NCBI RefSeq assembly: GCF_003269275.1
Contig: NZ_QLTS01000004.1
Span: 1 to 64,000 of the forward strand
Direction: 5' to 3'
DNA length: 64,000 bases
DNA from: Phascolarctobacterium faecium DSM 14760
Lineage (GTDB): Bacteria; Bacillota; Negativicutes; Acidaminococcales; Acidaminococcaceae
The notes under the pieces were generated by a model. That model was not told where the DNA came from, did no database searches, and saw only the letters and a program-made list of their open reading frames with translations. Shown one piece after another: positions 1 to 64,000 of the stretch; positions within the stretch are counted from its first letter, which is position 1, and each line of letters opens with the position of its first letter. Made by a program: the position numbers and the translations under genes.

Positions 1-93
1 TCCACCTGTTCTCATCCCGAACACAGTAGTTAAGCCCTTAAACGTCGAAAGTACTTGGCTGGAAGCGGCCTGGGAGGATAGAAAGCTGCCGGT
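1..93 (+). rRNA. rrf: 5S ribosomal RNA, 3' part
   Basis: The window opens inside a 5S rRNA. The central segment (cacctgttctcatcccgaac), the loop around agttaagccc and the 3' stretch ggaagcggcctggga followed by agctgccgg match the 5S consensus. The 5' end lies outside the window, so the gene is partial. It presumably closes an rRNA operon located upstream. The exact 3' end (about 92-95) is uncertain. Confidence 0.92.
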
Positions 94-100
94 TAAAAAA

Positions 101-133
101 TAACCATACCATACGGTATGGTTATTTTTTTTT
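101..133 (+). terminator. rRNA operon terminator
   Basis: A 10-bp perfect stem (TAACCATACC / GGTATGGTTA) with a 4-nt loop is followed by nine T. It lies directly behind the 5S rRNA and fits a rho-independent terminator for the rRNA operon. Confidence 0.88.
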
Positions 134-478
134 GTTAGGTAAATACTATCCGGCCAGACCTTGCCCTGGGACACATGGCAGGCAAAACCGGAAGTAGCAT
201 GCCCGTGTGTATTGGAAAACTGTCTGTTAAAAAATAAGCATTATATATGATTCCTGAAATAATATAGTTTGCAAATACTAAAAATCTTATTCAAAGTACC
301 AATATTTTAGATTATTATGAAAAATTACAAAAATGTAAAAATGATACATTAAGTTTACAAAAATAAATATCTTTTACTAAAAATATAAAGTTTTTATTGA
401 CAATCGAAATGCCGGATAGTAAGCTATAAAAGCACTTTGTTCTTTATAAATGAACTTTATTATGTGGGGGAAGATATT
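134..478. other. Gene-free stretch upstream of the MFS gene
   Basis: About 345 bp without a convincing ORF. A TTGACA hexamer at 397-402 is a plausible -35 for the MFS gene; the matching -10 (TAAGCT at 420-425, 17-bp spacer) is poor, so the promoter call is tentative. Around 170-246 the sequence loosely resembles a 5S 3' end, including a second copy of GTTAAAAAATAA. The rest is A/T-rich with nothing I recognise. Confidence 0.3.
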
Positions 479-1729
479 ATGATGAAGATGAGTAATTTTA
501 GATGGAAAGTTGCCTGGTTGATTTTTATCGTCAGTTTTGTTTCATATATGGATAGAGTAAATCTGTCTGTTGCTACTCCTGTTATTATGAAAGAATATGG
601 TTTTGATAAAATAGATATGGGACTTATTCAATCATTTTTCTTTGCCGGTTATGCTTTGATGCAGGTTCCAGGTGGTATGATGGCTGAAAAGTTTGGACAC
701 CGGATTACAGGAAGTCTGGCTGTAATTTGGTGGTCTGTATTTACTGCTTTGACTGCTGTGGCAAAGGGAAAATTTTCTTTTGCTGCAGTAAGATTTTTGT
801 TCGGTATGGGTGAAGGGCCTATTTATCCTGCTTTTGCGATTGCTATTTTCAGATGGTTTAATAAAAAGGAAAAAGGCAACGCCAGCTCATTTTTGTTGAA
901 CGGTTCTTTTTTGGGGCCAGTAATAGGGCCGGCTTTGACTGTTGCATTGATGTCTACAGTTGGTTGGAAAATGGTTTTTTTGATTTTTGGCATTGTGGGG
1001 ATCTTAATGGCTTGGGTATGGCATAAATATGTTCCTGAAAATCCTGCAGAAAGCCCCTATGTTAATGAAGCTGAATTAGCTCATATTAACGAAGGACGTA
1101 CTGATGTTCCAATTGTAAAAAAAGCTGCTCCGTGGGGTAAATTATTTACTTCTGTACAGTTTTGGGCTATTGGTGTGCAGTATTTCATCACCGATTATAT
1201 TATGTTCGTATTTTTGGCATGGCTGCCGCTTTATTTAATGGAGGCACACGGTTTCTCACTTGCAAAAATGGGCATATGGGCAGCAATGCCGTGGCTGACT
1301 TTGATTATCATTACCTTCAGCAGCGGTTATTTCTGTGATAAAGCTATTGCCAAAGGTGCTTCACAATATTGGATACGTACTTTATGTGGTTCTGCTGGAA
1401 TTATAATTTGTTCCCTGGCTTTGTATATTGCTACAAGAACCGCTGATCCTATGCAAAACGTAATGTGGCTATCTTTATCACTGGGGTCGCTGGGATTGAC
1501 TTTCAATGCCTCCTGGGCCTGTGCGATCAATTTAGGGGGAGAGTTTGCCGGTTCTATTTCCGGGTGGATGAACTTCTGGGGAAATATTGGTGGCGTCATA
1601 GCTCCAACTTTAACTGCCTGGATCGCGACCAGCTACGGTTGGGATGCTGCACTGATCGCAACAGCATTATCGGGTGTTGTTGGCGTATTGGCGTGGTTCT
1701 TAGTCCGTCCTGATAAAGCTATTGTATAA
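479..1729 (+). CDS. MFS transporter, anion:cation symporter-like
   Basis: A 12-helix major facilitator of 416 aa. The N-terminal sequence YMDRVNLSVATPVI, the helix 2-3 loop GGMMAEKFGHR and the segment GMGEGPIYPAFAIAI are typical of the ACS branch (hexuronate, glucarate, galactonate and related organic anions), so an organic-acid symporter in the inner membrane is likely. The substrate cannot be read from sequence. The reading frame opens earlier at a TTG (437), but GGGGGAAG at 467-472 sits 7-8 bases before the ATG at 479, which is the better start. It stands alone, with no catabolic gene beside it to hint at a substrate. Confidence 0.85.
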   Translation: MMKMSNFRWKVAWLIFIVSFVSYMDRVNLSVATPVIMKEYGFDKIDMGLIQSFFFAGYALMQVPGGMMAEKFGHRITGSLAVIWWSVFTALTAVAKGKFSFAAVRFLFGMGEGPIYPAFAIAIFRWFNKKEKGNASSFLLNGSFLGPVIGPALTVALMSTVGWKMVFLIFGIVGILMAWVWHKYVPENPAESPYVNEAELAHINEGRTDVPIVKKAAPWGKLFTSVQFWAIGVQYFITDYIMFVFLAWLPLYLMEAHGFSLAKMGIWAAMPWLTLIIITFSSGYFCDKAIAKGASQYWIRTLCGSAGIIICSLALYIATRTADPMQNVMWLSLSLGSLGLTFNASWACAINLGGEFAGSISGWMNFWGNIGGVIAPTLTAWIATSYGWDAALIATALSGVVGVLAWFLVRPDKAIV

Positions 1730-1749
1730 TCAATTCTACTGTAAAGTAC

Positions 1750-1778
1750 TTGCAAAGATGAGTAAACTTTGCTATAAT
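1750..1778 (+). promoter_or_regulatory. Promoter of queT-queF
   Basis: TTGCAA at 1750-1755 and a perfect TATAAT at 1773-1778 are separated by 17 bp. The predicted start lies about 12 bases before the riboswitch stem, so the aptamer would sit at the very 5' end of the transcript. Confidence 0.75.
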
Positions 1779-1797
1779 GCCTAAGTAATCAAATAAC

Positions 1798-1837
1798 AGA
1801 CAGTTCGTGACCATCCTGTCTCAAAATAAAACTACGG
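1798..1837 (+). promoter_or_regulatory. preQ1-I riboswitch aptamer
   Basis: A 6-bp stem AGACAG (1798-1803) / CTGTCT (1816-1821) closes a 12-nt C-containing loop, followed by the A-rich tail CAAAATAAAACTACGGG. This is the compact H-type pseudoknot layout of class I preQ1 riboswitches (stem, loop, A-rich strand, then CTA-like pairing tail). Both downstream genes belong to queuosine precursor acquisition or synthesis, which supports the call. It is expected to repress the operon when preQ1 is abundant. Confidence 0.85.
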
Positions 1838-1874
1838 GTGTTCTGCTTAAAGCAGAACTGTTTTAACATGGATG

Positions 1875-1904
1875 GGACGAAAATTTTGATTTTCGTCCTT
1901 TTTT
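1875..1904 (+). terminator. Riboswitch-controlled terminator
   Basis: GGACGAAAA (1875-1883) pairs with TTTTCGTCC (1890-1898) and six T follow. It lies between the preQ1 aptamer and queT. The bases GGATGG at 1870-1875 could instead pair with CCATCC at 1811-1816 inside the aptamer, giving a possible antiterminator. The weaker hairpin GTTCTGCTT/AAGCAGAAC lies between the two. Confidence 0.82.
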
Positions 1905-1948
1905 ATGTAGTTCCGTTCTTGGTCACAGCAAGAAAGGAGCATAGTAAT

Positions 1949-2446
1949 ATGAAAAATCTCACTAAAACGCAAAAATTGACTATTTCCGCCTTGTGTATGG
2001 CTTTATATCTGGTTGTTATGATGTGTACGCAAAGCTTTGCATTCGGACAGTACCAGGTACGCATTGCGACGGCTTTATATGGTTTGAGCGCTATCTTTCC
2101 TTTCCTGATAATTCCATTTGGTTTGGTAAATGTATTGGCAAATACTCTGATGGGTGGTTTGGGACCTTTGGATATGTTAGGCGGCGGTTTGGTTGGTATT
2201 ATGACAAGTCTGACAATAGTTTATGCTAAACGCCATGATTTAGGTAATTGGGCTGTGATGCTGGCAATTACTTTAGTACCGGGGTTAGGAGTGCCGGTCT
2301 GGCTTTCTGTATTGCTGGATCTGCCTTACTGGCTGTTGGCGTCTACTGTTTTAGTAGGCCAGTTTATCTCCGGTGTCGTGGGTATGGTATTGGTGACAGC
2401 TTTAGAACGCTGTGAAATATTTAATTTTGCTTCAGCAAAAAAATAA
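1949..2446 (+). CDS. queT: QueT family queuosine precursor transporter (ECF S component)
   Basis: A 165-aa polytopic membrane protein of the QueT family, thought to be the substrate-binding S component of an energy-coupling-factor importer for queuosine precursors such as preQ1. Visible hallmarks are the N-terminal helix after KLTISALCMALY, the GLSAIFPFLIIPFGLVNVLAN segment and the GGLGPLDMLGGG loop. The start at 1949 is fixed by AAAGGAG at 1933-1939; an earlier in-frame ATG at 1838 falls inside the riboswitch leader. It is the first gene behind the preQ1 switch and is followed after 9 bp by queF. Confidence 0.9.
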   Translation: MKNLTKTQKLTISALCMALYLVVMMCTQSFAFGQYQVRIATALYGLSAIFPFLIIPFGLVNVLANTLMGGLGPLDMLGGGLVGIMTSLTIVYAKRHDLGNWAVMLAITLVPGLGVPVWLSVLLDLPYWLLASTVLVGQFISGVVGMVLVTALERCEIFNFASAKK

Positions 2447-2455
2447 GGAGGATTT

Positions 2456-2953
2456 ATGACTTCTGGAAGAGACCAAAAAGAATTGACAGGCGTGAGCCTT
2501 TTAGGCAATAAAACTAAGTATCCTACGGACTATGCTCCTGAAGTACTGGAAGCTTTTATTAATAAACATCCCGGCAATGATTATTTTGTAAAATTTAACT
2601 GCCCGGAATTTACAAGCCTGTGCCCGATGACAGGACAGCCGGATTTTGCTGCGATCTATATTTCCTATGTGCCTGATCAGAAACTTGTAGAAAGTAAATC
2701 GTTAAAGCTGTATTTATTCAGCTTTCGCAATCATGGCGATTTTCACGAAGATTGCGTAAATATTATTATGAAAGACCTGATCAAGCTGATGGAACCGAAA
2801 TATATAGAAGTTTGGGGTAAATTTACTCCGCGCGGAGGTTTGGCGATCGACCCATATGCCAACTATGGCAAACCGGGCACAGAGTGGGAAGCAGCTGCTA
2901 AAAAACGTTTGATGATGCATGATATGTATCCTGAAAATGTAAGTTATCGTTAG
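2456..2953 (+). CDS. queF: preQ0 reductase (NADPH-dependent 7-cyano-7-deazaguanine reductase)
   Basis: Reduces the nitrile of preQ0 to the aminomethyl group of preQ1 in the cytoplasm, using NADPH. The 165-aa length matches the short (YkvM-type) QueF class. The nucleophilic cysteine lies in [14 protein letters not shown], and the QueF motif [20 protein letters not shown] is complete, including Glu and His used in substrate binding. AGGAGG precedes the ATG by 5 bases. It is cotranscribed with queT, so import and synthesis of preQ1 share one riboswitch. queC, queD and queE are not in the window. Confidence 0.95.
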
Positions 2954-2967
2954 TAAGATTTTACTTT

Positions 2968-2996
2968 AAAGCCGAGGACTGTTCTTCGGCTTTTTA
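2968..2996 (+). terminator. Terminator of queT-queF
   Basis: AAAGCCGA and TCGGCTTT form a stem around GGACTGTTCT, followed by a T-rich tail. It lies 15 bases after the queF stop. Confidence 0.75.
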
Positions 2997-3128
2997 TTTT
3001 TTGTTTGAAATTTAATAAATAAATTATGATTTGTTGCTGTTTTTAACACAACACCACTTTTTTTCTTTTATACCTTGTGCTACAATAGACTAAATGAAGA
3101 TTTCTGAAAATTTATTTTTAGAGCTAGT

Positions 3129-3154
3129 GGGACTAAAAATGGACCACGAGGGAC
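3129..3154 (+). promoter_or_regulatory. Putative CggR operator (GGGAC direct repeats)
   Basis: GGGAC occurs at 3129-3133 and again at 3150-3154, a 21-bp period, just upstream of cggR. The B. subtilis CggR operator is two direct repeats containing CGGGAC about two helical turns apart, so autoregulation by CggR is a reasonable inference. A TACAAT (3081-3086) upstream could be the -10; no good -35 is seen. Confidence 0.5.
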
Positions 3155-3175
3155 AAAATACGCTGGGAGATCACT

Positions 3176-4210
3176 ATGGACAGTATTATTAATTTACAGA
3201 AAAAAATCGTTCCCGAGCTTACAAATCTTTTAGTTCAGAGATACCAGATATTAAGGCAGGTGAGCCATGAGTATCCTATCGGACGCAGGGCTTTGGCTGC
3301 CAGGCTGGGGTTGAGTGAAAGAGTATTGCGGGCACAGGTCGATTTTTTGAAAAACGGTGGTTTACTGGCATTTTCTTCTGCCGGAATGTCGGTGACTGAA
3401 GAGGGCGCGGATATTCTGAAAGAGCTTGCTGATTATGTCCGTAAATTGCAGGATCTGAACTCTTTGGAACAGTTTTTATGTGAACGCCTGGATATTGGGC
3501 GTGTAGTCATCATTCCAGGAGACTCTGACCAGGAAGAGGTGGTCAAACGTGAAATCGGCCGTGCTGCGGCGAGGATTCTTGGAAATCTGCTGAATGACGG
3601 CAAAGAACATATCGTTGCCGTAAGCGGTGGTACAACTATGGCTGCCCTGGCTGCTAATGTAAGCGGCAATGAGCCTAAAACAGTTGTAGTACCAGCCCGC
3701 GGCGGTTTGGGTGATAATGTTGAATTACAGGCTAATACTATAGCCACAGTCCTGGCTCAGCGGCTGGGAGCATCTTACAGGCAGCTGTATGTCCCGGACA
3801 GCGTCAGTGAAGAGATACTGAATAGTATTTTAGCAGAGGATATTGGGGTCAAATCTGTGGTTGATATTATCAAACAGGCCGATATCCTGGTGCATGGTGT
3901 AGGACAGGCTTCAGTAATGGCACGGCACCGCAGGCTGCCGCCGGAATTCATAAAAAAACTGCTGGATGACGGCGCCGTAGGCGAAGCGTTCGGGCAGTAC
4001 TGCGCTTTAGATGGCAGACAGATCTATATGACAAACAACGCCGGACTGATGCTGCAGGATCTGCCAAAGATCGGAACTGTTATCGGCGTAGCCGGAGGAC
4101 GGTCTAAAGCAGCAGCTATCTTGTCAGTAATCAGGGCGTCGCGTCAGGATATACTGATAACTGATGAAGCAGCAGCTCACGACATAGTGAGAATGTTGGA
4201 AAATGATTAA
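3176..4210 (+). CDS. cggR: Central glycolytic genes regulator, SorC/DeoR type
   Basis: A 344-aa repressor of glycolytic operons. Residues about 25-75 form a winged helix-turn-helix (PIGRRALAARLGLSERVLRAQ), and the rest is the SorC-type sugar-phosphate-binding domain, with AVSGGTTMAALA and the GVAGGRSKAAAI segment near the end lining the phosphate site. In relatives fructose-1,6-bisphosphate releases the protein from DNA. Its position directly before gapA and the other triose-phase genes is the classical arrangement. The ATG at 3176 follows TGGGAGA by about 7 bases. Confidence 0.93.
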   Translation: MDSIINLQKKIVPELTNLLVQRYQILRQVSHEYPIGRRALAARLGLSERVLRAQVDFLKNGGLLAFSSAGMSVTEEGADILKELADYVRKLQDLNSLEQFLCERLDIGRVVIIPGDSDQEEVVKREIGRAAARILGNLLNDGKEHIVAVSGGTTMAALAANVSGNEPKTVVVPARGGLGDNVELQANTIATVLAQRLGASYRQLYVPDSVSEEILNSILAEDIGVKSVVDIIKQADILVHGVGQASVMARHRRLPPEFIKKLLDDGAVGEAFGQYCALDGRQIYMTNNAGLMLQDLPKIGTVIGVAGGRSKAAAILSVIRASRQDILITDEAAAHDIVRMLEND

Positions 4211-4228
4211 GGTTACAAGGCACATTAG

Positions 4229-5278
<1,050 letters not shown>

Positions 5279-5299
5279 TTAAAGGAGTATATCATTCTA

Positions 5300-7225
5300 A
5301 TGGATAAAAAAAACCTGTGTGATTTAGACGTTGCCGGTCAAAAAGTTCTGGTACGTGTCGACTATAATGTGCCGATGGACGAAACCGGTAAGATTACCGA
5401 TGATACCAGAATTTGTGCTTCGTTAGAAACTATCAAATATTTACTGGAGCATAAAGCTGCGGTCATTTTGATGGCGCATTTAGGCCGTCCTAAAGGACAA
5501 GTTAATATCAAATACAGTCTGGCGCATGTTGCCAAGCATTTGGCAAAGCTGCTGAATATGCCTGTTGCTTTTGCAGGTGACTGCATCGGTGAAGAAGCTG
5601 AAAAAGCAGTACAGAAGCTTAAACCCGGTAAGATTTTGATGCTGGAAAACCTGCGCTTCCATAAAGAAGAAGAAAAAAATGATATGGATTTTGCCGAAAA
5701 ACTGGCATCTTTAGCAGATCTGTATGTTAATGACGGCTTTGGCGTTTCTCATAGAGCCCATGCTTCGGTGGAAGGGGTTACGCATTTTCTGCCTTCGGCA
5801 GCAGGCTTTTTACTGGAAAAAGAAATTCGCTTTGTCGGACAGGCTGTGGAAAATCCACTGCATCCCTTTGTTGCTATCATTGGCGGTGCCAAGGTTTCCG
5901 ACAAGATCGGCGTGATCGAAAATCTTTTGGAAAAAGTCGATACCCTGCTGATCGGCGGCGGTATGGCCAATACTTTTTTAGCTGCTCAAGGGCATAAAAT
6001 GGGCAAATCTTTAGTTGAAGATGATAAGATCGCTTTAGCAAAAGAACTGCTGGCTAAGGCCAAAGCACGTAAAGTAAAATTGCTGCTGCCGGTAGATCTG
6101 GTAATGGCAGAGACGTTTGCTGCCGATGCCAGCCATAAAGTTGAAAAAGTAGCTAAGCTGGATCAAAAATATATGGCTTTGGATATTGGCCCTGCGACCA
6201 GCACTTTGTATCAGGATGCGTTGCAGGATGCTAAAATGATCGTGTGGAACGGGCCCATGGGTGTTTTTGAAATGGATGCCTTCTGCAAAGGGACTGAAGC
6301 TGTCGCTCAGGCTGTTGCTAAAAGTAGAGCTATGAGCATTGTCGGCGGCGGTGATTCTGTGGCTGCCATTGAAAAGCTGGGGCTGGCTAAAAAAATTACG
6401 CATATCTCCACTGGCGGAGGCGCTTCGCTGGAATATCTGGAAGGCAAGGTCCTGCCAGGTGTTGCGGCTTTAGATGATGTACGCCGTAAAATTGTGGCCG
6501 GCAACTGGAAAATGCATAAAAATGTGGATGAAGCAGTTGAACTGGCTGAAGATATCGTCAGTGATACTAATGGGACACTGAACGAAGTAGTTGTTTTTCC
6601 GCCGTTTACAGCACTGGAAAGCGTTGCTGAAGCCATTGACGGTAAACATGTAGGCTACGGAGCTCAGGACCTGCATTGGGAAGATGAAGGCGCTTATACA
6701 GGTGCTGTTTCCGGTAAAATGATTGCTGATATCTGCGCTGAATATGTTTTGATCGGTCATTCTGAACGCCGCACCATGTTCGGTGATAATGAAGTGGCTG
6801 TTGCTAAAAAGATGCGAGCTGCATACAGAAATGGTTTGAAACCGATGTTATGCGTAGGTGAAAATGCCCAGGAGCGCGCAGAAGGAAAGACTTCACGTAA
6901 AATCAGCATGCAGCTGAAAAGTGCCTTAAAGGGCATTACTCCTGATGAAGCGGAAGTTTTGGTTGTTGCCTATGAACCATTGTGGGCTATTGGCAGCGGT
7001 CAGGCTGCAACTGCTAAAGATGCTCAGGAAGTATGCCTGCTGATCAGAAATAAGCTGGAAAAACTATTTTCTGCAGATATCGCGCGTAAGGTTCGTGTTT
7101 TATATGGCGGCAGCGTTAATGCTAAAAATGCCGCAGATTTTGCAATCAGCGGTATCGACGGAGTTCTTGTAGGTGGGGCGAGCCTGGATGCGCAAGCGTT
7201 TTCTGCTATCGCACGCAGTATATAA
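5300..7225 (+). CDS. pgk-tpiA: Fused phosphoglycerate kinase - triosephosphate isomerase
   Basis: A single 641-codon frame encodes two glycolytic enzymes. Residues 1 to about 395 are phosphoglycerate kinase ([48 protein letters not shown]). Residues about 398 to 641 are triosephosphate isomerase ([12 protein letters not shown] with the catalytic Lys, IGHSERR with the catalytic His, [11 protein letters not shown] with the catalytic Glu, GGSVNAKNA phosphate loop). The junction is only about four residues after the PGK end (LPGVAALDD). A PGK-TIM fusion is known in Thermotoga maritima. All visible catalytic residues are present in both halves, so both activities are expected. Confidence 0.95.
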
Positions 7226-7237
7226 GGGGTGACGAAA

Positions 7238-8773
7238 ATGGCAAAACAGCCGCTATTGCTGATGATTTTAGATGGCTGGGGTATTGCTCCGGCAGGGCAG
7301 TATAATGCAGCTGCTTTGGCAAAGACACCTAATTTGGATGCTTTGTTCGACAAATATCCGCATACGCGCTTATCCTGTTCTGGTGCAGCCGTAGGCCTGC
7401 CAGACGGGCAGATGGGTAATTCCGAAGTCGGTCACTTGAATATCGGGGCAGGGCGTATTGTCTATCAGGAGCTGACAAGGATCACTAAAGCAATAAAAGA
7501 CGGTGACTTTTTTGAAAACACTATTTTGAGTAAAGCTATGCAGACCGTAAAAGCCAACGGCAGTGCGCTGCACCTGCTGGGTCTTGTTTCTGACGGTGGA
7601 GTGCACAGTCATATCAGTCATTTGTTTGCTCTATTAGAAATGGCTAAATTGCAGGGACTGAACAAGGTTTATGTACATGCTTTTTTAGACGGACGAGATG
7701 TTGGACCGCAGACTGCCGATGTTTATCTGGCAGAACTTGACGCGGAGATGAAGCGTATCGGCGTGGGTAAAATCGCTACAGTAGCAGGGCGTTATTACGC
7801 TATGGACCGCGATAAACGCTGGGAACGTGTGCAGAAAGCTTATGACGCTATGGTTTTGCATGACGGCACTGTTTGTACTGATGCGGTCAGCGGTGTGCGT
7901 GCTTCTTATGCGGGCGGGGTCACTGATGAATTTGTAGTTCCGTTCATAGCTGCACCTGAAGCAGATTCCTGCGTCAAAGCCGGTGACGGCATGATTTTTT
8001 TCAATTTCCGTCCCGACAGGGCAAGGCAGCTGACCAGAGCCTTTGTAGATGAAGAATTTCCTTATTTTGCGCGTCCTCAGACAGCCCGTCCGGTAAATTT
8101 TGTTTGTATGACGCAGTATGACGAAACTATAAAAGCTCCCGTTGCCTTTGCTCCGGAAACGCTGGAAGATACGCTGGGCAAAGTACTGGCTGACCACAAG
8201 CTTCAGCAGCTGCGGATCGCCGAAACGGAAAAATATGCTCATGTGACCTTTTTCTTTAATGGCGGCGAGGAAGAACCGAATGTTGGTGAAGACAGAGTTC
8301 TGATTCCGTCACCGAAAGTGGCTACCTATGATCTGCAGCCGGAAATGAGCGCCGAGCTTGTGACAGATAAGCTGGCAGAGCTTCTGGATACAGATAAGTA
8401 CGACATGATAATATTGAATTTTGCCAATCCCGATATGGTAGGGCATACAGGCGTGCTGAATGCTGCTGTCAAGGCAATGGAAACTGTCGATGCCTGTGTG
8501 GGGCGTATTGTTGAAAAGGTATTGTCACTGCATGGAACAGCCTGTATTACGGCTGATCATGGCAATCTGGAAAAGATGCTTGACGAAACGACAGGGCAGC
8601 CTTATACGGCTCACACAACGAATCAGGTTCCTTTTTTGGTAGTCAGTGATGAAAAACATACTTTGCACGAAGGCATTTTGGCTGATATTGCGCCGACGCT
8701 GCTGGAACTGCTGAAAATCAAGCAGCCTGCTGCGATGACAGGGAAAAGTCTGTTAACAGATAAAAATAAATGA
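7238..8773 (+). CDS. gpmI: 2,3-bisphosphoglycerate-independent phosphoglycerate mutase
   Basis: Interconverts 3- and 2-phosphoglycerate by a Mn-dependent phosphoserine mechanism. The 511-aa length is normal. Metal and catalytic motifs are LDGWGIAP at the N terminus, the nucleophile Ser in MGNSEVGHLNIGAGR, DGRDVGP, the GRYYAMDRDKRWER block and ADHGNLEKM near the end. The frame opens at a GTG (7229), but AAGGGG at 7224-7229 overlaps it and is spaced 8 bases before the ATG at 7238, chosen here. The gap to pgk-tpi is 12 bp, so the operon continues. Confidence 0.96.
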   Translation: MAKQPLLLMILDGWGIAPAGQYNAAALAKTPNLDALFDKYPHTRLSCSGAAVGLPDGQMGNSEVGHLNIGAGRIVYQELTRITKAIKDGDFFENTILSKAMQTVKANGSALHLLGLVSDGGVHSHISHLFALLEMAKLQGLNKVYVHAFLDGRDVGPQTADVYLAELDAEMKRIGVGKIATVAGRYYAMDRDKRWERVQKAYDAMVLHDGTVCTDAVSGVRASYAGGVTDEFVVPFIAAPEADSCVKAGDGMIFFNFRPDRARQLTRAFVDEEFPYFARPQTARPVNFVCMTQYDETIKAPVAFAPETLEDTLGKVLADHKLQQLRIAETEKYAHVTFFFNGGEEEPNVGEDRVLIPSPKVATYDLQPEMSAELVTDKLAELLDTDKYDMIILNFANPDMVGHTGVLNAAVKAMETVDACVGRIVEKVLSLHGTACITADHGNLEKMLDETTGQPYTAHTTNQVPFLVVSDEKHTLHEGILADIAPTLLELLKIKQPAAMTGKSLLTDKNK

Positions 8774-8776
8774 TGA

Positions 8777-10075
<1,299 letters not shown>

Positions 10076-10097
10076 TCGGAGTAACGGTTATTTTGAA

Positions 10098-10135
10098 GCA
10101 GGGCAGATACCGGACGCGTATTTGCCCTGCTTTTT
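10098..10135 (+). terminator. Terminator of the glycolytic operon
   Basis: GCAGGGCA (10098-10105) pairs with TGCCCTGC (10123-10130) and five T follow. It lies 22 bases after eno. Confidence 0.85.
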
Positions 10136-10231
10136 ACTAAATTTTGTACAATTTTTTATATTTTACCGTTGTAAGCTGTATAACATTATGATAGAATAGT
10201 TAGGTACTAAGTAAAAGAGGAGGTAAGCTTT

Positions 10232-10465
10232 GTGATTGCAACTGTCTTAATGGTATTAGACGTAATCGTCTGTATCGCCTTGATAGCGTCTGTGTTAATG
10301 CAGTCCGGGAAGGGCTCAGGCTTGTCAGATGCGTTCGGCGGAGGCGGTGGTGGTGCCTTCTTCGGCAAGGGTAATGATGTTGATACTTTAATGGCTAAAG
10401 TTACGATTGGTTTGGGTACTGCTTTTGGTATCATCACGCTTGCTCTGGCAAAAATCAACGGTTAA
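10232..10465 (+). CDS. secG: Preprotein translocase subunit SecG
   Basis: A 77-aa inner-membrane protein with two helices (residues about 3-20 and 54-74) joined by the glycine-rich loop DAFGGGGGGAFFGKG, which is the SecG signature. It supports SecYE/SecA-driven export. The GTG start is preceded by GAGGAGGT at 8 bases. It heads the conserved Firmicutes cluster secG-est-rnr-smpB-ssrA, here interrupted by hppA. Confidence 0.93.
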   Translation: MIATVLMVLDVIVCIALIASVLMQSGKGSGLSDAFGGGGGGAFFGKGNDVDTLMAKVTIGLGTAFGIITLALAKING

Positions 10466-10536
10466 TTTGGTTAAAAAGAACGCTCTGCGTTCTTAATTTT
10501 TAAAAACTCAAAAGAAACAGAAAGGGGATCAATGTT

Positions 10537-12558
10537 TTGAGTACTTATTTAATTTTATCCATAGTCGTCGGTCTTGTTGCCCTCGGCGTGGCAGTAATGC
10601 TCAGTAACGCTATCAGCGCTGCTAATGCCGGTACTGCCCGTATGAAGGAGATCGCTGGCTATATCCATGAAGGTGCAATGGCATTCCTGTACAGAGAATA
10701 CAAATATCTTGCTATCTTCATCGTTGTTGTTGCTGCAATTATTGCTACATTCTTATCAGTAAGCACTGCGCTCTGCTTTATCGGCGGTGCTGTATTCTCC
10801 ATCTGCGCAGGTTATCTGGGTATGAACGTGGCTACTAAAGCTAACGTTCGTACAGCTGAAGCTGCCCGTCACGGCATGAGCGAAGCTCTGAAAATCGCTT
10901 TCTCCGGCGGCGCTGTAATGGGCCTGGGCGTTGTAGGCCTTGGTATTGCCGGCCTGGCTGTAGCTTATTTTGTTTTTGACCGTAACATTGATATTGTTAC
11001 CGGTTTTGGTCTGGGCGCAAGCTCGATCGCATTGTTTGCCCGTGTTGGCGGCGGTATTTATACTAAAGCTGCTGACGTTGGCGCTGACCTTGTTGGTAAA
11101 GTTGAAGCCGGTATTCCGGAAGACGATCCGCGTAACCCTGCTACTATTGCTGATAACGTAGGCGATAACGTAGGCGACGTTGCCGGTATGGGTGCCGACT
11201 TGTTTGAATCCTATGTAGGCGCAATTATCTCCGCCTTGACTCTGGGTGCAGTTGCATATCCCGGCGGTGAAGGTGTCGAATTTGTTTTCATGCTGGCTGT
11301 TGCCGGTATCCTTGCTTCTATCATCGGTGTTATGTTTGCCCGTTCCAGCAAATCTCAAAACCCTCAGGCTGCACTGAACAGCGGTACTTACATCGGCGGT
11401 GCTATCGTTATCGCTGCTGCTGCTTATCTTTCTAACAGCCTGTTTGGTTCTCTGGATGCATTCTGGGCTATTGCAGCAGGTCTGCTTGTTGGTATGATCA
11501 TTGGCAAGATCACCGAGATCTATACCTCTGCTGATTTCGGGAGTGTTAAGAAAATCGCTCAACAATCCGAAACCGGTCCGGCAACCACTATTATTGCCGG
11601 TTTGGCAGTTGGTATGTATTCTACTTTCTGGCCTATGCTTTTCATCTGCATCGGCGTAATCGTATCCTTCTTTGTAATGGGCGGCGCTACTAACGGCGGC
11701 ATGGGACTGTTCGGTATCTCTCTGGCTGCTGTAGGTATGCTCTCCACCACCGGTTTGACCGTTGCTGTTGACGCTTACGGCCCGATCGCCGACAATGCCG
11801 GCGGTATTGCTGAAATGTCCGAGCTTCCTCCTGAAGTTCGTGAAATCACTGATAAACTTGACTCAGTTGGCAACACTACTGCTGCTATCGGCAAAGGCTT
11901 TGCTATCGGTTCTGCTGCACTTACTGCACTGGCTCTGTTCTCTGCTTATGCGCATACCGTTAACCTCACTACCATTGACTTGCTCAACCCTGTAACTTTG
12001 GTTGGCCTGTTCATCGGCGCAACTCTGCCGTTCGTTTTTGGCGCTATGACCATGGAATCTGTTGGTAAAGCCGCTTACGAAATGATCGAAGAAGTTCGTC
12101 GTCAATTCCGTGAGATCCCTGGTTTGCTGGAAGGCAAAGCTAAAGCTGACTATCGTAAATGCGTAGATATCTCTACTGCTGCTGCCTTGCACGAAATGAT
12201 TCTGCCGGGCGTTCTGGCAATCGTTGCTCCGCTGCTGATCGGTTTCCTCTTTGGTACTGAAGCATTGGGTGGTATGATTGGCGGCTCTTTGGCAGCCGGC
12301 GTGCTGGTAGCTATTTTGATGGCTAACGCAGGCGGTGCCTGGGATAATGCTAAAAAATACATCGAATCCGGTGTTCATGGCGGTAAAGGCAGTGAAGCTC
12401 ACAAAGCAGCTGTTACCGGCGACACCGTAGGCGATCCGTTCAAAGATACTTCCGGACCTGCAATGAACATCCTCATCAAATTGATGACTATCGTTTCCTT
12501 GGTATTTGCTCCGGTTCTGGCTGCTCATGGCGGCATTCTTCTGAACTTCTTTAAATAA
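10537..12558 (+). CDS. hppA: K+-stimulated membrane-bound pyrophosphatase
   Basis: Couples hydrolysis of pyrophosphate to export of H+ and/or Na+ across the inner membrane. The 673-aa protein has about 16 helices, the substrate motif [21 protein letters not shown] and the partner acidic motif near [18 protein letters not shown]. The segment [16 protein letters not shown] carries Ala rather than Lys at the position that separates K+-dependent from K+-independent enzymes, so K+ dependence is likely. The start is TTG at 10537, behind GAAAGGGG; the nearby ATG at about 10531 runs straight into a stop. Codon use is strongly biased, suggesting high expression. Confidence 0.94.
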
Positions 12559-12578
12559 GAATTGTAAGTTGTTTGTAA

Positions 12579-12612
12579 AATCCCACATCTTCGGATGTGG
12601 GATTTTTTTTCA
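12579..12612 (+). terminator. Terminator of hppA
   Basis: AATCCCACATC / GATGTGGGATT around a TTCG tetraloop, followed by eight T. Confidence 0.92.
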
Positions 12613-12658
12613 TATGGTATAATAATATAGTATAAGTAAGATTAGGAGCGTAATTACA

Positions 12659-13393
12659 GTGCAGTCATTCAGTGGTAATGAAGAATTTTTCTTTCAAGGC
12701 GGCAAACAGGGTATAGTATTGGTTCACGGTTATACGGGAGCTCCGGGAGAGATGCGCCTGCTGGGAGAATATCTGCATCAGCAGGGGCTGACAGTACTGG
12801 GCGTGCGTTTAGCAGGGCATGGTACTACGCCGCAGGATCTGAACGAGACCAAATGGCAGGACTGGTATAAGGCTGTAAGCGATGGTGTGTATCGCCTGCA
12901 GGCTGGCTGCGATAGAGTTTCAATAGTGGGACTGTCCATGGGAGGACTGCTGACTATTAAAGCTGCGGCTGAATTACCGGTAGCGAAAGCGGCTATCCTG
13001 GCAGCGCCGATTTACGTTTGTGACAGAAGGGCTCCTTATCTGCCGTTACTGCGTTTTTTTATCCGTTACCTGAAAAAACGTCAGCGCCAGTATCAGGTGC
13101 CGGCAAGCTACAGCGTTTGTTATCATATGATGCCGGTCAAGCCGCTGAGCAGCCTGTTTGAGCTGGTCGATTTGTGCAAAAAAAAGTATTTGCAGTCAAT
13201 AAAAATACCCTGCCTGGTGATGCAGTCAAAAGTAGAGCATACGGTAAAACCTGCCAGCGCTCAATATATTTATGATCATCTGGGCACAGCTGATAAAAAA
13301 CTTGTTTGGTATCATCATTCCGGACATATACTGACCCTTGATAATGAACGGGATGATGTTTTTCAAAAAATTTATGAATTTTTGATGGAGTAA
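12659..13393 (+). CDS. est: Carboxylesterase, alpha/beta hydrolase (Est30-like)
   Basis: A 244-aa serine hydrolase. The oxyanion-hole motif is VLVHGYTGAPGEM, the nucleophile elbow GLSMGG, and the catalytic His lies in YHHSGHILTLD near the C terminus, with the acid expected around residue 200. Est30-type monoacyl esterases occupy this slot between secG and rnr in many Firmicutes; their physiological substrate is unknown. GTG start at 12659, with weak Shine-Dalgarno TTAGGAG upstream. Only 4 bp separate it from the thioesterase gene. Confidence 0.85.
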   Translation: MQSFSGNEEFFFQGGKQGIVLVHGYTGAPGEMRLLGEYLHQQGLTVLGVRLAGHGTTPQDLNETKWQDWYKAVSDGVYRLQAGCDRVSIVGLSMGGLLTIKAAAELPVAKAAILAAPIYVCDRRAPYLPLLRFFIRYLKKRQRQYQVPASYSVCYHMMPVKPLSSLFELVDLCKKKYLQSIKIPCLVMQSKVEHTVKPASAQYIYDHLGTADKKLVWYHHSGHILTLDNERDDVFQKIYEFLME

Positions 13394-13397
13394 GAAA

Positions 13398-13814
13398 ATG
13401 CAGGAAAAAGAATATACCTGGTGCTTTGCCTGCGGCAAAGATAATCCTATCGGTTTAAAAATGGAATTTACAATGGATGCCGAGGAATGTGTGGCTTATT
13501 TTACACCCAGACAGGAGCATCAAAGCTATGACGGGAGAATGCATGGCGGTCTGATCAGCGTCTTACTGGACGAGATCATGGGCCATTACCTGTTCGTCAC
13601 AGAAGGAAAACCTGCCTATACGGCAAAAATGGAACTGCGTTACCGGCAGCCCGTTATGATTGGTGAAACGGTAAAATGTGTAGGCCGGCGTTTGAAACAA
13701 AAAGGCCGTCTGGTAGAAATGCAGGGCCAAATAATTACGAAAGATGGCATCGTAGCTGCTGAAGCAGTGGCAAAAATGATGCTTGAGGAAGATAATGCAA
13801 GCGAAAAGCAGTAA
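13398..13814 (+). CDS. Hotdog-fold thioesterase, PaaI/YigI-like
   Basis: A 138-aa hotdog-fold protein, probably hydrolysing an acyl-CoA or related thioester. The start WCFACGKDNPIGL is a common N-terminal motif of this branch, and the hotdog helix segment YDGRMHGGLISVLLDEIMGHY carries the HGG-containing active-site loop. Its specific substrate is not evident. It lies 4 bp after the esterase, and its last 20 bases overlap the start of rnr, so the three genes are probably translationally coupled. Confidence 0.8.
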   Translation: MQEKEYTWCFACGKDNPIGLKMEFTMDAEECVAYFTPRQEHQSYDGRMHGGLISVLLDEIMGHYLFVTEGKPAYTAKMELRYRQPVMIGETVKCVGRRLKQKGRLVEMQGQIITKDGIVAAEAVAKMMLEEDNASEKQ

Positions 13815-16131
13815 AACAACAATATTAGATTTTATGCGGAGCAGCTCGTATGCACCGCAGACAGCAGAAGCACTGATCGAAACGATCCCCATTAGCGGAA
13901 ATCTTGATCACTTCTGGAAAGACATGCTGGAACTGGAAGAAAACGGTGAGATTATTAAAACCCGTTTCGGGACCTACGGCCTGCCTGAAAAAATGGGCTT
14001 GGTCGTTGGCAGATTCCAGCTGACCAGCAAGGGATTTGGGTTCGTGATACCTGATAACAAAGGCGAACGTCCCGATGTATTCATTCCACCCCGAGCTTTA
14101 GGCGGTGCAATGAACAATGACCGTGTAATGGCACGTGTGGAAAGCTCCAGCGGCGGCAATAAGCCGGAGGGAGAGATAATTCGTATCATCACTCATGCGA
14201 ATAATAAGATTGTCGGTATTTTTCATCAAAGCGGAGATTTTGGCTTTGTAACACCCGACGATAAACGTATCGGGCAGGATATTTATATTATGAAAAGACA
14301 TTTCGGCGGGGCCAAGACCAACCAGAAGGTAGTGGCAGAAATCACCGAATGGCCGGTTGAACGGCGCAACGCCGAAGGTAAGATCATTGAGATTTTGGGC
14401 AACGTAGGCGATGTGGGGCTGGAGATCCTTTCGATCATCAAGCAGAATGATCTGCCGCTGGAATTTCCGCCGCAGGTCATCGAAGCCTCGAAACGTGTGC
14501 CTAAAAGCATCAAGCAAAGCGAATTGGAAGGCAGACGTGACTTGCGCGATCTGCCGATCGTGACTGTTGACGGTGATGATGCTAAAGATCTGGACGATGC
14601 TGTTTATGTGAAACAGCTTGGCAAAGATGAATTTTTATTGGGTGTACATATCGCCGATGTCAGCTATTATGTAAAAGAAAACGCTGTTTTGGATAAAGAA
14701 GCACGTGAGCGCGGCACCAGTGTCTATCTGGTAGACAGGGTGTTGCCGATGCTGCCCGAGCGTTTATCCAACGGTATTTGCAGTCTTAATGCAGGCGAAG
14801 ACCGCTTAACGATGTCCTGTGAGATGCATATCGACCGTAAGGGCCGCATTTTAAGCTACGAGATATTCCCGTCGGTCATTCATGTCCGCCACCGTCTCAG
14901 CTACCGTATCGTGCGTGAGATACTGGTGAACGGTGACGAAGAACTGGCGCAGAAGTACGAAGATGTAGTACCAATGCTGAAAATGATGGAAGAGCTGTGC
15001 CTGGTGCTGCGTAAAAAGCGTACGACACGCGGTGCTATTGACTTTGATCTGCCGGAACAAAAGGTCATTCTGGACGAACAGGGCCGACCGGTGGAGATCG
15101 TGCAGCGGATCCGCAGCATAGCTGAATCTATTATCGAAGAATTTATGCTGGCAGCCAACGAAACTGTTGCGCGCCATATGTTTAACCAAAAGTGGCCGTT
15201 TATCTACCGTGTCCACGACTTGCCCAACGAAGAAAAAATGAAAGACCTGGCCAAGCTTCTGGCCAACTTTAACGTTAAGCTCAAGGTCAGCGAAGAAACG
15301 AAACCGGGCGAAGTGCAGAAAGCTTTGGCGGAAATGGCTGGCAAGCCTGAGGAACGGCTGGTATCGACAGTAGCTTTACGTTCGCTGAAACAGGCTGTTT
15401 ATCAGACCGAGAATATTGGGCACTTTGGCTTGGCGGCAGAGTATTACACGCATTTCACATCGCCGATCAGGCGTTATCCTGACTTGATAGTGCATCGTCT
15501 GCTGCATGAATGGGTGAGCGACCCGGCAATGAATGCCCAAAAAAGCGAAAAGCTGGAACTGAACCTTGACGCGATCGCCGAACATTCCTCGATCCGTGAA
15601 CGTGCGGCTGCAGAAGCAGAACGTGCTACGGTCGATTTGAAAAAAGCGGAATATATGGCCGGCCATATCGGCGAAGAATTCGACGGAGTTATTTCCGGCG
15701 TCACTGCCTTCGGAATGTTTATCGAACTGGAGAACGGTGTTGAAGGGCTGGTACATATTTCCAGCCTGATGGACGATTATTATGAGTTCTATGAAGACAG
15801 ATACGCCCTGCTGGGCTCGCATACACGGAAGGTCTACCGTTTGGGTGACCCGGTGCGGATCGAGGTCTTACAGGTCAATATTGCCGACAGGAACATCGAC
15901 TTTATTATGGCCGGCGAGAACGATGCTGTGCGCGACAGGATAAAGGCCCAGCTTTTAGGGCAGCGCAGCCATGCTTCGGCACGCAGCGCGATAGAAAAAA
16001 GCGGCGGCAAAAAACAGGGTAAAAGCGGCAGTCGCAAAAAGCCGCTGGATAAACGCGGCAAAGGCGGCGTTGGCGGCAATAAATATGTCAATCACGCGAA
16101 AAGCAAGAAAAAAGGTCGCAAGAAAAAATAA
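13795..16131 (+). CDS. rnr: Ribonuclease R
   Basis: A processive 3'-5' exoribonuclease of 778 aa that degrades structured RNA and works with tmRNA in trans-translation. Order: N-terminal winged-helix (about 1-65), two cold-shock/OB domains (about 70-230), the RNB catalytic domain with the Asp cluster TVDGDDAKDLDDAVYV (about 255-585), an S1 domain starting near EFDGVISGVTAFGMF (about 620-705), and a very basic Lys/Gly/Ser tail to the end. GAGGA 6 bases before ATG 13795 decides the start; the frame opens at a TTG four codons earlier. Position before smpB and ssrA is conserved. Confidence 0.95.
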   Translation: MQAKSSKTTILDFMRSSSYAPQTAEALIETIPISGNLDHFWKDMLELEENGEIIKTRFGTYGLPEKMGLVVGRFQLTSKGFGFVIPDNKGERPDVFIPPRALGGAMNNDRVMARVESSSGGNKPEGEIIRIITHANNKIVGIFHQSGDFGFVTPDDKRIGQDIYIMKRHFGGAKTNQKVVAEITEWPVERRNAEGKIIEILGNVGDVGLEILSIIKQNDLPLEFPPQVIEASKRVPKSIKQSELEGRRDLRDLPIVTVDGDDAKDLDDAVYVKQLGKDEFLLGVHIADVSYYVKENAVLDKEARERGTSVYLVDRVLPMLPERLSNGICSLNAGEDRLTMSCEMHIDRKGRILSYEIFPSVIHVRHRLSYRIVREILVNGDEELAQKYEDVVPMLKMMEELCLVLRKKRTTRGAIDFDLPEQKVILDEQGRPVEIVQRIRSIAESIIEEFMLAANETVARHMFNQKWPFIYRVHDLPNEEKMKDLAKLLANFNVKLKVSEETKPGEVQKALAEMAGKPEERLVSTVALRSLKQAVYQTENIGHFGLAAEYYTHFTSPIRRYPDLIVHRLLHEWVSDPAMNAQKSEKLELNLDAIAEHSSIRERAAAEAERATVDLKKAEYMAGHIGEEFDGVISGVTAFGMFIELENGVEGLVHISSLMDDYYEFYEDRYALLGSHTRKVYRLGDPVRIEVLQVNIADRNIDFIMAGENDAVRDRIKAQLLGQRSHASARSAIEKSGGKKQGKSGSRKKPLDKRGKGGVGGNKYVNHAKSKKKGRKKK

Positions 16132-16151
16132 CCACAACCAGGTGAACAATA

Positions 16152-16619
16152 ATGGCAGAAAAGAAAATCAAAATCATTGCGGAAAACAGAAAAGCCAGAC
16201 ATGATTTTACGATCCATGAAACCTACGAAGCCGGTATTGAGTTGACAGGTACGGAAGTAAAATCACTGCGGGCAGGTAAAGCCAATATGAAAGACAGCTA
16301 CGCCCAGATCACCAAAACGGCCGAGGTCTATGTTTATAACCTGCATATCAGCCCTTATGATCAGGGTAACCGTTTCAACCATGAGCCTTTGCGCAACCGC
16401 AGGTTGCTGCTGCACCGCGAGGAAATACGCCGCCTGATCGGCAAGGTCAAAGAAAAAGGCTACGCTTTGGTGCCTTTAAAAATGTATTTTACTCACGGGC
16501 TGGTAAAAATGGAGCTGGCGCTGGCGACTGGCAAAAAGCTGTATGATAAACGGCAGGACCTGGCTAATAAAGACGCCAGGCGGGAAATGGAACGCGCAAT
16601 GAAAGAGCGTAACCGTTAA
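16152..16619 (+). CDS. smpB: SsrA-binding protein
   Basis: Binds the tRNA-like domain of tmRNA and brings it to stalled ribosomes. The 155-aa protein shows [30 protein letters not shown] at the N terminus (beta-barrel strands), the [16 protein letters not shown] segment and the basic C-terminal helix [24 protein letters not shown], which enters the ribosomal A-site path. It lies 20 bp after rnr and 88 bp before its RNA partner. Confidence 0.96.
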
Positions 16620-16707
16620 AAGTTGCATATTCTTCACAGGACGCCGCTTGCAAGTAGCAGGCGCCTGTGTTAGAATAATTAGAGCCTTACAGGCCATATT
16701 TATAACC

Positions 16708-17054
16708 GGGGATGTACTGGTTTCGACGGGGGTAGGTGTGGTATGATAAGCGAGCCGTGGTTCCGTTAGCACGTTAAACGGCGGACGTTTAAAGTAAACG
16801 CAAAAACTGATTACGCTTTAGCAGCTTAATGCTAACGTCTTTCCGATCCTCCTCCCATGGGAACGGAAAAGACGCAAACAGTGGGATACCCGTAAGCCAA
16901 TTCTCGGAGGCGGACAGGGGAAACTCATCGAGATAGCGACCGCGAAGCCTGCCGCTTGGCGTCAAGGAAGCAAAATCTAAATTAGCGGCTGCGCTCGGAG
17001 AAAGTCATATTGCAATATTTTCGGACAGGGGTTCGACTCCCCTCATCTCCACCA
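16708..17054 (+). ncRNA. ssrA: Transfer-messenger RNA (tmRNA)
   Basis: One-piece tmRNA. The 5' end GGGGATG (16708-16714) pairs with CATCTCC before an encoded ACCA end (17054). The tRNA-like D-loop region GTACTGGTTTCGACGGGGG and T-arm GGTTCGACTCCCC are standard. The tag frame reads gca-aaa-act-gat-tac-gct-tta-gca-gct-taa at 16800-16829, ending AKTDYALAA before the stop; the resume codon may be one or two codons earlier. It follows smpB, its protein partner. Confidence 0.96.
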
Positions 17055-17080
17055 ATTGCACTAATTTAAAACTTATCATA

Positions 17081-17120
17081 AAATACGACCCTGGCGACAA
17101 GCCGAAGGTCGTATTTTTTT
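17081..17120 (+). terminator. Terminator of ssrA
   Basis: AAATACGACC and GGTCGTATTT form the stem, ending in seven T. It lies 27 bases after the tmRNA end. Confidence 0.85.
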
Positions 17121-17295
17121 ATGCCGTGACAGTTGTAAAAACAACGGTGAATATTTGAGTGTAACTAATGTTTTAAAAGTATCATTTGTAAAATTTAAAA
17201 TTATTTAAAATATACTAAATGTTGGAAAAGTTTTACTATAGTTGACTTTATTATACAAAATGCTATAATTGTATTAAGAAAATAGGAGGTGTTTT

Positions 17296-18138
17296 ATGAA
17301 ATTATCTAAAAAGTTATTCACAGCAGGAATTGTCGCTGCACTGGCCTTGAGCGTTGCTGCATCGGCTTTGGCGGCAGAATTGACTGTTAAAACGAAAAAA
17401 ATCAACGAAGGCCAGGTGAAAATAGCCACACCGGTCATCACCGGATCTGAAGGCGGCGCAAAGATGGATACGCTGTTGACGCAAATGACTACCAAAAATA
17501 CTGTAGCTGAGATCTATAAATATTTATCCAGCGACAGCCAGAAAATCACTTTAGACAACTATCTTGATTTCACTAACGGTTCTCCTGATCCTGTCAAAGA
17601 AGGCTTTGCACTTGTAAAAGGCAGCGCTTTCCTTGTAAATGCAGGCTTTGATAAAGAACAAAAGGCACTGGGTAAAACACAGGCTGCTGAAAAATACAGA
17701 TTGGATATCGACTATACTGCTTATACAGTCGATTCCGAAATTTTATCGTTGGAACAATACGCCAGCGCTTATACCGGCGGTGCGCATGACAACGAATCTA
17801 TCACAACGCTGACCGTTAACCCGAAAACAGGCAGGATCTATACCCTGGCCGATATGTTCGTTCCCGGCAGCGACTATAAAGCACGTTTGGAAATGCTGAT
17901 CGCTATCCAGCAAAAAGGCGATAACAGATTGCTCGAACAAATGAAAAAACCAACCGTTGCTTATCAAAAAGTTATTATTTCCGGTAACGAAAAATTCTAT
18001 CTGAATTCTGATCTTGATAACTGGGGCATTTATGTTGTTTACAACCCGGGTGAAGTTGCACCGATGGCAGCCGGTATCCAAAAATACTATCTGCCTATCG
18101 ATACGATCTCAGATATTATCAGCTATCAACTGAAATAA
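17296..18138 (+). CDS. Exported DUF3298/DUF4163 (RsiV-like) protein
   Basis: A 280-aa exported protein with a signal peptide (basic KLSKKLF, a hydrophobic core and an ASALA-A cleavage motif near residue 27). The first half resembles DUF4163, and the motif ASAYTGGAHDNESITTLTVNPKTG followed by YTLADMF is the hallmark of DUF3298, the family of the lysozyme-binding ectodomain of RsiV. Here there is no cytoplasmic anti-sigma part and no membrane anchor, so it is probably a free periplasmic protein. Its ligand is unknown. It is a single gene with its own terminator; AGGAGGTG precedes the ATG. Confidence 0.78.
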   Translation: MKLSKKLFTAGIVAALALSVAASALAAELTVKTKKINEGQVKIATPVITGSEGGAKMDTLLTQMTTKNTVAEIYKYLSSDSQKITLDNYLDFTNGSPDPVKEGFALVKGSAFLVNAGFDKEQKALGKTQAAEKYRLDIDYTAYTVDSEILSLEQYASAYTGGAHDNESITTLTVNPKTGRIYTLADMFVPGSDYKARLEMLIAIQQKGDNRLLEQMKKPTVAYQKVIISGNEKFYLNSDLDNWGIYVVYNPGEVAPMAAGIQKYYLPIDTISDIISYQLK

Positions 18139-18146
18139 GTAAAATA

Positions 18147-18179
18147 AAAACAGACACGCTTATGCGTGTCTGTTTTTTT
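18147..18179. terminator. Bidirectional terminator
   Basis: AACAGACACGC-TTAT-GCGTGTCTGTT, with A-rich and T-rich flanks on opposite sides, lies between two convergent genes and could stop both transcripts. Confidence 0.88.
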
Positions 18180-18187
18180 ATGTTCTT

Positions 18188-19261
18188 TTATTTAGCTTTA
18201 GGCAGCTGAGTCAGCAGCTGCAGTTGACTGCCGTCATCAAAGCTGACGCTGCTGATGGTGACCTGCCATTTTACAGTCTTCAGATCACTGCGCAGCAAGC
18301 GGACAGTTTCCGGTTTGAACTGGTTAAGGCTGAACAGTTTTTTCAAACTGCTGCTGCCCTGCGGGGCCAAAGTCAGGTAATCGTTGAAACGGCAGCGCTG
18401 GAGCAGCATACCGTCGTTATCGAAAACCTCGACAGATCCCTGCAGTCCGGTAATAGTTTTGGCAGAGATATTATTTAAGGTAAACGTGTTTTGCATGGTA
18501 TAAGAAGGGAACCAGCCGCCGCTGGAATCGATAGAGATAGTTCCGGGGACGGAGGTAACAGCGGCGTCAAGCTCGGCCTGGACCTTGCTGTTAAGCTGTT
18601 TGAGCTTTGCGGCAGTAGCCTGTTCGCGCTCTTTCAGCAGCTCCTTGAGGTTGGTGATTTCCGTCAGGCGCCAGCTGCCGTCGTCCAATTCGTACATTTT
18701 GACATGCAGGATAAAATTATGTTCTAATTGTTTATCGTACAGCTTGACGGCAACATCGGCAGTTTTGCCGACCTGCTCGCTACTTTCGACACCTTCGTAG
18801 CGCATCGTGCCGAAGCCGGTACGTTCCTTAAGCTGCTCGGCCAGCTGCTGACCTTCTGTTTTCGGGCTAGGTGCAGGAGTTGGTGCTGGGGCAGTGTCGT
18901 CGATATCACTGGTTTCCTCTGTATTGTCTTCGATCGAACCCGTTTCCACATAATGCTTGGTCTGCTCGGTCATGATTGGGACAACTACAGTTTTCAGGCT
19001 TTGAACGATACCGAGTAAAAATGGATTGGCCTCTTTGGGATCACCAAAGGCATAATAGACTACATCGTCATACGCGTGGGCATACAGTGAATTCAAATCA
19101 ACATGCTTTTCGAATTTTGTCAGATCATGCTGTTGTACAGCCTCGTGGATCTGAGTAAATGTATATTGCGGCGTACGCATCCAGTAAAAAAAATACAAGG
19201 CAGCGCCGATAACGATCAAAGCGGCAGTGATAAGTATATATTTTTTATTGTTTTCACTCAT
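18188..19261 (-). CDS. Membrane-anchored DUF2939-like protein
   Basis: A 357-aa protein with one N-terminal helix (about residues 7-27) and the rest outside the cytoplasm. Residues about 30-200 look like DUF2939: TPQYTFTQIHEAVQQHDLTKFEKHVDL followed by a YDDVVYYAF segment. An acidic, Pro-rich linker (about 120-140, APAPTPAPSPK) splits this domain, and the C-terminal 130 residues resemble an Ig-like or FxLYD-type beta domain (TLNNISAKTITGLQGSVEVFD). Function unknown. AAGGAG lies 7 bases before the ATG. It is monocistronic. Confidence 0.65.
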   Translation of the reverse strand: MSENNKKYILITAALIVIGAALYFFYWMRTPQYTFTQIHEAVQQHDLTKFEKHVDLNSLYAHAYDDVVYYAFGDPKEANPFLLGIVQSLKTVVVPIMTEQTKHYVETGSIEDNTEETSDIDDTAPAPTPAPSPKTEGQQLAEQLKERTGFGTMRYEGVESSEQVGKTADVAVKLYDKQLEHNFILHVKMYELDDGSWRLTEITNLKELLKEREQATAAKLKQLNSKVQAELDAAVTSVPGTISIDSSGGWFPSYTMQNTFTLNNISAKTITGLQGSVEVFDNDGMLLQRCRFNDYLTLAPQGSSSLKKLFSLNQFKPETVRLLRSDLKTVKWQVTISSVSFDDGSQLQLLTQLPKAK

Positions 19262-19354
19262 GGCAAACTCCTTATTAATGCTGGTATAATCATTTTAAAG
19301 ATAATAACAGGGCTTGTCAATTAAATAAAAACAATAGTCAGCCTGCTGAAAAAC

Positions 19355-19388
19355 TTAACGGCGCTGCCAATAAGGGCAAGCGCCGTTA
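19355..19388 (-). terminator. Terminator of the osmolyte transporter operon
   Basis: On the minus strand AACGGCGCTTGCC pairs with GGCAGCGCCGTT, then AAGTTTTTC follows. It lies just after the permease-binding protein stop. Confidence 0.8.
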
Positions 19389-19396
19389 AAAATATT

Positions 19397-20998
19397 TTAG
19401 TTTTTAAAGTCTTCCGGCTTTACCAAACCGCGCTCCAAAAGGAAGGTGCGGGCAACCTCTGCCCGGTCACGGCCTTTTTCGACCACTTCATAGTTCAGCT
19501 TTTGCATCGTAGCGTCGTCAATGGCGCTGCTCAGTACAGACAATGCCTGAGCTATCTCGGGATATTCGGCATTGGTTTTGCCGTTGACGAAAGGCAGCAT
19601 ATAATATGGCGGGAAGAAATTTTTATCGTCTTCCAGCAGTACTAAATCATATTTCTGCAGCAGTCCGTCCGTCGAAAAAGCTGTTATCACATCTACATTA
19701 TCAGACGTGATCGCAGTATACATCAGCGTCCCGGAGAAGTTATTGACCGATTTAAAGGTCATACCGTAAGTTTTTTCGATGCCTGGCAAACCGTCGTCAC
19801 GGGCCGCAAATTCCGGCGAACAGCCGAAACGCAGATTATGACTGACACGGGTCAGATCGGTCATCGTCTTGAGATGGTATTTAGCGGCGGTCGCCTGTGT
19901 TACCGCTAAAACGTAAGTATTGTTAAAACCGAAGCTTTCCAGCAGCTCGATCTGATGCGTGTCCCGCATCTGCTGTTTCACCAGCGTATACATCTCATCA
20001 GGTGTAAAACCGGGGCGCAGCTTATTTTTCAAAATCGTGCTGTAACCGGTGCCGGTATATTCGGGATACAGGTCGATCTCTCCTGAACGCAGGGCCTCAA
20101 AAGCGATCATCGTGCCGCCTAAAGCCAGCTTGCGTTCAACCTTAAGGTCGGTTTTAGCTTCGATCAGGTCGGACAGCATATTACCGATGATCACGCTTTC
20201 CGTCGCGTCCTTAGAGCCGATGCGGAGATCATGCTTATTTAAAAACTCGTGGCTCAGCAGATAGCCGCTGCTGATAATAACGATCATACCGGCAACTGCC
20301 AGGATGCGTTTATGATGCTGCTTGGTACGTTCCAGGCTTTCCTTGGACATTTTTTTTGAAGCCGGGCGCAGTGAAACAGGTGTGACCGCAGTTTCGACCT
20401 TGCTCATCAAAAAATCCATTAAAAGCGCCAGACAGCAGGCAGGGATCGCACCGGCCAGAATCATATTCGGGTTGTCGGTCTGGATACCGCTGATAACCAG
20501 CGTGCCAAGACCTCCGGCGCCGATATAAGCCGCAATCGTCATCAGCCCTACCGCAGTAACGCTGGAAATACGTATACCTGCCATGATCACAGGCAGAGCA
20601 AGCGGCAGGCGCACCTTAAACAACACCTGCATATCCGTCATACCGATACCCTTTGCCGCTTCCAGCGTGTCGGCGCTGATATTGCGCAGACCGGTACAGG
20701 TATTTTTCAAAATGGGCAGCAGTGAATACAAAACTACCATTGCTACAGCAGTAACTGCGCCGATACCCATATAAGGGACCAGAAAACCTAACAGCGCCAG
20801 ACTGGGAATAGCCTGGGCCAGATTAGCAAAACCCATTACCGGCCGCAGCAAACGCTCGCGCTCGGAAATGTAAATGCCCAATGGTACGCCGATACAAACG
20901 GCTATGGCGACCGAAAGCAAAGTCAGCTGGATATGGCTGAGCAGTAAAAGTCCTATATATTGCTGCTGGTCCTGTACATATGCTAATAATCCACTCAT
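19397..20998 (-). CDS. Fused permease/substrate-binding subunit of a glycine betaine-type ABC transporter
   Basis: A 533-aa fusion. Residues about 1-215 are a BPD-type permease with six helices (GVPLGIYISERERLLRPVMGFANLAQAIPSLALLGFLVPYMGIG; EAAKGIGMTDMQVLFKVRLPLALPVI contains the EAA coupling loop). After one more helix (about 233-250), residues about 255-533 are an OpuC/ProX-type binding domain (IGSKDATESVIIGNMLSDLIEAKT; LYPEYTGTGYSTILKNKL). It should import quaternary ammonium osmolytes such as betaine, carnitine or choline; the exact substrate is not readable. The start overlaps the upstream ATPase gene by 4 bp (ATGA). Confidence 0.88.
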   Translation of the reverse strand: MSGLLAYVQDQQQYIGLLLLSHIQLTLLSVAIAVCIGVPLGIYISERERLLRPVMGFANLAQAIPSLALLGFLVPYMGIGAVTAVAMVVLYSLLPILKNTCTGLRNISADTLEAAKGIGMTDMQVLFKVRLPLALPVIMAGIRISSVTAVGLMTIAAYIGAGGLGTLVISGIQTDNPNMILAGAIPACCLALLMDFLMSKVETAVTPVSLRPASKKMSKESLERTKQHHKRILAVAGMIVIISSGYLLSHEFLNKHDLRIGSKDATESVIIGNMLSDLIEAKTDLKVERKLALGGTMIAFEALRSGEIDLYPEYTGTGYSTILKNKLRPGFTPDEMYTLVKQQMRDTHQIELLESFGFNNTYVLAVTQATAAKYHLKTMTDLTRVSHNLRFGCSPEFAARDDGLPGIEKTYGMTFKSVNNFSGTLMYTAITSDNVDVITAFSTDGLLQKYDLVLLEDDKNFFPPYYMLPFVNGKTNAEYPEIAQALSVLSSAIDDATMQKLNYEVVEKGRDRAEVARTFLLERGLVKPEDFKN

Positions 20999-22122
20999 GC
21001 TTCGCCCTCCTCAAAGTCAATAAATTGCTGACTCATCGTCGTGACGAGGCTGGAATTAGTGATAAGTCCCAGCAGCCGCTTATTTTCATCTACAACAGGA
21101 ACATTGGAAATATTATTGCTGTTGACCTTTTTAAGCAGGGCCACAATGTTCTCGTTGGGGTCGGCTGTCGCCTGTGCTGGTTTCATTACCGTATACACCG
21201 GCTCGCTCTTATCCGGCGCCGCATGAATAGAACGGGCGCGGATGATCCCCAATAAATGTTCGTTTTCATCAACGACCAAAAGGCTGTCGACGTTTTCGAT
21301 ACGCATTTTCTCGATACATTTCAGCATCGGCACATCGGGGTAGGTGATCTTCGGCGTGCGTATCATAATATCTTTGGCCTTGATCAGTTCGGGGCTGCTC
21401 CAAATGCGCTTAGAACCTACAAACTCGCTGACAAAACCGTCGGCGGGGTTCTTCAGGATATTTTCCGGGGTATCATATTGCAGTATATCGCCGGAATGTA
21501 AAATACAGATACGGTCAGCGATCTTCACCGCTTCGTCCATATCATGGGTAACAAAGACAATAGTCTTGCGCAGCTTCGCCTGCAGATTGACAAGCTCGTC
21601 CTGCAGCTGGCTGCGTGTGATAGGATCTAATGCCGAAAACGGCTCGTCCATCAAAATTATTCCGGGGTCCATGGCAAAAGCACGGGCTACGCCGATACGC
21701 TGCTGCTGGCCGCCGGAGAGATGATTAGGGTACCGGTCAAGAAATTCCTGCGGCAGTCCTACCATTTCCATCAGTTTTACTGTACGTTCAACGATCTCAT
21801 CCTGCGGCAGCTTGGCCAGATGCGGAACGATCTCGATATTTTCGCGTACCGTCATATGTACGAACAGGCCTGTCTGTTGGATAACGTAACCCATATTTCT
21901 GCGCAGTTCGATCGGGTCCTGTGCAATAATATCCGTTCCGTTGATCAGTATCTGTCCTGACGTAGGGTCGATCAGACGGTTGATCATCTTCAGCAGCGTA
22001 GTTTTACCGCATCCGGAAGGTCCGATAAGTACGACCAGTTCACCTTCGTTGATCGAAAGATTGATATTTTCTAAAACATTGTGCTGTTTGTAAGCTTTAC
22101 TTACATTGATAAATTGAATCAA
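20995..22122 (-). CDS. Glycine betaine-type ABC transporter ATP-binding protein with CBS pair
   Basis: A 375-aa ATPase that powers the adjacent permease. Residues about 1-240 hold Walker A (GPSGCGKTT), the Q-loop, the signature LSGGQQQR and Walker B (IILMDEPFSALD). Residues about 250-365 form two CBS motifs, which in OpuA-type systems sense ionic strength or cyclic dinucleotides. TTG start at 22122, with AAGGAGG 8 bases upstream; no better start is available. It is the first gene of a two-gene operon. Confidence 0.92.
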   Translation of the reverse strand: MIQFINVSKAYKQHNVLENINLSINEGELVVLIGPSGCGKTTLLKMINRLIDPTSGQILINGTDIIAQDPIELRRNMGYVIQQTGLFVHMTVRENIEIVPHLAKLPQDEIVERTVKLMEMVGLPQEFLDRYPNHLSGGQQQRIGVARAFAMDPGIILMDEPFSALDPITRSQLQDELVNLQAKLRKTIVFVTHDMDEAVKIADRICILHSGDILQYDTPENILKNPADGFVSEFVGSKRIWSSPELIKAKDIMIRTPKITYPDVPMLKCIEKMRIENVDSLLVVDENEHLLGIIRARSIHAAPDKSEPVYTVMKPAQATADPNENIVALLKKVNSNNISNVPVVDENKRLLGLITNSSLVTTMSQQFIDFEEGEA

Positions 22123-22318
22123 TAGGGTTGCCTCCTTGTCTATGTTTTGAAATTATGCCTGCGTCTAAAGTGAAGTTCCACTTGATGCTCATCTCCTTTC
22201 ATATATATAGTAAATTCATATATTCGCTGTAAGCTGTGAATATTCCTGCAAGGTAATATAATAACAGAAAATTTAATTTATTATCCTTATTAATAAGAAA
22301 AATAAATATTAAGCTATA

Positions 22319-22334
22319 GCGATAATAGTATCGC
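22319..22334. repeat. 16-bp palindrome in the divergent intergenic region
   Basis: GCGATA-ATAG-TATCGC lies between the minus-strand ABC operon (start 22122) and the plus-strand ArsC/Spx-like gene (start 22416). It could be an operator for either. The rest of the 293-bp region is A/T-rich; a TATAAT at 22384-22389 is a plausible -10 for the ArsC-like gene. Confidence 0.35.
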
Positions 22335-22415
22335 AATAAGTGATAGAATTTATGGACCGCTGCCGCAGATACAAAAAACGTGTTATAATAACAGCAAAAG
22401 CAAAGGAGTGAGAGT

Positions 22416-22766
22416 ATGATTTTTATATGTTATCCCAAATGCAGCACTTGCCGGAAAGCCGAAAAATACTTACAGGATCATAAAATCGAATACACAAAAC
22501 GCGATATTAAAACAGATAATCCTACTGCTGGCGAGCTGCGCTCCTGGCAGAAAAACAGCGGTCTGCCGCTGAAAAAGTTTTTTAATACCAGCGGCCTGCA
22601 ATATAAAGCACTGGGCCTGAAGGATAAGCTGCCGCAGCTGAACGAAGAAGAACAGCTGCAGCTGTTGGCTGCTGACGGAATGCTGGTCAAACGCCCGATT
22701 TTGCTGACGGACGGTAACGTACTGGTCGGTTTTAAAGAAACGGAATGGGCAGAAAAGCTGCTGTAA
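22416..22766 (+). CDS. ArsC/Spx family protein
   Basis: A 116-aa thioredoxin-fold protein of the ArsC/Spx/MgsR superfamily. The redox motif CSTC (YPKCSTCRKAEKYL, residues 7-16) and the C-terminal KRPILLTDGNVLVGFKETEW match the family. The CxxC form is typical of Spx/MgsR and YusI-like proteins rather than true arsenate reductases, which use CxxxxxR. It may be a redox-responsive RNA polymerase-binding regulator or a reductase; sequence alone does not decide. It is monocistronic. Confidence 0.8.
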   Translation: MIFICYPKCSTCRKAEKYLQDHKIEYTKRDIKTDNPTAGELRSWQKNSGLPLKKFFNTSGLQYKALGLKDKLPQLNEEEQLQLLAADGMLVKRPILLTDGNVLVGFKETEWAEKLL

Positions 22767-22909
22767 AAGCTATACCTTTCATAGATTAAAAAGATCTGAC
22801 AGGAGAATATAATTTATAGAAAATAGTTTGTAAACTATAGATAATATTTTGAAAGTATAAAAAGTTTAGAGAAAACAGTGCAAGTGTAACTTCTGCAACA
22901 CAAAAGCGG

Positions 22910-22938
22910 TTGAAAAAATGTAAAAAAACCTGTATAAT
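22910..22938 (+). promoter_or_regulatory. Promoter of a short leader upstream of the DASS carrier
   Basis: TTGAAA (22910-22915) and TATAAT (22933-22938) are 17 bp apart, with an extended TG in front of the -10. Transcription would begin near 22945 and meet a terminator about 20 bases later. Confidence 0.72.
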
Positions 22939-22960
22939 CAGGGTAGAGAAAGCAAAGATG

Positions 22961-23000
22961 AACTCCGATAAGCCGATGGCGGCACATATCGGAGTTTTTT
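22961..23000 (+). terminator. Leader terminator
   Basis: AACTCCGATA (22961-22970) pairs with TATCGGAGTT (22987-22996), with six T at its end. A small inner hairpin (GCC-GAT-GGC) lies in the loop. It stands between a strong promoter and the carrier gene, so it may be an attenuator, or it may end a small RNA of about 55 nt. Confidence 0.75.
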
Positions 23001-23055
23001 GTTTATCTGCAGTTTTTTGTACGGATAGCTGTATCAGGATTCTGACGCTTTTTTA

Positions 23056-23084
23056 TGCAGGGCGTTGAGCCCCCGGCATTTTTT
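23056..23084 (+). terminator. Second terminator-like hairpin before the DASS gene
   Basis: TGCAGGGC / GCCCCCGGCA with a short loop is followed by six T at 23079-23084. The stem is imperfect. It lies 34 bases before the carrier start and could be a second control point in the leader. Confidence 0.45.
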
Positions 23085-23117
23085 AATACATAAGTTTAAA
23101 GCAAAGGGTGTGAAATT

Positions 23118-24605
23118 ATGGAAGCGGACAAAAAAACAACAACCGAAGAATTAGGATTCTTCAAAAAGTATGGCTTTTATCTGGCACTTGCTGTTCTGGC
23201 GGTGATAGTTATGCTGCCAAACCCGGAAGGACTTTCCGTAGCAGGCCAGAGAATGATCGGCATTATGGTTTTTTCGGTCATAGTCTGGGCGACAACGGCG
23301 ATCTCGTACCCGGTCAGCGCCGGCGTCATTATGACGTTGATGGCGCTGTTGATCGGCTTTTCCCCCAACCCCGAAACAGGTAAACTGTTCGGTACGGCGG
23401 CAGGGCTCGGTATCGGGCTGAAGGGCTTTGCTTCAACAGCGTTCTGTTTGGTAGCGGCAGCCATGTTCCTGGCCGTAGCCATGACTAAAACAGGGCTTGA
23501 TAAACGTATCGCGCTGGTGATCCTTTCCAAGCTGGGCGCAAAATCGAACCGCGTCGTTATCGGCGTCATCCTCTGCGGCTTTATCCTCAGCTTTTTTGTG
23601 CCCAGTACTACGGCGCGCGTAGCCTGCCTCGTACCGATCGTTATGGGTATGATCAAAGCGTTTGACGTACCGCTGAAAAGTAAATTCGCAGGTATGCTGA
23701 TGATTACTGTAGCTCAGGTCGACAGCGTCTGGAACGTCGGCATCAAAACCGCCGCCGCGCAGAATATGGTGGCCGTAAACTTTATCAGCAGCCAGCTGGG
23801 AGTCGATATTTCCTGGCTAGACTGGTTTGTCGCCGCAGCTCCGTTCTCATTGCTGATGTCCATTTGCCTGTATAAGCTGATGATGCACCTGATGCCGCCG
23901 GAAATCGACGAAATCAAAGGCGGTAAAGAAACAGTTGCCAGGCTGCTGAAAGAAATGGGTAAGGTCAGTGTCGATGAAATGAAGCTGCTGGTTATCTCCA
24001 TCTTCCTGCTGATCTTCTGGACTACCGAAAAGAAACTGCACCCGATCGACACATCGACAACGACGATGGTCGCCGTTACCTTGCTGCTGCTGCCCAAGAT
24101 CGGCGTTATGAGCTGGAACGACGTTGTTCATAAAGTAAACTGGGGCACAGTACTTTTATTTGGCGTCGGTATTTCACTGGGCACTGCCTTACTTTCTACT
24201 AAAGCCGCTACCTGGATGGCCAATGAGATCGTAGTTGGCTTCGGGCTCGAAAACTCGACCACGATCATGGTCCTGGCGATCATGTCCCTGTTCCTCATAG
24301 TTATCCATATGGGCTTTGCCAGTGCGACAGGCCTTGCTGCAGCGATCATACCTATCATCATTTCCGTTCTGCAGCATCTTAAGACCCCTGGCGTCAACAT
24401 CGTCGGTATGACGATGATCCTGCAATATGTCGTCAGCTTCGGTTTTATACTGCCGGTCAACGCGCCGCAGAATATGATCGCCTACGGCACCGACACCTTT
24501 GAGGTACATGACTTTGTCAGGGCAGGTATCCCGCTTACAATCATTGCTTTTGCGCTGATCATGATTCTGGGCGCAACCTACTGGAAATGGCTGGGACTGG
24601 TCTAA
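23118..24605 (+). CDS. DASS-family anion (di/tricarboxylate) carrier
   Basis: A 495-aa, roughly 12-14-helix transporter of the divalent anion:Na+ symporter family, which includes the E. coli citrate:succinate and tartrate:succinate antiporters. The two substrate/Na+ loops appear as SFFVPSTTARVACLVPI (about 160) and LPVNAPQNMIAYGTDTF (about 445). A C4-dicarboxylate or citrate-type substrate is likely but not proven. It is preceded by a promoter and two terminator-like hairpins, suggesting controlled read-through, and is followed by its own terminator. Confidence 0.88.
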   Translation: MEADKKTTTEELGFFKKYGFYLALAVLAVIVMLPNPEGLSVAGQRMIGIMVFSVIVWATTAISYPVSAGVIMTLMALLIGFSPNPETGKLFGTAAGLGIGLKGFASTAFCLVAAAMFLAVAMTKTGLDKRIALVILSKLGAKSNRVVIGVILCGFILSFFVPSTTARVACLVPIVMGMIKAFDVPLKSKFAGMLMITVAQVDSVWNVGIKTAAAQNMVAVNFISSQLGVDISWLDWFVAAAPFSLLMSICLYKLMMHLMPPEIDEIKGGKETVARLLKEMGKVSVDEMKLLVISIFLLIFWTTEKKLHPIDTSTTTMVAVTLLLLPKIGVMSWNDVVHKVNWGTVLLFGVGISLGTALLSTKAATWMANEIVVGFGLENSTTIMVLAIMSLFLIVIHMGFASATGLAAAIIPIIISVLQHLKTPGVNIVGMTMILQYVVSFGFILPVNAPQNMIAYGTDTFEVHDFVRAGIPLTIIAFALIMILGATYWKWLGLV

Positions 24606-24658
24606 GATACAGTTGTTTTGCAGATTATAAAGATAAAAAACATATGTAAATAAAGTAA

Positions 24659-24688
24659 ACGGTACTCTTTTTAGAGTACCGTTTTTTT
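24659..24688 (+). terminator. Terminator of the DASS gene
   Basis: GGTACTCT-TTTT-AGAGTACC followed by G and seven T. The remaining gene-free stretch to 24919 is A/T-rich; I see no clear promoter for the autotransporter in it. Confidence 0.88.
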
Positions 24689-24919
24689 GCTGACTCTCGC
24701 ATAGAGCAGCACTTGTTTGCCGTATATGCTTCTGACAAATAAAGTACAGGGATACCTGCTTTTGCCAAAGTGCTAAAATAAACTGTTAGAAAAAGATTAT
24801 TGATTAATTAAAGTAATTTTAATTAAAATTTTATCGTTTGCTTGTGTGTTCATTCGAGCCTAGAATAGTGGCTATGTTAGATGCTTCTAACAGCATTATA
24901 TATTTGGAGATGGATCAAG

Positions 24920-27904
24920 ATGAGAACACAAAGCAATTATATGGGAAAAGCAAAGCTGCAGAAAAAAGTTTTAACAACTATTATGACAGGATTTTTATTT
25001 GCCGGTATCAGCAACACAGCGCTGGCAGAGAATGTTTCTGTGCCGGACAGCAAAACCGACGGGCAGACCATTGGCGCAGGCAATACAGCTGCAGGCGATG
25101 GCTGGAGCGTAGAAGTAGGCAGCGACAATAATAAATCAGTCTACAGTGTTGGCGATAAAAACGCCATCAGCCTGCGCGATAATGCTACTATTCATATCAA
25201 AAAAAACGCCGTTGTCACCAACGCAGCCAACAGGAACATCGGCAATTTTGGCACCGGCGCCAATACTATCGAAGTCCGTTCCGGTTCTAAGATCACTGTT
25301 GACGGTACAGTACAAAAGTATGGCCAGCAGAATATGGGCGAAGCGATCAACGTGCATGGCGGCGGCAATACGATCGTTGTCAACGGTTCAGTCATTGCTG
25401 AAAAAAGCGCAGCTATCTGGTTCCAGGACTGGACAGGCACCGGCAACGACAGCAGGAACAGCGTCATCAATAACGGACTGATCCAGCGCACAGACGGCGG
25501 CAACGTCATCGGCACTTCCGGCGGTAACGGCATCGACTTTACCAACAACGGTACCGTCAACGGCAGCCTGTTTTTTGCCAAAGGCGATGATAACCTGACT
25601 TTTATGCCCGGTTCCAATGTTACAGGCAATATTGATGGCGGTGGCGGTAAAAATAAGCTTAACTTAGATGGCAGTAATGATAAAGTAGGGGGAACACTGA
25701 ACGGAGCTATCAAAAATTTTACGAGCCTGACTAAAAAAGGTACCGGCTTGTGGGAGATAACCGGCCCAATGCAGGGCTTTGACACAGTAGACGTACAGCA
25801 GGGCACACTTGGTTTAAGCGGCAACAATGACGGCTTTACAGGCAAGATCACAGTCAGGAAGGACGCCTCTTTAAGCGCCAAAGCTGAAAGCCTGCCGGTC
25901 AATCATCCGGTCAACGGCAATGTGGGGAATATCGACCTGACCAACGGCGGGACGCTGATTTTTGAACAGGATGATAATGGCAGCTATCAGGGGCAGATAA
26001 TCGGCGACGGCTCGGTGATAAAAACAGGCAGCGGCATCGTGGCATTGCGGCCGGATGCCGGCGCCAATACCTACAGCGGTGTCACTACCATTGATGGAGG
26101 CGGGCTGGCGATTTCCTCGCAGGACGCCTTGGGAACTAACAGCGATTTGACCATCAATAACGGCAGCCTGACCGCAGAAGCCGATCTGACTATCGATAAA
26201 CGAATCAATCTTGCCTCGGCAGAAGCTAACAAAACGGCGGTCATTGACACCAACGGACATAACGTGACTGCGGCAGGCGTGCTGAACGGCGTCGTTGACA
26301 GCGGTACTTTTATTAAAATCGGCGCCGGTACGCTGACTGCGGCCAATAACGACAACAGCTTTGCCGGAAACGTCGAAGTTGCCGGTGGTGCGCTGCAGAT
26401 AGACGGCAGCGGTAGCAAAAACTTTACCGGCAAGATCCGCGTACTGCATGAGGCCTTTCTGCAGGGCTCCGGTAAAGTAGCCGGCGACGTAGTCAACGCA
26501 GGCTGGCTGGCGCCGGGCAGCTATAACGATAAGTTCGGCACCTTTACCGTTGGCGGCAACTATACAGGCCAGCCAGGCGGCAAGCTCAGTATCTATTCCG
26601 TTCTGGGCGGCGATGCTTCGCCTACAAGCAAGCTGGTAGTCGAAGGCGATACCGAAGGCTCACCTACCAATATCAGGGTCATCAATCAAAACGGCAGCGG
26701 CGGCTATACCGATAAAGGTATCCTCGTTGTCGACGTCCGGGGCAAGTCTGATCCCAACGCCTTCACGCTGGCCTATGACTACAAGCAGCCCGACGGCACG
26801 GCTGCTGTCGCCGCCGGCAAATACCTCTATCACCTGCAATATAATCAGGAAGACGGCGACTGGTATTTAAAAACACTGCTGAACAAAGACGACACACCCG
26901 TCGTCAACCCTTCCGTACCCCTTTATGAAGCCTATCCGGAGATCATGCTGGGCTATATGAAAGTTAATACCCTGGAAGAACGTGTCGGCAACCGTAAGTG
27001 GCATATCATAGAGGACGGCGAACCGCAGCAGCATTTGCAGTATCAGGAAGGCACCTGGTTCAAGACCGAAGGACTGAGCGGTAAATATAAAGCCGACCGC
27101 AGCACCGCTGCCCCGGACAGCAGCTATGATGTCGATTCGTGGAAAATGCAGATGGGCTACGACAAAATAATCTCCCGTCAGGACGCGGCAACAACAGTTG
27201 TCGGCGGTTTGAACCTGCAAATGGGGCAGGCGCGGGCCAGGATCAAATCAGCAGTCGGTAACGGCAAAATCAAAAGCGACGGCAAAGGCCTGGGCGGTAC
27301 TATGACCTGGTATAAAGACAACGGCGTTTACGTCGATACACAGGCGCAGGCCGTCTGGTTCGACAGCGATATCTCCTCCAGCTCCTCGGCTGCAGCGCAG
27401 CAGATCGAAGGCAACAAAGGCTTTGGTTACGGTCTGAGCGTGGAAACAGGCAAACGGATCGCCATGAAACGCCCGCATTGGTCATGGACACCGCAAATGC
27501 AGCTTGCTTACAGCAATGTTGATTTCGATTCCTTCAGCGACGTCAACGGACTGGCAGTAAAACGCGGCAGCGCCGACAGCCTGCAGGGACGGCTTGGCGC
27601 AGCACTGAACTATGAAAAAAGCTATAAAAACGAAAATGACGAAAATTACCGCAGTGTAAAAGCCTATGGACTGCTCAATGTCTATCATGAATTTCACGAC
27701 GGCACTAACGTTTTGATCGCCGGCGACAACTTTGCCAGCAAAAATGACCCTACCTGGCTGGGACTGGCAGTAGGAGGCACTTATAACTATGGCAGAAATT
27801 CGCAGTACTCTCTGTACGGCGAGCTGGGCATCAGCACCAGCGCCAAAAACTTCGGCGACAGCCATGTACTTCGTGGTGAAGTCGGTTTCAGATATCGTTT
27901 TTAA
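24920..27904 (+). CDS. Autotransporter (type Va) with beta-helix passenger
   Basis: A 994-aa outer-membrane protein. A long basic signal peptide (about residues 1-37, ending near NTALA) is followed by a Gly/Asn/Asp-rich passenger of about 650 residues with repeated short beta segments typical of a right-handed beta-helix (GTGLWEITG, GSGIVALRPDAGANTYSG, GAGTLTAANNDNSFAG are autotransporter-associated repeats). The last 290 residues form the barrel and end in RGEVGFRYRF, the C-terminal aromatic recognised by the BAM machinery. An earlier ATG (24881) adds residues before the signal peptide; GGAG near 24905 favours 24920. Probably a surface adhesin; the ligand is unknown. Confidence 0.9.
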   Translation: MRTQSNYMGKAKLQKKVLTTIMTGFLFAGISNTALAENVSVPDSKTDGQTIGAGNTAAGDGWSVEVGSDNNKSVYSVGDKNAISLRDNATIHIKKNAVVTNAANRNIGNFGTGANTIEVRSGSKITVDGTVQKYGQQNMGEAINVHGGGNTIVVNGSVIAEKSAAIWFQDWTGTGNDSRNSVINNGLIQRTDGGNVIGTSGGNGIDFTNNGTVNGSLFFAKGDDNLTFMPGSNVTGNIDGGGGKNKLNLDGSNDKVGGTLNGAIKNFTSLTKKGTGLWEITGPMQGFDTVDVQQGTLGLSGNNDGFTGKITVRKDASLSAKAESLPVNHPVNGNVGNIDLTNGGTLIFEQDDNGSYQGQIIGDGSVIKTGSGIVALRPDAGANTYSGVTTIDGGGLAISSQDALGTNSDLTINNGSLTAEADLTIDKRINLASAEANKTAVIDTNGHNVTAAGVLNGVVDSGTFIKIGAGTLTAANNDNSFAGNVEVAGGALQIDGSGSKNFTGKIRVLHEAFLQGSGKVAGDVVNAGWLAPGSYNDKFGTFTVGGNYTGQPGGKLSIYSVLGGDASPTSKLVVEGDTEGSPTNIRVINQNGSGGYTDKGILVVDVRGKSDPNAFTLAYDYKQPDGTAAVAAGKYLYHLQYNQEDGDWYLKTLLNKDDTPVVNPSVPLYEAYPEIMLGYMKVNTLEERVGNRKWHIIEDGEPQQHLQYQEGTWFKTEGLSGKYKADRSTAAPDSSYDVDSWKMQMGYDKIISRQDAATTVVGGLNLQMGQARARIKSAVGNGKIKSDGKGLGGTMTWYKDNGVYVDTQAQAVWFDSDISSSSSAAAQQIEGNKGFGYGLSVETGKRIAMKRPHWSWTPQMQLAYSNVDFDSFSDVNGLAVKRGSADSLQGRLGAALNYEKSYKNENDENYRSVKAYGLLNVYHEFHDGTNVLIAGDNFASKNDPTWLGLAVGGTYNYGRNSQYSLYGELGISTSAKNFGDSHVLRGEVGFRYRF

Positions 27905-27937
27905 ATATAACTGCCTGCTGAAAACAGGCAAAAATAA

Positions 27938-27968
27938 AAGACGCAGCTATAAAAGCTGCGTCTTTTTA
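27938..27968. terminator. Bidirectional terminator between convergent genes
   Basis: GACGCAGCT-ATAAA-AGCTGCGTC is flanked by AAAA on one side and TTTTT on the other. A second small stem (CTGCCTG/CAGGCA) precedes it at 27911-27930. Confidence 0.85.
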
Positions 27969-28005
27969 TGTTATGCACCGTTAAGCTGGCACAATGACGT
28001 CATAA

Positions 28006-28893
28006 TCAAATGTCGATCCCCAAAGCCTCTTTAACAAGCAGGCCGATAACAAAGGAAAAAGCGGCAACGCTAAGGCTGATAAGCGCCATCTCCCAGAAAC
28101 GTTTTTTAAAATCCAGGTCCTTGGCGACCGAAATATAATAAGTAAACACCAGGATTATCAGCACCACAGTCACCAGCATCGTGCCCAAAGCGTGCAGATA
28201 ATGCTCGTCATCAAAAACAAGATAGGGCAGTACCAGCAGCGCCACGGTAATGCAGTAAGCAATGCCGGTATAAACGCAGGACTTAAAAGCATCCTCGCGT
28301 CCTTCGCTGCGGGCCGAAAGAAATTCAGACGAAGCCATCGACAAAGTTGCCGAAACCCCGGTGATCAGCCCCGATAACGCGATCAGCTTGGTATTCTGCA
28401 GCGCTAAAGTCAGGCCTGCCAAAGTACCAGTCAGTTCGACCAGCGCATCATTCAAACCCAATACCATCGAGCCCACATACTGCAGGCGTTCTTCATCCAA
28501 GATCGCCAGCAGCTTCTGCTCGTGCCGCTCTTCGTCCTCGGCTATCTTCTGTGCCTGCGGTATTTCGGCGGCAATATCCTCATAATTATAGGCGGCATCG
28601 CCCTCATTGCCCTCCATCAGCTTCAGGGCAAAAGTATAGCCAAAAATCACTGACAGCAGGGTATACCACCAGATTTTCCATTTGACAGGCTGCACCTTTT
28701 CTTTAGTAAAGGTCTCCCAGATCTGGCCGTGGCGGTGCTCCTCATTGGCTATTTTCAGCAGCGTCGCCTTGTTCTCCGGGTTTTTGACAAAGCCGGCGAC
28801 CTTTGTATAAATATGGTATTCCGTCAGCTCGTTCTGCTGCATTTGCAGCACCCGTTTTTTGATCTCCGGGCTCAAAGGTTTTATCTCAGGCAT
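28006..28893 (-). CDS. Ferritin-like / VIT1-CCC1 fusion protein (MbfA-like)
   Basis: A 295-aa fusion. Residues about 1-140 form a rubrerythrin-type four-helix domain with di-iron Glu and His residues (QNELTEYHIYTKV, ANEEHRHGQIW, AEDEERHEQKLL). Residues about 145-295 form a VIT1/CCC1 membrane domain with about five helices (GLNDALVELTGTLAGL, MASSEFLSARSEG). In the related MbfA the ferritin-like part senses or binds iron and the membrane part exports it, protecting against peroxide stress; iron or manganese efflux is therefore the likely role. The frame opens at a TTG, but GGAG spaced 9 bases before the ATG at 28893 gives the better start. Confidence 0.85.
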   Translation of the reverse strand: MPEIKPLSPEIKKRVLQMQQNELTEYHIYTKVAGFVKNPENKATLLKIANEEHRHGQIWETFTKEKVQPVKWKIWWYTLLSVIFGYTFALKLMEGNEGDAAYNYEDIAAEIPQAQKIAEDEERHEQKLLAILDEERLQYVGSMVLGLNDALVELTGTLAGLTLALQNTKLIALSGLITGVSATLSMASSEFLSARSEGREDAFKSCVYTGIAYCITVALLVLPYLVFDDEHYLHALGTMLVTVVLIILVFTYYISVAKDLDFKKRFWEMALISLSVAAFSFVIGLLVKEALGIDI

Positions 28894-29085
28894 CCTAATC
28901 AACTCCGTATAAATTTATTCATTGAATAACATTATACTGCAATCAACTGCAGTTGACAAAGTAAGCGGACGATTTGCAGATAAAAAATCTAAATATATTA
29001 ATAAAAACACCTGCAGAAGCTTAAAAGCTGTGCCGGATGTAAGCTGATGATGCTTTCGCTGTCCGTAAATATTCAAGTTCATAAC

Positions 29086-29130
29086 CGAAAAAACAGACAG
29101 GCTGAAATCATCGTTTCAGACTATCTGTTT
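29086..29130 (-). terminator. Terminator of the sigma-factor operon
   Basis: Read on the minus strand, AACAGATAGTCTGAAA pairs with TTTCAGCCTGTCTGTT and a run of T follows. It lies directly behind the 125-aa gene, ending the minus-strand half of the sigma cassette. Confidence 0.78.
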
Positions 29131-29132
29131 TC

Positions 29133-29510
29133 TTATTGACCTGCCGCCAGGGTAAACTTCTTTTCCAGATGCTCGATCAGCTCACGCACCCGGCGCTTGC
29201 TGTTCGCCGGGTCAAACAAATCAGGCTCGTGACAGTCTGCCCGGTGCTCCTGCGTGCGCCGCCGTGCCAGCAGCAGCCTTTTTTGAGCGTCCTGAACAGC
29301 TTCGTCCATATCGTGCAGCCGCGGAAAATAACGCTCACCGGCCAGCTTTTTGACGCAGCCTGTAAACAGGCTCGCTTCTAAAGCTCCATAACGCTCGACC
29401 CACAGCTGCAGCCAAAATTCCTCCTGGGAAGGGCCGGCAAGCGGTGAATGCAGGCCGGCTGCCTTAAACGTCACCAAAGCACGCTGCATAAAAACATAGG
29501 GCCGTTCCAT
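29133..29510 (-). CDS. Uncharacterised protein of the sigma cassette
   Basis: A 125-aa soluble protein that I do not recognise. It is rich in Arg, Glu and Leu, with predicted helices around residues 28-45 (QEEFWLQLWVERYGALEAS) and 65-90 and a basic helical tail (SKRRVRELIEHLEKKF). There is no signal peptide or membrane segment. Its start overlaps the sigma-factor stop by one base (TGATG), so it is translationally coupled and likely acts with the sigma factor, perhaps as a modulator. That role is inference from position only. Confidence 0.6.
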   Translation of the reverse strand: MERPYVFMQRALVTFKAAGLHSPLAGPSQEEFWLQLWVERYGALEASLFTGCVKKLAGERYFPRLHDMDEAVQDAQKRLLLARRRTQEHRADCHEPDLFDPANSKRRVRELIEHLEKKFTLAAGQ

Positions 29511-30112
29511 CAGCGCAGTCTTTCCTGCCTAAGGCCGAAAGCCCGGCGCAGAGTATCCAGCGCTGCCTTTTTAGAGCAGTACACGCTCTGGCTGGTCACA
29601 CCCAGTGTTGCCGCAACCTCGCGCTGGCTTTTGCCCCGCAGGAACACCTCGCTGATCACAAGCCGCTGCATCTGCGGCAGCCGTGCCACCAGCTCCAGCA
29701 CGCAGGCGCTGCGCTCATCCCTGCTGATGCTTTCCTTATAACATTCGCTGGACAGGGCATCTAGGCTCGTGCAGCCCTCCTCGTCCAAAGTTGCCAGCTC
29801 CGCATCGAACAGGTTCTTCTTCTTTTGCACCTGGATATTGAGCTGACGGCGGATCGTATATTTTACGTGTGTGGCAAAAAAGTGGAAATTGTGCTGCTTA
29901 AAGCTTTTGATAGCATCATTGACAGCCATCAAAGCCAGGATCTCCGTATCGTCCTGCTCTAGATAATGTACATAATAACTGTTATATTTAAACGCCCGTA
30001 CCATCGGCGTAAAACCCAGCAAAAGGCTGTTGACCGCCCTGCTGTCGCCGCGCTGTGCCTGCGGCACCAAAACAGCAAAATCAAGCTTCTGTATATTTGA
30101 CTCATGTTCCAT
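29510..30112 (-). CDS. Sigma-70 family RNA polymerase sigma factor
   Basis: A 200-aa alternative sigma factor. Residues about 15-95 resemble region 2 (VPQAQRGDSRAVNSLLLGFTPMVR; EQDDTEILALMAVNDAIKSF; THVKYTIRRQLN), and residues about 140-195 hold a region-4 helix-turn-helix (LPQMQRLVISEVFLRGKSQREVAATLGVTSQSVYCSKKAAL). Region 3 is short, as in ECF-like and SigH/SigI/phage-type factors. It lies 7 bp after a zinc-ribbon gene and is divergent from an amidase/DUF1659/DUF2922/YvrJ operon, which it probably drives from repeated elements in the shared intergenic region. Confidence 0.85.
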   Translation of the reverse strand: MEHESNIQKLDFAVLVPQAQRGDSRAVNSLLLGFTPMVRAFKYNSYYVHYLEQDDTEILALMAVNDAIKSFKQHNFHFFATHVKYTIRRQLNIQVQKKKNLFDAELATLDEEGCTSLDALSSECYKESISRDERSACVLELVARLPQMQRLVISEVFLRGKSQREVAATLGVTSQSVYCSKKAALDTLRRAFGLRQERLR

Positions 30113-30119
30113 CTGTGAT

Positions 30120-30383
30120 CTATCTCCCCTCAGTACCGGCTGCGCCGGTTTTTAAATCTAAAGCAGCCAAAGCAAAATCCTTGGCCGTCAGCCCTTCCAG
30201 ACATTCGCTGCATACTTCGCCGCAGCAGTCCACAGCCAGATACTCGTCACCTTCAAAAATAGGATTGCCGCATAAACTGCAGGTATATACCTCCAGCAGC
30301 TCTGCATTCTCCGGGGCCGCCAGCCAGTCGTTTTCGACAGCGGCCAAACGCTTCTCACTGCTCCTGCAGTCATAATCCATCAT
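30120..30383 (-). CDS. Small zinc-ribbon protein of the sigma cassette
   Basis: An 87-aa acidic protein with four to six cysteines in ribbon spacing: CSLCGNPI (residues about 35-42), then VDCCGEVCSECL (about 52-63). It probably binds one zinc ion. I cannot name the family. It is the first gene of the minus-strand operon, immediately before the sigma factor, so an anti-sigma or partner role is possible but unproven. The ATG is preceded by AAAGG at about 9 bases. Confidence 0.65.
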   Translation of the reverse strand: MMDYDCRSSEKRLAAVENDWLAAPENAELLEVYTCSLCGNPIFEGDEYLAVDCCGEVCSECLEGLTAKDFALAALDLKTGAAGTEGR

Positions 30384-30446
30384 TGCCGCCGCCTTTCACA
30401 AATACCAATAAATTCAAAATGATACGCCTCCTTAGATCGTTAAAAC

Positions 30447-30479
30447 ACCGCCGTCACTTTACTGTACTTTCTTAGTAAG
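30447..30479 (-). promoter_or_regulatory. Composite promoter-like element, copy 1
   Basis: On the minus strand CTTACTAAG (30479-30471) is followed by a spacer containing CAGTAAA and then ACGGCGGT (30454-30447). The same parts in the same order occur on the plus strand at 30700-30729 before the divergent operon. It lies 64 bp before the zinc-ribbon start and is a candidate binding site for the sigma factor or a shared regulator. Confidence 0.5.
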
Positions 30480-30579
30480 CACTACTGATACAAACTTGAT
30501 TAACACTTAAACATAAGAGCCTGTAAAACCTTAGAGAGAGGTAGAAACTTATTAAGAAAAAGAAAATACTAAAAGAAAA

Positions 30580-30606
30580 AGACGGTTTTGTTTTACACTT
30601 ACTAAA
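30580..30606 (-). promoter_or_regulatory. Composite promoter-like element, copy 2
   Basis: On the minus strand TTTAGTAAGTGTAA is followed by AACAAAACCGTC. The first block is identical to the plus-strand copy at 30701-30713 over TTAGTAAGTGTAA; the downstream block is a weaker match. It would start a transcript with a leader of about 190 nt before the zinc-ribbon gene. Confidence 0.45.
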
Positions 30607-30622
30607 TACATAGCCAAAAATC

Positions 30623-30683
30623 AAAAAATCAGGTTCGCGCGAAAAAAATAATTTTTTTTTTTCGGCAGCAAGCCTGATTTTTT
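30623..30683. terminator. Long imperfect hairpin between divergent operons
   Basis: AAAAAATCAGG (30623-30633) pairs with CCTGATTTTTT (30673-30683). Inside it CGAAAAAAA pairs with TTTTTTTCG. Both strands show a T-run after the stem, so it may be a bidirectional terminator or insulator placed between two oppositely directed promoter elements. Confidence 0.6.
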
Positions 30684-30699
30684 CTAAAAAAGATATGTA

Positions 30700-30729
30700 C
30701 TTAGTAAGTGTAAGCAGTAAAACGGCGGT
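30700..30729 (+). promoter_or_regulatory. Composite promoter-like element, copy 3
   Basis: CTTAGTAAG (30700-30708), then GTAAGCAGTAAA, then ACGGCGGT (30722-30729). It is the mirror image of copy 1 and shares TTAGTAAGTGTAA with copy 2. It lies 47 bp before the amidase start. No sigma-A type -10 is seen nearby, which fits use of an alternative sigma factor. Confidence 0.5.
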
Positions 30730-30775
30730 CCCTGTACCTGCTGCTGCTTTCGATCTCAGGAAAGGGGGAACAGCA

Positions 30776-31336
30776 ATGCTGGCAGAACAGCCGCAGATTA
30801 TCTCACTTACGCAGCTTGCCGCTGTGGCAGGCTGCAGCCGCGATCATATCACGCAGCTCTACCTGCACTGGACGGCAGGTCGTTACGGGCAGATCTATGA
30901 CGACTACCACATCAATATCGACGCCGACGGCACAGTCTACCGCACCAGCAGCAGCCTGTCGCAGTACAAAAGCCACACTTGGCGCCGCAACAGCGGCAGT
31001 ATCGCCGTCGCCCTGTGCTGCGGGCTGGGGGCGCAGGCCAACCACGGCTATGATGCCGACCTGGGGCAGTTTGCCCCTACGGCAGTGCAGACCGATAAAA
31101 TGGCGCAGACAGTGGCGCTGCTCGTAACGGCGCTTGGCCTGCAGCTTACTATCGATACCGTAATGACCCACTGTGAAGCAGCGCTGCTGGATGGCTACGG
31201 CCCTTACAGTGGCGATGCCGAAACACGCTGGGACCTGTGGTATATGCGCGATTCACCCGGCGACGGACAGATGAAGCCGGGTGGGGACATACTGCGCGGC
31301 AAAGCTCGCTGGTATTTAGAACACAGTAAAATTTAA
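30776..31336 (+). CDS. N-acetylmuramoyl-L-alanine amidase domain protein
   Basis: A 186-aa protein with an Amidase_2 (PGRP-type, zinc) fold. Visible landmarks are the first zinc His in YLHWTAGRYGQIYDDYH, the strand IDADGTVYRT, the SHTWRRNSGSIAVALCCG block with a second His, and THCEAALLDGYGPYSGD followed by ETRWDLW. There is no signal peptide, so it needs a holin-like exit route or acts after lysis, as phage endolysins do. GGGGGAA lies before the ATG at 30776; a longer frame opens at 30695 but covers the promoter element. First gene of the plus-strand operon. Confidence 0.85.
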   Translation: MLAEQPQIISLTQLAAVAGCSRDHITQLYLHWTAGRYGQIYDDYHINIDADGTVYRTSSSLSQYKSHTWRRNSGSIAVALCCGLGAQANHGYDADLGQFAPTAVQTDKMAQTVALLVTALGLQLTIDTVMTHCEAALLDGYGPYSGDAETRWDLWYMRDSPGDGQMKPGGDILRGKARWYLEHSKI

Positions 31337-31357
31337 AAAACAAAAGGAGTACAGAAC

Positions 31358-31585
31358 ATGAGCACGACTAAAACAGCAACATCCTACAAACTATCTCTGG
31401 GCGTCGAAAACGGCGTCAATGCGCTGGGGGCAGCGCAGGTCAAATCCGTATCTGTCGGCAGCGTCAAGCTGGACGCCGCCGACGACAAATGCCTTGCTGT
31501 GGCCAATGCCATGAACGAGCTGATGAGCCACGAAGTGGTCAACGTCTACGTTACGGAAAAGGCCGAGCTGGCTCAGGCGGAATGA
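31358..31585 (+). CDS. DUF1659 domain protein
   Basis: A 75-aa protein matching the DUF1659 pattern: a polar N terminus, then a central helix in which LAVANAMNELMSHEVVNVYVTEKAEL resembles the family's conserved end. No signal peptide or membrane helix. Function unknown. It lies 21 bp after the amidase gene with AAAAGGAG upstream. In many Firmicutes, as I recall, DUF1659, DUF2922 and YvrJ genes travel together. Confidence 0.75.
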   Translation: MSTTKTATSYKLSLGVENGVNALGAAQVKSVSVGSVKLDAADDKCLAVANAMNELMSHEVVNVYVTEKAELAQAE

Positions 31586-31769
31586 TTTTATAGATCATCC
31601 GCCTGGCAGCAAGTTATTTTTTGATGTTCATATTTAGGCTTTAGATTTTTTTATTAGCCCTTTCTTTAGAAGAAAGCTGCATAGCAAAACTCTTTTAAAG
31701 AAAGTCTAAAATACGAAAAACACAAAAAAATAAAGTAGGCCGAAAACCTACAAAAAAGGAGCAACCACC
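31586..31769. other. Intergenic stretch inside the cassette
   Basis: 184 bp between the DUF1659 and DUF2922 genes with no ORF. It contains a weak hairpin (GGCTTTAG...TTAGCC around 31637-31656) and a short one before the next gene (GTAGG-CCGAAAA-CCTAC, about 31734-31750). There is no copy of the TTAGTAAG element here, so whether DUF2922-YvrJ has its own promoter is unclear. Confidence 0.35.
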
Positions 31770-31982
31770 ATGGAAAAAACCTTAGAACTCATTTTCACCA
31801 AAAGCGACGGAGCTAAAAAAAACTTAAGCATCGCCGACCCTCGCGAAGGACTCACCCTTGCCGACGCCAAAACGGCAGCCGACAAGATCATAGCCGCCAA
31901 CGTACTGACCAGCGGCGGCCTGGAACTGACAGAATTTACTGAAGCCCGCATCAAAACAGTTACTATTGATGTGCTTGCTTAG
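31770..31982 (+). CDS. DUF2922 domain protein
   Basis: A 70-aa protein matching DUF2922: KTLELIFTKSDGAKKNLSIADPREGLT, then a helix LADAKTAADKIIAANVLTS and a C-terminal strand TEARIKTVTIDVLA. No export signal. Function unknown. Its stop codon TAG shares its last base with the GTG start of the next gene (TAGTG), so the two are tightly coupled. Confidence 0.78.
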   Translation: MEKTLELIFTKSDGAKKNLSIADPREGLTLADAKTAADKIIAANVLTSGGLELTEFTEARIKTVTIDVLA

Positions 31983-32143
31983 TGGAAGCCCAGAAATTAT
32001 TTACAGCAATAGGTAATTTTGGCTTCCCGATAGTATTGAGCTGGTACCTGCTGCTGCGTATGGAGCAGCGGCTGGACAAGCTGGGCGACTGCCTGCACGA
32101 GCTGAGCAGCGCCATTGTCGAGGAACAGAAAAAAACTGAATAA
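31982..32143 (+). CDS. YvrJ family, holin-like small membrane protein
   Basis: A 53-aa protein starting at GTG 31982. An N-terminal membrane helix (AIGNFGFPIVLSWYLLLRME, residues about 10-28) is followed by a charged amphipathic helix (QRLDKLGDCLHELSSAIVEEQKKTE). This matches the YvrJ family, whose layout resembles BhlA/UviB-type phage and bacteriocin holins. Coupled by a 1-bp overlap to DUF2922. A role in letting the amidase or another cargo cross the inner membrane is inference. Confidence 0.75.
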   Translation: MEAQKLFTAIGNFGFPIVLSWYLLLRMEQRLDKLGDCLHELSSAIVEEQKKTE

Positions 32144-32200
32144 AGGCTTGAACACAGCTATAGCGCGACGTGCGATAGCCGGAACCATAAAAAATGATAA

Positions 32201-32250
32201 AAAAGATAAGGCGATGCAAACCTAAAGGTAAGCGTCGCCTTATCTTTTAT
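32201..32250 (+). terminator. Terminator of the amidase-YvrJ operon
   Basis: AAAAGATAAGGCGA (32201-32214) pairs with TCGCCTTATCTTTT (32235-32248). Long, near-perfect stem. Confidence 0.85.
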
Positions 32251-32622
32251 GTTTTGTATTATACACCTAAAAATTATCAGTTGCAAGACCATTGAACAAA
32301 TTTTTCAAAAAAACGAACAAAAATGTCTTGCGGGGGGACAAACATGGTAATATAGTAAATGGTTAAAAATATTAACTGTAATAGGAAAATTTGAATCAAA
32401 AGATAATAGTTTTATTTTATTAGCGTTACTGCTAAGCTTGGCAGTTACTTGAGAATTAATAAAGATGAAAGTAGCTCTGCTGCAGCAAATTATCAGGTCA
32501 GCAAATTTTACTGCAGGTTATGAAGCTAACAGGAGCGGTAGCTAATAGGCAATCACAATTACAACACTATGGAAATAGGTTGTCTAATGAAGTGATAAAG
32601 CAAAAAGAAAGGTGTGAAAAAG
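32251..32622. other. Gene-free stretch before the XRE regulator
   Basis: 372 bp without a convincing ORF. It includes an imperfect inverted repeat (ACTGCTAAGCTTGGCAGT, about 32428-32445) and a possible promoter (TTGCGG near 32329 with TATAGT about 16 bp later). Base composition is A/T-richer than the cassette to the left, which fits a boundary between two units. Confidence 0.3.
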
Positions 32623-32895
32623 ATGGAAGGAATGGATCCTTTAAGGATTGGGGAGACTATCAAGATCAAAAGGATACAAAAAAGGATTACTCAAACTAAT
32701 TTTGCCAAGAAGCTTAAGATATCTCAAACGCATCTGAGCAATGCTGAAAACGGCAGAGTGATGCTGAGTTTGAAAGCACTGTTAAAGCTGAGAGATATTT
32801 TTGAATGTACTTTGGATGAATTGGTTGATCCTGACAGATTTGAGAAAAAGAAGGAACGGGTAAAAAGATACAAACTCGTACGCTGCAGCGAGTAG
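32623..32895 (+). CDS. XRE-family DNA-binding regulator
   Basis: A 90-aa helix-turn-helix protein. Residues about 8-62 form a Cro/C1-type HTH (IGETIKIKRIQKRITQTNFAKKLKISQTHLSNAENGR, then LLKLRDIFECTLDELVD). The tail is basic. The frame opens at a GTG (32614); AAAGG spaced 9 bases before ATG 32623 favours the latter. It heads the unit containing a Cys-rich protein and autotransporter 2, and likely controls it. Confidence 0.85.
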   Translation: MEGMDPLRIGETIKIKRIQKRITQTNFAKKLKISQTHLSNAENGRVMLSLKALLKLRDIFECTLDELVDPDRFEKKKERVKRYKLVRCSE

Positions 32896-32914
32896 CTTTA
32901 GGGAGATGTTTAAG

Positions 32915-33256
32915 ATGCATATCGAAAGCTGGGAGGAAGCGATACACAAAGATAACAGGGCAGGATTAGGAGGGCTGACAGTCAAGTGTCCGATCTGCGG
33001 CCGTGAATTTGGCTGCAATAAAACATATCATGTCTATACAGCTTTGGTAGGAAGAAAGCGGCAATATTACTGCAGCTATTCCTGTTATAAACAAAGGTCT
33101 AATCCAAAGGAAAAAGATGAATGGGAGGAAATGTATCATGGAAAAGATGGATTTAAGCAAAAAGGTATTGGCGTCTTTGCTGACAATGTCGTGTGTATAT
33201 CTGGGGGGAACATCCGTGCTCCCAACAGCTGGCGCGGCAGAGAATGCGGCGGATAA
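32915..33256 (+). CDS. Small Cys-rich (zinc-binding-like) protein overlapping autotransporter 2
   Basis: An ORF of 113 aa from ATG 32915 (or 116 aa from ATG 32906). Residues about 24-60 contain CPICGREFGCN and YYCSYSCYK, a CxxC...CxxxC arrangement that may bind zinc and resembles phage-type zinc fingers for recognising basic DNA-binding partners. The last 40 residues overlap the autotransporter gene in another frame and look like out-of-frame sequence, so the functional part is probably the first 70-75 residues. Function unknown. The autotransporter ribosome-binding site lies inside this ORF. Confidence 0.55.
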   Translation: MHIESWEEAIHKDNRAGLGGLTVKCPICGREFGCNKTYHVYTALVGRKRQYYCSYSCYKQRSNPKEKDEWEEMYHGKDGFKQKGIGVFADNVVCISGGNIRAPNSWRGRECGG

Positions 33257-35738
33257 CAACGTTGGGCAGCTGATCACTAATGGTGGTAGCCTGACTGGCG
33301 GTGATGTTTTTAATTTCACGTCTGAGAGCACTGCAAATTATACAGCATTGCGATTTTATGGAGAGAATCTTGATATTCCTATGACTGGCAGCGGCGTTTA
33401 TACGATCAACGGTAATGGTGGGATAATCAGTCAGGCTTATGGCATGGTTTTCGGCAGCAGTGAAGATGTTGAGACCGGAGGCTGGGGTGGACCATCCAAA
33501 AGTTTTGTAAGAGCAACGGGTATTATAAACGGTGACTGGCAGCTGAATCTCAAGGCTGATGCAGGAGAATCCAGAGGTATTATTATTGATGGAGGAACTA
33601 AATATATAAATCCCGGGTCTTTTGATTCTATTAACGATGCTAGTGATATAATTTTCAATGGCAAGGTGAATATTGATATTGAAGGTCAGGGTATAAATTC
33701 TATTTACTTAAATGGCGGAGCTAAAGGCACTTTTAAGGACGATGTGAATATAAAAGGTACTAGTAATGGCAACAATGCGCTGTATGGTATCTATCTTAAT
33801 AACTATACAGATAACATGGGAAGTGTTTCTTTTGAGAAAGATTTGAAGTTGCAACTCTATCATAACAGTACTCAACAGGGCAGTAATCTTGGTTACGGCA
33901 TCAATGTGTTCGGCAAACATAATACGCTTACAGTCCAAGGCAAAACTACCATTGATATTGGTTCAGCAGGACAAATAAGTTATGCCATTCAGGTAAACGG
34001 CCAGAATTCGTCTGCTATCTTTAGTGATACTGAGATTACAATGACGGGAGGTTCTGTACAGCGCGGGGTAAATGCTGCTTATGGCAGTATTGATTTTACA
34101 GGCGATACCAAGATTACCTTGAACAATCATTCTGCGAGTAGTGGAACAATGAAAGCTACGGCAGTAAATGCACAGGACAGCGGTGTCGTAAATATTAATA
34201 GTGCTAAAGATAAAACAGTACAGGTCAAGGGACATTTTGTTTCAACATCTAAGGGTGTTATTAATGCTGTTTTTAATAATGCGAATTCCTGGTGGGAAGG
34301 CGATGCCCAGCTGAATGCCAGTGGCAATGCGATCAATTTAGAGTTGGCTAATGGTGCAGTTTGGTATCCCGGCTGCGATAGTACTATTTATAACAAAGGT
34401 ATGAATTTGAATCTGCATGACGGTGGCATTGTTGATATGACGAAGACTGCTGATCAATATGCTGATTTAAATATTGGCAGTGTTAATGGTACTGGTGGTT
34501 TGTTCAGGTTGGAAACAGATGTTGTGAATATGCAAAGTGACAAGGTAAATATTCTTGCCAGTACAGATGCAGGCACGCACAGCATCGATATTATTGATGT
34601 TAACGAAGTGACGATGGATCAGATTGCTGCTGATGCAGGTAAAGGGCTTTTGCTGGCAACGGCTCCGGATGCGATTAAATTTACGGCTAACGAACGTGAA
34701 CAATCGTTATTTTATGTGAAGTATAACTTAAAAGACGAAGTGCTTGGCACCGGGATGACAGAATGGAAACTGGATGGTTTTGAAATAGTGCCAGTAGAAC
34801 CGGATAATCCGGATAACCCTGACATTAAACCTACTACCAGCGTGGATACCATACTTTCTGCTAATGCGCTGAACTACCACACCTGGCGTACGGAAAATGA
34901 CAAGCTGCTCCAACGCATGGGCGAGCTGAGACATAATGGCGAGGAAGAACAGGGAGCCTGGTTTCGCGTGAAGGGCAGCAAGATCAGCCGTGATAGTAAG
35001 TTTGGTTTTGAGAACAAATACACTGCTTATGAGCTGGGCTACGATCAGGTAACTAAACGTACTGCCGACAAAACACGTTATCAGGGCGTTGGTTTGAGCT
35101 ATACTGACGGCAGCAGCATCTACAGCCGTGGCAGCGGTGACAACAGCAGCAAGTCGATTGGTTTCTACAGCACTGATATCGGTAGCAAGGGTCATTATCT
35201 GGATTTAGTATTTAAAATCAGCAATATGGATAATGATTTTACAGTTTATGATACCAACCGCAACAAGATCACTGGTGATTTTAATAATACCGGCGTATCG
35301 CTGAGTGCCGAATACGGACGTAAAAATAATTTGCAAAATGGCTGGTATATCGAGCCGCAGGTACAGTTTACATTAGGTTATCTGGGTGGGGATAACTACG
35401 TTGCCAGTAATGGTATCGAAGTAGAACAAAGCGGTATTAAAAGTGCTGTCGGCCGTATCGGGTTTAACATTGGTAAAGAAGTCGGCGAAAAAGGCATAGT
35501 TTACGTCAAGGCCAACCTGCTGCACGAATTTGGCGGTGGTTACGATGTAACTATGACTGACAGTACAGGCCGGGTGAAAGTCAGCGACAGCTTTGACGAT
35601 ACCTGGTTTGAATACGGCATCGGTGCGGCGTTAACGACCGGCAGTAACAGTCATATTTATTTTGATGTAGAACGCAGTGCTGGCAGCGACTTTACTAAAG
35701 ACTGGCAATGGAATGTCGGAGTAAGGTGGAATTTCTAA
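33138..35738 (+). CDS. Autotransporter 2 with C-terminal beta-barrel
   Basis: An 866-aa outer-membrane protein. A signal peptide (MEKMDLSKKVLASLLTMSCV, cleavage near residues 30-37, GAAEN) precedes an Asn/Gly/Ser-rich passenger of about 550 residues with repeated beta segments. After a Pro/Asp linker (VEPDNPDNPDIKP) the autotransporter barrel runs from about residue 590 and ends WNVGVRWNF, with the terminal Phe needed for BAM recognition. GGGAGGA 9 bases before ATG 33138 fixes the start. It lies within a likely operon with a regulator upstream and a lipoprotein 16 bp downstream. Confidence 0.9.
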   Translation: MEKMDLSKKVLASLLTMSCVYLGGTSVLPTAGAAENAADNNVGQLITNGGSLTGGDVFNFTSESTANYTALRFYGENLDIPMTGSGVYTINGNGGIISQAYGMVFGSSEDVETGGWGGPSKSFVRATGIINGDWQLNLKADAGESRGIIIDGGTKYINPGSFDSINDASDIIFNGKVNIDIEGQGINSIYLNGGAKGTFKDDVNIKGTSNGNNALYGIYLNNYTDNMGSVSFEKDLKLQLYHNSTQQGSNLGYGINVFGKHNTLTVQGKTTIDIGSAGQISYAIQVNGQNSSAIFSDTEITMTGGSVQRGVNAAYGSIDFTGDTKITLNNHSASSGTMKATAVNAQDSGVVNINSAKDKTVQVKGHFVSTSKGVINAVFNNANSWWEGDAQLNASGNAINLELANGAVWYPGCDSTIYNKGMNLNLHDGGIVDMTKTADQYADLNIGSVNGTGGLFRLETDVVNMQSDKVNILASTDAGTHSIDIIDVNEVTMDQIAADAGKGLLLATAPDAIKFTANEREQSLFYVKYNLKDEVLGTGMTEWKLDGFEIVPVEPDNPDNPDIKPTTSVDTILSANALNYHTWRTENDKLLQRMGELRHNGEEEQGAWFRVKGSKISRDSKFGFENKYTAYELGYDQVTKRTADKTRYQGVGLSYTDGSSIYSRGSGDNSSKSIGFYSTDIGSKGHYLDLVFKISNMDNDFTVYDTNRNKITGDFNNTGVSLSAEYGRKNNLQNGWYIEPQVQFTLGYLGGDNYVASNGIEVEQSGIKSAVGRIGFNIGKEVGEKGIVYVKANLLHEFGGGYDVTMTDSTGRVKVSDSFDDTWFEYGIGAALTTGSNSHIYFDVERSAGSDFTKDWQWNVGVRWNF

Positions 35739-35754
35739 AAAGAGGTGATTGGAT

Positions 35755-36306
35755 ATGAGAAAGTTAGTAATAGTATTAATGACAATTATGAGTATGGTTT
35801 TACTGACTGGCTGCGGTAGCAGCAGTCTTGTCGGCAATATCATTAAAGATGAAGGTTCTTTGGTCAAGATCATGGATGAATTTAAAAATCTGGATGGACT
35901 AAAAGGTAAAGAGATACTTGTTTTTCAGGATGTTAATATGTATACCGGTGAAACAGGAAACAGAGTTGTTATTAATATTTTAAAACCGGGTACTGATGAT
36001 GAAGTGGATAACTATGAGTATCGCGGCGGGTGGAGTAAGGCAAGGCCCGTACAGCTTTCCGGCAGTGGCAAAGCTATCGACAATTGTATACCTTTAGAGC
36101 AGCTTGATTTTGTCAAGATTCCTCAAGTTTATAAAAGCATGGAAGCCCAAATAAAAGATATCGAAGGCGCTAAAATAGATGATTATATGAGTTTCAGATT
36201 TTGGCAGGGCAAGTGGGATATTTCTGCATCTGCTAAAAGTCCAAGGGCTAAGTATTTTGCAGATTTTGACTTAGATGGAAATTTGAAAAAATTTAAGAAA
36301 AACTGA
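35755..36306 (+). CDS. Lipoprotein of unknown function
   Basis: A 183-aa lipoprotein with a short signal peptide and lipobox LLTGC at residues 16-20. The mature part shows no domain I recognise; it is rich in charged residues and contains a possible WSKARPVQLSG motif. GAGGTGAT precedes ATG 35755. It follows autotransporter 2 closely, so an outer-membrane partner role is plausible, but only position suggests it. Confidence 0.7.
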   Translation: MRKLVIVLMTIMSMVLLTGCGSSSLVGNIIKDEGSLVKIMDEFKNLDGLKGKEILVFQDVNMYTGETGNRVVINILKPGTDDEVDNYEYRGGWSKARPVQLSGSGKAIDNCIPLEQLDFVKIPQVYKSMEAQIKDIEGAKIDDYMSFRFWQGKWDISASAKSPRAKYFADFDLDGNLKKFKKN

Positions 36307-36398
36307 ACCATTTCAATATTAGGATTGCTTTCATGGTGAGAAAAATGCTATATTGACATAGTACTTTTGAAATTAATAAACTAAGGAGATGATTATTG

Positions 36399-37079
36399 GT
36401 GCGTTATGAAATTATGCAGCCGGGCGCTTTTGCCTTTTTAAAGGTACAGCTGGAAGCAGGCGAGAGTATTAAAGCGGAATCTGATGCTATGATGGCGATG
36501 TCAGGTAATATCAAAGTTGAAGGTAAAATGGAGGGCGGGATACTGGGCGGCCTGGCACGTAAATTTTTAAGCGGCGAAAGCTTGTTTTTTCAGCATCTGA
36601 CAGCACAGGGGCAAGCTGGGGAGGCTGTTTTAGCCCCGCCGATACCGGGAGATGTTTCAGCCTATGAGTTGACAGGCAATACCTTATGTATTACTTCTGG
36701 CGGTTTTTTAGCGGCGGAAGAGAGTGTAAAAATAGAGACTAAGATGCAGAATCTGGGTAAAGGTCTTTTTTCCGGCGCCGGGTTATTTGTAGTTAAAGCT
36801 TCAGGTACGGGAACCTTATTCTTCAATTCGTTCGGGGCTATCTATCCGTTAGAACTGCAGGTGGGCGAAGAGATGGTTGTTGATACAGGTCATTTGGTAG
36901 CCTGGGATGCTGATATGAATTATAAGGTAACGAAAGCAAGTTCCGGGATCATGTCCAGCCTGACTTCAGGTGAGATGTTGGTATGTAAGTTTACCGGGCC
37001 GGGAAAAGTTTATACACAAAGCCGTAATCCCGGTAGTTTTGGCTGCTGGGTTGGTGGTATTATTCCGTCACAGGGCTAA
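36399..37079 (+). CDS. AIM24 / TIGR00266 family protein
   Basis: A 226-aa protein of the AIM24 family, with the typical start MQPGAFAFLKVQLEAGESIKAESDAMMAM, a Gly-rich middle (GGILGGLARKFLSGESLFFQHLTA) and a C-terminal TQSRNPGSFGCWVGGIIP. The fold is a double-stranded beta-helix; the bacterial function is unknown. AAGGAGAT lies 8 bases before GTG 36399; a TTG one codon earlier is the alternative. Monocistronic or cotranscribed with the lipoprotein (92-bp gap). Confidence 0.88.
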   Translation: MRYEIMQPGAFAFLKVQLEAGESIKAESDAMMAMSGNIKVEGKMEGGILGGLARKFLSGESLFFQHLTAQGQAGEAVLAPPIPGDVSAYELTGNTLCITSGGFLAAEESVKIETKMQNLGKGLFSGAGLFVVKASGTGTLFFNSFGAIYPLELQVGEEMVVDTGHLVAWDADMNYKVTKASSGIMSSLTSGEMLVCKFTGPGKVYTQSRNPGSFGCWVGGIIPSQG

Positions 37080-37092
37080 TAAAATTACAATC

Positions 37093-37123
37093 AAAGCACA
37101 GACCATTTTGGTCTGTGCTTTTT
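37093..37123 (+). terminator. Terminator of the AIM24 gene
   Basis: AAAGCACAGACC-ATTTT-GGTCTGTGCTTT followed by T-rich sequence. Confidence 0.9.
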
Positions 37124-37230
37124 GCTATGAAAAAACAGAAAACGGCTTGACGATAATTTTCAGAAAACTTATAATAGATACAGAATATATTATTAGATAA
37201 TGATTATTGAAAAATGGAGGTTGAGGAGAA

Positions 37231-38628
37231 ATGGCAAAATATAAATGCAGTGTCTGCGGTTATATTTATGACGAAGAAAAAGAGGGGAAGCCACTGCTTG
37301 ACAGTAAATGCCCGGTCTGTGGAATGACGATGGTATTGATGGAGGAAAACGACAGCGAAGCTGCTGCTTCTACTGCTCTGGAAGCCGCTGCAGCTCCGGA
37401 GGAGCTGGCTTATGATCCGGCATACGCCCGTTGTGACGCCAGTTTCCGTCATATGGACGATATCCATGAAATGGCTGTAACAGGTAAGTCGATCATCGGT
37501 GCTATGGGTACGCCGATGCCGATGCCTGGCTGGGACGATATTCTGCTGCTGGGCAATCAGCTGAATCCGCCGCCGCTCAATGATCATGACGCGGTCGATA
37601 CGACGACTGTGATTGGTAAAAATGCCAAAAAGCCGTTGATTTTGACTAATCCGATTTTTGTTTCACATATGTCTTTCGGAGCTTTGTCAAAAGAGACTAA
37701 AGTGGCTTTAGCCAAGGGCAGCGCTTTAGCAGGTGCGGCGATGTGCAGTGGTGAAGGCGGTATTCTGCCGGAAGAAATGGCAGCGGCGCATAAATATATT
37801 TTTGAATATATCCCCAATTTATACAGTGTGACACGGGAAAATCTGCGTAATGCCGATGCGATCGAGATCAAGATCGGCCAGGGTACGAAGCCAGGTATGG
37901 GAGGGCATCTTCCCGGCAGCAAAGTGACACCGGAAATCGCGGCGATCAGGAATAAACCTTTGGGTGAAGATGTTATCAGCCCGTCCAAGTTTCCTGATAT
38001 CAATATGAAAGAGGATTTGAAAGCATTGGTGACGAGTCTGCGCGAGGAATCTGACGGCAGGCCTATAGGTATCAAGATCGCAGCCGGTAAGCTGGAACGT
38101 GATTTGGAGTTCTGCGTTTTTGCAGAGCCTGATTTTATTACGATCGACGGACGCGGCGGCGCTACAGGCGCCAGCCCGAAGCTGGTTCGTGATGCGACCA
38201 GTGTTCCGACCGTTTATGCTTTGTATCGTGCCCGTAAGTATCTTGATGCTGTGGGAGCTGATGATATTGCGCTGGTGATCACCGGCGGGCTGCGGGTATC
38301 GTCTGATTTCGCCAAGGCTTTGGCTATGGGGGCGGATGCTGTGGCAGTAGCATCGGCTGCTTTGATTGCGGCAGCCTGCCAGCAGTATCGTATCTGTGGT
38401 ACGGGTAAATGTCCTGTAGGTATCGCTACGCAGGATCAGGAGCTGCGCTCCAGATTTAAGATCGAAGCATCGGCGCAGAGGGTAGCAAACTTTTTGAACT
38501 GTTCTCTGGCAGAGCTGAAAACATATGCCCGTATCACTGGTCATAAGAATCTGCATGATTTGAATGCAGGTGATTTGTGTACGATCAATCGTGAGATTTC
38601 TGACTATACCAATATTCCTCATGCCTGA
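37231..38628 (+). CDS. Rubredoxin-like domain fused to FMN-binding glutamate synthase domain
   Basis: A 465-aa redox enzyme. Residues about 1-40 form a rubredoxin-like iron site (CSVCGYIYDEE...CPVCG). After an Ala/Glu-rich linker, residues about 80-460 are the central FMN/Fe-S domain of glutamate synthase (SHMSFGALSKETKVALAKG, GGILPEE, KIGQGTKPGMGGHLPG, TIDGRGGATGASP, ICGTGKCPVGIATQD with the cluster cysteines). There is no glutaminase domain, so it resembles archaeal-type GltB or an uncharacterised oxidoreductase. The rubredoxin part could feed electrons to FMN. AGGTTGAGGAG precedes the ATG. Monocistronic. Confidence 0.88.
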   Translation: MAKYKCSVCGYIYDEEKEGKPLLDSKCPVCGMTMVLMEENDSEAAASTALEAAAAPEELAYDPAYARCDASFRHMDDIHEMAVTGKSIIGAMGTPMPMPGWDDILLLGNQLNPPPLNDHDAVDTTTVIGKNAKKPLILTNPIFVSHMSFGALSKETKVALAKGSALAGAAMCSGEGGILPEEMAAAHKYIFEYIPNLYSVTRENLRNADAIEIKIGQGTKPGMGGHLPGSKVTPEIAAIRNKPLGEDVISPSKFPDINMKEDLKALVTSLREESDGRPIGIKIAAGKLERDLEFCVFAEPDFITIDGRGGATGASPKLVRDATSVPTVYALYRARKYLDAVGADDIALVITGGLRVSSDFAKALAMGADAVAVASAALIAAACQQYRICGTGKCPVGIATQDQELRSRFKIEASAQRVANFLNCSLAELKTYARITGHKNLHDLNAGDLCTINREISDYTNIPHA

Positions 38629-38652
38629 TATTTAAATATGTTGTGGAAGCTT

Positions 38653-38686
38653 CCCCCGTATGCATTGGCATGCGGGGTTTCTTTTT
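38653..38686 (+). terminator. Terminator of the rubredoxin-glutamate synthase gene
   Basis: CCCCGTATGC-ATTG-GCATGCGGGG with one T-G pair, followed by TTTCTTTTT. Confidence 0.8.
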
Positions 38687-38742
38687 GGCATCAATGCTGA
38701 AATTTATAATATGAACTTTTTGCAAACTTTAACTGTAAATGC

Positions 38743-38773
38743 TTGACTTAAAGTTGACTCTAGCCTGTAAAAT
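38743..38773 (+). promoter_or_regulatory. MerR-type promoter of the flavodoxin gene
   Basis: TTGACT (38743-38748) and TAAAAT (38768-38773) are separated by 19 bp, the long spacer typical of MerR-activated promoters. The spacer contains an imperfect dyad (TAAAGTTGACTCTA). The sequence GACTCTAGCCTGTAAAAT closely matches the one before the metallophosphoesterase gene at 43066-43096. Confidence 0.7.
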
Positions 38774-38848
38774 CGAATTAAAGGCAAAGGCGTTATGGTA
38801 AAATACCAAACGCTGCTTTGGGTAAAATAAAAGATGAGGAGGTATAGT

Positions 38849-39460
38849 ATGAAAAAAATTGTTGTGGTGCTGATGTCGATTCTGGCAATGCTGGTGGCGG
38901 CTTGCGGCGGCAGTAATGCCGAAGCTATTTCTACTGATAATGGAGGGAAAATTATGCAGAGTGAAAATAAAACTAACAGCAGTAAGGCTTTGGTCGTGTA
39001 TTATTCGCGGTCAGGTAATACCGAGGCTCTTGCCAGAATGATCGGTAATGAAACAGGTGCGGATATGTTCAGGGTGACTACTGTCACTCCATATCCTGAA
39101 GTATACCGTGAAACAACTGAGCTTGCCAGAGCCGAACGTGATAATAACGCGCGTCCTGCAATTAACGGACGTGTAGAAAATATGGCGGATTACGATGTCG
39201 TTTATATCGGCGTGCCTAACTGGTGGAGCACGATGCCGATGCCGATGTTCACTTTTTTAGAGCAGTATGATTTGTCCGGCAAAATTATCGTGCCGTTCGT
39301 TACTCATGGCGGCGGTGGCGTAGCTAATTGTGTCAGCGATCTAAAGAAAGCTGTTCCCGGAGCTACAGTGCTGGATGCATTGGTAGTCAGCGGCGGCAAC
39401 GCGCAAAATGCCCAGAGCGATGTCAGCGCCTGGCTGAAACGCTTGGGTTTAGTAAAATAA
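38849..39460 (+). CDS. Flavodoxin-fold lipoprotein
   Basis: A 203-aa protein with a lipoprotein signal (lipobox MLVAAC near residues 14-19) and a flavodoxin domain from about residue 50: VVYYSRSGNTEALARMI is the FMN phosphate loop, YIGVPNWWSTMPMP and THGGGG the isoalloxazine loops. It is therefore a membrane-tethered flavodoxin or NAD(P)H:quinone-type reductase outside the cytoplasm. GAGGAGG lies before ATG 38849. The 19-bp-spacer promoter upstream suggests induction by a MerR regulator that is not in the window. Confidence 0.88.
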   Translation: MKKIVVVLMSILAMLVAACGGSNAEAISTDNGGKIMQSENKTNSSKALVVYYSRSGNTEALARMIGNETGADMFRVTTVTPYPEVYRETTELARAERDNNARPAINGRVENMADYDVVYIGVPNWWSTMPMPMFTFLEQYDLSGKIIVPFVTHGGGGVANCVSDLKKAVPGATVLDALVVSGGNAQNAQSDVSAWLKRLGLVK

Positions 39461-39479
39461 AATATCATTTCCTGACAGT

Positions 39480-39516
39480 AAAAAACAGAGAGTGCTTTCC
39501 AGGCGCTCTCTGTTTT
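39480..39516. terminator. Bidirectional terminator
   Basis: AACAGAGAGTGC / GCGCTCTCTGTTTTG between the convergent flavodoxin and LysR genes. Confidence 0.82.
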
Positions 39517-39529
39517 GTTATATCCATAT

Positions 39530-40408
39530 TTAAATATATTCTTTTTTCAGGTATTCTAAAAATTTTTCAGAGGCTTTGGAAAAGGTTTGATATTTTTTCC
39601 AGACAATATCAAGCCCGACTTCAAGTGTTGGTTCTAATGGGCGAAAGAAAAGCGGGCTGTCGTCATATGATTTGATGATTCTGTCGATGCTTAATGCATA
39701 GCCGACCCCTTCTTCTACCATAAGGGAAGCGTTATATAAAAGATTATAGGTAGCGACGATATTCAGATTGTCGTAATTTCCTCCCATCCAGCCGGCTATC
39801 TCATTTTTGACCATGGCCTGGTTGGAAATAATTAGCGGCAGGCCCAGCAAATCATGAGGTTTGATAGTTTTATTTTCAGCTAAAGGGCTGGCTTTGGTCA
39901 TCCATAAACCCCAGATATCAGTGATCGGTAATTTTATAAAATCGTATTTCTTAAGGTCAGCCGGCTCGATAAACAAGCCAAAATCAAGCAGTCCGCTGTC
40001 CAGACGTTCGGAAACGTCTTCGGCTTGGCCGCTGAAGATATGAAAATGTATATGGTCATATTCTTGGCGTATTTTACTGATTATTTTAGCCAGCATCCGC
40101 ATACCTTCAGTTTCTGCACAGCCAATATAAATATCACCTGTAATGTTTTCAGCAGAGGCGTTGATTTCAGCTTTGGTTTTTTCCATTAGAGCAACGATTT
40201 CTTCTGCTCTTTTGCGCAGGATCATACCATCTTCCGTCAGCGTTATTTTGCGGTTCCCGCGGATAAAAAGCTGTTTGCCAAGCTCTGCTTCCAGTTCTTT
40301 GAGCTGCCTTGAAAGCGGTGGCTGTGTCATATGTAAAAATTCTGCTGCACCGCTGATACTTTCTTCGCGGGCTACGGCAAGGAAATACTGCAGGGTTCTG
40401 ATATCCAT
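39530..40408 (-). CDS. LysR-type transcriptional regulator
   Basis: A 292-aa LysR regulator. Residues 1-60 hold the winged HTH (RTLQYFLAVAREESISGAAEFLHMTQPPLSRQLKELEAELG), and about 90-290 the periplasmic-binding-like effector domain (GDIYIGCAETEGMRML). It is divergent from an exported hydrolase gene, and a T-N11-A box lies between them, so regulation of that gene and itself is likely. GGAGGTGA lies 8 bases before the ATG. Confidence 0.93.
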   Translation of the reverse strand: MDIRTLQYFLAVAREESISGAAEFLHMTQPPLSRQLKELEAELGKQLFIRGNRKITLTEDGMILRKRAEEIVALMEKTKAEINASAENITGDIYIGCAETEGMRMLAKIISKIRQEYDHIHFHIFSGQAEDVSERLDSGLLDFGLFIEPADLKKYDFIKLPITDIWGLWMTKASPLAENKTIKPHDLLGLPLIISNQAMVKNEIAGWMGGNYDNLNIVATYNLLYNASLMVEEGVGYALSIDRIIKSYDDSPLFFRPLEPTLEVGLDIVWKKYQTFSKASEKFLEYLKKEYI

Positions 40409-40449
40409 AAAATTTCACCTCCGATATAAGTATTATAATAGTTTTTGAT

Positions 40450-40464
40450 ATACTTTTCAAGTAT
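40450..40464. promoter_or_regulatory. LysR box
   Basis: ATACTT-TTC-AAGTAT is a perfect dyad of the T-N11-A form used by LysR regulators. It lies 42 bp upstream of the lysR start and 154 bp before the divergent hydrolase start. Confidence 0.6.
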
Positions 40465-40617
40465 GGTAAAGTATTTAATATATGTATTTGATATTCTTGG
40501 ATTCTGTTTTTATAATTAAGACAAAGGAGCCGGGTAAGCAGAATTATCATTGAAGCTGAAAGGCTCTGTTTTGAAACTTATTGTAAATGGATCAATGATT
40601 TTAAGGAGTTGAGAAGT

Positions 40618-41688
40618 ATGAAAAAGAAAGTTTTGGCTGACCGTTATTTGAAAATGTTTAAGAGTATCGCTTTAGGGGTGATTTTATCGACGGCTGGTAC
40701 AAGCGCTGTGTTTGCTGCTGACAGGCCTGCTGATGCTGATAATTTTTACAGGAGTGATAAGGTGGAGGTCCAGAAAGTCACTTTTAAAAATCAGTACAAG
40801 ATGAATATTGCCGGTAATTTGTATCTGCCGAAAGATATGGACAAAAGTAAAAAACATGCTGCTATCATAGTAGGGCATCCAATGGGGGCAGTAAAAGAGC
40901 AAAGCGCTGATCTTTACGCTGTTAAGATGGCAGAACGCGGTTTTGTAACTATGTCTGTCGATCTGGCGTTTTGGGGCGGCAGTGACGGCCAGCCACGCAA
41001 TGCCGTTGCGCCTGAGCTTTATGCTGAAACCTTCAGCGCGGCGGTAGATTACCTGGGTACAGGGCCTTTTGCTGATCGAGAAAAGATTGGCGCGATCGGG
41101 ATCTGCGGCAGCGGCAGTTTTGCTATCAGCGCCGCTAAAATCGATCCCCGCCTGAAAGCCGTTGCAACTATTAGTATGTATGATATGGGTGCAGCTAACC
41201 GCAATGGACTTAATCATTCTCTGACGCTTGCACAAAGAAAACAGATCATTGCTGATGCGGCGGAGCAGCGTTATGTGGAATTCCAGGGTGGCGCAACTAA
41301 ATACACAAGCGGGACCGTACATGAGATCACGGAAAAGTCCAATCCTATTGAACGCGAATTCTATGATTTTTACCGTACGCCAAGAGGAGAATTTACTCCT
41401 GCAGGTTCTTCGCCGCTTTTAACGACACATCCGACGCTTTCCAGTAATACTAAATTTATGAATTTTTATCCCTTCAATGATATTGAAACAATTTCTCCGC
41501 GTCCGCTGCTCTTTATTACCGGTGATCAGGCACATTCCAAAGAGTTTAGCGAAGATGCATATAAACGTGCGGCTGAACCGAAAGAACTGTATTATGTTGC
41601 CGGTGCAGGCCACGTAGATCTTTATGACAGGGTAGAGCTTATTCCGTTTGATAAGCTCGAAAGCTTCTTCAAGGCTAATTTAAAATAA
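40618..41688 (+). CDS. Exported alpha/beta hydrolase, dienelactone-hydrolase-like
   Basis: A 356-aa exported hydrolase. A signal peptide ends near SAVFAADRP (about residues 33-36). Landmarks are IIVGHPMGAVKEQ (oxyanion region), the nucleophile elbow GICGSGSFA, an Asp near LLFITGDQAHS and the catalytic His in GAGHVDLYD. The elbow is G-x-C-x-G, so the nucleophile would be Cys, as in dienelactone hydrolases, rather than Ser. AAGGAG precedes ATG 40618. It is divergent from lysR and followed by an MFS exporter gene. Confidence 0.82.
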   Translation: MKKKVLADRYLKMFKSIALGVILSTAGTSAVFAADRPADADNFYRSDKVEVQKVTFKNQYKMNIAGNLYLPKDMDKSKKHAAIIVGHPMGAVKEQSADLYAVKMAERGFVTMSVDLAFWGGSDGQPRNAVAPELYAETFSAAVDYLGTGPFADREKIGAIGICGSGSFAISAAKIDPRLKAVATISMYDMGAANRNGLNHSLTLAQRKQIIADAAEQRYVEFQGGATKYTSGTVHEITEKSNPIEREFYDFYRTPRGEFTPAGSSPLLTTHPTLSSNTKFMNFYPFNDIETISPRPLLFITGDQAHSKEFSEDAYKRAAEPKELYYVAGAGHVDLYDRVELIPFDKLESFFKANLK

Positions 41689-41787
41689 TTTACTGCTGCA
41701 AAAGCTGCAGATCTGATTTGCTGAAAGTTTTGTTTTTGTGGATTCTCGGGATGCTGGGGGTCCACATTTTTGTTAACAGGAGAGGTT

Positions 41788-42969
41788 ATGAAAGAAAAAA
41801 ATAATTTGCTGATCTTTATTTTGACGATAGGTGTTTTTGGTATCATCAATACAGAAATGGGTGTGCTGGGTATTTTGCCGCTTCTGGCAGAAAAATTTAG
41901 TATCAGTATCGCACAGGCCGGTTTGCTGGTCAGTTTGTTTGCTTTGGCAGTGGCTGCAGCCGGGCCGGTGATGCCGCTGCTTTTTGCGGGCATCGACAGG
42001 AAGCGGGTGATGCTTCTGGTATTGAGCATATTTGTTTTGGGCAATCTTATTTCTGTCTTTACTGATAATTTCGCAGTTATGCTGCTGGCAAGAGTTGTGC
42101 CGGCGATTTTCCATCCGGTTTATTGTTCGCTTGCTTTTTCTGTTGCGGCTGCTTCAGTCAGCCCGGAAGCAGCTCCCCGGGCTGTTGCTAAGGTCATTGT
42201 GGGGGTATCGGCCGGGATGGTACTGGGAGTACCGGTCAGCAGCTTTATTGCCGGCAGTTTTTCGTTAACGGCTGCTATGGCGGGTTTTACCGTAGTCAAT
42301 ACAGCGGCGTTGATTGCGACCTGGTTGTATATACCATCGCTGCCTGTGGCAGCAAGGCTTTCGTATGGGCAGCAGCTGCGTGTTTTAAAGAAGCCGGTAT
42401 TATGGTTTTCTATTGCAGCCGTTGTGTTTATGAATGGAGCTGTCTTTGGAGTTTTTGGATATTTTTCAGGCTATCTGACCAATATCACTGCTTTTTCGTG
42501 GAATACGGTAAGCCTGATTTTACTTGTTTATGGTTTGATGAATATCGTCGGTAATTTTATTGCCGGCCGTATGCTTAGTGCAGGCGCGTCTGCCGATAAG
42601 CTGGTCATAATATTTCCGGTCACATTGGGGATTGTCTATGCTGCATTCTTCTGGAGCGGTACCTCGGCGCCGGCTATGGCTTTGATCACGCTGCTTTGGG
42701 GAGTTTTGGGAGGTATGAATGCGAATATCAACCAGTATTGGATTACTACTGCGGCCCCGGAGGCACCTGATTTTGCCAACGGTCTTTTTTTGACTGCCGC
42801 TAATTTGGGGACTGCTTTAGGGTCGGCAGTCTGCGGGATGGTGATTGCACATATGGGAATGCAGTATATGATGTGGGGCGGCATCGTATTTCTTATTTTA
42901 TGTTTGGCAATGATTATCCCCAGGGTATATAGATCATATGAGTATGTTTGCCTGGGAGAAAGCAAATAG
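41788..42969 (+). CDS. MFS transporter, DHA1-type drug/sugar exporter
   Basis: A 393-aa, 12-helix transporter related to AraJ/YdhP/PbuE-type exporters: IGVFGIINTEMGVLGILPLLAEKFSISIAQAGLLVS, the helix 2-3 motif AGIDRKRVMLL, helix 5 motif GVSAGMVLGVPVSS. The substrate is unknown. AGGAGAGGTT before ATG 41788 fixes the start. It lies 99 bp after the hydrolase gene and may share its LysR control. Confidence 0.88.
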   Translation: MKEKNNLLIFILTIGVFGIINTEMGVLGILPLLAEKFSISIAQAGLLVSLFALAVAAAGPVMPLLFAGIDRKRVMLLVLSIFVLGNLISVFTDNFAVMLLARVVPAIFHPVYCSLAFSVAAASVSPEAAPRAVAKVIVGVSAGMVLGVPVSSFIAGSFSLTAAMAGFTVVNTAALIATWLYIPSLPVAARLSYGQQLRVLKKPVLWFSIAAVVFMNGAVFGVFGYFSGYLTNITAFSWNTVSLILLVYGLMNIVGNFIAGRMLSAGASADKLVIIFPVTLGIVYAAFFWSGTSAPAMALITLLWGVLGGMNANINQYWITTAAPEAPDFANGLFLTAANLGTALGSAVCGMVIAHMGMQYMMWGGIVFLILCLAMIIPRVYRSYEYVCLGESK

Positions 42970-43065
42970 TTGTGCTGTAAAAATAAAAAGCCGGCATTCT
43001 TCGCAGGAAAGTTCAAACTTTTTGTAAATTTATCCATTCAGGGACTAAAATAGCAGCTTTACCAC

Positions 43066-43096
43066 TTGACTTGGAGCGGACTTTAACCTGTATAAT
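43066..43096 (+). promoter_or_regulatory. MerR-type promoter of the metallophosphoesterase gene
   Basis: TTGACT (43066-43071) and TATAAT (43091-43096) with a 19-bp spacer. The 3' part GGACTTTAACCTGTATAAT parallels the flavodoxin promoter at 38743-38773, suggesting the same MerR regulator. Confidence 0.68.
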
Positions 43097-43168
43097 AAAG
43101 GCAAGAAGTTTTCCAGGCTATGAATAATATTTAGTATAAAAACTGAGCTTCGGGAGGAGACTGTTCTT

Positions 43169-44257
43169 TTGAGTGTGATTCTGTTTATTTCCTTGATCGA
43201 TTTTGTTTTGAGTTCTTTGGCGTGGGTTTATTACAGTCATGCATTTTCTTTTATGAGGTCGGCGCCGTTTATCGCTTTATATGTGCTGCTGATGCTTAAT
43301 ACTGTTGGCAGCCGTGTTTTGCCTGAAAGTTTGCCATTGCCGCTGTTAAAGCTTTCGGCCTGGCTGAGCGGTTATTGGATCGCGTTTTTGTACTATTCGC
43401 TGCTGTTGATGGTTGTGCATGGTATCGTATATGCAGTTTTGCGTATTTTTTCATTCAAGCTGCCGTTTATGCAGTTTGCCGCTGCGGGCGCAATAGTTCT
43501 GGCAATTTTTGTTGCCTGGGGCAGCTGGCGTGCGTTTAGCCCTGTTGTACGTATGGAAACCGTTGTTGCCGATAAGCTGTCGTCTGATAAGCAGTATAAA
43601 ATAGTGCTTGTCAGCGATATCCATTTGGGACGCGAGCTTGGCTATGATTACAGTAAGGGCTTAGTAGAGCTGGTTAATGCGCAGCAGCCCGATTTAGTAC
43701 TGATTGCCGGTGACATTATGGATGAGCGGCTGCAATATATCATCGAGGAGGATTCACTGGCCCCGTTAAAGGAGCTTCAGGCACCATTAGGGGTATATGG
43801 AGCTTATGGAAACCATGATTATCTTGATCGGCCTGACGAGCTGAGAGCTTTGCTGGCAGGCAATAATATCAGTATACTGACTGATGAGAGTACAGTGGTT
43901 GATGATAAATTGAAAATTACCGGTTTGCATGATTATCGTGTTTCAACAAGTATTGTTCCGTTGCAGGCTCTGAGCGTCGATAACGATAAGTATTATAGTA
44001 TCCTGATCGATCATCAGCCGCGGCGGATGGATGCTGCCGCTGAGGCCGGTTATGATATGTATCTGGCTGGACATACCCATACAGGGCAGATGTTCCCGAA
44101 CAGGCTGGTTACGCAGCGGATGTATAAGCTGGATTATGGTTTGGCCCGGTTTGGTGACCTGACTGCTGTTGTCAGCAATGGCTACGGATTTTGGGGCCCG
44201 CCGGTGCGGACGGAGCTGAAACCGGAAATAGTTGTTATAAATTTACAGGGGAAATAA
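43169..44257 (+). CDS. Membrane-bound calcineurin-like metallophosphoesterase (YkuE-like)
   Basis: A 362-aa protein. Three to four N-terminal helices (about residues 1-125) precede a metallophosphoesterase domain with all metal motifs: LVSDIHLGRE (D-x-H), IAGDIMDE (GD), YGNHDY (GNHD), and AGHTHTGQM (GHTH). YkuE-type enzymes are thought to hydrolyse phosphorylated or UDP-linked lipids; the substrate here is unknown. TTG start at 43169, 8 bases after GGGAGGAGA. The gene lies behind a MerR-type promoter, so it may be stress-induced. Confidence 0.88.
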   Translation: MSVILFISLIDFVLSSLAWVYYSHAFSFMRSAPFIALYVLLMLNTVGSRVLPESLPLPLLKLSAWLSGYWIAFLYYSLLLMVVHGIVYAVLRIFSFKLPFMQFAAAGAIVLAIFVAWGSWRAFSPVVRMETVVADKLSSDKQYKIVLVSDIHLGRELGYDYSKGLVELVNAQQPDLVLIAGDIMDERLQYIIEEDSLAPLKELQAPLGVYGAYGNHDYLDRPDELRALLAGNNISILTDESTVVDDKLKITGLHDYRVSTSIVPLQALSVDNDKYYSILIDHQPRRMDAAAEAGYDMYLAGHTHTGQMFPNRLVTQRMYKLDYGLARFGDLTAVVSNGYGFWGPPVRTELKPEIVVINLQGK

Positions 44258-44260
44258 ATA

Positions 44261-44292
44261 AAAAACCTTCGGCACAGCCGAAGGTTTTTTTG
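44261..44292. terminator. Bidirectional terminator
   Basis: AAAACCTTCGGC-ACA-GCCGAAGGTTTT, A-rich on one side and T-rich on the other, between convergent genes. Confidence 0.9.
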
Positions 44293-44299
44293 TTTGTTT

Positions 44300-46621
44300 T
44301 TAAAGGATTTCTTCACGTACTAATTGATTGATCATTTTTTGCTTGCCTAAGACCCAAAGCAGGTCGCCTTTTTCAAAAACAAGCGAAACATTAGGATTGG
44401 TCATAGTGTAACTGCCGCGTTCCAGGCCGATGACAAGGCAGTGCCAGTCATCACGGATATTGGTGTCCTTGAGCGATTTACCAAGGATAGGCGAGTGCTT
44501 GTCGATAGTGATAGCGCACGATAAGAATACCGAAACGTTTTCTTTATCGTTGTCTTCACGCAGCATAAATTCGCGCATCGTGATAGGTTCTTCCACCAGA
44601 GTCATACACAGACGCTGAGTATTGATGGCGGTGTCGAACAGTTTGAATTGAGAATCAGTACCGATCATCAACAAAGTAGAATCCTTTTGCAGAATGTGAT
44701 GACCGCCGGGCATATCGATGACTTCTTCAGGAGTTGAAACCTGCAGGATGTTGCAGCCATAAAGCTCACGGAATGCAAGCTGGGTCAGCGTTTGACCTAT
44801 CATAGGTGAGTCTTCGCAGATTTTATAGCGTGCAAGCTGTAATTCTTCATCGAACCAGCCGTAAAGATGTTCTTCGCCAGCTTCAGCAAGGGCTTCACGA
44901 TGTTTGAGCATATGGCGCTCGTTCAGATTGACAAGAAAACGTGATTCCATACGCAGATATTCGCCCATCAGCCAGTCGGATGAGGAGATGAAATAAGCAG
45001 CGCCTGCTGTTGCCAGCGCGGCCAGCAGTGACTGCAGACCAAGTAGTTTGGCAAAAACAAAGTAGAGGAATGCTGCTGCGATCAGGATTTTTAAAAATAA
45101 CAGCAGTGTTAAAGGGATGTGATTAGAACGTTTCTTAAACCATAAAGTTGAGAAAAGCTCAGGATGGTTGGTTTTATTGACAAGAACTGCCCGCAGGAAC
45201 GGCGCCATAACGACCAGAGTCAGCAGCGCTGTCAGCAGATTGCTGTAGGGCGCTGACATTTTTCCTGACAGGTAAGGCTGCAGATAATAATAAGAGCCTA
45301 AAGCGACAGCTGAGAGCATAGTCGTAAAAATCAAAATGCGGATAAAATACTCACGCAGAAAATCGCGCCAGTCACTGTCTTTACCGTCGTTATCAGGATT
45401 TTCTTCCGTATAGCGGTCAAGCCATTCCAGAGTTTTTTGCGGCAATAGTTTTTTAGTGAACTGATAAGCAGGTTCTGCTGCCATAACGAAAAACGGGGTA
45501 GTAAAGGTTGTCATTACAGAAACAGCAACAATTATTGGATATAAAAAGTCGCTGATAACTCCGAGGCTCATGCCCAGAGATGCGATGATAAAGGAAAATT
45601 CACCGATCTGAGCAAGGCTGAAACCGCAGTGCATAGAAGTATTGAGGTTTTGGCCTGAAAGCAGTACACCGGCGCCGGAAAGCAGCAGCTTGCCGACTAA
45701 GGTAACAATAACGAGTACAATGATAGGTACCGCGTATTCCAGCAGTAAAGCAGGGTCAACAAGCATACCTACTGATACAAAGAAGACAGCTCCAAACAGA
45801 TCTTTGACCGGTTTGACGAGATGTTCTATTTTTTCGGCACTTGGTGCTTCGGCGATAAGAGAACCCATAATAAAAGCGCCTAAGGCTGCCGAGAAGCCCA
45901 TGTGGGTAGCAAGTACTACCATACCAAGGCAAAGGCCGATAGAAGCAACCAGCAGAGTTTCATCGTTCATCAGGCGCTCAGCCCGTTTAAAGAAGGACGG
46001 GACCAGATACATACCAAGAACGAACCATAAGACCAGGAAGAACAGCAGGCGCATGACGCTTTCGATCAGCTCGAGCGTCGAAATGTCGGCGCTGGCAGCG
46101 GCTAAAGTTGAAAGCAATACCATCATAATGATGCCGACGATGTCCTCAACTATCAGAATACCAAAAACCATTTCTGTAAAGCGCTGACCTTTGAGCTTGA
46201 GGTCTTCAAAGGCTTTGATGATGATGGTAGTTGACGACATGGCCAGCATACCGCCTAAGAACAGGCTGTCCATATGATCCCAGCCCAGCATATGGCCTGT
46301 GAAATAGCCAACGATCAGCATCCCGCCTATTTCAACGAAGGTAGCTATAAAAGCTGTGCTGCCTACGCTTTTCAGCTTATAAAAGCTGAATTCGAGACCC
46401 AGTGCAAATAAAAGAAAAATAACGCCTATTTCAGACCAGGCGTTGATATTAGCGGTGTCTGATACAGTGGGGAAAAAGTTGAAATGCGGTCCGGTAATAA
46501 AACCGGCAATAATATAACCAAGTACTAAAGGTTGATTGAGTTTTTTGAACAGGATCGTCGTAATACCTGCAACTAAGAGGATCATCGCTAAATCAGCGAC
46601 TATCGGCGGTAAATGAGCCAT
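44300..46621 (-). CDS. CPA2 cation:proton antiporter with two TrkA-C domains
   Basis: A 773-aa transporter. Residues about 5-385 are the Na+/H+ exchanger core of the CPA2/KefB family (LPPIVADLAMILLVAGITTILF; GHMLGWDHMDSLFLGGMLAMSSTTIIIKAFEDL; LGAFIMGSLIAEAPSAEKIE). Extra helices lie at about 425-550. The C-terminal 200 residues contain two RCK-C/TrkA-C domains (about 600-680, ending KDSTLLMIGTDSQF, and 700-770, ending KGDLLWVLGKQKM), probable ligand-binding gates. No Rossmann TrkA-N domain is visible, unlike KefB/KefC. K+ or Na+ efflux is likely. Confidence 0.9.
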   Translation of the reverse strand: MAHLPPIVADLAMILLVAGITTILFKKLNQPLVLGYIIAGFITGPHFNFFPTVSDTANINAWSEIGVIFLLFALGLEFSFYKLKSVGSTAFIATFVEIGGMLIVGYFTGHMLGWDHMDSLFLGGMLAMSSTTIIIKAFEDLKLKGQRFTEMVFGILIVEDIVGIIMMVLLSTLAAASADISTLELIESVMRLLFFLVLWFVLGMYLVPSFFKRAERLMNDETLLVASIGLCLGMVVLATHMGFSAALGAFIMGSLIAEAPSAEKIEHLVKPVKDLFGAVFFVSVGMLVDPALLLEYAVPIIVLVIVTLVGKLLLSGAGVLLSGQNLNTSMHCGFSLAQIGEFSFIIASLGMSLGVISDFLYPIIVAVSVMTTFTTPFFVMAAEPAYQFTKKLLPQKTLEWLDRYTEENPDNDGKDSDWRDFLREYFIRILIFTTMLSAVALGSYYYLQPYLSGKMSAPYSNLLTALLTLVVMAPFLRAVLVNKTNHPELFSTLWFKKRSNHIPLTLLLFLKILIAAAFLYFVFAKLLGLQSLLAALATAGAAYFISSSDWLMGEYLRMESRFLVNLNERHMLKHREALAEAGEEHLYGWFDEELQLARYKICEDSPMIGQTLTQLAFRELYGCNILQVSTPEEVIDMPGGHHILQKDSTLLMIGTDSQFKLFDTAINTQRLCMTLVEEPITMREFMLREDNDKENVSVFLSCAITIDKHSPILGKSLKDTNIRDDWHCLVIGLERGSYTMTNPNVSLVFEKGDLLWVLGKQKMINQLVREEIL

Positions 46622-46809
46622 AGGCAGTCACCTTCTTTCATAAATTTATTATACGGATACCATTTTATTCAAAGCTTTGCGGACAAATTTAACAAAATGT
46701 TGTATAATATTAAAGCTGTTATATTACACAGCTCTTTCTATATTATACAATATTTCCGGTGACAAAAAAGTGAATTTTAATACAAAATTTGCATATGGAG
46801 GTTTTAATT

Positions 46810-47676
46810 ATGTACAAAAATCTAGTTCTTGTAGATGGTGAAATCATGCCGGCAGAAGAGGCGGCAGTTTCGGTACACGACAGGGGGCACCAGTTTGGCG
46901 ACGGTGTATTTGAGATAGTGCCTGTTTATAATGGCCGTTGTTTTGCTTTATTACCTCATATGGATAATTTATTCGAATCTGTTATTAAGGTGAAAATACC
47001 TGCCGTTTACACGATTGAAGAATTGATTGAATTCCATGAAGCGCTGATAGCTGAAAGTGGTATTGAAAATGGAGAGATCTATACTCAAATTACTCGCGGG
47101 ACTGCCGATTATGGGCTGGCGTTTCCGGAAATGTCGGTGCCGCAGCTGACAATGACGATCGTGGAAACTGATCGGGAAGTATTGGCGGCAAAACGTGAGA
47201 GCGGCGTCAATATTATCACGACTGAGGATAATCGCTGGCAGTTCTGTAACGTTAATACCTTAAACAGGCTGCCTGAAGTTCTGGCACGTCAAAAAGCACG
47301 TGAAAGCAACGCTTTTGACACTCTTTTTATTCGTGAGAACGGTAAGATAACTGAAAGCACTGAAAGCAGCTTTATGGTGATCAAAGATGAAATGATATGG
47401 ACACATCCTGATAATAACCTGGTTCATAAAAATATTACCCGCAGGCTGATCAAGGAACGTCTGGCACCTGATATTGATATGCAGGTCATCGAAAAAGCTT
47501 TTGATATAGAGTTTGTCCTGAAAGCAGAAGAAGCATTTTTATGCGGCCCTCGCTGCGAGATTATGCCGGTTACTAAAATAGACCGCAAATTCATCGGCAG
47601 CGGTGTAGGTAAGGTCGTGCCGCAGCTGCAGGCTGCGTTTAAAGCTTTTGTAGAACGTGAATGTCCGGCAAAATAG
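46810..47676 (+). CDS. PLP-dependent aminotransferase class IV homologue lacking the catalytic lysine
   Basis: A 288-aa protein with the fold and motifs of D-amino-acid/branched-chain aminotransferases: VHDRGHQFGDGVFEIVPVYNG, ITRGTADYGLAF, ESTESSFMVIKDEMIWTHPDNNLVHKNITR and RCEIMPVTKID. In D-alanine aminotransferase the PLP lysine lies in CDIKSLNLL; the aligned segment here is CNVNTLNRL, with Asn in place of Lys. The Glu that contacts the pyridine nitrogen (TES) seems kept. It is therefore probably not an aminotransferase and may bind PLP or another ligand non-covalently. GGAGGTT before ATG 46810 fixes the start. Followed 9 bp later by an S-component-like gene. Confidence 0.8.
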   Translation: MYKNLVLVDGEIMPAEEAAVSVHDRGHQFGDGVFEIVPVYNGRCFALLPHMDNLFESVIKVKIPAVYTIEELIEFHEALIAESGIENGEIYTQITRGTADYGLAFPEMSVPQLTMTIVETDREVLAAKRESGVNIITTEDNRWQFCNVNTLNRLPEVLARQKARESNAFDTLFIRENGKITESTESSFMVIKDEMIWTHPDNNLVHKNITRRLIKERLAPDIDMQVIEKAFDIEFVLKAEEAFLCGPRCEIMPVTKIDRKFIGSGVGKVVPQLQAAFKAFVERECPAK

Positions 47677-47685
47677 GAGAATAGA

Positions 47686-48189
47686 ATGAAAAATAATAAC
47701 TGGGTAAGAGGGGCGATGCTGCTGGCCGTAGGTCTGGTCCTGCAGGCATTGCGTTTAGTGATCCCTATGCCGCCTATGTGGACTGTTTTTGTCGTCGGTA
47801 CATTGGTGAATATGGTTTTGGTGCTGGCGGCCCGTACCGTTGGTTTATGGCCGTCTGTAATGATCGCGGTGCTGCTGCCGGTAATGGCGTATTTTCAAGG
47901 GCAGCTGCCGCTTCCGTTTTTGATACCGGTAGTGGCTGTAGGCAACTTGGTGATGGTATATCTGTGTGCCCGCTTCTGGGGAAAGGGGATCATCATCGCC
48001 GCGCCTCTTTTTAAAACATTTATTTTATATTGCAGCAGTTTGTTCGTTTTGTGGCTGGTTGCAGTACCTGAAAAGCTGGCGTTATTCATTTTGTTTATTA
48101 TGGGCTGGCCGCAGATGATCACAGGCATTTTAGGGCTTGTACTTGCATATAAGCTGCATAAACGTATTTTCCCCGATACAGCCGAATAG
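47686..48189 (+). CDS. Small polytopic membrane protein, ECF S-component-like
   Basis: A 167-aa protein with five to six helices. The start GAMLLAVGLVLQALRLVIPMPPMW, followed by VGTLVNMVLVLAARTVGLWPSV, resembles the S components of energy-coupling-factor vitamin importers. I cannot assign a ligand. It lies 9 bp after the lysine-less aminotransferase homologue and is surely cotranscribed, so the two may handle the same small molecule. Confidence 0.6.
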   Translation: MKNNNWVRGAMLLAVGLVLQALRLVIPMPPMWTVFVVGTLVNMVLVLAARTVGLWPSVMIAVLLPVMAYFQGQLPLPFLIPVVAVGNLVMVYLCARFWGKGIIIAAPLFKTFILYCSSLFVLWLVAVPEKLALFILFIMGWPQMITGILGLVLAYKLHKRIFPDTAE

Positions 48190-48296
48190 AATCAGCTTGT
48201 GGCTTGCTGAAGTTAATGTTTTAAAGCAGTTGAAAATCGATTTTAAGAAGCGGCAAAATGCAGCTGGTTGTTTACTAAAAAAGTTTGAAGAAATGC

Positions 48297-48325
48297 TTGA
48301 CAATTATATATAGATACGGTATTAT
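48297..48325 (+). promoter_or_regulatory. tRNA-Leu promoter
   Basis: TTGACA (48297-48302) and TATTAT (48320-48325), 17-bp spacer. A 15-bp dyad GTTCCG-TTA-CGGAAC at 48333-48347 lies right at the predicted start site. Confidence 0.8.
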
Positions 48326-48355
48326 TGTTATTGTTCCGTTACGGAACATTGAGTC

Positions 48356-48443
48356 GCCGAAGTGGCGGAATTGGCAGACGCACTTGACTCAAAATCAAGC
48401 GTGGTTACCCCACGTGCCGGTTCGAGTCCGGCCTTCGGCACCA
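48356..48443 (+). tRNA. tRNA-Leu (CAA)
   Basis: A class II tRNA of 88 nt including encoded CCA. The acceptor stem is GCCGAAG / CTTCGGC. The D-arm is GCGGAATTGGCAGACGC, the anticodon loop CTCAAAA between CTTGA and TCAAG gives anticodon CAA, the long variable arm CGTGGTTACCCCACG is present, and the T-loop is GGTTCGAGTCC. It reads UUG codons. Confidence 0.96.
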
Positions 48444-48457
48444 TATTACAAAAAAGA

Positions 48458-48491
48458 AACACTCTAGTTTAAACTAGAGTGTTATTTTTTT
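48458..48491 (+). terminator. Terminator of tRNA-Leu
   Basis: AACACTCTAGTTT / AAACTAGAGTGTT is a perfect 13-bp inverted repeat, then ATTTTTTT. Confidence 0.9.
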
Positions 48492-48550
48492 GCGTGGATA
48501 TTTTTAATACAAAGCAGACTCAATGTATTTGGAAGATAATTGAATAGCTA

Positions 48551-48736
48551 TCAGGAATAGCTTAGTTTAGAGGCAATGCCAAGGCAAATAAGAAAAGCAA
48601 TGAAATAGATGATCGCTGCTTTACGCCTTGTTTTTGGTTCAAGTACGCTGAGAGGTAATACCCAGTGTGGTTTTATCAGGCCGATACCCAATAAAACTAA
48701 AGATAACACTGTGAATGCGAAAAAGATTGTATCCAT
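48551..48736 (-). CDS. Small two-helix membrane protein
   Basis: A 61-aa protein with two membrane helices (residues about 2-22 and 40-58) joined by a basic loop (LEPKTRRKAA). AAGGAG lies about 8 bases before the ATG, supporting real translation. I do not recognise the family, and no neighbour suggests a role. Confidence 0.6.
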   Translation of the reverse strand: MDTIFFAFTVLSLVLLGIGLIKPHWVLPLSVLEPKTRRKAAIIYFIAFLICLGIASKLSYS

Positions 48737-49171
48737 GTCATCAGCTCCTTCTTGAAAATAAATGCTGCTGTGGAAAATCTATCGTTATAATAACAAAGAT
48801 GAAAAAGGCTTCATCGTATAATAAAGAAGCAGAGCGAGTAGTGGCAGCATCTTCTACTATTAGAATATCACGTTCATCTTTGACAGACAAGGGGGATATA
48901 ATATAAGCTGCTATATTTTTATAAAAGGGATAACTATAAATTTTATAAATATTAAAAAATCGCAGCTGTTTATTGATTTTGTTTATAAAAGTTATTATAA
49001 AGAAGCTGTTTTGGAGGCAGAAAAGAAATTGTTCAAAAGGATAATTTTTGATATAAAAATTTTAAAAATTTAATTTAATAAAAGTGCGTCTTTATAGAAT
49101 CAGTGGTATATTAAAAATAGCTAAAAACCTATATTAATGGTATTTTAGTGTTTGTTGAAAGGGGCATAAAA
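48737..49171. other. Gene-free stretch
   Basis: About 435 bp, very A/T-rich, between the divergent small membrane protein and the YjdI-like gene. A plus-strand open frame (48715-48906) has no ribosome-binding site and no protein-like composition. I see no clear promoter, repeat or RNA element. Confidence 0.3.
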
Positions 49172-49426
49172 ATGAAAGAGAAAGACTTGCTTGACTTAGG
49201 ATATAAGAAATATGAAGGCGAAACTTATGACGTTTATTTTAATAAAGATGTTTGTAAGCATTCCGGTAATTGTGTGAAAGCAAACCATACGGTATTTCAA
49301 TTAAAGCGGAAACCGTGGGTTCTACCGGTTGCTACCGAGCAGGAGTCAGTTATAACTGCGATTAAAGGCTGCCCTTCGGGAGCTTTGAAATATAAGCTGA
49401 AAAATTCTGATGAGATCGAGCCGTGA
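49172..49426 (+). CDS. YjdI-like (4Fe-4S) mono-cluster protein
   Basis: An 84-aa protein with the cysteine pattern KDVCKHSGNCVKAN...IKGCPSGALKYK, matching the YjdI/divergent-ferredoxin family thought to hold one Fe-S cluster. A role as electron carrier or cluster protein is inferred from the family only. GAAAGGGG lies before ATG 49172; an upstream in-frame GTG (49148) is less likely. It lies 18 bp before a YjdJ-like acetyltransferase gene, the same pairing as in E. coli. Confidence 0.85.
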   Translation: MKEKDLLDLGYKKYEGETYDVYFNKDVCKHSGNCVKANHTVFQLKRKPWVLPVATEQESVITAIKGCPSGALKYKLKNSDEIEP

Positions 49427-49444
49427 ATATGAGGAGGAAGAACA

Positions 49445-49726
49445 ATGTTTGACTATAGACTGGAAGAAGATGCCAGCAGGTTTGCGGTATTTTATGAAAA
49501 TGAAGAAATCGGAGAGATTTCCTTCGTAAAAACAGGAGAGCATCTTTTGATTATTGATCATACCTATGTAGATGCTAAATGGAAGGGACATGCAATTGGT
49601 AATGCTCTGGTGCAGAAGGTTGTAGATTTTGCTGTCGCTGACAACCGGAAAATCATTCCGCTGTGCCCTTTCGCCAAAAAAGTATTTGACAGAACGCCAG
49701 AATATGAAGCAGTGTATTCTAAATAA
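49445..49726 (+). CDS. YjdJ-like short GNAT acetyltransferase
   Basis: A 93-aa minimal GNAT-fold protein. LLIIDHTYVDAKWKGHAIGNALVQKVVDFA contains the acetyl-CoA loop (KWKGHAIG), and the end KIIPLCPFAKKVFDRTPEYE is the family hallmark (CPF/Y). The substrate is unknown. AGGAGGAAG precedes the ATG. It forms an operon with the YjdI-like gene. Confidence 0.88.
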   Translation: MFDYRLEEDASRFAVFYENEEIGEISFVKTGEHLLIIDHTYVDAKWKGHAIGNALVQKVVDFAVADNRKIIPLCPFAKKVFDRTPEYEAVYSK

Positions 49727-49745
49727 AAATTTGTTATATCCTATA

Positions 49746-49789
49746 AAAAAAGCATCAGCAGGTTGATCATCATCTGCCGATGCTTTTTT
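49746..49789 (+). terminator. Terminator of the yjdI-yjdJ pair
   Basis: AAAAGCATCAGCAG / CTGCCGATGCTTTTTT, a 12-13-bp stem with one bulge. Confidence 0.85.
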
Positions 49790-49896
49790 GTTTAGTAATC
49801 GTGAGACTGGTATTTGATTATGTGCAAATTTTATGTGCTATAATCAGAATAACTTCTAAGAGGTGTTCCGTAAATAATTACAAGGGAGGATTGGAG

Positions 49897-50415
49897 ATGG
49901 TCAATAAGACTTTGGAAAAAATGGAAAGGTCTGAACTGATACAGCTGATCGAAATCTATTCTAAAAACTGGCTGGCTATGGATGGCGTTTGGTTTCAGTC
50001 AGTAGAACGTAAATTTGGTATGGCAGAGGCCATGGAGCATGACTGTAATATTTGGGAGGCTTTTACAAAAATTGAGGCACAAAAAATCAAAGAGTTTTTA
50101 AAGTTGTCATCCAGACCTGGCATAGATGGGCTGAAAAGAGCTTTACAGCTGAGATTATATGCCAATATCAATGAAGATGAGATAATTGTCGATGGGAATA
50201 CTTTGATTTACAGAACGTTAGACTGCAGAGTGCAGAATGCGAGAAAGCGTAAGGGGATGGAATTTCATCCCTGCAAGGCAGTCGGTATTATTGAATATAC
50301 TGGTTTTGCCAAGACCATTGATGACCGGTTTGAGTGCGAAGCGCTTAGCTGTTATCCGGAAATAACTGATGAGACCTGTAATTGTTCGTGGAAATTTATT
50401 TTAAAAGATAACTGA
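49897..50415 (+). CDS. DUF6125-like protein of unknown function
   Basis: A 172-aa soluble protein. The pattern MERSELIQLIEIYSKNWLAMDGVWFQSVERKFGMAEAMEHD, followed by a Cys-containing C-terminal half (LDCRVQNARKRKGMEFHPCKAVG, and ECEALSCYPEITDETCNCSW), matches what I know as DUF6125; the conserved cysteines suggest a metal or cluster site. Function unknown. AGGGAGGATTGGAG before ATG 49897 decides the start; the frame opens earlier at 49780 inside a terminator. Monocistronic. Confidence 0.72.
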   Translation: MVNKTLEKMERSELIQLIEIYSKNWLAMDGVWFQSVERKFGMAEAMEHDCNIWEAFTKIEAQKIKEFLKLSSRPGIDGLKRALQLRLYANINEDEIIVDGNTLIYRTLDCRVQNARKRKGMEFHPCKAVGIIEYTGFAKTIDDRFECEALSCYPEITDETCNCSWKFILKDN

Positions 50416-50547
50416 TGATTTTATATGAAGTTTAAACAGTGGTTTTGTAAATAAACTGCTTCTCTGAGATAGTTTATTGCTCTATCCTTTTAATTTTCTG
50501 TTTAGTATAATTAAAGAGGATAAAAGAAATGAAAGAGGGTAGAGAAA

Positions 50548-51198
50548 ATGGATCTGTCCGTTTTACACAAACTTACATATGGTATGTACGCTGTTGGAAC
50601 TCTTGATGGGATAAGACCTGCCGGCTGTATAGTAAATACGGTGATTCAGGTTACAAGCGATAATCCTGTTATTGCTGTGAGTATGAACAAAAATAATTTT
50701 ACTTATGAGGCCATAAAAAAGAGCGGGCGTTTCAGTATTTCGATTTTATCTGAAGCGGTTGAACGTAATGTTATTGCAGAGCTTGGATTTGCCTGTGGGC
50801 GCAAAATGGATAAATTCTGCGGTAAAAATTTTGCCTGCGGTGTGTTGGATGGTTTACCGATAGTGAAAGAGCACGCCTGCGGCTATATGGTTTGTGATGT
50901 TATTGCCATGCATGATGCCGAGACTCACTGCGTGATTATGGCGCGTTTAACTAAGACTTTGGGTGGAACTGATGAACCGCCTATGACTTATGAATATTAT
51001 CATAATGTTATCAAGGGAAAAGCTCCCAAAAATGCTCCGACTTATCAGGTTGAAGTGCCGAAATCAGAAAAGCAGGCTCAGCTGCGTTATATTTGTGAGG
51101 TATGCGGTTATATCTATGAAGGTGACATTACCAAAGAAGCGGATGATTATGTCTGTCCTGTCTGTAAGCAGCCGAAAAGCCGTTTTAAAAGGATGTAA
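50548..51198 (+). CDS. High-molecular-weight rubredoxin (flavin reductase-rubredoxin fusion)
   Basis: A 216-aa fusion. Residues about 1-155 are a flavin-reductase-like FMN domain (LTYGMYAVGTLDGIRPAGCIVNTVIQVT; ESGRFSISIL-type segment as KKSGRFSISILSEAV). Residues about 175-216 are rubredoxin (YICEVCGYIYEGD...YVCPVCKQPKSRF). In Moorella-type Hrb this protein passes electrons to flavodiiron proteins for O2 or NO reduction, so an oxidative-stress role is likely. AAAGAGGG lies before the ATG. Monocistronic. Confidence 0.9.
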   Translation: MDLSVLHKLTYGMYAVGTLDGIRPAGCIVNTVIQVTSDNPVIAVSMNKNNFTYEAIKKSGRFSISILSEAVERNVIAELGFACGRKMDKFCGKNFACGVLDGLPIVKEHACGYMVCDVIAMHDAETHCVIMARLTKTLGGTDEPPMTYEYYHNVIKGKAPKNAPTYQVEVPKSEKQAQLRYICEVCGYIYEGDITKEADDYVCPVCKQPKSRFKRM

Positions 51199-51208
51199 GG
51201 TCTAAATA

Positions 51209-51241
51209 AAAAAGCTACGCCTTTTAAGGCGTAGCTTTTTT
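51209..51241. terminator. Bidirectional terminator
   Basis: AAAAGCTACGCCTT-TTAAGGCGTAGCTTTTTT, between convergent genes. Confidence 0.9.
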
Positions 51242-51248
51242 ATAATAT

Positions 51249-52667
51249 TTACAGGCGAAAATCACGTTCGCCGTTTTCGATATCTGTCAAATGCTGTATA
51301 ACCAGTTCACGTACTTTGGGATTGGGGATATTGGCCAGTTCATTTTGAATGAGCTTTTCGCCAAGCTCTTTAGTATGTGGCTTAGCATAGTCGGTCAAAT
51401 ATTCTTTGAGTGTCATCAGTGCGTTTGGATGACAGCAGTTTTGGATCTGACCGCTTTTGCATAAACTCATAAAACGGTCGCCAGTACGACCCTGACGATA
51501 GCAGGCTGTACAGAAACTGGGCAGATAACCGATTTCCATCAGCCAGGCTACTACTTCATCAAGGCTGCGGGTATCGCTGACATCGAATTGTGCTGAGTTT
51601 TCAGCTTCCGGTTCAGGTGCGGCATAACCGCCGACACTGGTGCGCGAACCGCCGCTGATTTGTGAGATTCCCAGATGCAGCACACGTTCGCGTGATTTTT
51701 GACTTTCGCGGGTAGAAACGATCATACCTGTATAGGGAACAGAAATACGGATGCAGGCTACAAGCTTGGCAAAAATATCATCGTTGATGCTGTTATTAAA
51801 GGCGTTGGGATCGATATCGTCAGCAGGGCAGATACGCGGAACGCTGATAGTGTGCGGGCCAACTCCGTGCACTGCTTCCAGATGTTCGGCATGCATTAAA
51901 AGACCGGTAAATTCATAACGATAAAGTTCAAGCCCAAAGAGTACGCCAAGTCCCACATCATCGATGCCGCCCTGCATAGCTCTGTCCATGGCTTCCGTAT
52001 GGTAGGCATAGTTGCTTTTAGGTCCCGTAGGATGTAATCGTTCATAGCTTTCTTTGTGGTAGGTTTCCTGAAAAAGTATATATGTGCCAATACCGGCTTC
52101 GTGCAGTTTACGATAATTTTCGACACTGGTTGCGGCAATATTGACATTAACGCGGCGAATGGCGCCGTTTTTGTGTTTGATGCTGTAAATAGTTTTGATG
52201 CTTTCCAGAATATAATCCAGTGGATTATTTATCGGGTCTTCACCTGCTTCCAAAGCCAGGCGCTTATGTCCCATATCCTGAAGTGCGATAACTTCGTTGC
52301 GGATTTCATCTTGAGTGAGTTTTTTTCGGGTGATGTTTTTGTTTACACTGTGATAAGGGCAATAAACGCAGCCGTTAATACAGTAGTTTGAAAGATATAA
52401 CGGCGCAAACATAACGATGCGGTTGCCGTAAAAATCTTTTTTGATCTGTTCGGCCAAAGCAAAAATTTCCTGATTTTTTTCATCAAGCTCACAGTCTAAA
52501 AGCACGGCAGCTTCGCGGTGTGAAAGTCCCTTGCGTTCCTTTGCTTTAGCAATAATACTGTCGATAAGCGACGCATTATTTTTGTTTGCTGAGGCATAGG
52601 CAAGGGTTTCCAGGATTTCATCATGAGCAATGAACTCACTGGCTTGCATTGATTTGACATTATACAT
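51249..52667 (-). CDS. hydG: [FeFe] hydrogenase H-cluster radical SAM maturase HydG
   Basis: A 472-aa radical SAM enzyme that cleaves tyrosine to make the CO and CN ligands of the H-cluster. The radical SAM cluster motif is CINGCVYC (residues about 95-102, CxxxCxxC), and the C-terminal auxiliary cluster is provided by FCTACYRQGRTGD and the following LCKSG and NCCHPN cysteines. Length is standard. It implies an [FeFe] hydrogenase elsewhere in the genome; hydE and hydF are not in the window. It lies 67 bp after a TM1266-type regulator gene on the same strand. Confidence 0.95.
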   Translation of the reverse strand: MYNVKSMQASEFIAHDEILETLAYASANKNNASLIDSIIAKAKERKGLSHREAAVLLDCELDEKNQEIFALAEQIKKDFYGNRIVMFAPLYLSNYCINGCVYCPYHSVNKNITRKKLTQDEIRNEVIALQDMGHKRLALEAGEDPINNPLDYILESIKTIYSIKHKNGAIRRVNVNIAATSVENYRKLHEAGIGTYILFQETYHKESYERLHPTGPKSNYAYHTEAMDRAMQGGIDDVGLGVLFGLELYRYEFTGLLMHAEHLEAVHGVGPHTISVPRICPADDIDPNAFNNSINDDIFAKLVACIRISVPYTGMIVSTRESQKSRERVLHLGISQISGGSRTSVGGYAAPEPEAENSAQFDVSDTRSLDEVVAWLMEIGYLPSFCTACYRQGRTGDRFMSLCKSGQIQNCCHPNALMTLKEYLTDYAKPHTKELGEKLIQNELANIPNPKVRELVIQHLTDIENGERDFRL

Positions 52668-52734
52668 TTGTCTACCTTCTTTCTTTCGGGGCAGGAATCC
52701 TTTCCCGTCAGTGATTTCCCTTATATATAAATAT

Positions 52735-52998
52735 TTAAAAGGGCTGTTCTTGCGGAGTTTTTGCGTATAAAGCCTTGACGCTTACTCCTTTGAGCATACC
52801 TATTTTGCCGGAAAGCGTACTGATAACGTCGGCCGGGGCATCAAGAACGATACTGATAATATTAATGCCTTTTTGTTTATATGGCAGTCCCATACGTCCA
52901 ATAATATATTCGTTATGGGCATGCAGTAAAATATTAAGCTGTTCTACTGCGGCAGTATTTTCAACGATTATTCCCAGCAAGACGACACGTTTCTGCAT
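52735..52998 (-). CDS. TM1266-family hydrogenase-associated regulator
   Basis: An 87-aa ACT/NikR-C-like protein: KRVVLLGIIVENTAAVEQLNILLHAHNEYIIGRMGLPYKQKGINIISIVLDA, followed by STLSGKIGMLKGVSVKALYAK. It fits the TM1266 family that accompanies [FeFe]-hydrogenase genes and is called a putative regulator. No DNA-binding domain is visible. Start chosen at ATG 52998 behind AGGTG; a longer frame opens at 53016. Operon with hydG. Confidence 0.82.
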   Translation of the reverse strand: MQKRVVLLGIIVENTAAVEQLNILLHAHNEYIIGRMGLPYKQKGINIISIVLDAPADVISTLSGKIGMLKGVSVKALYAKTPQEQPF

Positions 52999-53007
52999 AC
53001 AAGCACC

Positions 53008-53469
53008 TGCTTTCAAGACAAAATAACTGATTTATTAGTATTATATCATAAAATATCTGTAATTATTATTAACGAACAAGAGGTTATAACTAAAAGATAA
53101 AAAATAATTGCGAAAATTAACACAAACAGAATAAAAGTGCTATAATATATGAAGTAAGATTAAAGCAATGGTATCAAAAGTTACAAAAAATATTGCTCTA
53201 ATTATTTTATTACATGGCGTTTATTTTTGAAAGCCAGTGAAGATTTTTATGTCAGGCAGTATCTGCAGGTAAGTAAAGTGCCGCTGCCGCCAATAATACA
53301 AGGATAGGGGATGACTATCGGTATAGGAGTTTTGTTATTTACATCGTCAATCTGACCGGCATAATTAGATTTGTTGAATCTTTTTGAATTGTTGTAAATC
53401 GTGCTCAGGCTGTTTAGACATATGTTTTCTATAAAATTTCATTAGGTGTTTTTATAATGTTATTTTAGC
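53008..53469. other. Gene-free stretch
   Basis: About 460 bp with no intact ORF. A TATAAT-like box (53141-53147, gctataatat) may start a plus-strand transcript. Around 53215-53370 short stretches read protein-like in shifting frames (for example ending IVNLTGIIRFVESF), which could be a decayed gene; I cannot name it. Confidence 0.3.
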
Positions 53470-53579
53470 AAATAAAAAAGGTGACCGTCAATGAGAGCCG
53501 AACCCTCTCGTTGACGGTCAAATGATTGGAAAAAGATTAAAGGAAGACTAATGTCCCAAGCAAATGTCTCGTTTGCTTT
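53470..53579 (-). ncRNA. Candidate small RNA, activated by the adjacent CRP/FNR regulator
   Basis: On the minus strand a TATAAT (53591-53586) lies 41.5 bp from the centre of the palindrome at 53613-53628, measured to the predicted start near 53579. The RNA would begin with a hairpin (AAGCAAA-CGAGACA-TTTGCTT), continue with a C/U-rich single-stranded part (GTCTTCCTTTAATCTTTTTCC), and end with a 16-bp stem (TGACCGTCAACGAGAG / CTCTCATTGACGGTCA) followed by six T. No ORF with a ribosome-binding site is seen. This is the architecture of a trans-acting sRNA; expression is unproven. Confidence 0.55.
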
Positions 53580-53612
53580 GACTGAATTATAACAATAAAA
53601 AAAGATGAATGT

Positions 53613-53628
53613 TGTTGCTGAGGCAACA
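53613..53628. promoter_or_regulatory. CRP/FNR-type operator, copy 1
   Basis: TGTTGCTGAGGCAACA, a 6-4-6 palindrome with half-site TGTTGC. It lies 162 bp upstream of the CRP/FNR gene and about 41.5 bp from a predicted minus-strand start. An identical half-site pair occurs at 54582-54597. A plus-strand -10 (CATAAT at 53652-53657) at similar distance could serve the regulator gene itself. Confidence 0.7.
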
Positions 53629-53789
53629 CGAATAAATTTAGAAAATAATATCATAATAAAGTAATTAAAGTAAGTTTGAATAAACAAGAAACACAAATTA
53701 TAATAAAAACAAATCAAGGGCATATTAAATAGGAAGAAACTTATTTGTTTTATTTAGATGATTGAGAGTAAGAGAGAAGGAGGACAGTT

Positions 53790-54464
53790 ATGAAAGCGGC
53801 AATGCAGAATCTTTTGAGTTTACCCTTGTTCAAAGGGTTAGCCAGCGATGAATTAGACACTATTCTTGGTAAAGTAAATGCCCTTGTTAAGCATTTTGAA
53901 AAATCAGACTATATTTATTTGGCCGGTGATGCGGTTGAGAGTATTGGCATTGTTGTAGCGGGTACTGTACAAATGATCAAGGAAGATATTATGGGAGATA
54001 AGTCCATTATCACAACAATGGGGTCTGGTTCCATTTTTGCCGAAAACTTCCTGGGGCATGACAAACAGGACGAGAAAACTAATGTTAGCTACTTTGCTGC
54101 CAGTGACAGCGAGGTGCTGATGGTCCCCTTTGGGAAGGTTCTGACCGATCTGAGTAATAATGATCCCTGCCGTAACAAATTGCTGACAAACATGATTTCA
54201 ATAATGGCCAGCAACAATGCACAGTTGATTGAAAAAACGGAGATCTTGTGTAAAAAAACTCTGCGCGGCAAGATTATGACTTATCTAGAACAGGAAGCTA
54301 AACGTAACGGTTCTACTGAATTTGAAATACCTTTTAACAGAACGGATATGGCCAATTATTTGGATGCTGACCGCAGTGCTTTGACTCGTGAACTGGCCAG
54401 AATGAAAGATTGCGGATTGATTGATTTTGATAAAAGAAATTTTAAAATTTTAAAGTTTGAATAG
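53790..54464 (+). CDS. CRP/FNR family transcriptional regulator
   Basis: A 224-aa regulator. Residues about 10-125 form the cyclic-nucleotide-binding-like beta roll (FEKSDYIYLAGDAVESIGIVVAGTVQMIKED), followed by the dimer helix (about 130-155) and a winged HTH (about 165-224, FNRTDMANYLDADRSALTRELARMKDCGLIDF). The cAMP signature (RxSL in the roll) is absent and there is no N-terminal Cys cluster as in FNR, so the effector is unknown. AGAAGGAGGAC precedes the ATG. Two matching palindromes flank it, one upstream and one before the SLC13 gene, making both likely targets. Confidence 0.9.
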   Translation: MKAAMQNLLSLPLFKGLASDELDTILGKVNALVKHFEKSDYIYLAGDAVESIGIVVAGTVQMIKEDIMGDKSIITTMGSGSIFAENFLGHDKQDEKTNVSYFAASDSEVLMVPFGKVLTDLSNNDPCRNKLLTNMISIMASNNAQLIEKTEILCKKTLRGKIMTYLEQEAKRNGSTEFEIPFNRTDMANYLDADRSALTRELARMKDCGLIDFDKRNFKILKFE

Positions 54465-54517
54465 CTTTAATGCACTTATATTATAACAAAATATTATTAT
54501 TTTACTGTTTAACTGCT

Positions 54518-54551
54518 AAAAAGCCGAAACCTTGCATGGTTTCGGCTTTTG
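54518..54551 (+). terminator. Terminator of the CRP/FNR gene
   Basis: AAAAGCCGAAACC-TTGCA-TGGTTTCGGCTTTT, a 12-bp stem with T-rich end. Confidence 0.9.
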
Positions 54552-54581
54552 CACCGTTTATTACAAATTTTAAAAATATAG

Positions 54582-54624
54582 TGTTGCCTAGGCAACATCA
54601 TTTTGCATTTACCATTGCTATAAT
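54582..54624 (+). promoter_or_regulatory. CRP/FNR-type operator (copy 2) and promoter of the SLC13 gene
   Basis: TGTTGCCTAGGCAACA (54582-54597) is a perfect 16-bp palindrome. A TATAAT lies at 54619-54624, and the -35 position (CATCAT) is poor. With the start at about 54631, the palindrome is centred at -41.5, the geometry of a class II CRP/FNR-activated promoter. The leader to the start codon is about 100 nt. Confidence 0.72.
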
Positions 54625-54729
54625 GTAAATTAATAAAGGGATTGCTAAACTTGTAGTTCCTTTGCGATCTTTATATGTTGTCCGACAATTCGAACAGCAT
54701 ATAGAAAATTTAAAAAGGAGGAATTTATT

Positions 54730-56004
54730 ATGTCCCAAGCAGTAAAATGTTTAATTCTGTTGGCTGTGGTTGCATTGCTTTTTGTTACTGAACTTATCCC
54801 TCTCGCAATCACTGCTACTGCCGGCGCAATCGCGTGCGGCCTGTTAGGCTTCATCCCTGCTAAACAAGTCTTTTCCGGTTTGTCTAACTCTACGGTAGTT
54901 TTGTTTGCAGGTATGTTCATCGTTGGCGCAGCAATGTTCTATACCGGTTTGGCCCAAAAAATCGGTAATACTGTAGTTCATTTCTGTGGTACTGGCGAAA
55001 ACAGCCTGATGTTTGGTTTAATGATAGTTGGTACTTTGTTGTCTTCAGTACTTTCCAATACTGGTACAGCAGCTTGCCTGCTTCCGGTTGCTTTGGGTAT
55101 CTGTGCTGCTGCAAAGATTCCTGCTTCCCGTCAGTTGATGCCTTTGGCGTTCGCTTGCGGTTGGGGCGGTATCATTACGATGGTAGGTACACCGCCTAAC
55201 ATTATTGCTACCGGTGCTTTAACTGCTGCAGGTTTAGAAGGGTTTGGTTTCTTTGAATTCGCATGGATCGGTATTCCTGTATCTATCGCAGGTATGCTTT
55301 ACATGATGTTCATTGGTAAACATTTACTTCCGAAAGTTGAATTGGATGCTGACCAGGAAATCGAACAAGAAGTTGAAGCTACAACTACTTCTTCTTCCAA
55401 ACAAATCATTTCCGGTGCGATTCTGCTCGTAGTTGTTTTGGTAATGGCTTTGGATATCAAAGGCGTTTCCCTGGAAATGGCAGCTATCATCGGTGCATTG
55501 GTTTGCGTACTGACTGGTTGCTTGACTGAAAAACAAGCTTACGCTTCTATCGACTGGGTAACCATCTTCCTGTTCGCAGGTATGATGCCTGTATCCACTG
55601 CAATGGATAAAACCGGCGCTGGTAAATTGATCGCTGAATGGACCGTAGGTCTGATGGGCGGTTCTCCGTCTCCGTTGATCGTTACCGCAGTTCTGTTTAT
55701 CCTGTCTTGCGGTTTGACCCAATTTATGTCCAACACTGCATCCGCAGCTCTGCTGTGCCCGATTGGTGTTGCGATTGCTAAACAACTTGGCGCCGATCCG
55801 AAAGCAGTTATCATGGCTATCGCAGTTGCAGCATCCTGTGCATTCGCAACTCCGGTAGGTACTCCTCCGAATACTTTGGTTCTTGGTCCTGGCGGTTATA
55901 AATTCATGGACTATGTTAAAGCAGGTACCGGCCTTGTTGTCGTCTGCTTCGTAGTATCCCTGGTTGTAATTCCTGTTATTTGGCCGTTCTTCCCTGGCAA
56001 ATAA
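54730..56004 (+). CDS. SLC13/DASS family carrier
   Basis: A 424-aa carrier with about 11-12 helices. Both SNT motifs are present (LSNTGTAACLLPV and MSNTASAALLCPI), each followed by a GTPPN loop (MVGTPPNIIA; PVGTPPNTLVL), as expected for Na+-coupled dicarboxylate or sulfate symporters. Codons are strongly biased compared with neighbours, suggesting high expression. A C4-dicarboxylate such as succinate is an attractive guess if the organism is Phascolarctobacterium-like, which lives on succinate, but this is inference. AAAAAGGAGG precedes the ATG. Preceded by a CRP/FNR palindrome. Confidence 0.88.
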   Translation: MSQAVKCLILLAVVALLFVTELIPLAITATAGAIACGLLGFIPAKQVFSGLSNSTVVLFAGMFIVGAAMFYTGLAQKIGNTVVHFCGTGENSLMFGLMIVGTLLSSVLSNTGTAACLLPVALGICAAAKIPASRQLMPLAFACGWGGIITMVGTPPNIIATGALTAAGLEGFGFFEFAWIGIPVSIAGMLYMMFIGKHLLPKVELDADQEIEQEVEATTTSSSKQIISGAILLVVVLVMALDIKGVSLEMAAIIGALVCVLTGCLTEKQAYASIDWVTIFLFAGMMPVSTAMDKTGAGKLIAEWTVGLMGGSPSPLIVTAVLFILSCGLTQFMSNTASAALLCPIGVAIAKQLGADPKAVIMAIAVAASCAFATPVGTPPNTLVLGPGGYKFMDYVKAGTGLVVVCFVVSLVVIPVIWPFFPGK

Positions 56005-56036
56005 GCTAAGAACTCTCAACATAGGATCCCTATCTG

Positions 56037-56068
56037 AAAAACCTGTCGATTTTATCGGCAGGTTTTTT
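56037..56068 (+). terminator. Terminator of the SLC13 gene
   Basis: AACCTGTCGAT-TTT-ATCGGCAGGTT followed by T. Confidence 0.88.
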
Positions 56069-56137
56069 GTTTTTGACTCAAATGTAATTTTTCTTGTTAT
56101 AATATAAATATAGATCGTTAGTAATGGAGTTGTAGAA

Positions 56138-56884
56138 ATGAAAATAAAACCGGAAGAAACAATTCAAATCCAGGGGCCTTATGGCGAAATAAATGGTATA
56201 CTAACCCCCTGTATCGAAGAAAATACTGCCGCGCCGGTGCTGGTTTTGGCACATGGATTCCGAGGTTCAATGGATGGCGGCGGCAGAGCGGCTGTTTTAG
56301 CTGAAATGGCTTCCGAATGCTGTAATGTCATACGTTTTAATTTTAATGGCAGTCAAATCCTTTCCAAGCAGGTTGAAGAATTGGAAGCGGTGCTTGCTTA
56401 TGTACGAATTAAATTTTCAGCCGGAAAAATATTTTTACTGGGTAGAAGTCTTGGCGGAGCAGCGGCATTAGTTGCCGCTTCACGATCTGCTGATATTACA
56501 GGACTGGTATTGTGGGCTGCGCCGAACGATTTACAGGCGACCTTCAGAAATGCCTTGGGTGCTGAAGCCTATAATGCGTTGTCTGCAGGTCAGACTCTGT
56601 ATTTAAATGATGAACGGGGTGAATTGACCTTAACACCTGATTTTATTACAGATTTTGCCAAATATGATCTGCAGGGGATTTTACGTAACTGGCGTAAGCG
56701 TCCTCTGCTGATCCTTCATGGAGAAAAAGATGAAACAGTAGCTGTTGATCAGGCACGTTTGACATTTGCTTTAGCTGGAGTTCCAAAAAAGCTGGTTATC
56801 ATTAACGGCGGTGACCACAGTTTTACTAATCACGGAAATAAGGCTGCGGCAGAGGTTGTTGGCTGGCTGAAAGACAGGCTGTGA
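56138..56884 (+). CDS. Alpha/beta hydrolase
   Basis: A 248-aa cytoplasmic hydrolase. The oxyanion region is LVLAHGFRGSMDGGGRAAVLAEMA, the nucleophile elbow GRSLGGAAALVA, the acid lies in LLILHGEKDETV, and the His in NGGDHSFTNHG. It resembles BAAT/acyl-CoA thioester hydrolase-like or FrsA/YghX-type esterases. The substrate is unknown. It lies 107 bp before the isomerase lipoprotein gene on the same strand. Confidence 0.82.
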   Translation: MKIKPEETIQIQGPYGEINGILTPCIEENTAAPVLVLAHGFRGSMDGGGRAAVLAEMASECCNVIRFNFNGSQILSKQVEELEAVLAYVRIKFSAGKIFLLGRSLGGAAALVAASRSADITGLVLWAAPNDLQATFRNALGAEAYNALSAGQTLYLNDERGELTLTPDFITDFAKYDLQGILRNWRKRPLLILHGEKDETVAVDQARLTFALAGVPKKLVIINGGDHSFTNHGNKAAAEVVGWLKDRL

Positions 56885-56996
56885 TGATTAATTATTGTGG
56901 TACTGTATGAAAACTTGGCGAGGTATTTTCGAGCCTAGTGAGAATACGTACCCTTGTGGTATAATATTGGTAGCTATAAAACAGGAGGATATGATT

Positions 56997-57563
56997 TTGA
57001 AAAAATTATTAATATTATATTTATTGGTTTTCAGCAGTTTTAGCGTAGTAGCCTGCGGCAGTGAAACTAAGAGCGAGCCGGATGCGGTGCCGATGAAGCC
57101 AGCAACTGCTGTTTTTGAAACGTCAATGGGTGATTTTGAAGTGAAATTGGCAACAGATCTGGCTCCTAAAACTTGTGAGAATTTTATCAACCTGGCGAAA
57201 AAAGGGTTTTATAATGGAGTTACCTTTCATCGTGTTATTGATAATTTTATGATCCAGGGCGGTGATCCTACTGGTACTGGTACAGGCGGACCTGGATATA
57301 CCATTAAAGATGAATTCAGCAGTAAACTGACACACGAAGGTGCAGGTGTTTTATCGATGGCCAACGCCGGTCCGAATACAGGCGGCAGCCAGTTCTTTAT
57401 TACTTTGCGTGCCTGTCCGTGGCTTGATGGCAAGCATGCTGTTTTTGGTAAAGTTACCAAGGGTATGAACGTTGTTTATAAAATCGGAAAAGTAAAGACT
57501 GATGGCAATGATAAACCGTTGGAGCCGGTAACTATTAAGAATATTGTTATAAAAGAGGGGTAA
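56997..57563 (+). CDS. Cyclophilin-type peptidyl-prolyl cis-trans isomerase lipoprotein
   Basis: A 188-aa lipoprotein with a short signal and lipobox VVAC (residues about 15-18), then a cyclophilin domain: [40 protein letters not shown] (with catalytic Arg), [36 protein letters not shown]. It should assist folding of exported proteins. AGGAGG at 56983-56988 lies only 2 bases before the ATG at 56991 but 8 before the TTG at 56997, so TTG is chosen; the difference is two residues. Confidence 0.92.
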
Positions 57564-57583
57564 GGAGAGAAAGGAGCACGAAT

Positions 57584-58594
57584 TTGTCCTTTTTACAGAG
57601 CGAACGTATCATTGAAGTACAGGATCAACAGGAAATGGTTGGTATTTTAGGGCGAAATGACGAGCTGCTGCGGGTAATCAAGGAACATTATGAGAGTGTT
57701 ATTGTTGCGCGCGGCAATGTGATCGTTTTCAGCGGTGAAGACAATGAAGTGGGGCAGATTGAAACCCTGTTCAAAGAGCTGCTTTTTTTGTATCGTCAGG
57801 GTATGCCTCTGACTACACATGATGTCAGATACAGTATTGGGATGATTGCAGAGGGCCGGCTGGAAAGTCTGCACCGTATGTATGCCGATACGATAATCGT
57901 TACCAACCGTGGCCGTCAGGTAAAGGCGAAAACACTGGGACAATGGGATTATGTAGAAACCATTAAACGCAGTAATGTCACTATTGGGATAGGTCCTGCA
58001 GGTACAGGCAAAACTTATCTGGCTGTCGCTTTAGCTGTGAAGGCTTTAAAGAATAAAGAGGTTGAACGGATCGTTCTGACTCGTCCTGCTGTAGAAGCCG
58101 GTGAAAAACTTGGCTTTTTGCCAGGTGATATGCAGGATAAGGTCGATCCTTATCTGAGACCGTTGTATGACGCGTTATATGACATGCTGGGCAGCGAGAC
58201 TTTTCAGAAATATGTTGCCAGAGGGACGATAGAAGTTGCTCCTTTAGCTTATATGCGCGGACGAACTTTGAATGATTCGTTTATTATTCTGGACGAAGCG
58301 CAGAATACAACACCGGAGCAAATGAAGATGTTTCTGACCCGTTTTGGTTTTGGGTCGAAAATGGTCATTACTGGTGATATTACACAGATTGATTTACCAA
58401 ACGGTAAAAACAGCGGGTTGAAACAGGCGGCCTATGTTCTGCAGAAAACTCCGGGGGTAGGTATTATTCGTTTTGGAGAAGCTGACGTCGTTCGTCACGA
58501 GATCGTGGCCGCTATTATCAGGGCATATGAGAATTATGACAGCAGACGCCAGAAACAGCGGGAGGCAGACAATGATAATAACGCTGGAAAATGA
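57584..58594 (+). CDS. phoH: PhoH family ATPase
   Basis: A 336-aa protein. Residues about 1-115 resemble the KH-like N-terminal part of PhoH/YbeZ, and about 120-325 hold the PhoH ATPase with Walker A (GPAGTGKTYLA) and Walker B (FIILDEAQNTTPEQ), plus RPAVEAGEKLGFLPGD. It probably acts on RNA together with YbeY. TTG start at 57584 behind AAAGGAG. The next gene, ybeY, begins inside its last 23 bases, a conserved pairing. Confidence 0.94.
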   Translation: MSFLQSERIIEVQDQQEMVGILGRNDELLRVIKEHYESVIVARGNVIVFSGEDNEVGQIETLFKELLFLYRQGMPLTTHDVRYSIGMIAEGRLESLHRMYADTIIVTNRGRQVKAKTLGQWDYVETIKRSNVTIGIGPAGTGKTYLAVALAVKALKNKEVERIVLTRPAVEAGEKLGFLPGDMQDKVDPYLRPLYDALYDMLGSETFQKYVARGTIEVAPLAYMRGRTLNDSFIILDEAQNTTPEQMKMFLTRFGFGSKMVITGDITQIDLPNGKNSGLKQAAYVLQKTPGVGIIRFGEADVVRHEIVAAIIRAYENYDSRRQKQREADNDNNAGK

Positions 58595-59057
58595 CCAGGA
58601 TAAATTACAGATCAGTGAAGAGCTGGAGCAGCTGCTGACTGCGGGATTGAATGTAGTAGCCAGGCTGCACAGTCTGTCTGAGAGGACAGAAGTTGATATT
58701 ACTATTGTTGATGATGAAGAAATACATATGCTGAATCGCGATTATCGTAATGTCGACAGGCCTACAGATGTACTTTCTTTTGCACTTGATGAAGAAAGTG
58801 AAGAGGAACCGGAGCTTTTAGGTGGGCCTGAAGAACATCTTTTGGGAGATATCATTATCAGCGCTGAAACTGCTTCCAGACAGGCGGAAGAATTTGGACA
58901 TGGCTTGGAACGTGAAATCGTTTATTTGGCGGTACACGGCCTGCTGCACCTTCTGGGATATGATCATATGACAGATGAGGATAAAGCAGTTATGCGGGCT
59001 AAAGAGGAAGAAGCTTTACGGGAAATCAGACTTTCGGAAGAATTTCTGGTTCATTAA
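58572..59057 (+). CDS. ybeY: Endoribonuclease YbeY, rRNA maturation factor
   Basis: A 161-aa zinc RNase for 16S rRNA 3' maturation and ribosome quality control. The zinc motif HGLLHLLGYDH near residue 130 is complete, and the strand NRDYRNVDRPTDVLSFAL precedes it. GGGAGG spaced 7 bases before ATG 58572 sets the start, 23 bp inside phoH, indicating translational coupling; the open frame extends further upstream but overlaps phoH. Confidence 0.95.
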   Translation: MIITLENDQDKLQISEELEQLLTAGLNVVARLHSLSERTEVDITIVDDEEIHMLNRDYRNVDRPTDVLSFALDEESEEEPELLGGPEEHLLGDIIISAETASRQAEEFGHGLEREIVYLAVHGLLHLLGYDHMTDEDKAVMRAKEEEALREIRLSEEFLVH

Positions 59058-59068
59058 AAGGAGCAGTT

Positions 59069-59473
59069 ATGGAGACGAAGTTATTAGCGGCAGCGCAGGC
59101 GGCACGTGATAATGCTTACGCGCCTTATTCTAAATTCAAAGTTGGGGCGGCGGTCGAAACTGTTGACGGAGAAATTTTTACCGGCTGCAATATAGAAAAT
59201 GCTTCGTATGGGTTGACTTGCTGTGCAGAACGTAATGCTGTTTTTGCAGCTGTGTGCAGCGGCGTACGCAGGTTTAAAACTTTGTGCGTAGTTGCCGATA
59301 CAGATGAGCCGGTGGCACCATGCGGCGCTTGCCGTCAGGTGCTGGCAGAGTTTCCTTTTGAAAAAATAATCCTGGCAAATTGCAAGGGACAGACAAAAAC
59401 AATGTCTGTGGCAGAACTGCTGCCATATGGTTTTGGCTCTGAGTCCCTGAATATAAAAAATAAATGTAAGTGA
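59069..59473 (+). CDS. cdd: Cytidine deaminase
   Basis: A 134-aa zinc enzyme that deaminates cytidine and deoxycytidine. GCNIENASYGLTCCAERNAVF contains CAE with zinc Cys and catalytic Glu, and PCGACRQVLAEF provides the other two zinc Cys. AAAGGAG precedes the ATG. The diacylglycerol kinase gene often found between ybeY and cdd is absent here. Confidence 0.95.
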   Translation: METKLLAAAQAARDNAYAPYSKFKVGAAVETVDGEIFTGCNIENASYGLTCCAERNAVFAAVCSGVRRFKTLCVVADTDEPVAPCGACRQVLAEFPFEKIILANCKGQTKTMSVAELLPYGFGSESLNIKNKCK

Positions 59474-59492
59474 AAGCAAAGGAGCGATTAGT

Positions 59493-60398
59493 ATAAATAA
59501 GCAGGATGGCAAGCATTATTCTGGTTTTGCGGCTATTGTAGGCCGGCCTAATGTAGGCAAATCAACGTTGACGAATGGATTGATCGGGGAGAAAATTGCA
59601 ATTATGAGTGACCGTCCTCAGACAACGCGTAATAAGATCATGTGTATTATGAATACTGACAATGCTCAGATCATGTTCTTGGATACTCCCGGTATCCATA
59701 AGCCGCAGCATAAGCTGGGGCAATATATGGTACGGGCTGCAGAAAGTACGCTGCACGAGGTAGATGTGGTTTTGTTTGTTGTTGATGTTTCGGAAAAGCG
59801 CGGTGCCGGAGAGGATTATATTCTGGAGCAGCTGCGCAAGGTCAAAACTCCGGTGATTCTTGTTGCCAATAAAATCGATAAACTGGCAGACAAAGGTAAG
59901 CTTTTCGGCATTATTGAAAGCTATACTAAAGATTTTACCTTTGCGGCAGTAGTGCCTGTTTCTGCTTTGCAGGATACTGAATTCCCGGGTTTAGTAAATG
60001 AGATCACCAAGTATTTGCCGGAAGGTCCGGCATATTTCCCGGACGATATGATAACCGACCAGCCGGAACGGATAATTGCTGCGGAAATGATTCGTGAAAA
60101 GGTACTGCGGTCAACTCGTGATGAGGTGCCACATTCTATTGCTGTGGAGATTGATGAATTCAAGGTACGTGATAATGATGATATTTATATTCGTGCCAAT
60201 ATTTTTGTGGAACGTGAATCCCAAAAAGGTATCGTGATTGGGGCTAAGGGCAGCTTGCTGAAAAAGATCGGCGAGCAGGCCCGGAAGGATATTGAATCAC
60301 TGCTCGGCAATAAGGTTTTTCTTGATCTGTGGGTTAAAGTAAAACCTGATTGGCGCAATAAGGATAAGGCTTTGAAGCAATTCGGCTATGAAGGCTGA
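59493..60398 (+). CDS. era: GTPase Era, apparently initiated at AUA
   Basis: A 301-aa GTPase for 16S rRNA processing and 30S assembly. G1 is GRPNVGKST, G2/G3 lie around PQTTRNK and DTPGIHKPQ, G4 is NKID, G5 is SALQ, and the C-terminal KH domain contains VIGAKGSLLKKIGEQAR. The G1 motif lies upstream of the first in-frame TTG (59568), so translation must start earlier. Between the preceding in-frame stop (59454) and G1 there is no ATG, GTG or TTG. AAAGGAG (59478-59484) lies 8 bases before an ATA at 59493, which gives the normal Era N terminus (NKQDGKHYSGFAAIV) and length. Confidence 0.88.
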   Translation: MNKQDGKHYSGFAAIVGRPNVGKSTLTNGLIGEKIAIMSDRPQTTRNKIMCIMNTDNAQIMFLDTPGIHKPQHKLGQYMVRAAESTLHEVDVVLFVVDVSEKRGAGEDYILEQLRKVKTPVILVANKIDKLADKGKLFGIIESYTKDFTFAAVVPVSALQDTEFPGLVNEITKYLPEGPAYFPDDMITDQPERIIAAEMIREKVLRSTRDEVPHSIAVEIDEFKVRDNDDIYIRANIFVERESQKGIVIGAKGSLLKKIGEQARKDIESLLGNKVFLDLWVKVKPDWRNKDKALKQFGYEG

Positions 60399-60499
60399 TT
60401 TATTGACTGAAAATACAGTAGTATGGTATGCTTATGCTAATAACAATTTATGAAGTTTATATAAGTAAGGAGAGATGACCTATCGACGGCGACCCCGCT

Positions 60500-61822
60500 A
60501 TGACATGCTTATTTGAGCTGTCTATTGCATTATTGATCACTTTATTGAACGGCTTTTTTGTTATGGCTGAATATTCTTTAGTCAGAATCAGAAAAAGCAG
60601 GCTGGATGAATTGATCCGGCAGGGAAAAAGCAGAGCTAACACAGTTTTAAAAATGAGCGAAAAGCTTGATACCTACCTGAGTGCGACTCAGCTTGGTATT
60701 ACTGCTTCGTCTTTGCTTTTGGGCTGGTTTGGCGGCCCGCTTCTCGCTGAAATGTTCCGCGGTATGTTTGGTGTAAGTGCCGGCACCTGGTATGATCATT
60801 CGCTGGTTTTTGCCTGTGCGTTTCTTATCATCGTTTTTCTGCATGTTGTTTTCGGCGAACTGGTGCCTCGCACTATCGCCTTAGGTAAGGTCGAGCAGGT
60901 AGCGATGGCGGTCGCTTATCCGTTGGTTTTTTTTCATTACCTTTTATATCCGCTGGTTGTGCTTTTTAATCGAATCTCCCATGCTGTATTGTGCCTTTTA
61001 GGCGTTGATCCTGTCCCTGATGAAGATATCTCGCGCAGTGAAGATGAGCTGCGGATGATAGTCAGTGCCAGCGAACGCGGCGGTAAGCTGGATCATATGG
61101 AAAGCCGTCTGATTGATAATGTTTTTGATTTCGCCGACCGCGTGGCTCGTGAAGTCATGGTGCCGCGTCAGGATATGATTTGTTTGTATACTGATGATAC
61201 GCTGCAGGAAAATCTGCAGGCTGTGCGTGAAAGCCGGCATACACGTTATCCTTTATGTATGGAAGACAAAGATCATGTTTTGGGCGTTATTCATGTGCGT
61301 GATTTGATGGATCTGGACGATGACGACGATCCGGCTTTTGATCTGCGGACACGAATGCGCAATATTGTCGTTGTTCCCGAAGGAATGTCAACGGCTAAAG
61401 TGCTGCAGATGATGCAGCATAAGCGTATCCAGATTGCTGTAGTTGCTGATGAATATGGCGGTACGGCTGGTCTGGTTACAATGGAAGATCTCCTGGAGGA
61501 AATTGTCGGTGATATTCAGGATGAGCATGATGGCGAAGAAGCAGAAGATATTTTGCGCTTAGGCGATGACAGCTATGAGTTCGACGGCCTTGTTTTACTG
61601 GACGAGATTTCTGAACTTTTAAATATTGAATTTGACGAACCGGAGGAAGATACCATTGGCGGTTTTGTCTTCGGACTTTTAGGGCGTAAGCCTGAAGAAG
61701 GTGACAGAGTCGTTACCGGCGGCTGGCGCTTTGAGGTTACTGAAGCAGAAGGCTTTAGAGTAACACGGGTCAAAGCTACCAGGTTACAGGAAGATGGTAC
61801 TGCGGTACAAGCTGATGAGTAA
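60500..61822 (+). CDS. CorC/HlyC-type CNNM transporter-like protein
   Basis: A 440-aa membrane protein. Residues about 1-165 are the DUF21/CNNM domain with four helices (ALLITLLNGFFVMAEYSLVRIRKSRL; TQLGITASSLLLGWFGGPLLAE). Residues about 200-325 are a CBS pair (REVMVPRQDMICLYTDDTLQ; VVADEYGGTAGLVTMEDLLEEIVGDIQDEHD), and the end is a CorC_HlyC domain. Mg2+ or Co2+ transport or homeostasis is the usual suggestion. ATG 60500 lacks a ribosome-binding site; AAGGAG (60467-60472) is instead 9 bases before an in-frame ATC (60482) that would yield an N terminus DGDPA typical of relatives. The start is therefore uncertain. Confidence 0.88.
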   Translation: MTCLFELSIALLITLLNGFFVMAEYSLVRIRKSRLDELIRQGKSRANTVLKMSEKLDTYLSATQLGITASSLLLGWFGGPLLAEMFRGMFGVSAGTWYDHSLVFACAFLIIVFLHVVFGELVPRTIALGKVEQVAMAVAYPLVFFHYLLYPLVVLFNRISHAVLCLLGVDPVPDEDISRSEDELRMIVSASERGGKLDHMESRLIDNVFDFADRVAREVMVPRQDMICLYTDDTLQENLQAVRESRHTRYPLCMEDKDHVLGVIHVRDLMDLDDDDDPAFDLRTRMRNIVVVPEGMSTAKVLQMMQHKRIQIAVVADEYGGTAGLVTMEDLLEEIVGDIQDEHDGEEAEDILRLGDDSYEFDGLVLLDEISELLNIEFDEPEEDTIGGFVFGLLGRKPEEGDRVVTGGWRFEVTEAEGFRVTRVKATRLQEDGTAVQADE

Positions 61823-62549
61823 TACTGCATATCAGGACGAAGTAATTATTTTAAAAGTAAAGGATTGGCAGACTGCGGATAAATACGCAGTCTGTTTTTC
61901 GCGTGCCCATGGTAAAATACCTTTTTTAGCGTACGGTGCCCGTTATGCGAGGACTACTGGCGGACGGCTGATACAGCCTTTTGCGATGCTCGATATGCAG
62001 CTATATTCTGGTAAACGTCTGGACAGTATGAAAAGCTGTGAATTGATTGCTTTGCCGCAGCAAATGGACATCAAACAGATGGCTTATGCTTCGGTGATTG
62101 CTGAAGTGACAGAAGCTCTGACGGAAGCACATGAGCCGCAGGAAGATATTTATGAGCTGCTTGTAGGAGCAGTACAAATACTTTCCAGGAATAACCCGCG
62201 TCTGGTCGCGTTGTCGGCTATTTGCAAGCTGCTTGTTTTAACAGGATTTGCTCCTGTTTATGACGCCTGTGTCAACTGTACTGAAGCTGTTGAAGGAGAT
62301 GCTTTTTTTAGTGTCGTTCAGGGCGGCCTTATTTGCGAAGCCTGTCACGGAGGGGAAGAGTTGCCCTTTAGCAGCGGCGCTCAGAAGCTGCTGCAGGAGC
62401 TGATTGCGCTGGATTTCAATGATCCACAGCCTTTTACTGTGCGCGGCGGCGATTTGATGCAGCTGGAACAGATACTTTATCGGTTTATTGTTTACCAGAT
62501 CGACAAGCCTTTGAAAAGTTTAAGCTTTTTAGCGCAGTTAGGATTGTAA
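61815..62549 (+). CDS. recO: DNA repair protein RecO
   Basis: A 244-aa recombination mediator that helps load RecA on SSB-coated DNA. The N-terminal OB fold starts AYQDEVIILKVKDWQTADKYAVCFSRAHGKIPFLAYGARY, and the zinc site is CVNC...CEAC in the C-terminal helical domain. ATG 61815 overlaps corC by 8 bases and matches the usual N terminus; an ATG seven codons earlier (61794) is the alternative. Confidence 0.93.
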   Translation: MSNTAYQDEVIILKVKDWQTADKYAVCFSRAHGKIPFLAYGARYARTTGGRLIQPFAMLDMQLYSGKRLDSMKSCELIALPQQMDIKQMAYASVIAEVTEALTEAHEPQEDIYELLVGAVQILSRNNPRLVALSAICKLLVLTGFAPVYDACVNCTEAVEGDAFFSVVQGGLICEACHGGEELPFSSGAQKLLQELIALDFNDPQPFTVRGGDLMQLEQILYRFIVYQIDKPLKSLSFLAQLGL

Positions 62550-62554
62550 AAGCA

Positions 62555-62583
62555 TTGACAAAGGACGTCTGATTTGATATATT
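62555..62583 (+). promoter_or_regulatory. Promoter of the glyQS T-box leader
   Basis: TTGACA (62555-62560) and TATATT (62578-62583) with a 17-bp spacer, directly after recO. Confidence 0.8.
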
Positions 62584-62589
62584 TTCTTT

Positions 62590-62797
62590 TAAGCGATGAA
62601 AGGGATAAGTAGTTTTCTGTTTTAGCGAGCCGGGATGGTGTAAGCCGGCAGATGAGAAAACAAAGGCACCCGGGAGCTGCAATTTTATAAACATCGAGGC
62701 GGACCGTATGAGCGGTCAAGCAGGGTGGAACCGCGGAGTGATTTATGTCTCCGTCCCTGTAACTTAATTGTTACAGGGACGGAGACTTTTGTTTTTG
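62590..62797 (+). promoter_or_regulatory. Glycine T-box riboswitch with terminator
   Basis: The T-box sequence AGGGTGGAACCGCG is at 62722-62735. Stem I elements GCGATGAAAGGGATAAGTAG and GGTGTAAGCCGGCAG lie upstream. A GGC at 62665-62667 in an A-rich bulge (ACAAAGGCACC) is a likely glycine specifier. The expression platform is a terminator, GTCTCCGTCCCTGTAAC (62747-62763) / GTTACAGGGACGGAGAC (62770-62786) plus T. Uncharged tRNA-Gly should favour read-through into glyQS. Confidence 0.92.
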
Positions 62798-62828
62798 TCG
62801 TTGTAACAAATAAAATAGGAGGCAGAAC

Positions 62829-63707
62829 ATGAATTTTCAAACAATTATTTTGAAGCTCCAGAAATTCTGGGCAGACCAAAACTGCATCATGGGCCAGCCC
62901 TATGACGTCGAAAAAGGTGCGGGAACTATGAATCCGTCAACTTTTCTGCGCGTTTTAGGACCGGAACCATGGCGTGTGGCTTATGTAGAGCCATCTCGAC
63001 GTCCGGCTGACGGGCGTTATGGGGATAACCCCAATCGGTTGTTCCAGCATCATCAATATCAGGTAATTATTAAACCGTCTCCGGATAATATTCAGGAGCT
63101 TTATCTCCAGAGCCTGGCCGAACTGGGTATCCGTCAGGAAGAACATGATATCCGTTTTGTTGAGGATAACTGGGAATCACCGACTTTAGGTGCTTGGGGA
63201 CTTGGCTGGGAGGTTTGGCTGGATGGTATGGAAATTACCCAGTTCACCTATTTTCAGCAGGTCGGCAGTATCGACGTGAAACCTGTTACTGTTGAAATCA
63301 CGTATGGTTTAGAGCGACTGGCTATGTATATCCAGGGTGTGGAAAATGTTTTTGATATTGAATGGGTGGATGGAGTCACTTATGGTGACGTTTTCCATAC
63401 TAACGAAGTAGAACAGTCTTTTTACAATTTTCAAGTAGCTGATACAGCACTGCTGTTTGATCTGTTTGATAAATATGAAGCTGAGGCAAAACGCGTTATT
63501 GAGGCCGGATATATCCGTCCTGCTTATGATTATGTATTGAAATGTTCTCATACTTTTAACCTTTTGGATTCCCGCGGCGCCATCAGCGTCAGCGAAAGAA
63601 CGGCTTTCATTGGCCGTGTGCGCGCTATGGCACGTTTGTGCGCAGCTGCTTATGTTGAACAAAGGGAAAAACTTGGCTTCCCGTTATTGAAAGGGGAGAA
63701 TAAATAA
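62829..63707 (+). CDS. glyQ: Glycyl-tRNA synthetase alpha subunit
   Basis: The 292-aa catalytic subunit of the alpha2beta2 bacterial GlyRS. The start [32 protein letters not shown] is highly conserved, as are [17 protein letters not shown] and [26 protein letters not shown] precedes the ATG. It is controlled by the T-box and overlaps glyS by one base (TAATG). Confidence 0.97.
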
Positions 63708-64000
63708 TGGAAAAATTATTATTTGAAATCGGTACTGAAGAGATCCCCGCAAAATTTATGCCGGGTATTCTTAAACAATTACAAGAGCTTGCTGCAGATA
63801 AAATGCAGGAGCTGCGTATTCCGTTTGAAAATATCAAGGTTTATGGCACGCCTCGCCGGATGACCTTTATTGCTGAAGGTGTAGCAGAAGCTCAGGCAGA
63901 CAGTACGATTGAGGCTAAAGGGCCGTCTGCAAAAATTGCTTTCGTAAGCGGAGCTCCTTCCAAAGCGGCAATAGGCTTTGCCCGCGGGCAGGGGATAGAC
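63707..64000 (+). CDS. glyS: Glycyl-tRNA synthetase beta subunit, 5' part
   Basis: The first 98 codons of the tRNA-binding beta subunit: EKLLFEIGTEEIPAKFMPGI is the family's N terminus, followed by YGTPRRMTFIAEGVAE. The gene runs off the window end. Its ATG shares the final A of the glyQ stop. Confidence 0.95.
   Translation, partial: MEKLLFEIGTEEIPAKFMPGILKQLQELAADKMQELRIPFENIKVYGTPRRMTFIAEGVAEAQADSTIEAKGPSAKIAFVSGAPSKAAIGFARGQGID

What the first reader, a model, noticed from the sequence alone, without database searches (positions are those of the whole stretch)
29133..32143. Divergent sigma factor / zinc-ribbon / amidase / DUF1659 / DUF2922 / YvrJ cassette
Seven genes form two divergent operons. 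Left: zinc-ribbon protein, sigma factor, coupled 125-aa unknown. Right: signal-less amidase, DUF1659, DUF2922 and a 53-aa holin-like YvrJ peptide. A peptidoglycan amidase without signal peptide plus a small one-helix membrane protein under a dedicated sigma factor resembles the logic of TcdR/TcdE and UviA/UviB, where a sigma factor and holin-like protein drive toxin or bacteriocin release. No phage structural genes are near. It could be a regulated lysis or protein-release module, with DUF1659 and DUF2922 as cargo or partners. The individual families are known; the function of the combination is, to my knowledge, not described.
Basis: partly seen in the sequence, partly recalled or inferred. 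Interest (0 to 1): 0.85.

Follow-up and report, generated by a model that had tools for sequence, protein, structure and literature searches.

The report
Sigma-linked holin-like/endolysin cassette with DUF1659-DUF2922
A gut bacterium carries a small gene cassette in which a dedicated transcription factor faces a phage-type cell-wall-cutting enzyme, a tiny holin-like membrane protein and two small proteins of unknown function; this three-small-gene core recurs across a large bacterial phylum and looks like a phage lysis kit that cells have taken over, but it appears not to have been described.

Summary
DUF1659-DUF2922-YvrJ is a real unit: same order and strand in 50 of 60 loci sampled across the phylum. 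It keeps company with peptidoglycan hydrolases of several unrelated families and with a regulator: a sigma factor (15 of 21 related contigs) or, elsewhere, a ComK-like protein. In viral contigs YvrJ, without the two DUFs, sits in the lysis region beside endolysins. The window's amidase is a phage-endolysin relative with a paralogue in a prophage of the same genome. The divergent intergenic region holds two outward-facing copies of a 20-bp motif found nowhere else in the genome; a second cassette has its own, different pair. Best reading: a domesticated, regulator-controlled lysis or release module of the UviA/UviB/endolysin kind, with DUF1659/DUF2922 in the place of toxin or bacteriocin. Sigma control, membrane permeabilisation and release are inferred, not shown. 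The role of the acidic, probably ββαβ DUF pair is open. New variant of a known kind; the conserved core seems undescribed in the open papers searched.

The parts
29133..29510 (-). 125-aa protein of unknown function, third gene of the sigma operon, overlaps the sigma stop by 1 nt
   Evidence: no Pfam/NCBIfam/PHROG hit; 22% identical positional counterpart in cassette C8
29510..30112 (-). sigma-70 family factor, 200 aa, regions 2 and 4
   Evidence: Sigma70_r4 8e-7; TIGR02937 1.3e-11, SigI-like N half 1.2e-9; homologues beside the trio in 15 of 21 related loci
30120..30383 (-). 87-aa zinc-ribbon-like protein, first gene of the sigma operon
   Evidence: no family over cut-off; 40% identical counterpart in cassette C8
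30593..30612 (-). left copy of private 20-bp motif TATGTAtTTAGTAAGTGTAA, facing the sigma operon
   Evidence: 19 of 20 identical to the right copy; 0 of 100 dinucleotide shuffles reach the score; no other copy within 2 mismatches in the genome
30694..30713 (+). right copy of the motif, TATGTAcTTAGTAAGTGTAA, facing the amidase operon, about 63 bp upstream of the amidase start
30776..31336 (+). phage-endolysin-type N-acetylmuramoyl-L-alanine amidase, 186 aa, no signal peptide seen
   Evidence: Amidase_2 8.6e-6; PHROG endolysin 2.4e-33; HWTAG, YH, THxE, RWDL conserved in paralogues and relatives
31358..31585 (+). DUF1659 protein, 75 aa
   Evidence: PF07872 1.8e-15; AF2 model beta-beta-alpha-beta, pLDDT 69
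31770..31982 (+). DUF2922 protein, 70 aa
   Evidence: PF11148 4.2e-20; AF2 model beta-beta-alpha-beta, pLDDT 92.8
31982..32143 (+). YvrJ, 53 aa, one short hydrophobic stretch then an amphipathic-looking tail; GTG start overlaps the DUF2922 stop
   Evidence: PF12841 1.4e-13; PHROG holin 0.0027; homologues lie beside endolysins in viral contigs

Best explanation
A chromosomal, regulator-controlled lysis or protein-release module built from phage lysis parts. The sigma factor would switch on its own operon and the amidase operon from two outward-facing copies of a cassette-private motif. The endolysin-type amidase has no signal peptide and would accumulate in the cytoplasm until YvrJ, a single short helix plus amphipathic tail, permeabilises the membrane or passes it through, as proposed for BhlA/TpeE holins; the amidase then cuts the wall, either lysing a subpopulation or opening it locally. 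DUF1659 and DUF2922, two acidic proteins of one predicted topology, would be the released pair or partners that time YvrJ. Shown here: gene content, conservation of the trio, its company with hydrolases and regulators, YvrJ's place in phage lysis regions, the endolysin relationship, the motif pair. Inferred: sigma-motif recognition, holin activity, lysis or release, role of the DUFs.
For: DUF1659-DUF2922-YvrJ in fixed order and strand in 50 of 60 loci from about 50 families. Genes just downstream: Amidase_2 14, Amidase_3 3, M15 peptidase 3 of 72, against no such family with 2 or more members among 72 distant genes of the same loci; Fisher p about 5e-6 allowing one in the control. Sigma factor beside the trio in 15 of 21 related contigs, and 4 of the other 6 are cut by contig ends; in 32 loci of the window's own family amidase in 18, sigma in 15, both in 14. 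Viral contigs: 32 loci with YvrJ, none with the DUFs; neighbours in 27 distinct loci include Amidase_2 5, Amidase_3 2, GH108 2, lysozyme 1, M15 1, M23 1. A prophage of the same genome has a 51% identical lysin behind tail-fibre genes and two membrane proteins. Private motif pairs in two cassettes of the genome. Plasmid copies: ComK-DUF1659-DUF2922-YvrJ-M15 peptidase, and ComK-like-DUF1659-DUF2922-YvrJ-amidase. Literature precedents.
Against: No functional data. YvrJ matches no Pfam holin family convincingly; the PHROG holin match is weak (0.0027). A repeated motif occurs in 3 of about 10 divergent cassettes only, and a contiguous 20-bp block with a palindromic core (ACTTAGTAAGT) looks as much like an operator as like a sigma promoter. 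About one in six YvrJ loci lack the DUFs, and many trio loci show no hydrolase or regulator within 2.5 kb. The host is a diderm, so outer-membrane passage is unexplained.
Confidence: 0.55

Rival explanations
1. Competence-linked wall remodelling or DNA release: the trio and its hydrolase belong to a ComK/sigma-controlled competence programme and help DNA cross or leave the wall.
For: ComK-like protein within 2.5 kb in 16 loci and further out in 3 (best Pfam ComK match 2.6e-5); annotated ComK directly before the trio on pHTA426; ComK-like genes near sigma-trio loci in Negativicutes and Peptoniphilaceae.
Against: No com genes noticed in the cassettes; ComK-like is absent from most loci and from the window; YvrJ in phages sits in lysis regions, not with DNA-uptake genes; the DUFs are acidic, median pI 5.1 and 4.6, so DNA binding is unlikely.
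Confidence: 0.2
2. An envelope-stress or wall-turnover device without lysis: YvrJ anchors DUF1659/DUF2922 and the amidase at the inner membrane, under a stress sigma factor, as SigO controls acid-stress genes in B. subtilis.
For: SigO-RsoA transcribes yvrJ together with the oxalate decarboxylase operon (PMC8103513); 8 of the downstream hydrolases carry a SPOR domain.
Against: Free exchange of hydrolase families and the phage setting of YvrJ fit a lysin-delivery role better.
Confidence: 0.15
3. Remnant of a prophage lysis region kept by drift.
For: Amidase and YvrJ relatives are phage lysis genes.
Against: No phage structural genes nearby; DUF1659/DUF2922 absent from all 32 viral YvrJ loci, and DUF2922 from 50,697 phage records by tblastn; conserved order across the phylum and conserved catalytic residues.
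Confidence: 0.05

Closest known systems
UviA-UviB-endolysin module of Bcn5 bacteriocins (C. perfringens, C. algidicarnis)
   Same: dedicated sigma factor, one-helix holin-like protein, N-acetylmuramoyl-L-alanine amidase, divergent arrangement (PMC9527704)
   Different: no bacteriocin gene; DUF1659-DUF2922 in its place; YvrJ is not shown to be a BhlA-family member; the sigma factor was not tested for membership of the UviA group
TcdR-TcdE(-TcdL) of C. difficile
   Same: sigma factor plus phage-derived holin used for release of signal-less proteins (PMC6200909)
   Different: TcdE has several membrane helices, its endolysin is a remnant and its cargo a large toxin; none of that here
B. subtilis SigO-RsoA regulon (oxdC-yvrL, yvrJ, sigO-rsoA)
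   Same: a dedicated sigma system transcribing yvrJ (PMC8103513)
   Different: two-subunit sigma; no DUF2922 in the B. subtilis control genome; no amidase named in that regulon
Phage lysis cassette
   Same: YvrJ and endolysin side by side, tail-fibre genes upstream in phages
   Different: host-encoded, with its own regulator and the DUF pair

Membership tests
UviA/UviB-type sigma-holin-endolysin module | dedicated sigma-70 family factor next to the holin-like gene | tested here: met
UviA/UviB-type sigma-holin-endolysin module | endolysin-type amidase without signal peptide | tested here: met
   (hydropathy only, no signal-peptide predictor)
UviA/UviB-type sigma-holin-endolysin module | BhlA-family single-helix holin | tested here: inconclusive
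   topology similar; no Pfam BhlA match among 33 YvrJ proteins; PHROG holin 0.0027
UviA/UviB-type sigma-holin-endolysin module | bacteriocin or toxin cargo gene | tested here: not met
   only DUF1659 and DUF2922 in the operon
UviA/UviB-type sigma-holin-endolysin module | sigma-dependent transcription | not testable with these tools
   motif pair only
YvrJ family PF12841 | match over curated cut-off | tested here: met
   50.6 against 29.5 bits
Phage holin | place beside endolysin in phage genomes | tested here: met
   for YvrJ homologues:
Phage holin | membrane permeabilisation that releases endolysin | not testable with these tools
   needs an experiment
Prophage | structural or integration genes nearby | tested here: not met
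   ORF lists of the window read by eye
phi29 p6-like fold for DUF1659/DUF2922 | same fold as p6 | tested here: inconclusive
   p6 ranks first for DUF1659 (Z 5.3, rmsd 2.9 over 59) and second for DUF2922 (Z 4.8, rmsd 2.8 over 52); such Z values may mean only a common arrangement
ComK family (regulator beside other trios) | Pfam ComK match over cut-off | tested here: inconclusive
   one tested protein 18.9 against 22.3 bits; best in a set 2.6e-5; the pHTA426 copy is annotated as ComK

The most novel reading that the evidence does not exclude
DUF1659-DUF2922-YvrJ is the core of a widespread, undescribed Bacillota system in which a domesticated phage holin-endolysin pair, switched by private sigma factors or ComK-like proteins, releases or is gated by a conserved two-protein complex; the regulator and hydrolase are exchangeable, the core is not, and each cassette has its own orthogonal regulator-site pair.
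Probability: 0.4. Interest if true: 0.82.

Novelty: new variant of a known kind. Interest (0 to 1): 0.63.

Why it matters
YvrJ occurs in 43% of sampled genomes of the phylum (172 of 398), usually with the two DUFs, yet the open literature searched holds nothing on their joint function. If this is a release or programmed-lysis module, it would add a common host-encoded, toxin-free counterpart to UviA/UviB and TcdR/TcdE and give three families of unknown function a testable role at once.

Tried and rejected
PDB relatives of DUF2922 and DUF1659 by sequence: none useful. Fold search: no match at E <= 0.001; the phi29 p6-like lead is weak, and acidic pI speaks against DNA binding. Homology of DUF1659 with DUF2922: collinear but weak (hhalign probability 17, P 0.0015); same predicted topology. 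A phylum-wide YvrJ alignment was too diverse for the genome-contig scan, so a narrower one was used. Motif pair in other divergent cassettes: a repeat was found only in L161/L202, as two direct 22-bp near-palindromes; not in L160, L163, L164, L165, L167, L204, L217, L223, L228. Invertible-promoter reading of the inverted repeat: not excluded, but no invertase was noticed and L161 has direct copies. Close orthologues of the window's sigma factor at E <= 1e-20: none in 60 relatives, so conservation of motif with sigma could not be tested. Autotransporter link: 3 of 4 trio copies in this genome lie within 6 kb of one (19 in the genome), but this is not conserved in relatives.
Full report
What is there. 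The window lies in a 2.3-Mb Negativicutes genome whose nearest named relatives in the scan are Acidaminococcaceae. Left operon, minus strand: 87-aa zinc-ribbon-like protein, sigma factor, 125-aa protein. Right operon, plus strand: amidase, DUF1659, DUF2922, YvrJ. The last two overlap by one base, as do sigma and the 125-aa gene. The amidase starts best at 30776. Its catalytic-site motifs (HWTAG, YH, THxE, RWDL) are kept in paralogues and relatives.

Copies in the same genome. There are four YvrJ and four DUF2922 loci, six matches to the amidase and five to the sigma factor. Contig C8 repeats the whole left operon facing an amidase: zinc-ribbon (40% identical), sigma (27%), 136-aa protein (22%). 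Several copies end at contig breaks, as expected of repeats: C3 and C14 share 862 bases at 97%. A truncated amidase lies at the end of C6. One amidase paralogue (C9) sits behind phage tail-fibre genes and two membrane proteins in what looks like a prophage, and both it and the window's amidase match the same PHROG endolysin (1.1e-35 and 2.4e-33).

Conservation. YvrJ is in 172 of 398 genomes sampled across the phylum, 118 of 271 genera. I read 60 of these loci at about 6 kb on each side: DUF1659-DUF2922-YvrJ in that order and strand in 50; at least one of the other ten is cut off by a contig end. Genes following the trio are enriched in peptidoglycan hydrolases of different families (against the control). 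A ComK-like protein lies within 2.5 kb in 16 loci and further out in 3; sigma factors are the commonest family upstream (6 of 65 genes). In contigs related to the window's YvrJ the sigma factor is beside the trio in 15 of 21, in Acidaminococcaceae, Sporomusa and Peptoniphilaceae-type genomes. In 32 loci of the window's own family, 31 have DUF2922 next to YvrJ, 18 the amidase, 15 the sigma, 14 both; several are cut by contig ends; these overlap in part with the 21. On plasmids of Geobacillus and Peribacillus the order is ComK-like regulator, DUF1659, DUF2922, YvrJ, hydrolase, integrase.

YvrJ in viruses. Of 2.9 million viral contigs, 32 loci carry YvrJ and none carries DUF1659 or DUF2922 nearby. 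Many show tail genes, YvrJ, a membrane protein of about 110 residues and an endolysin; endolysin families head the PHROG list of neighbours (Pfam). One viral amidase (L132) and one M15 peptidase (L134) resemble by eye those beside chromosomal trios. This is the strongest evidence that YvrJ belongs to lysis.

Regulation. Between the operons, TATGTAyTTAGTAAGTGTAA occurs twice, facing outward, at 30593-30612 and 30694-30713; no shuffle of 100 reaches the score and the genome has no other copy within two mismatches. The core CTTAGTAAG appears again at 30471. Cassette C8 has a different 19-bp block, also as an outward pair and also found nowhere else. A related cassette, L161, has two direct 22-bp copies of yet another motif. 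Most other divergent cassettes show none. I read these as sites of a cassette-private regulator, most simply the sigma factor; an operator for another protein or an invertible element is not excluded. The sigma factor is very divergent: no match at 1e-20 in 60 relatives.

The two DUFs. AlphaFold2 gives DUF2922 as a confident beta-beta-alpha-beta fold (pLDDT 92.8) and DUF1659 with the same topology at low confidence (69). Profile comparison hints at common origin. Weak structural matches include phage phi29 p6 for both, below the level that carries meaning; both families are acidic, so a DNA-binding role is unlikely.

Comparison. UviA-UviB-endolysin modules share the logic and even the divergent layout (PMC9527704), TcdR-TcdE the logic with a remnant endolysin (PMC6200909), and SigO-RsoA in B. 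subtilis already ties a dedicated sigma system to yvrJ (PMC8103513). The present cassette differs by the absence of any toxin or bacteriocin gene and by the conserved DUF pair. Searches of 5.39 million open papers found nothing on the combination; subscription literature was not searched.

Verdict. Observation confirmed; interpretation partly supported; a new variant of a known kind with a conserved core that seems undescribed. What it works like (a sigma-controlled holin-endolysin module) is better supported than membership of the UviA/UviB family, for which the cargo is missing and the holin family is unproven.

Noticed in passing
24881-27904 and 33117-35738; C3 and C14 copies (L006, L007): Autotransporter genes flank the cassette and lie beside two other trio copies; sigma paralogues on C1 and C13 also lie next to such genes. 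19 in the genome; the link is not conserved in relatives.
   Followed up: partly
G412 contigs C3, C10, C13, C21: Another genome of the family has four YvrJ copies with identical scores, each within about 1.2 kb of a contig end as far as the contig lengths are known, so the cassette seems to be a repeat there too.
   Followed up: no
L022:7305-11551: An amidase paralogue (C1:582322) lies in a cluster with a putative lipase-like protein (GFSGGGFRAT motif, by eye) and other small proteins; no trio.
   Followed up: no
32614-32895: XRE-type HTH gene (HTH_3 1.1e-11) between the cassette and the right autotransporter; a related HTH lies downstream of the C14 copy.
   Followed up: no
L020:170-304: Amidase copy with a large internal deletion at the end of contig C6, probably a decayed cassette.
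   Followed up: partly
30623-30683: A/T-rich imperfect hairpin between the two motif copies (29-nt arms, 72% complementary).
   Followed up: no

Follow-up and report, generated by a model that had tools for sequence, protein, structure and literature searches.

The cassette and its intergenic region

We describe here a pair of promoter-like elements in a small sigma factor/amidase cassette of Phascolarctobacterium faecium DSM 14760, within a window of 64,000 nucleotides (contig NZ_QLTS01000004.1). The plus strand encodes an endolysin-like Amidase_2 protein (30776–31336; Pfam 6.3e-6, PHROG endolysin 4.9e-33), followed by a DUF1659 protein (31358–31585; Pfam 1.8e-15), a DUF2922 protein (31770–31982; Pfam 4.2e-20), and a small YvrJ-family protein (31982–32143; Pfam 1.4e-13) that also has a weak PHROG match to phage holins (0.0028). 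Divergently, on the minus strand, are a small zinc-ribbon-like protein (30120–30383), which among the loci examined is present only here and in the paralogous cassette on contig C8 of the same genome, a sigma factor (29510–30112; sigma70-ECF 1.3e-11, and Sigma70_r4), and a 125-residue open reading frame with no family match (29133–29510). The sigma factor contains both the sigma2 and sigma4 domains that define the sigma-70 family, and its structure model (mean pLDDT 88.5, pTM 0.57) has two helical domains (residues 2–111 and 131–191), with PDB fold matches that are mostly sigma factors. Two large autotransporter-like reading frames (24881–27904 and 33117–35738) lie on either side of the cassette, and by eye similar coding appears to adjoin the copies on contigs C3 and C14. 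Both of those contigs begin, at position 1, with GTAACCTCTGGTTACAAA, just 5’ of their DUF1659-DUF2922-YvrJ copies, where repeated cassettes probably interrupt the assembly; a search with the palindrome GTAACCTCTGGTTAC from the two contig starts found no further places.

Three related sites lie between the amidase and zinc-ribbon genes, as a sequence-only reading of this DNA had reported, although they are not of one kind. The plus copy (30673–30713, plus strand), the promoter-like element of the amidase operon, consists of an upstream, -35-like box CCTGATTTTTT (30673–30683), a free spacer, and a downstream, -10-like box TATGTACTTAGTAAGTGTAA (30694–30713). The third copy (30593–30633, minus strand) is a mirror element facing the zinc-ribbon/sigma operon, with its upstream box at 30633–30623 and its downstream box at 30612–30593. 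Plus copy and third copy share the 41-base pattern CCTGATTTTTT-N10-TATGTAyTTAGTAAGTGTAA, which has two exact matches in the window and none in 100 shuffles. The sequence TTAGTAAGTGTAA, at 30605–30593 in the third copy, occurs at just two places in the whole 2.3 Mb genome, the plus and third copies, and a looser 20-base search adds one place with three mismatches. A leader motif GCAGTAAAACGGCGGT (30714–30729, plus strand) follows the plus copy, and a T/C-rich stretch (30548–30586, minus strand) lies directly 3’ of the mirror copy.

The first copy (30447–30479, minus strand) is a weaker relative of the plus copy that lacks the upstream box. It contains CTTACTAAG (30479–30471, one mismatch), CAGTAAA (30464–30458), and ACGGCGGT (30454–30447), corresponding on the plus strand to CTTAGTAAG (30700–30708), CAGTAAA (30715–30721), and ACGGCGGT (30722–30729), the last element sitting three bases further on in the first copy. 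CTTAsTAAG, CAGTAAA, and ACGGCGGT are thus common to both; CTTASTAAG-N6-CAGTAAA with up to two mismatches has two matches in the window versus 0.05 expected from shuffles, with the pattern chosen post hoc from data already seen. Gapped local alignment relates the first copy weakly to the plus copy (score 23, shuffle p = 0.007), and its score against the third copy (18) is under the top shuffle scores. We therefore rejected the first copy as a full promoter, because it has no upstream box and no above-shuffle alignment to the third copy. The sequence-only reading had placed the mirror of the plus copy at 30479–30447, but the true mirror partner is the third copy, in which the upstream box recurs with unchanged spacing.

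Conservation of a two-box element with the cassette

Searches for amidases took in 59 genomes of the family, of which 49 had a match, and gave 80 named loci, many of them in Phascolarctobacterium, Succiniclasticum, Acidaminococcus, and uncultured Acidaminococcaceae. The same cassette is present at many loci, often with the sigma gene divergent. An expectation-maximisation search of 47 non-redundant amidase upstream regions (20 identifiers of twice-fetched contigs having been removed by a hand list, and an 80% rule on near-identical regions having reduced 61 to 47) yields an 18-base motif with the consensus GATTATATAAGTGAAAGG and 15.3 bits, and a log-likelihood of 241 versus 87–100 in six shuffled sets. 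The posterior is at least 0.9 in 43 of the 47 regions and the score at least 6.5 in 39; the element is kept ahead of the cassette amidases of Acidaminococcaceae. The motif was not found within 206 nt at three of the 47 (L070, L101, and L164) and is doubtful at L122; L101 has a full-scoring site further upstream, and the amidase start of L070 is probably misplaced.

Presence of the element follows the cassette. Of 57 amidases that have a cassette partner in their locus, 48 score at least 6.5, versus 10 of the 47 that have none (shuffles, 1.1%), and nine of those 10 are at Phascolarctobacterium-type or Acidaminococcus-type loci. In this genome it is present at the cassette amidases of contigs C4 (7.9), C8 (11.7), and C2 (8.3) and absent from the cassette-free amidases of C9 (2.8) and C1 (2.4); the window site, TACTTAGTAAGTGTAAGC, scores 7.9 and is itself a member of the training set. 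At a score of 9, a scan over 1.93 Mb of strand sequence gives 67 matches, of which 62 are assigned to cassette genes (52 to amidases, five to DUF1659 genes, and five to sigma genes) and five to none, with the qualification that some loci overlap and the amidase sites served for training. Two of the five sigma-gene matches are one place within a sigma coding region and another two are one place in genome G041. At this score the element thus lies upstream of the putative regulon genes and is rare elsewhere, as is characteristic of alternative-sigma promoters.

Several features near the element are also recurrent. CGG is present at a similar offset after it in 10 of the 29 cassettes with room (shuffle mean 3.25, largest 9 in 500). 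A GnAATTACGGAACCC-like leader motif is seen at a near-constant offset after the amidase element in the window (ACGGCGGTCCC) and in Succiniclasticum-type loci, among them L096, L109, and L131. We also note the element upstream of DUF1659 at L048 (1781–1798), L050 (852–869), and L028 (1880–1897), and two promoters in one cassette are therefore possible. At L170 (2900–3400, contig C9 of this genome), a further amidase without the element follows a small open reading frame judged by eye to resemble a phage holin.

An inverted second copy lies 70–122 bases away in 16 non-redundant loci, hand-picked as one per cluster and still including close relatives (L062/L184/L087/L090, L076/L078, and L091/L068), such that the independent cases number about 10; a pair at L180 from the same search was excluded as an unrelated repeat. 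Identity between left and right copies is 0.87 across the two boxes but 0.30 across the spacer. The upstream box varies strongly between loci (CCTGATTTTTT in the window, GGTTAAAAA in C8, GGTAAATTTT in L060, and GGGTAAATAAA in L043), yet is near-identical within each pair. Two boxes at fixed spacing around an unconserved spacer are a further property of alternative-sigma promoters, and the pair pattern is as expected for two promoters that serve one specific sigma factor, although sequence alone does not fix the precise -35 and -10 hexamers.

Covariation with the sigma factor and competing explanations

Both boxes covary with the adjacent sigma protein. We compared 36 cassettes, reduced to 30 at 90% sigma identity, with the nearest sigma gene taken as cognate and excluding cassettes with no sigma gene within 2.6 kb or a score below 6.5. 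In partial Mantel tests given amidase distance, the upstream box correlates with region 4 (r = 0.39, p = 0.0002) and region 2 (r = 0.29, p = 0.0002), and the downstream box with region 2 (r = 0.25, p = 0.0002) but not region 4 (r = 0.04, p = 0.28). With the other region also controlled, the upstream box retains 0.31 with region 4 (p = 0.0007) and 0.16 with region 2, and the downstream box 0.26 with region 2 (p = 0.0003) and -0.07 with region 4. However, the free spacer likewise gives 0.28 with region 2 (p = 0.0003) and -0.02 with region 4 and, as with the correlation of the upstream box and region 2, this indicates that shared descent is not wholly removed. Among the 16 Succiniclasticum-type cassettes the downstream box correlates with region 2 (0.45, p = 0.0007) and the upstream box marginally with region 4 (0.17, p = 0.06); the other 14 have no significant partial correlation. 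The proposal that the encoded sigma factor recognises the element as its promoter remains the best reading, in that the element is conserved, has two boxes, and covaries with the sigma regions, and it is tempered by the part of that covariation that descent may explain.

There are several other explanations to consider. The element could be a promoter served by some other sigma factor, either the housekeeping one or a further alternative one, with the cassette association purely positional; the sigma gene is missing near some element-bearing amidases, and the TTATATAAG-like box shares the A+T richness of many promoters. We regard this as unlikely, because cassette-free amidases mostly lack the element, and because the upstream box, variable between loci and matched within pairs, varies together with region 4 of the neighbouring sigma factor. 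A sigma-A consensus scan also gives just two weak plus-strand matches (9 of 12 positions, 0.6 expected) and none on the minus strand, in agreement with the earlier remark that no sigma-A promoter is evident in the region. A palindromic operator for a dimeric repressor or another cassette protein is suggested by CTTAGTAAG, an odd palindrome found in the first copy and the plus copy, but the palindrome is lost in relatives (GATTATATAAG, CATTATTATAG, and GTTTATATGG) whereas the asymmetric two-box layout with a directional AGTGnAAGG is kept, and we consider an operator very improbable. Slighter still is the chance that the inverted copies around an A/T-rich centre, seen at all 16 pair loci, are a DNA structure such as an invertible segment, a transposon end, or a hairpin or terminator. 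Unlike recombination arms or stems, the copies are alike only in the two boxes (0.87 versus 0.30 between them), which disfavours the hairpin, transposon-end, and invertible-repeat models, and no terminator-like site was found in the window intergenic region. The palindromic operator and the invertible repeat were both rejected on this box-versus-spacer identity.

We therefore return to promoters of the cassette’s own sigma factor, and think it rather probable that the plus and third copies are divergent promoters of this kind, driving the amidase and zinc-ribbon/sigma operons with feedback at this locus, and that the first copy is not a full promoter. We infer the reading sigma factor, the start sites, the direction of control, and the feedback. 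RNA polymerase carrying the cassette sigma factor would read the plus and third copies as a divergent pair, with region 4 contacting the upstream box and region 2 contacting the TTAGTAAGTG box. The plus promoter would drive amidase-DUF1659-DUF2922-YvrJ, and the mirror promoter, which lies some 210 bases ahead of the start codon of the zinc-ribbon gene, would drive the zinc-ribbon/sigma operon and so give positive feedback in the window; the first copy would sit within the leader of that operon.

The sequence-only reading proposed autoregulation, for which support is local; feedback is not a general property of these cassettes. It is plausible in the window, in C8 (L040), and in L117, where a mirror copy faces the sigma operon, but these are only three of 25 divergent sigma loci when the whole divergent interval is considered. 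At none of 40 loci is the locus’s own amidase element found (p ≤ 0.01) in the 400 nt before the sigma start; in the window and at C8, other operon genes lie between the element and that start. General autoregulation was looked for in these two ways and not found. Feedback is also plausible in G041, where an element lies about 250 nt upstream of the sigma reading frame in a fetched stretch with no amidase.

Related systems and the pyrimidine-rich tract

The sigma2-sigma4 layout and the TIGR02937 match, just above the cut-off (44.4 versus 42.9), resemble those of ECF (group IV) sigma factors, although no anti-sigma factor was identified in the cassette and the upstream box is presumably not of the ECF GGAAC type. 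UviA is a group V sigma factor of Clostridium, and factors of this group are found next to holin-like genes; the window cassette, with a small, divergent sigma factor and a holin-like neighbour, is similar by description. We take the window boxes to differ from those of TcdR and BotR and, unlike the Clostridium systems, the window cassette has no identified toxin or bacteriocin gene. TcdR and BotR are placed in group V in PMC8103513, where it is also described that SigO-RsoA (YvrI-YvrHa) of B. subtilis transcribes oxdC-yvrL, yvrJ, and its own operon; in PMC10028694 this is termed a divergent regulon. SigO-RsoA shares with the window cassette a sigma factor, a YvrJ-family protein, and divergent promoter-like elements, and differs in having oxdC-yvrL where amidase, DUF1659, and DUF2922 accompany YvrJ here. 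SigO-RsoA is also split into two subunits with sigma2 and sigma4 on separate proteins, whereas here both domains are predicted in a single 200-residue protein. By analogy the window system may work like SigO-RsoA, but it is not a member of that class as defined.

The plus and third copies look like a back-to-back promoter pair of a small sigma/amidase cassette found across gut Acidaminococcaceae. This would provide a testable promoter code for a widespread and little-studied cassette; searches of the open-licence literature found nothing on DUF1659/DUF2922/YvrJ cassettes, either in general or in Phascolarctobacterium. Where one genome holds paralogous pairs that differ in their boxes, these would serve as natural orthogonal sets of sigma factor and promoter.

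In many relatives, those with Phascolarctobacterium-type loci, the mirror copy faces not the sigma gene but a T/C tract with a pyrimidine fraction of 0.80–0.91 over 45 nt. The T/C-rich stretch of the window occupies the corresponding position and is weaker (0.67); C2 has 0.93, and C8, at 0.53, has no tract. Beyond the tract, a perfect hairpin of at least six pairs with CCTT within three bases after it is found at 11 of the 16 pair loci, four of the 11 being close relatives, versus 0.26 expected from shuffles. Hairpin sequences vary yet stay paired, perfect pairing being a search criterion as well. The feature is absent from the window, C8, C2, L071, and L117, Rfam gave no hits for the element regions in the window or in the 10 loci searched, and we found no literature on such an RNA in this group. 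The tract, hairpin, and (A)CCTT together suggest a candidate small RNA, which we do not claim for the window itself, and these features could equally have a Rho-loading or leader role.

More tentatively, and with rather less than even confidence, we propose that each genome has diversifying, insulated sigma/promoter pairs and that the Phascolarctobacterium amidase promoter is twinned with an opposing small-RNA promoter. If so, Acidaminococcaceae genomes would each hold several fast-diversifying, mutually insulated pairs, with every pair in control of a phage-lysis-like cassette of endolysin, YvrJ holin-like protein, DUF1659, and DUF2922. The divergent transcript, rich in pyrimidines, would add a new candidate to the small RNAs of common gut bacteria. 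It would comprise a pyrimidine tract of 40–65 nt, a hairpin, and a tail, (A)CCUU, that resembles an anti-Shine-Dalgarno sequence, and could restrain translation of the lysis genes. Several Phascolarctobacterium amidases (L060, L062, L087, and L090) carry the pair in fetched loci that lack a sigma gene. At L174 (5449–5638, contig C2 of this genome), where the fetched stretch also has no sigma gene, the mirror copy reads through the tract toward another gene on the same strand.

Follow-up and report, generated by a model that had tools for sequence, protein, structure and literature searches.

A conserved putative small RNA beside a CRP/FNR-type regulator gene in Phascolarctobacterium, predicted to shut off translation of succinate-type transporters

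A conserved and previously undescribed putative small RNA (sRNA) is encoded beside a CRP/FNR-type regulator gene in Phascolarctobacterium faecium DSM 14760, and is predicted to shut off the translation of succinate-type transporters by pairing at their start codons. The locus is located in the window analyzed here, i.e., the first 64,000 nucleotides of contig NZ_QLTS01000004.1. In the reading that we favor, with a probability of roughly 70%, the regulator activates the sRNA plus some genes for DASS (SLC13) carriers, and the sRNA acts in trans to silence DASS paralogs, above all those devoid of the regulator's palindrome, and would thereby serve as a carrier switch. The active regulator would bind TGTTGC-N4-GCAACA at −41.5 and turn on the sRNA together with the palindrome-bearing carrier genes; the sRNA of approximately 105 nt, probably assisted by Hfq, would use GAGACAUUU, UGCUUGGGACAU, and a CU-rich stretch to pair with the Shine-Dalgarno sequence (SD), the start codon, and early codons of DASS mRNAs and would block ribosome binding there. 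The effect would be strongest on palindrome-free paralogs, several of which stand beside the gene for the beta subunit of a Na+-pumping decarboxylase, and the net outcome would be the replacement of one dicarboxylate carrier set by another. Translational repression is proposed because the paired region spans both SD and AUG; transcription of the sRNA, regulator binding, DASS repression, and their physiology are what we infer from the features described below.

P. faecium makes hardly any use of carbohydrates and lives on succinate that other bacteria of the gut release. Candidates for the uptake of succinate are two of its DASS carriers, whose expression values were much larger in co-culture, and a highly expressed DASS gene is numbered directly after the gene for a sodium-pumping decarboxylase beta subunit (PMC7568257). 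Together, regulator, operator, and sRNA offer a possible explanation of how such bacteria select between carriers that are nearly identical. No description of an sRNA in the Phascolarctobacterium group emerged from literature searches.

The sRNA locus was first noted in a preliminary description made from the letters of the window, and its architecture was confirmed (Table 1): the minus-strand TATAAT with a poor −35, the palindrome 41.5 bp from the predicted start, and the 5′ hairpin and strong terminator all lie where they had been placed. The fold has an energy of −33 kcal/mol (z = −5.1), which none of 200 shuffled sequences equaled. The window contains two copies of GTTGC-N4-GCAAC, where 0.025 would be expected, one in the sRNA promoter and one, as had also been pointed out, upstream of the SLC13 carrier gene, and the gap between palindrome and TATAAT is 22 bp in both promoters. 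In the CRP/FNR superfamily, −41.5 is where the site of a class II activator is normally centred. The RNA had been described as without coding potential, in agreement with the lack of a conserved open reading frame (ORF); an 87-aa ORF on the minus strand, which begins upstream of the sRNA promoter, matched nothing in Pfam or NCBIfam. The sRNA thus combines its own promoter and an intrinsic terminator with no conserved ORF, and this architecture of promoter, RNA, and terminator is conserved. Furthermore, an AT-rich repeat resembling AATAAAGTAATTAAAGTAAG is conserved near both divergent promoters (53655-53674 in the window; upstream regions of loci L005-L007, L044, and L053) and might be bound by a second regulator. 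In the window, the sRNA adjoins HydG and a gene of TM1266 type (51249-53016), which serve [FeFe]-hydrogenase maturation and regulation and are not its neighbors in the relatives.

Table 1. Features of the sRNA locus and of the neighboring carrier gene, in window positions.
Feature	Position	Strand	Remarks
sRNA	53472..53579	minus	~105 nt; predicted +1 = 53579; fold z = −5.1; conserved in 9 genomes
sRNA promoter −10, TATAAT	53591-53586	minus	no good −35
Palindrome TGTTGC-N4-GCAACA, TGTTGCCTCAGCAACA	53628-53613, centre 53620.5		−41.5 if +1 = 53579
5′ hairpin AGCAAA-CGAGACA-UUUGCU	53577-53559	minus	identical in 8 genomes
Pairing block 1, GAGACAUUU	53562..53570	minus	complementary to DASS codons 6-8: AAAUGUCUC, or AAAUGUUU with G-U pairs
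Pairing block 2, UGCUUGGGACAU	53551..53562	minus	perfect 12-nt complement of the DASS start AUGUCCCAAGCA, first four codons
Pairing block 3, UCUUCCUUU	53539..53547	minus	complement of the DASS Shine-Dalgarno AAAGGAGGA, one G-U; from sequence and cofold
C/U-rich stretch of sRNA	53547-53528	minus
Intrinsic terminator stem	53520-53482	minus	compensatory changes in relatives
Six-U tract ending the sRNA	53479-53474	minus
CRP/FNR-superfamily regulator gene	53790..54464	plus	divergent from sRNA; Pfam cNMP_binding and HTH_Crp_2
Second palindrome, before DASS carrier	54582..54597 (core 54583-54596)		22 bp from TATAAT 54619-54624
Predicted sRNA site in carrier mRNA	54714..54752	plus	SD 54714-54722; AUG to codon 4 54730-54741; codons 6-8 54745-54752
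DASS/SLC13 sodium:dicarboxylate-type carrier, predicted sRNA target	54730..56004	plus	TIGR00785 209.8 bits, cut-off 198.6; pairing energy

The preliminary description named no target; DASS carriers as predicted targets are an addition of the present analysis. The sRNA, encoded apart from them, is predicted to pair at their translation starts through three blocks (Table 1). In the genome, GAGG-N3-10-ATGTCYC, i.e., the target motif with the spacing of an SD, occurs at five sites, four of which are DASS starts. The Watson-Crick run with the sRNA is longer at the neighboring DASS start than at any other of 403 sampled gene starts, and in interaction energy this start is second, after the mRNA of the regulator itself; these starts came from a 400-kb sample plus the window, approximately 20% of one genome. 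Duplex energies computed without folding cost separated targets poorly, whereas cofold differences and contiguous runs did separate them. In the cofold analysis of 30 DASS starts in eight testable genomes, at least one DASS start per genome beat all 200 background starts, which were drawn from the sample of one genome, and the best-scoring DASS start lacked the palindrome in seven of the eight; neither paralogs nor species count as independent tests, because the DASS start is itself a conserved protein-coding sequence. Comparison of palindrome-free with palindrome-bearing paralogs as groups gave p = 0.053, which leaves the idea of a paralog selector suggestive only. Some of the strongest predicted targets adjoin the gene for a sodium-pumping decarboxylase beta subunit, and an hfq gene is present in the genome. 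Of the seven DASS starts scored in the window's genome, four are predicted to be strong targets and three pair poorly with the sRNA; two palindrome-bearing carriers are well-paired predicted targets, which would constitute an incoherent feed-forward loop in this genome. At least eight DASS genes or fragments of the same subfamily are found there (G000:C1:791135-794272 and contigs C4, C5, C7, C8, C13, and C15), several at contig ends; the set looks like a recent expansion.

The alternative that survives best, although with a much smaller probability, is that a real, regulator-activated sRNA acts mainly on other mRNAs, or stabilizes DASS mRNAs, the DASS complementarity being a relic of the RNA's origin. 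Many purine-rich SDs can pair with its C/U-rich stretch, the mRNA of the regulator has the top score in the window's genome, and exchange of sRNAs between genomes revealed no systematic advantage of native pairing, a result that also provides no evidence for lineage-by-lineage co-evolution of sRNA and target. Nevertheless, DASS starts rank top in eight of eight genomes whereas the regulator mRNA does not, taking rank 15-180 of 200 when used as a control in seven relatives, and the conserved GAGACAUUUGCU and GGG-CAU blocks of the sRNA coincide with the DASS-complementary blocks. The regulator mRNA was accordingly rejected as a conserved target, its high score being confined to the window's genome; here, its purine-rich start (53755-53819) could pair with the C/U-rich stretch, and a local feedback loop is possible.

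The gene divergent from the sRNA had been called a CRP/FNR gene, an assignment that holds at the level of the superfamily, PF00027 and PF13545 both scoring above cut-off with matches in the PDB as well, although by model score the protein is neither an orthodox CRP (PRK11753, 22.6 bits against a cut-off of 266) nor an orthodox FNR (PRK11161, 43.5 bits against 228). No cysteine occurs in its first 120 residues, and the N-terminal [4Fe-4S] cysteines of FNR are missing. Orthologs 46-65% identical to it came from the genome search, whereas a protein scan of genome contigs gave none; the helix-turn-helix stretch LDADRSALTREL hardly varies across 13 orthologs, nor does the recognition helix. The palindrome, previously labeled CRP/FNR-type, has the half-site TGTTGC, which is not that of CRP (TGTGA) or of FNR (TTGAT), and on this point the earlier label was corrected. 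The 16-nt palindrome is present in all 13 genomes that carry a close regulator ortholog (at least 46% identity) and in 6 of 28 without a regulator match, counts in which genomes are phylogenetically non-independent. Of the ten GTTGC-N4-GCAAC sites in the window's genome, five precede DASS genes, one precedes the sRNA, and one is upstream of a ResA-like gene. The last lies between a gene for a NapH-like ferredoxin and that for the ResA-like thiol-disulfide protein (G000:C10:42467, L019), possibly a further member of the regulon.

Activation of the sRNA by the divergent regulator, which we infer from the class II position of the palindrome, would fail if a different protein bound the site and the adjacent CRP/FNR gene merely shared the intergenic region. 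We consider this slightly less probable than action on other mRNAs. One or two palindromes occur in six genomes without a detected regulator, and 51-106 in three genomes that have only a distant relative (approximately 31-32% identity); the presence of the site in 13 of 13 close-ortholog genomes, the −41.5 position, and the retained synteny speak for the divergent regulator. The three genomes rich in TGTTGC-N4-GCAACA belong to the same family (G029, G023, and G062, with 106, 62, and 51 copies, respectively), their congeners have none or few, and the copies belong to a large regulon or, alternatively, to a repeated element. In genus g15, the regulator ortholog is preceded by a response-regulator-like gene. 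The preliminary interpretation as a regulator-activated sRNA is supported.

A DNA search of 61 genomes matched the hairpin segment in several genera, and the exact 19-mer was found in seven contigs titled Phascolarctobacterium sp.; letter-for-letter copies of the 19-nt hairpin are present in 8 of 59 genomes of the family, the window's genome included, which represent four genera. A ninth genome, from a fifth genus (G016, L044), carries a diverged copy at the same locus with the 3′ half of the hairpin, GAGACATTTGCT, kept. The palindrome and a −10-like hexamer accompany all nine copies at a constant distance of 28-29 bp from palindrome centre to −10; the hexamer is exactly TATAAT in six, and TAAAAT, TACAAT, or TAAACT in the remaining three. 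The regulator ortholog is divergent from the sRNA in eight of the nine; G021, an assembly 73% complete, has the sRNA with neither regulator nor DASS gene detected. Loss of the hairpins beside a conserved regulator had been named as evidence against the sRNA; hairpin, promoter, and terminator were found retained with a divergent regulator in eight genomes of four genera. Two genomes (G027 and G072) keep the regulator and lack the sRNA beside its gene, so the regulator-sRNA pair is lineage-limited.

Covariation in both hairpins had likewise been proposed as a check. The 5′ hairpin is invariant in eight genomes; among the relatives, one compensatory pair (A-U to G-C) was found in a second hairpin and two compensatory A-U/G-C pairs in the terminator. 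This second hairpin, with the loop ACCUC or UCUUC, occupies the place of the C/U-rich stretch and is lost in the window's genome; the unpaired stretch described earlier is a feature specific to this genome. A covariance model built from six relatives recovers the window's copy at 53 bits and gave no further convincing member in 63 genomes of the order; weak hits L138-L150 were rejected owing to the absence of an upstream palindrome, except for L140, the sRNA of G016. Rfam, including the FnrS and Spot 42 families, gave no relevant match at gathering cut-off or at E up to 5.

On its plus strand, the sRNA locus can be aligned to the starts of DASS genes along 40-50 nt that comprise SD, start codon, and codons 1-9, with a 4-nt gap. 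For two of the five paralogs tested, the score is higher than that of any of 200 shuffles, and two more are near or equal to the maximum. A locus without any sRNA, i.e., a decaying duplicate of a DASS start or a plus-strand leader ORF before the regulator gene (AAAGGAAGACTA-ATG-TCC-CAA-GCA...), would account for this likeness and for the reading MSQANVSFA. We regard it as improbable, since that frame contains a stop in G032 and a shift in G016, the promoter, palindrome, and terminator of the minus strand are conserved and accompanied by compensatory changes, and the 5′ arm of the hairpin, AGCAAAC, is invariant in eight genomes and absent from DASS starts. Least credible is an attenuated 5′ leader of a downstream minus-strand gene: a TM1266-like gene (53016-52735) does follow on the same strand approximately 460 bp downstream, but the terminator hairpin ends the RNA in every genome, and the sRNA is not a leader of its neighbor because the far-side gene differs between genera and is reversed in orientation in some.

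The alignment with DASS starts suggests that the start of a target gene, copied and inverted, gave rise to the sRNA, although selection for pairing could yield the same pattern. In G025, where no sRNA was detected, one hit of the covariance model falls on the strand antisense to a DASS start (L148). A more extended scenario, advanced tentatively and with considerable doubt, is that the sRNA gene originated as an antisense copy of a start region in its target family, came under a shared activator, and may now act as a paralog selector, with palindrome-bearing DASS genes on and palindrome-free, often decarboxylase-linked ones silenced. In its likeness to the antisense strand of the genes that it is predicted to target, the sRNA departs from the pattern described for E. 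coli, where the sRNAs predate their target sites (PMC4114697).

The preliminary description had likened the locus to the pairs CRP/Spot 42 and FNR/FnrS; the comparison holds better for FnrS than for Spot 42. In E. coli, FNR activates FnrS, an sRNA of approximately 100 nt, which acts on the start regions of mRNAs to repress them. In both systems, by prediction here, an activator of the CRP/FNR superfamily drives a repressing sRNA; the present RNA differs in the absence of an Rfam match, the operator TGTTGC-N4-GCAACA, a regulator without the N-terminal cysteines of FNR, and predicted targets that belong to one paralogous carrier family. Spot 42 is also a trans-acting sRNA that ties a CRP-type regulator to carbon uptake. 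It is lowered by CRP in E. coli and Salmonella, with a 12-fold rise in a Salmonella crp mutant (PMC5991649), whereas the operator here is at an activator position, which makes FnrS the better functional parallel. VcdRP of Vibrio cholerae is a CRP-controlled RNA that inhibits the expression of carbon transporters by base-pairing (PMC8672173); it is CRP-repressed, codes for a protein of 29 aa, and has PTS genes as its targets, whereas the sRNA here has no conserved ORF.

Near-copies of the hairpin, AGCAAAC-NGGACATTTGCT, were found at L040 (1282-1347), L041, L042, and L037, in G068, G026, and G016. They are one or two letters off the sRNA hairpin, the changes being in the loop, lack palindrome and terminator, and were rejected as family members: the likeness is one of hairpins, and the RNA is not the same. 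The near-copies in L040 and L037 are located downstream of an AdoCbl riboswitch.
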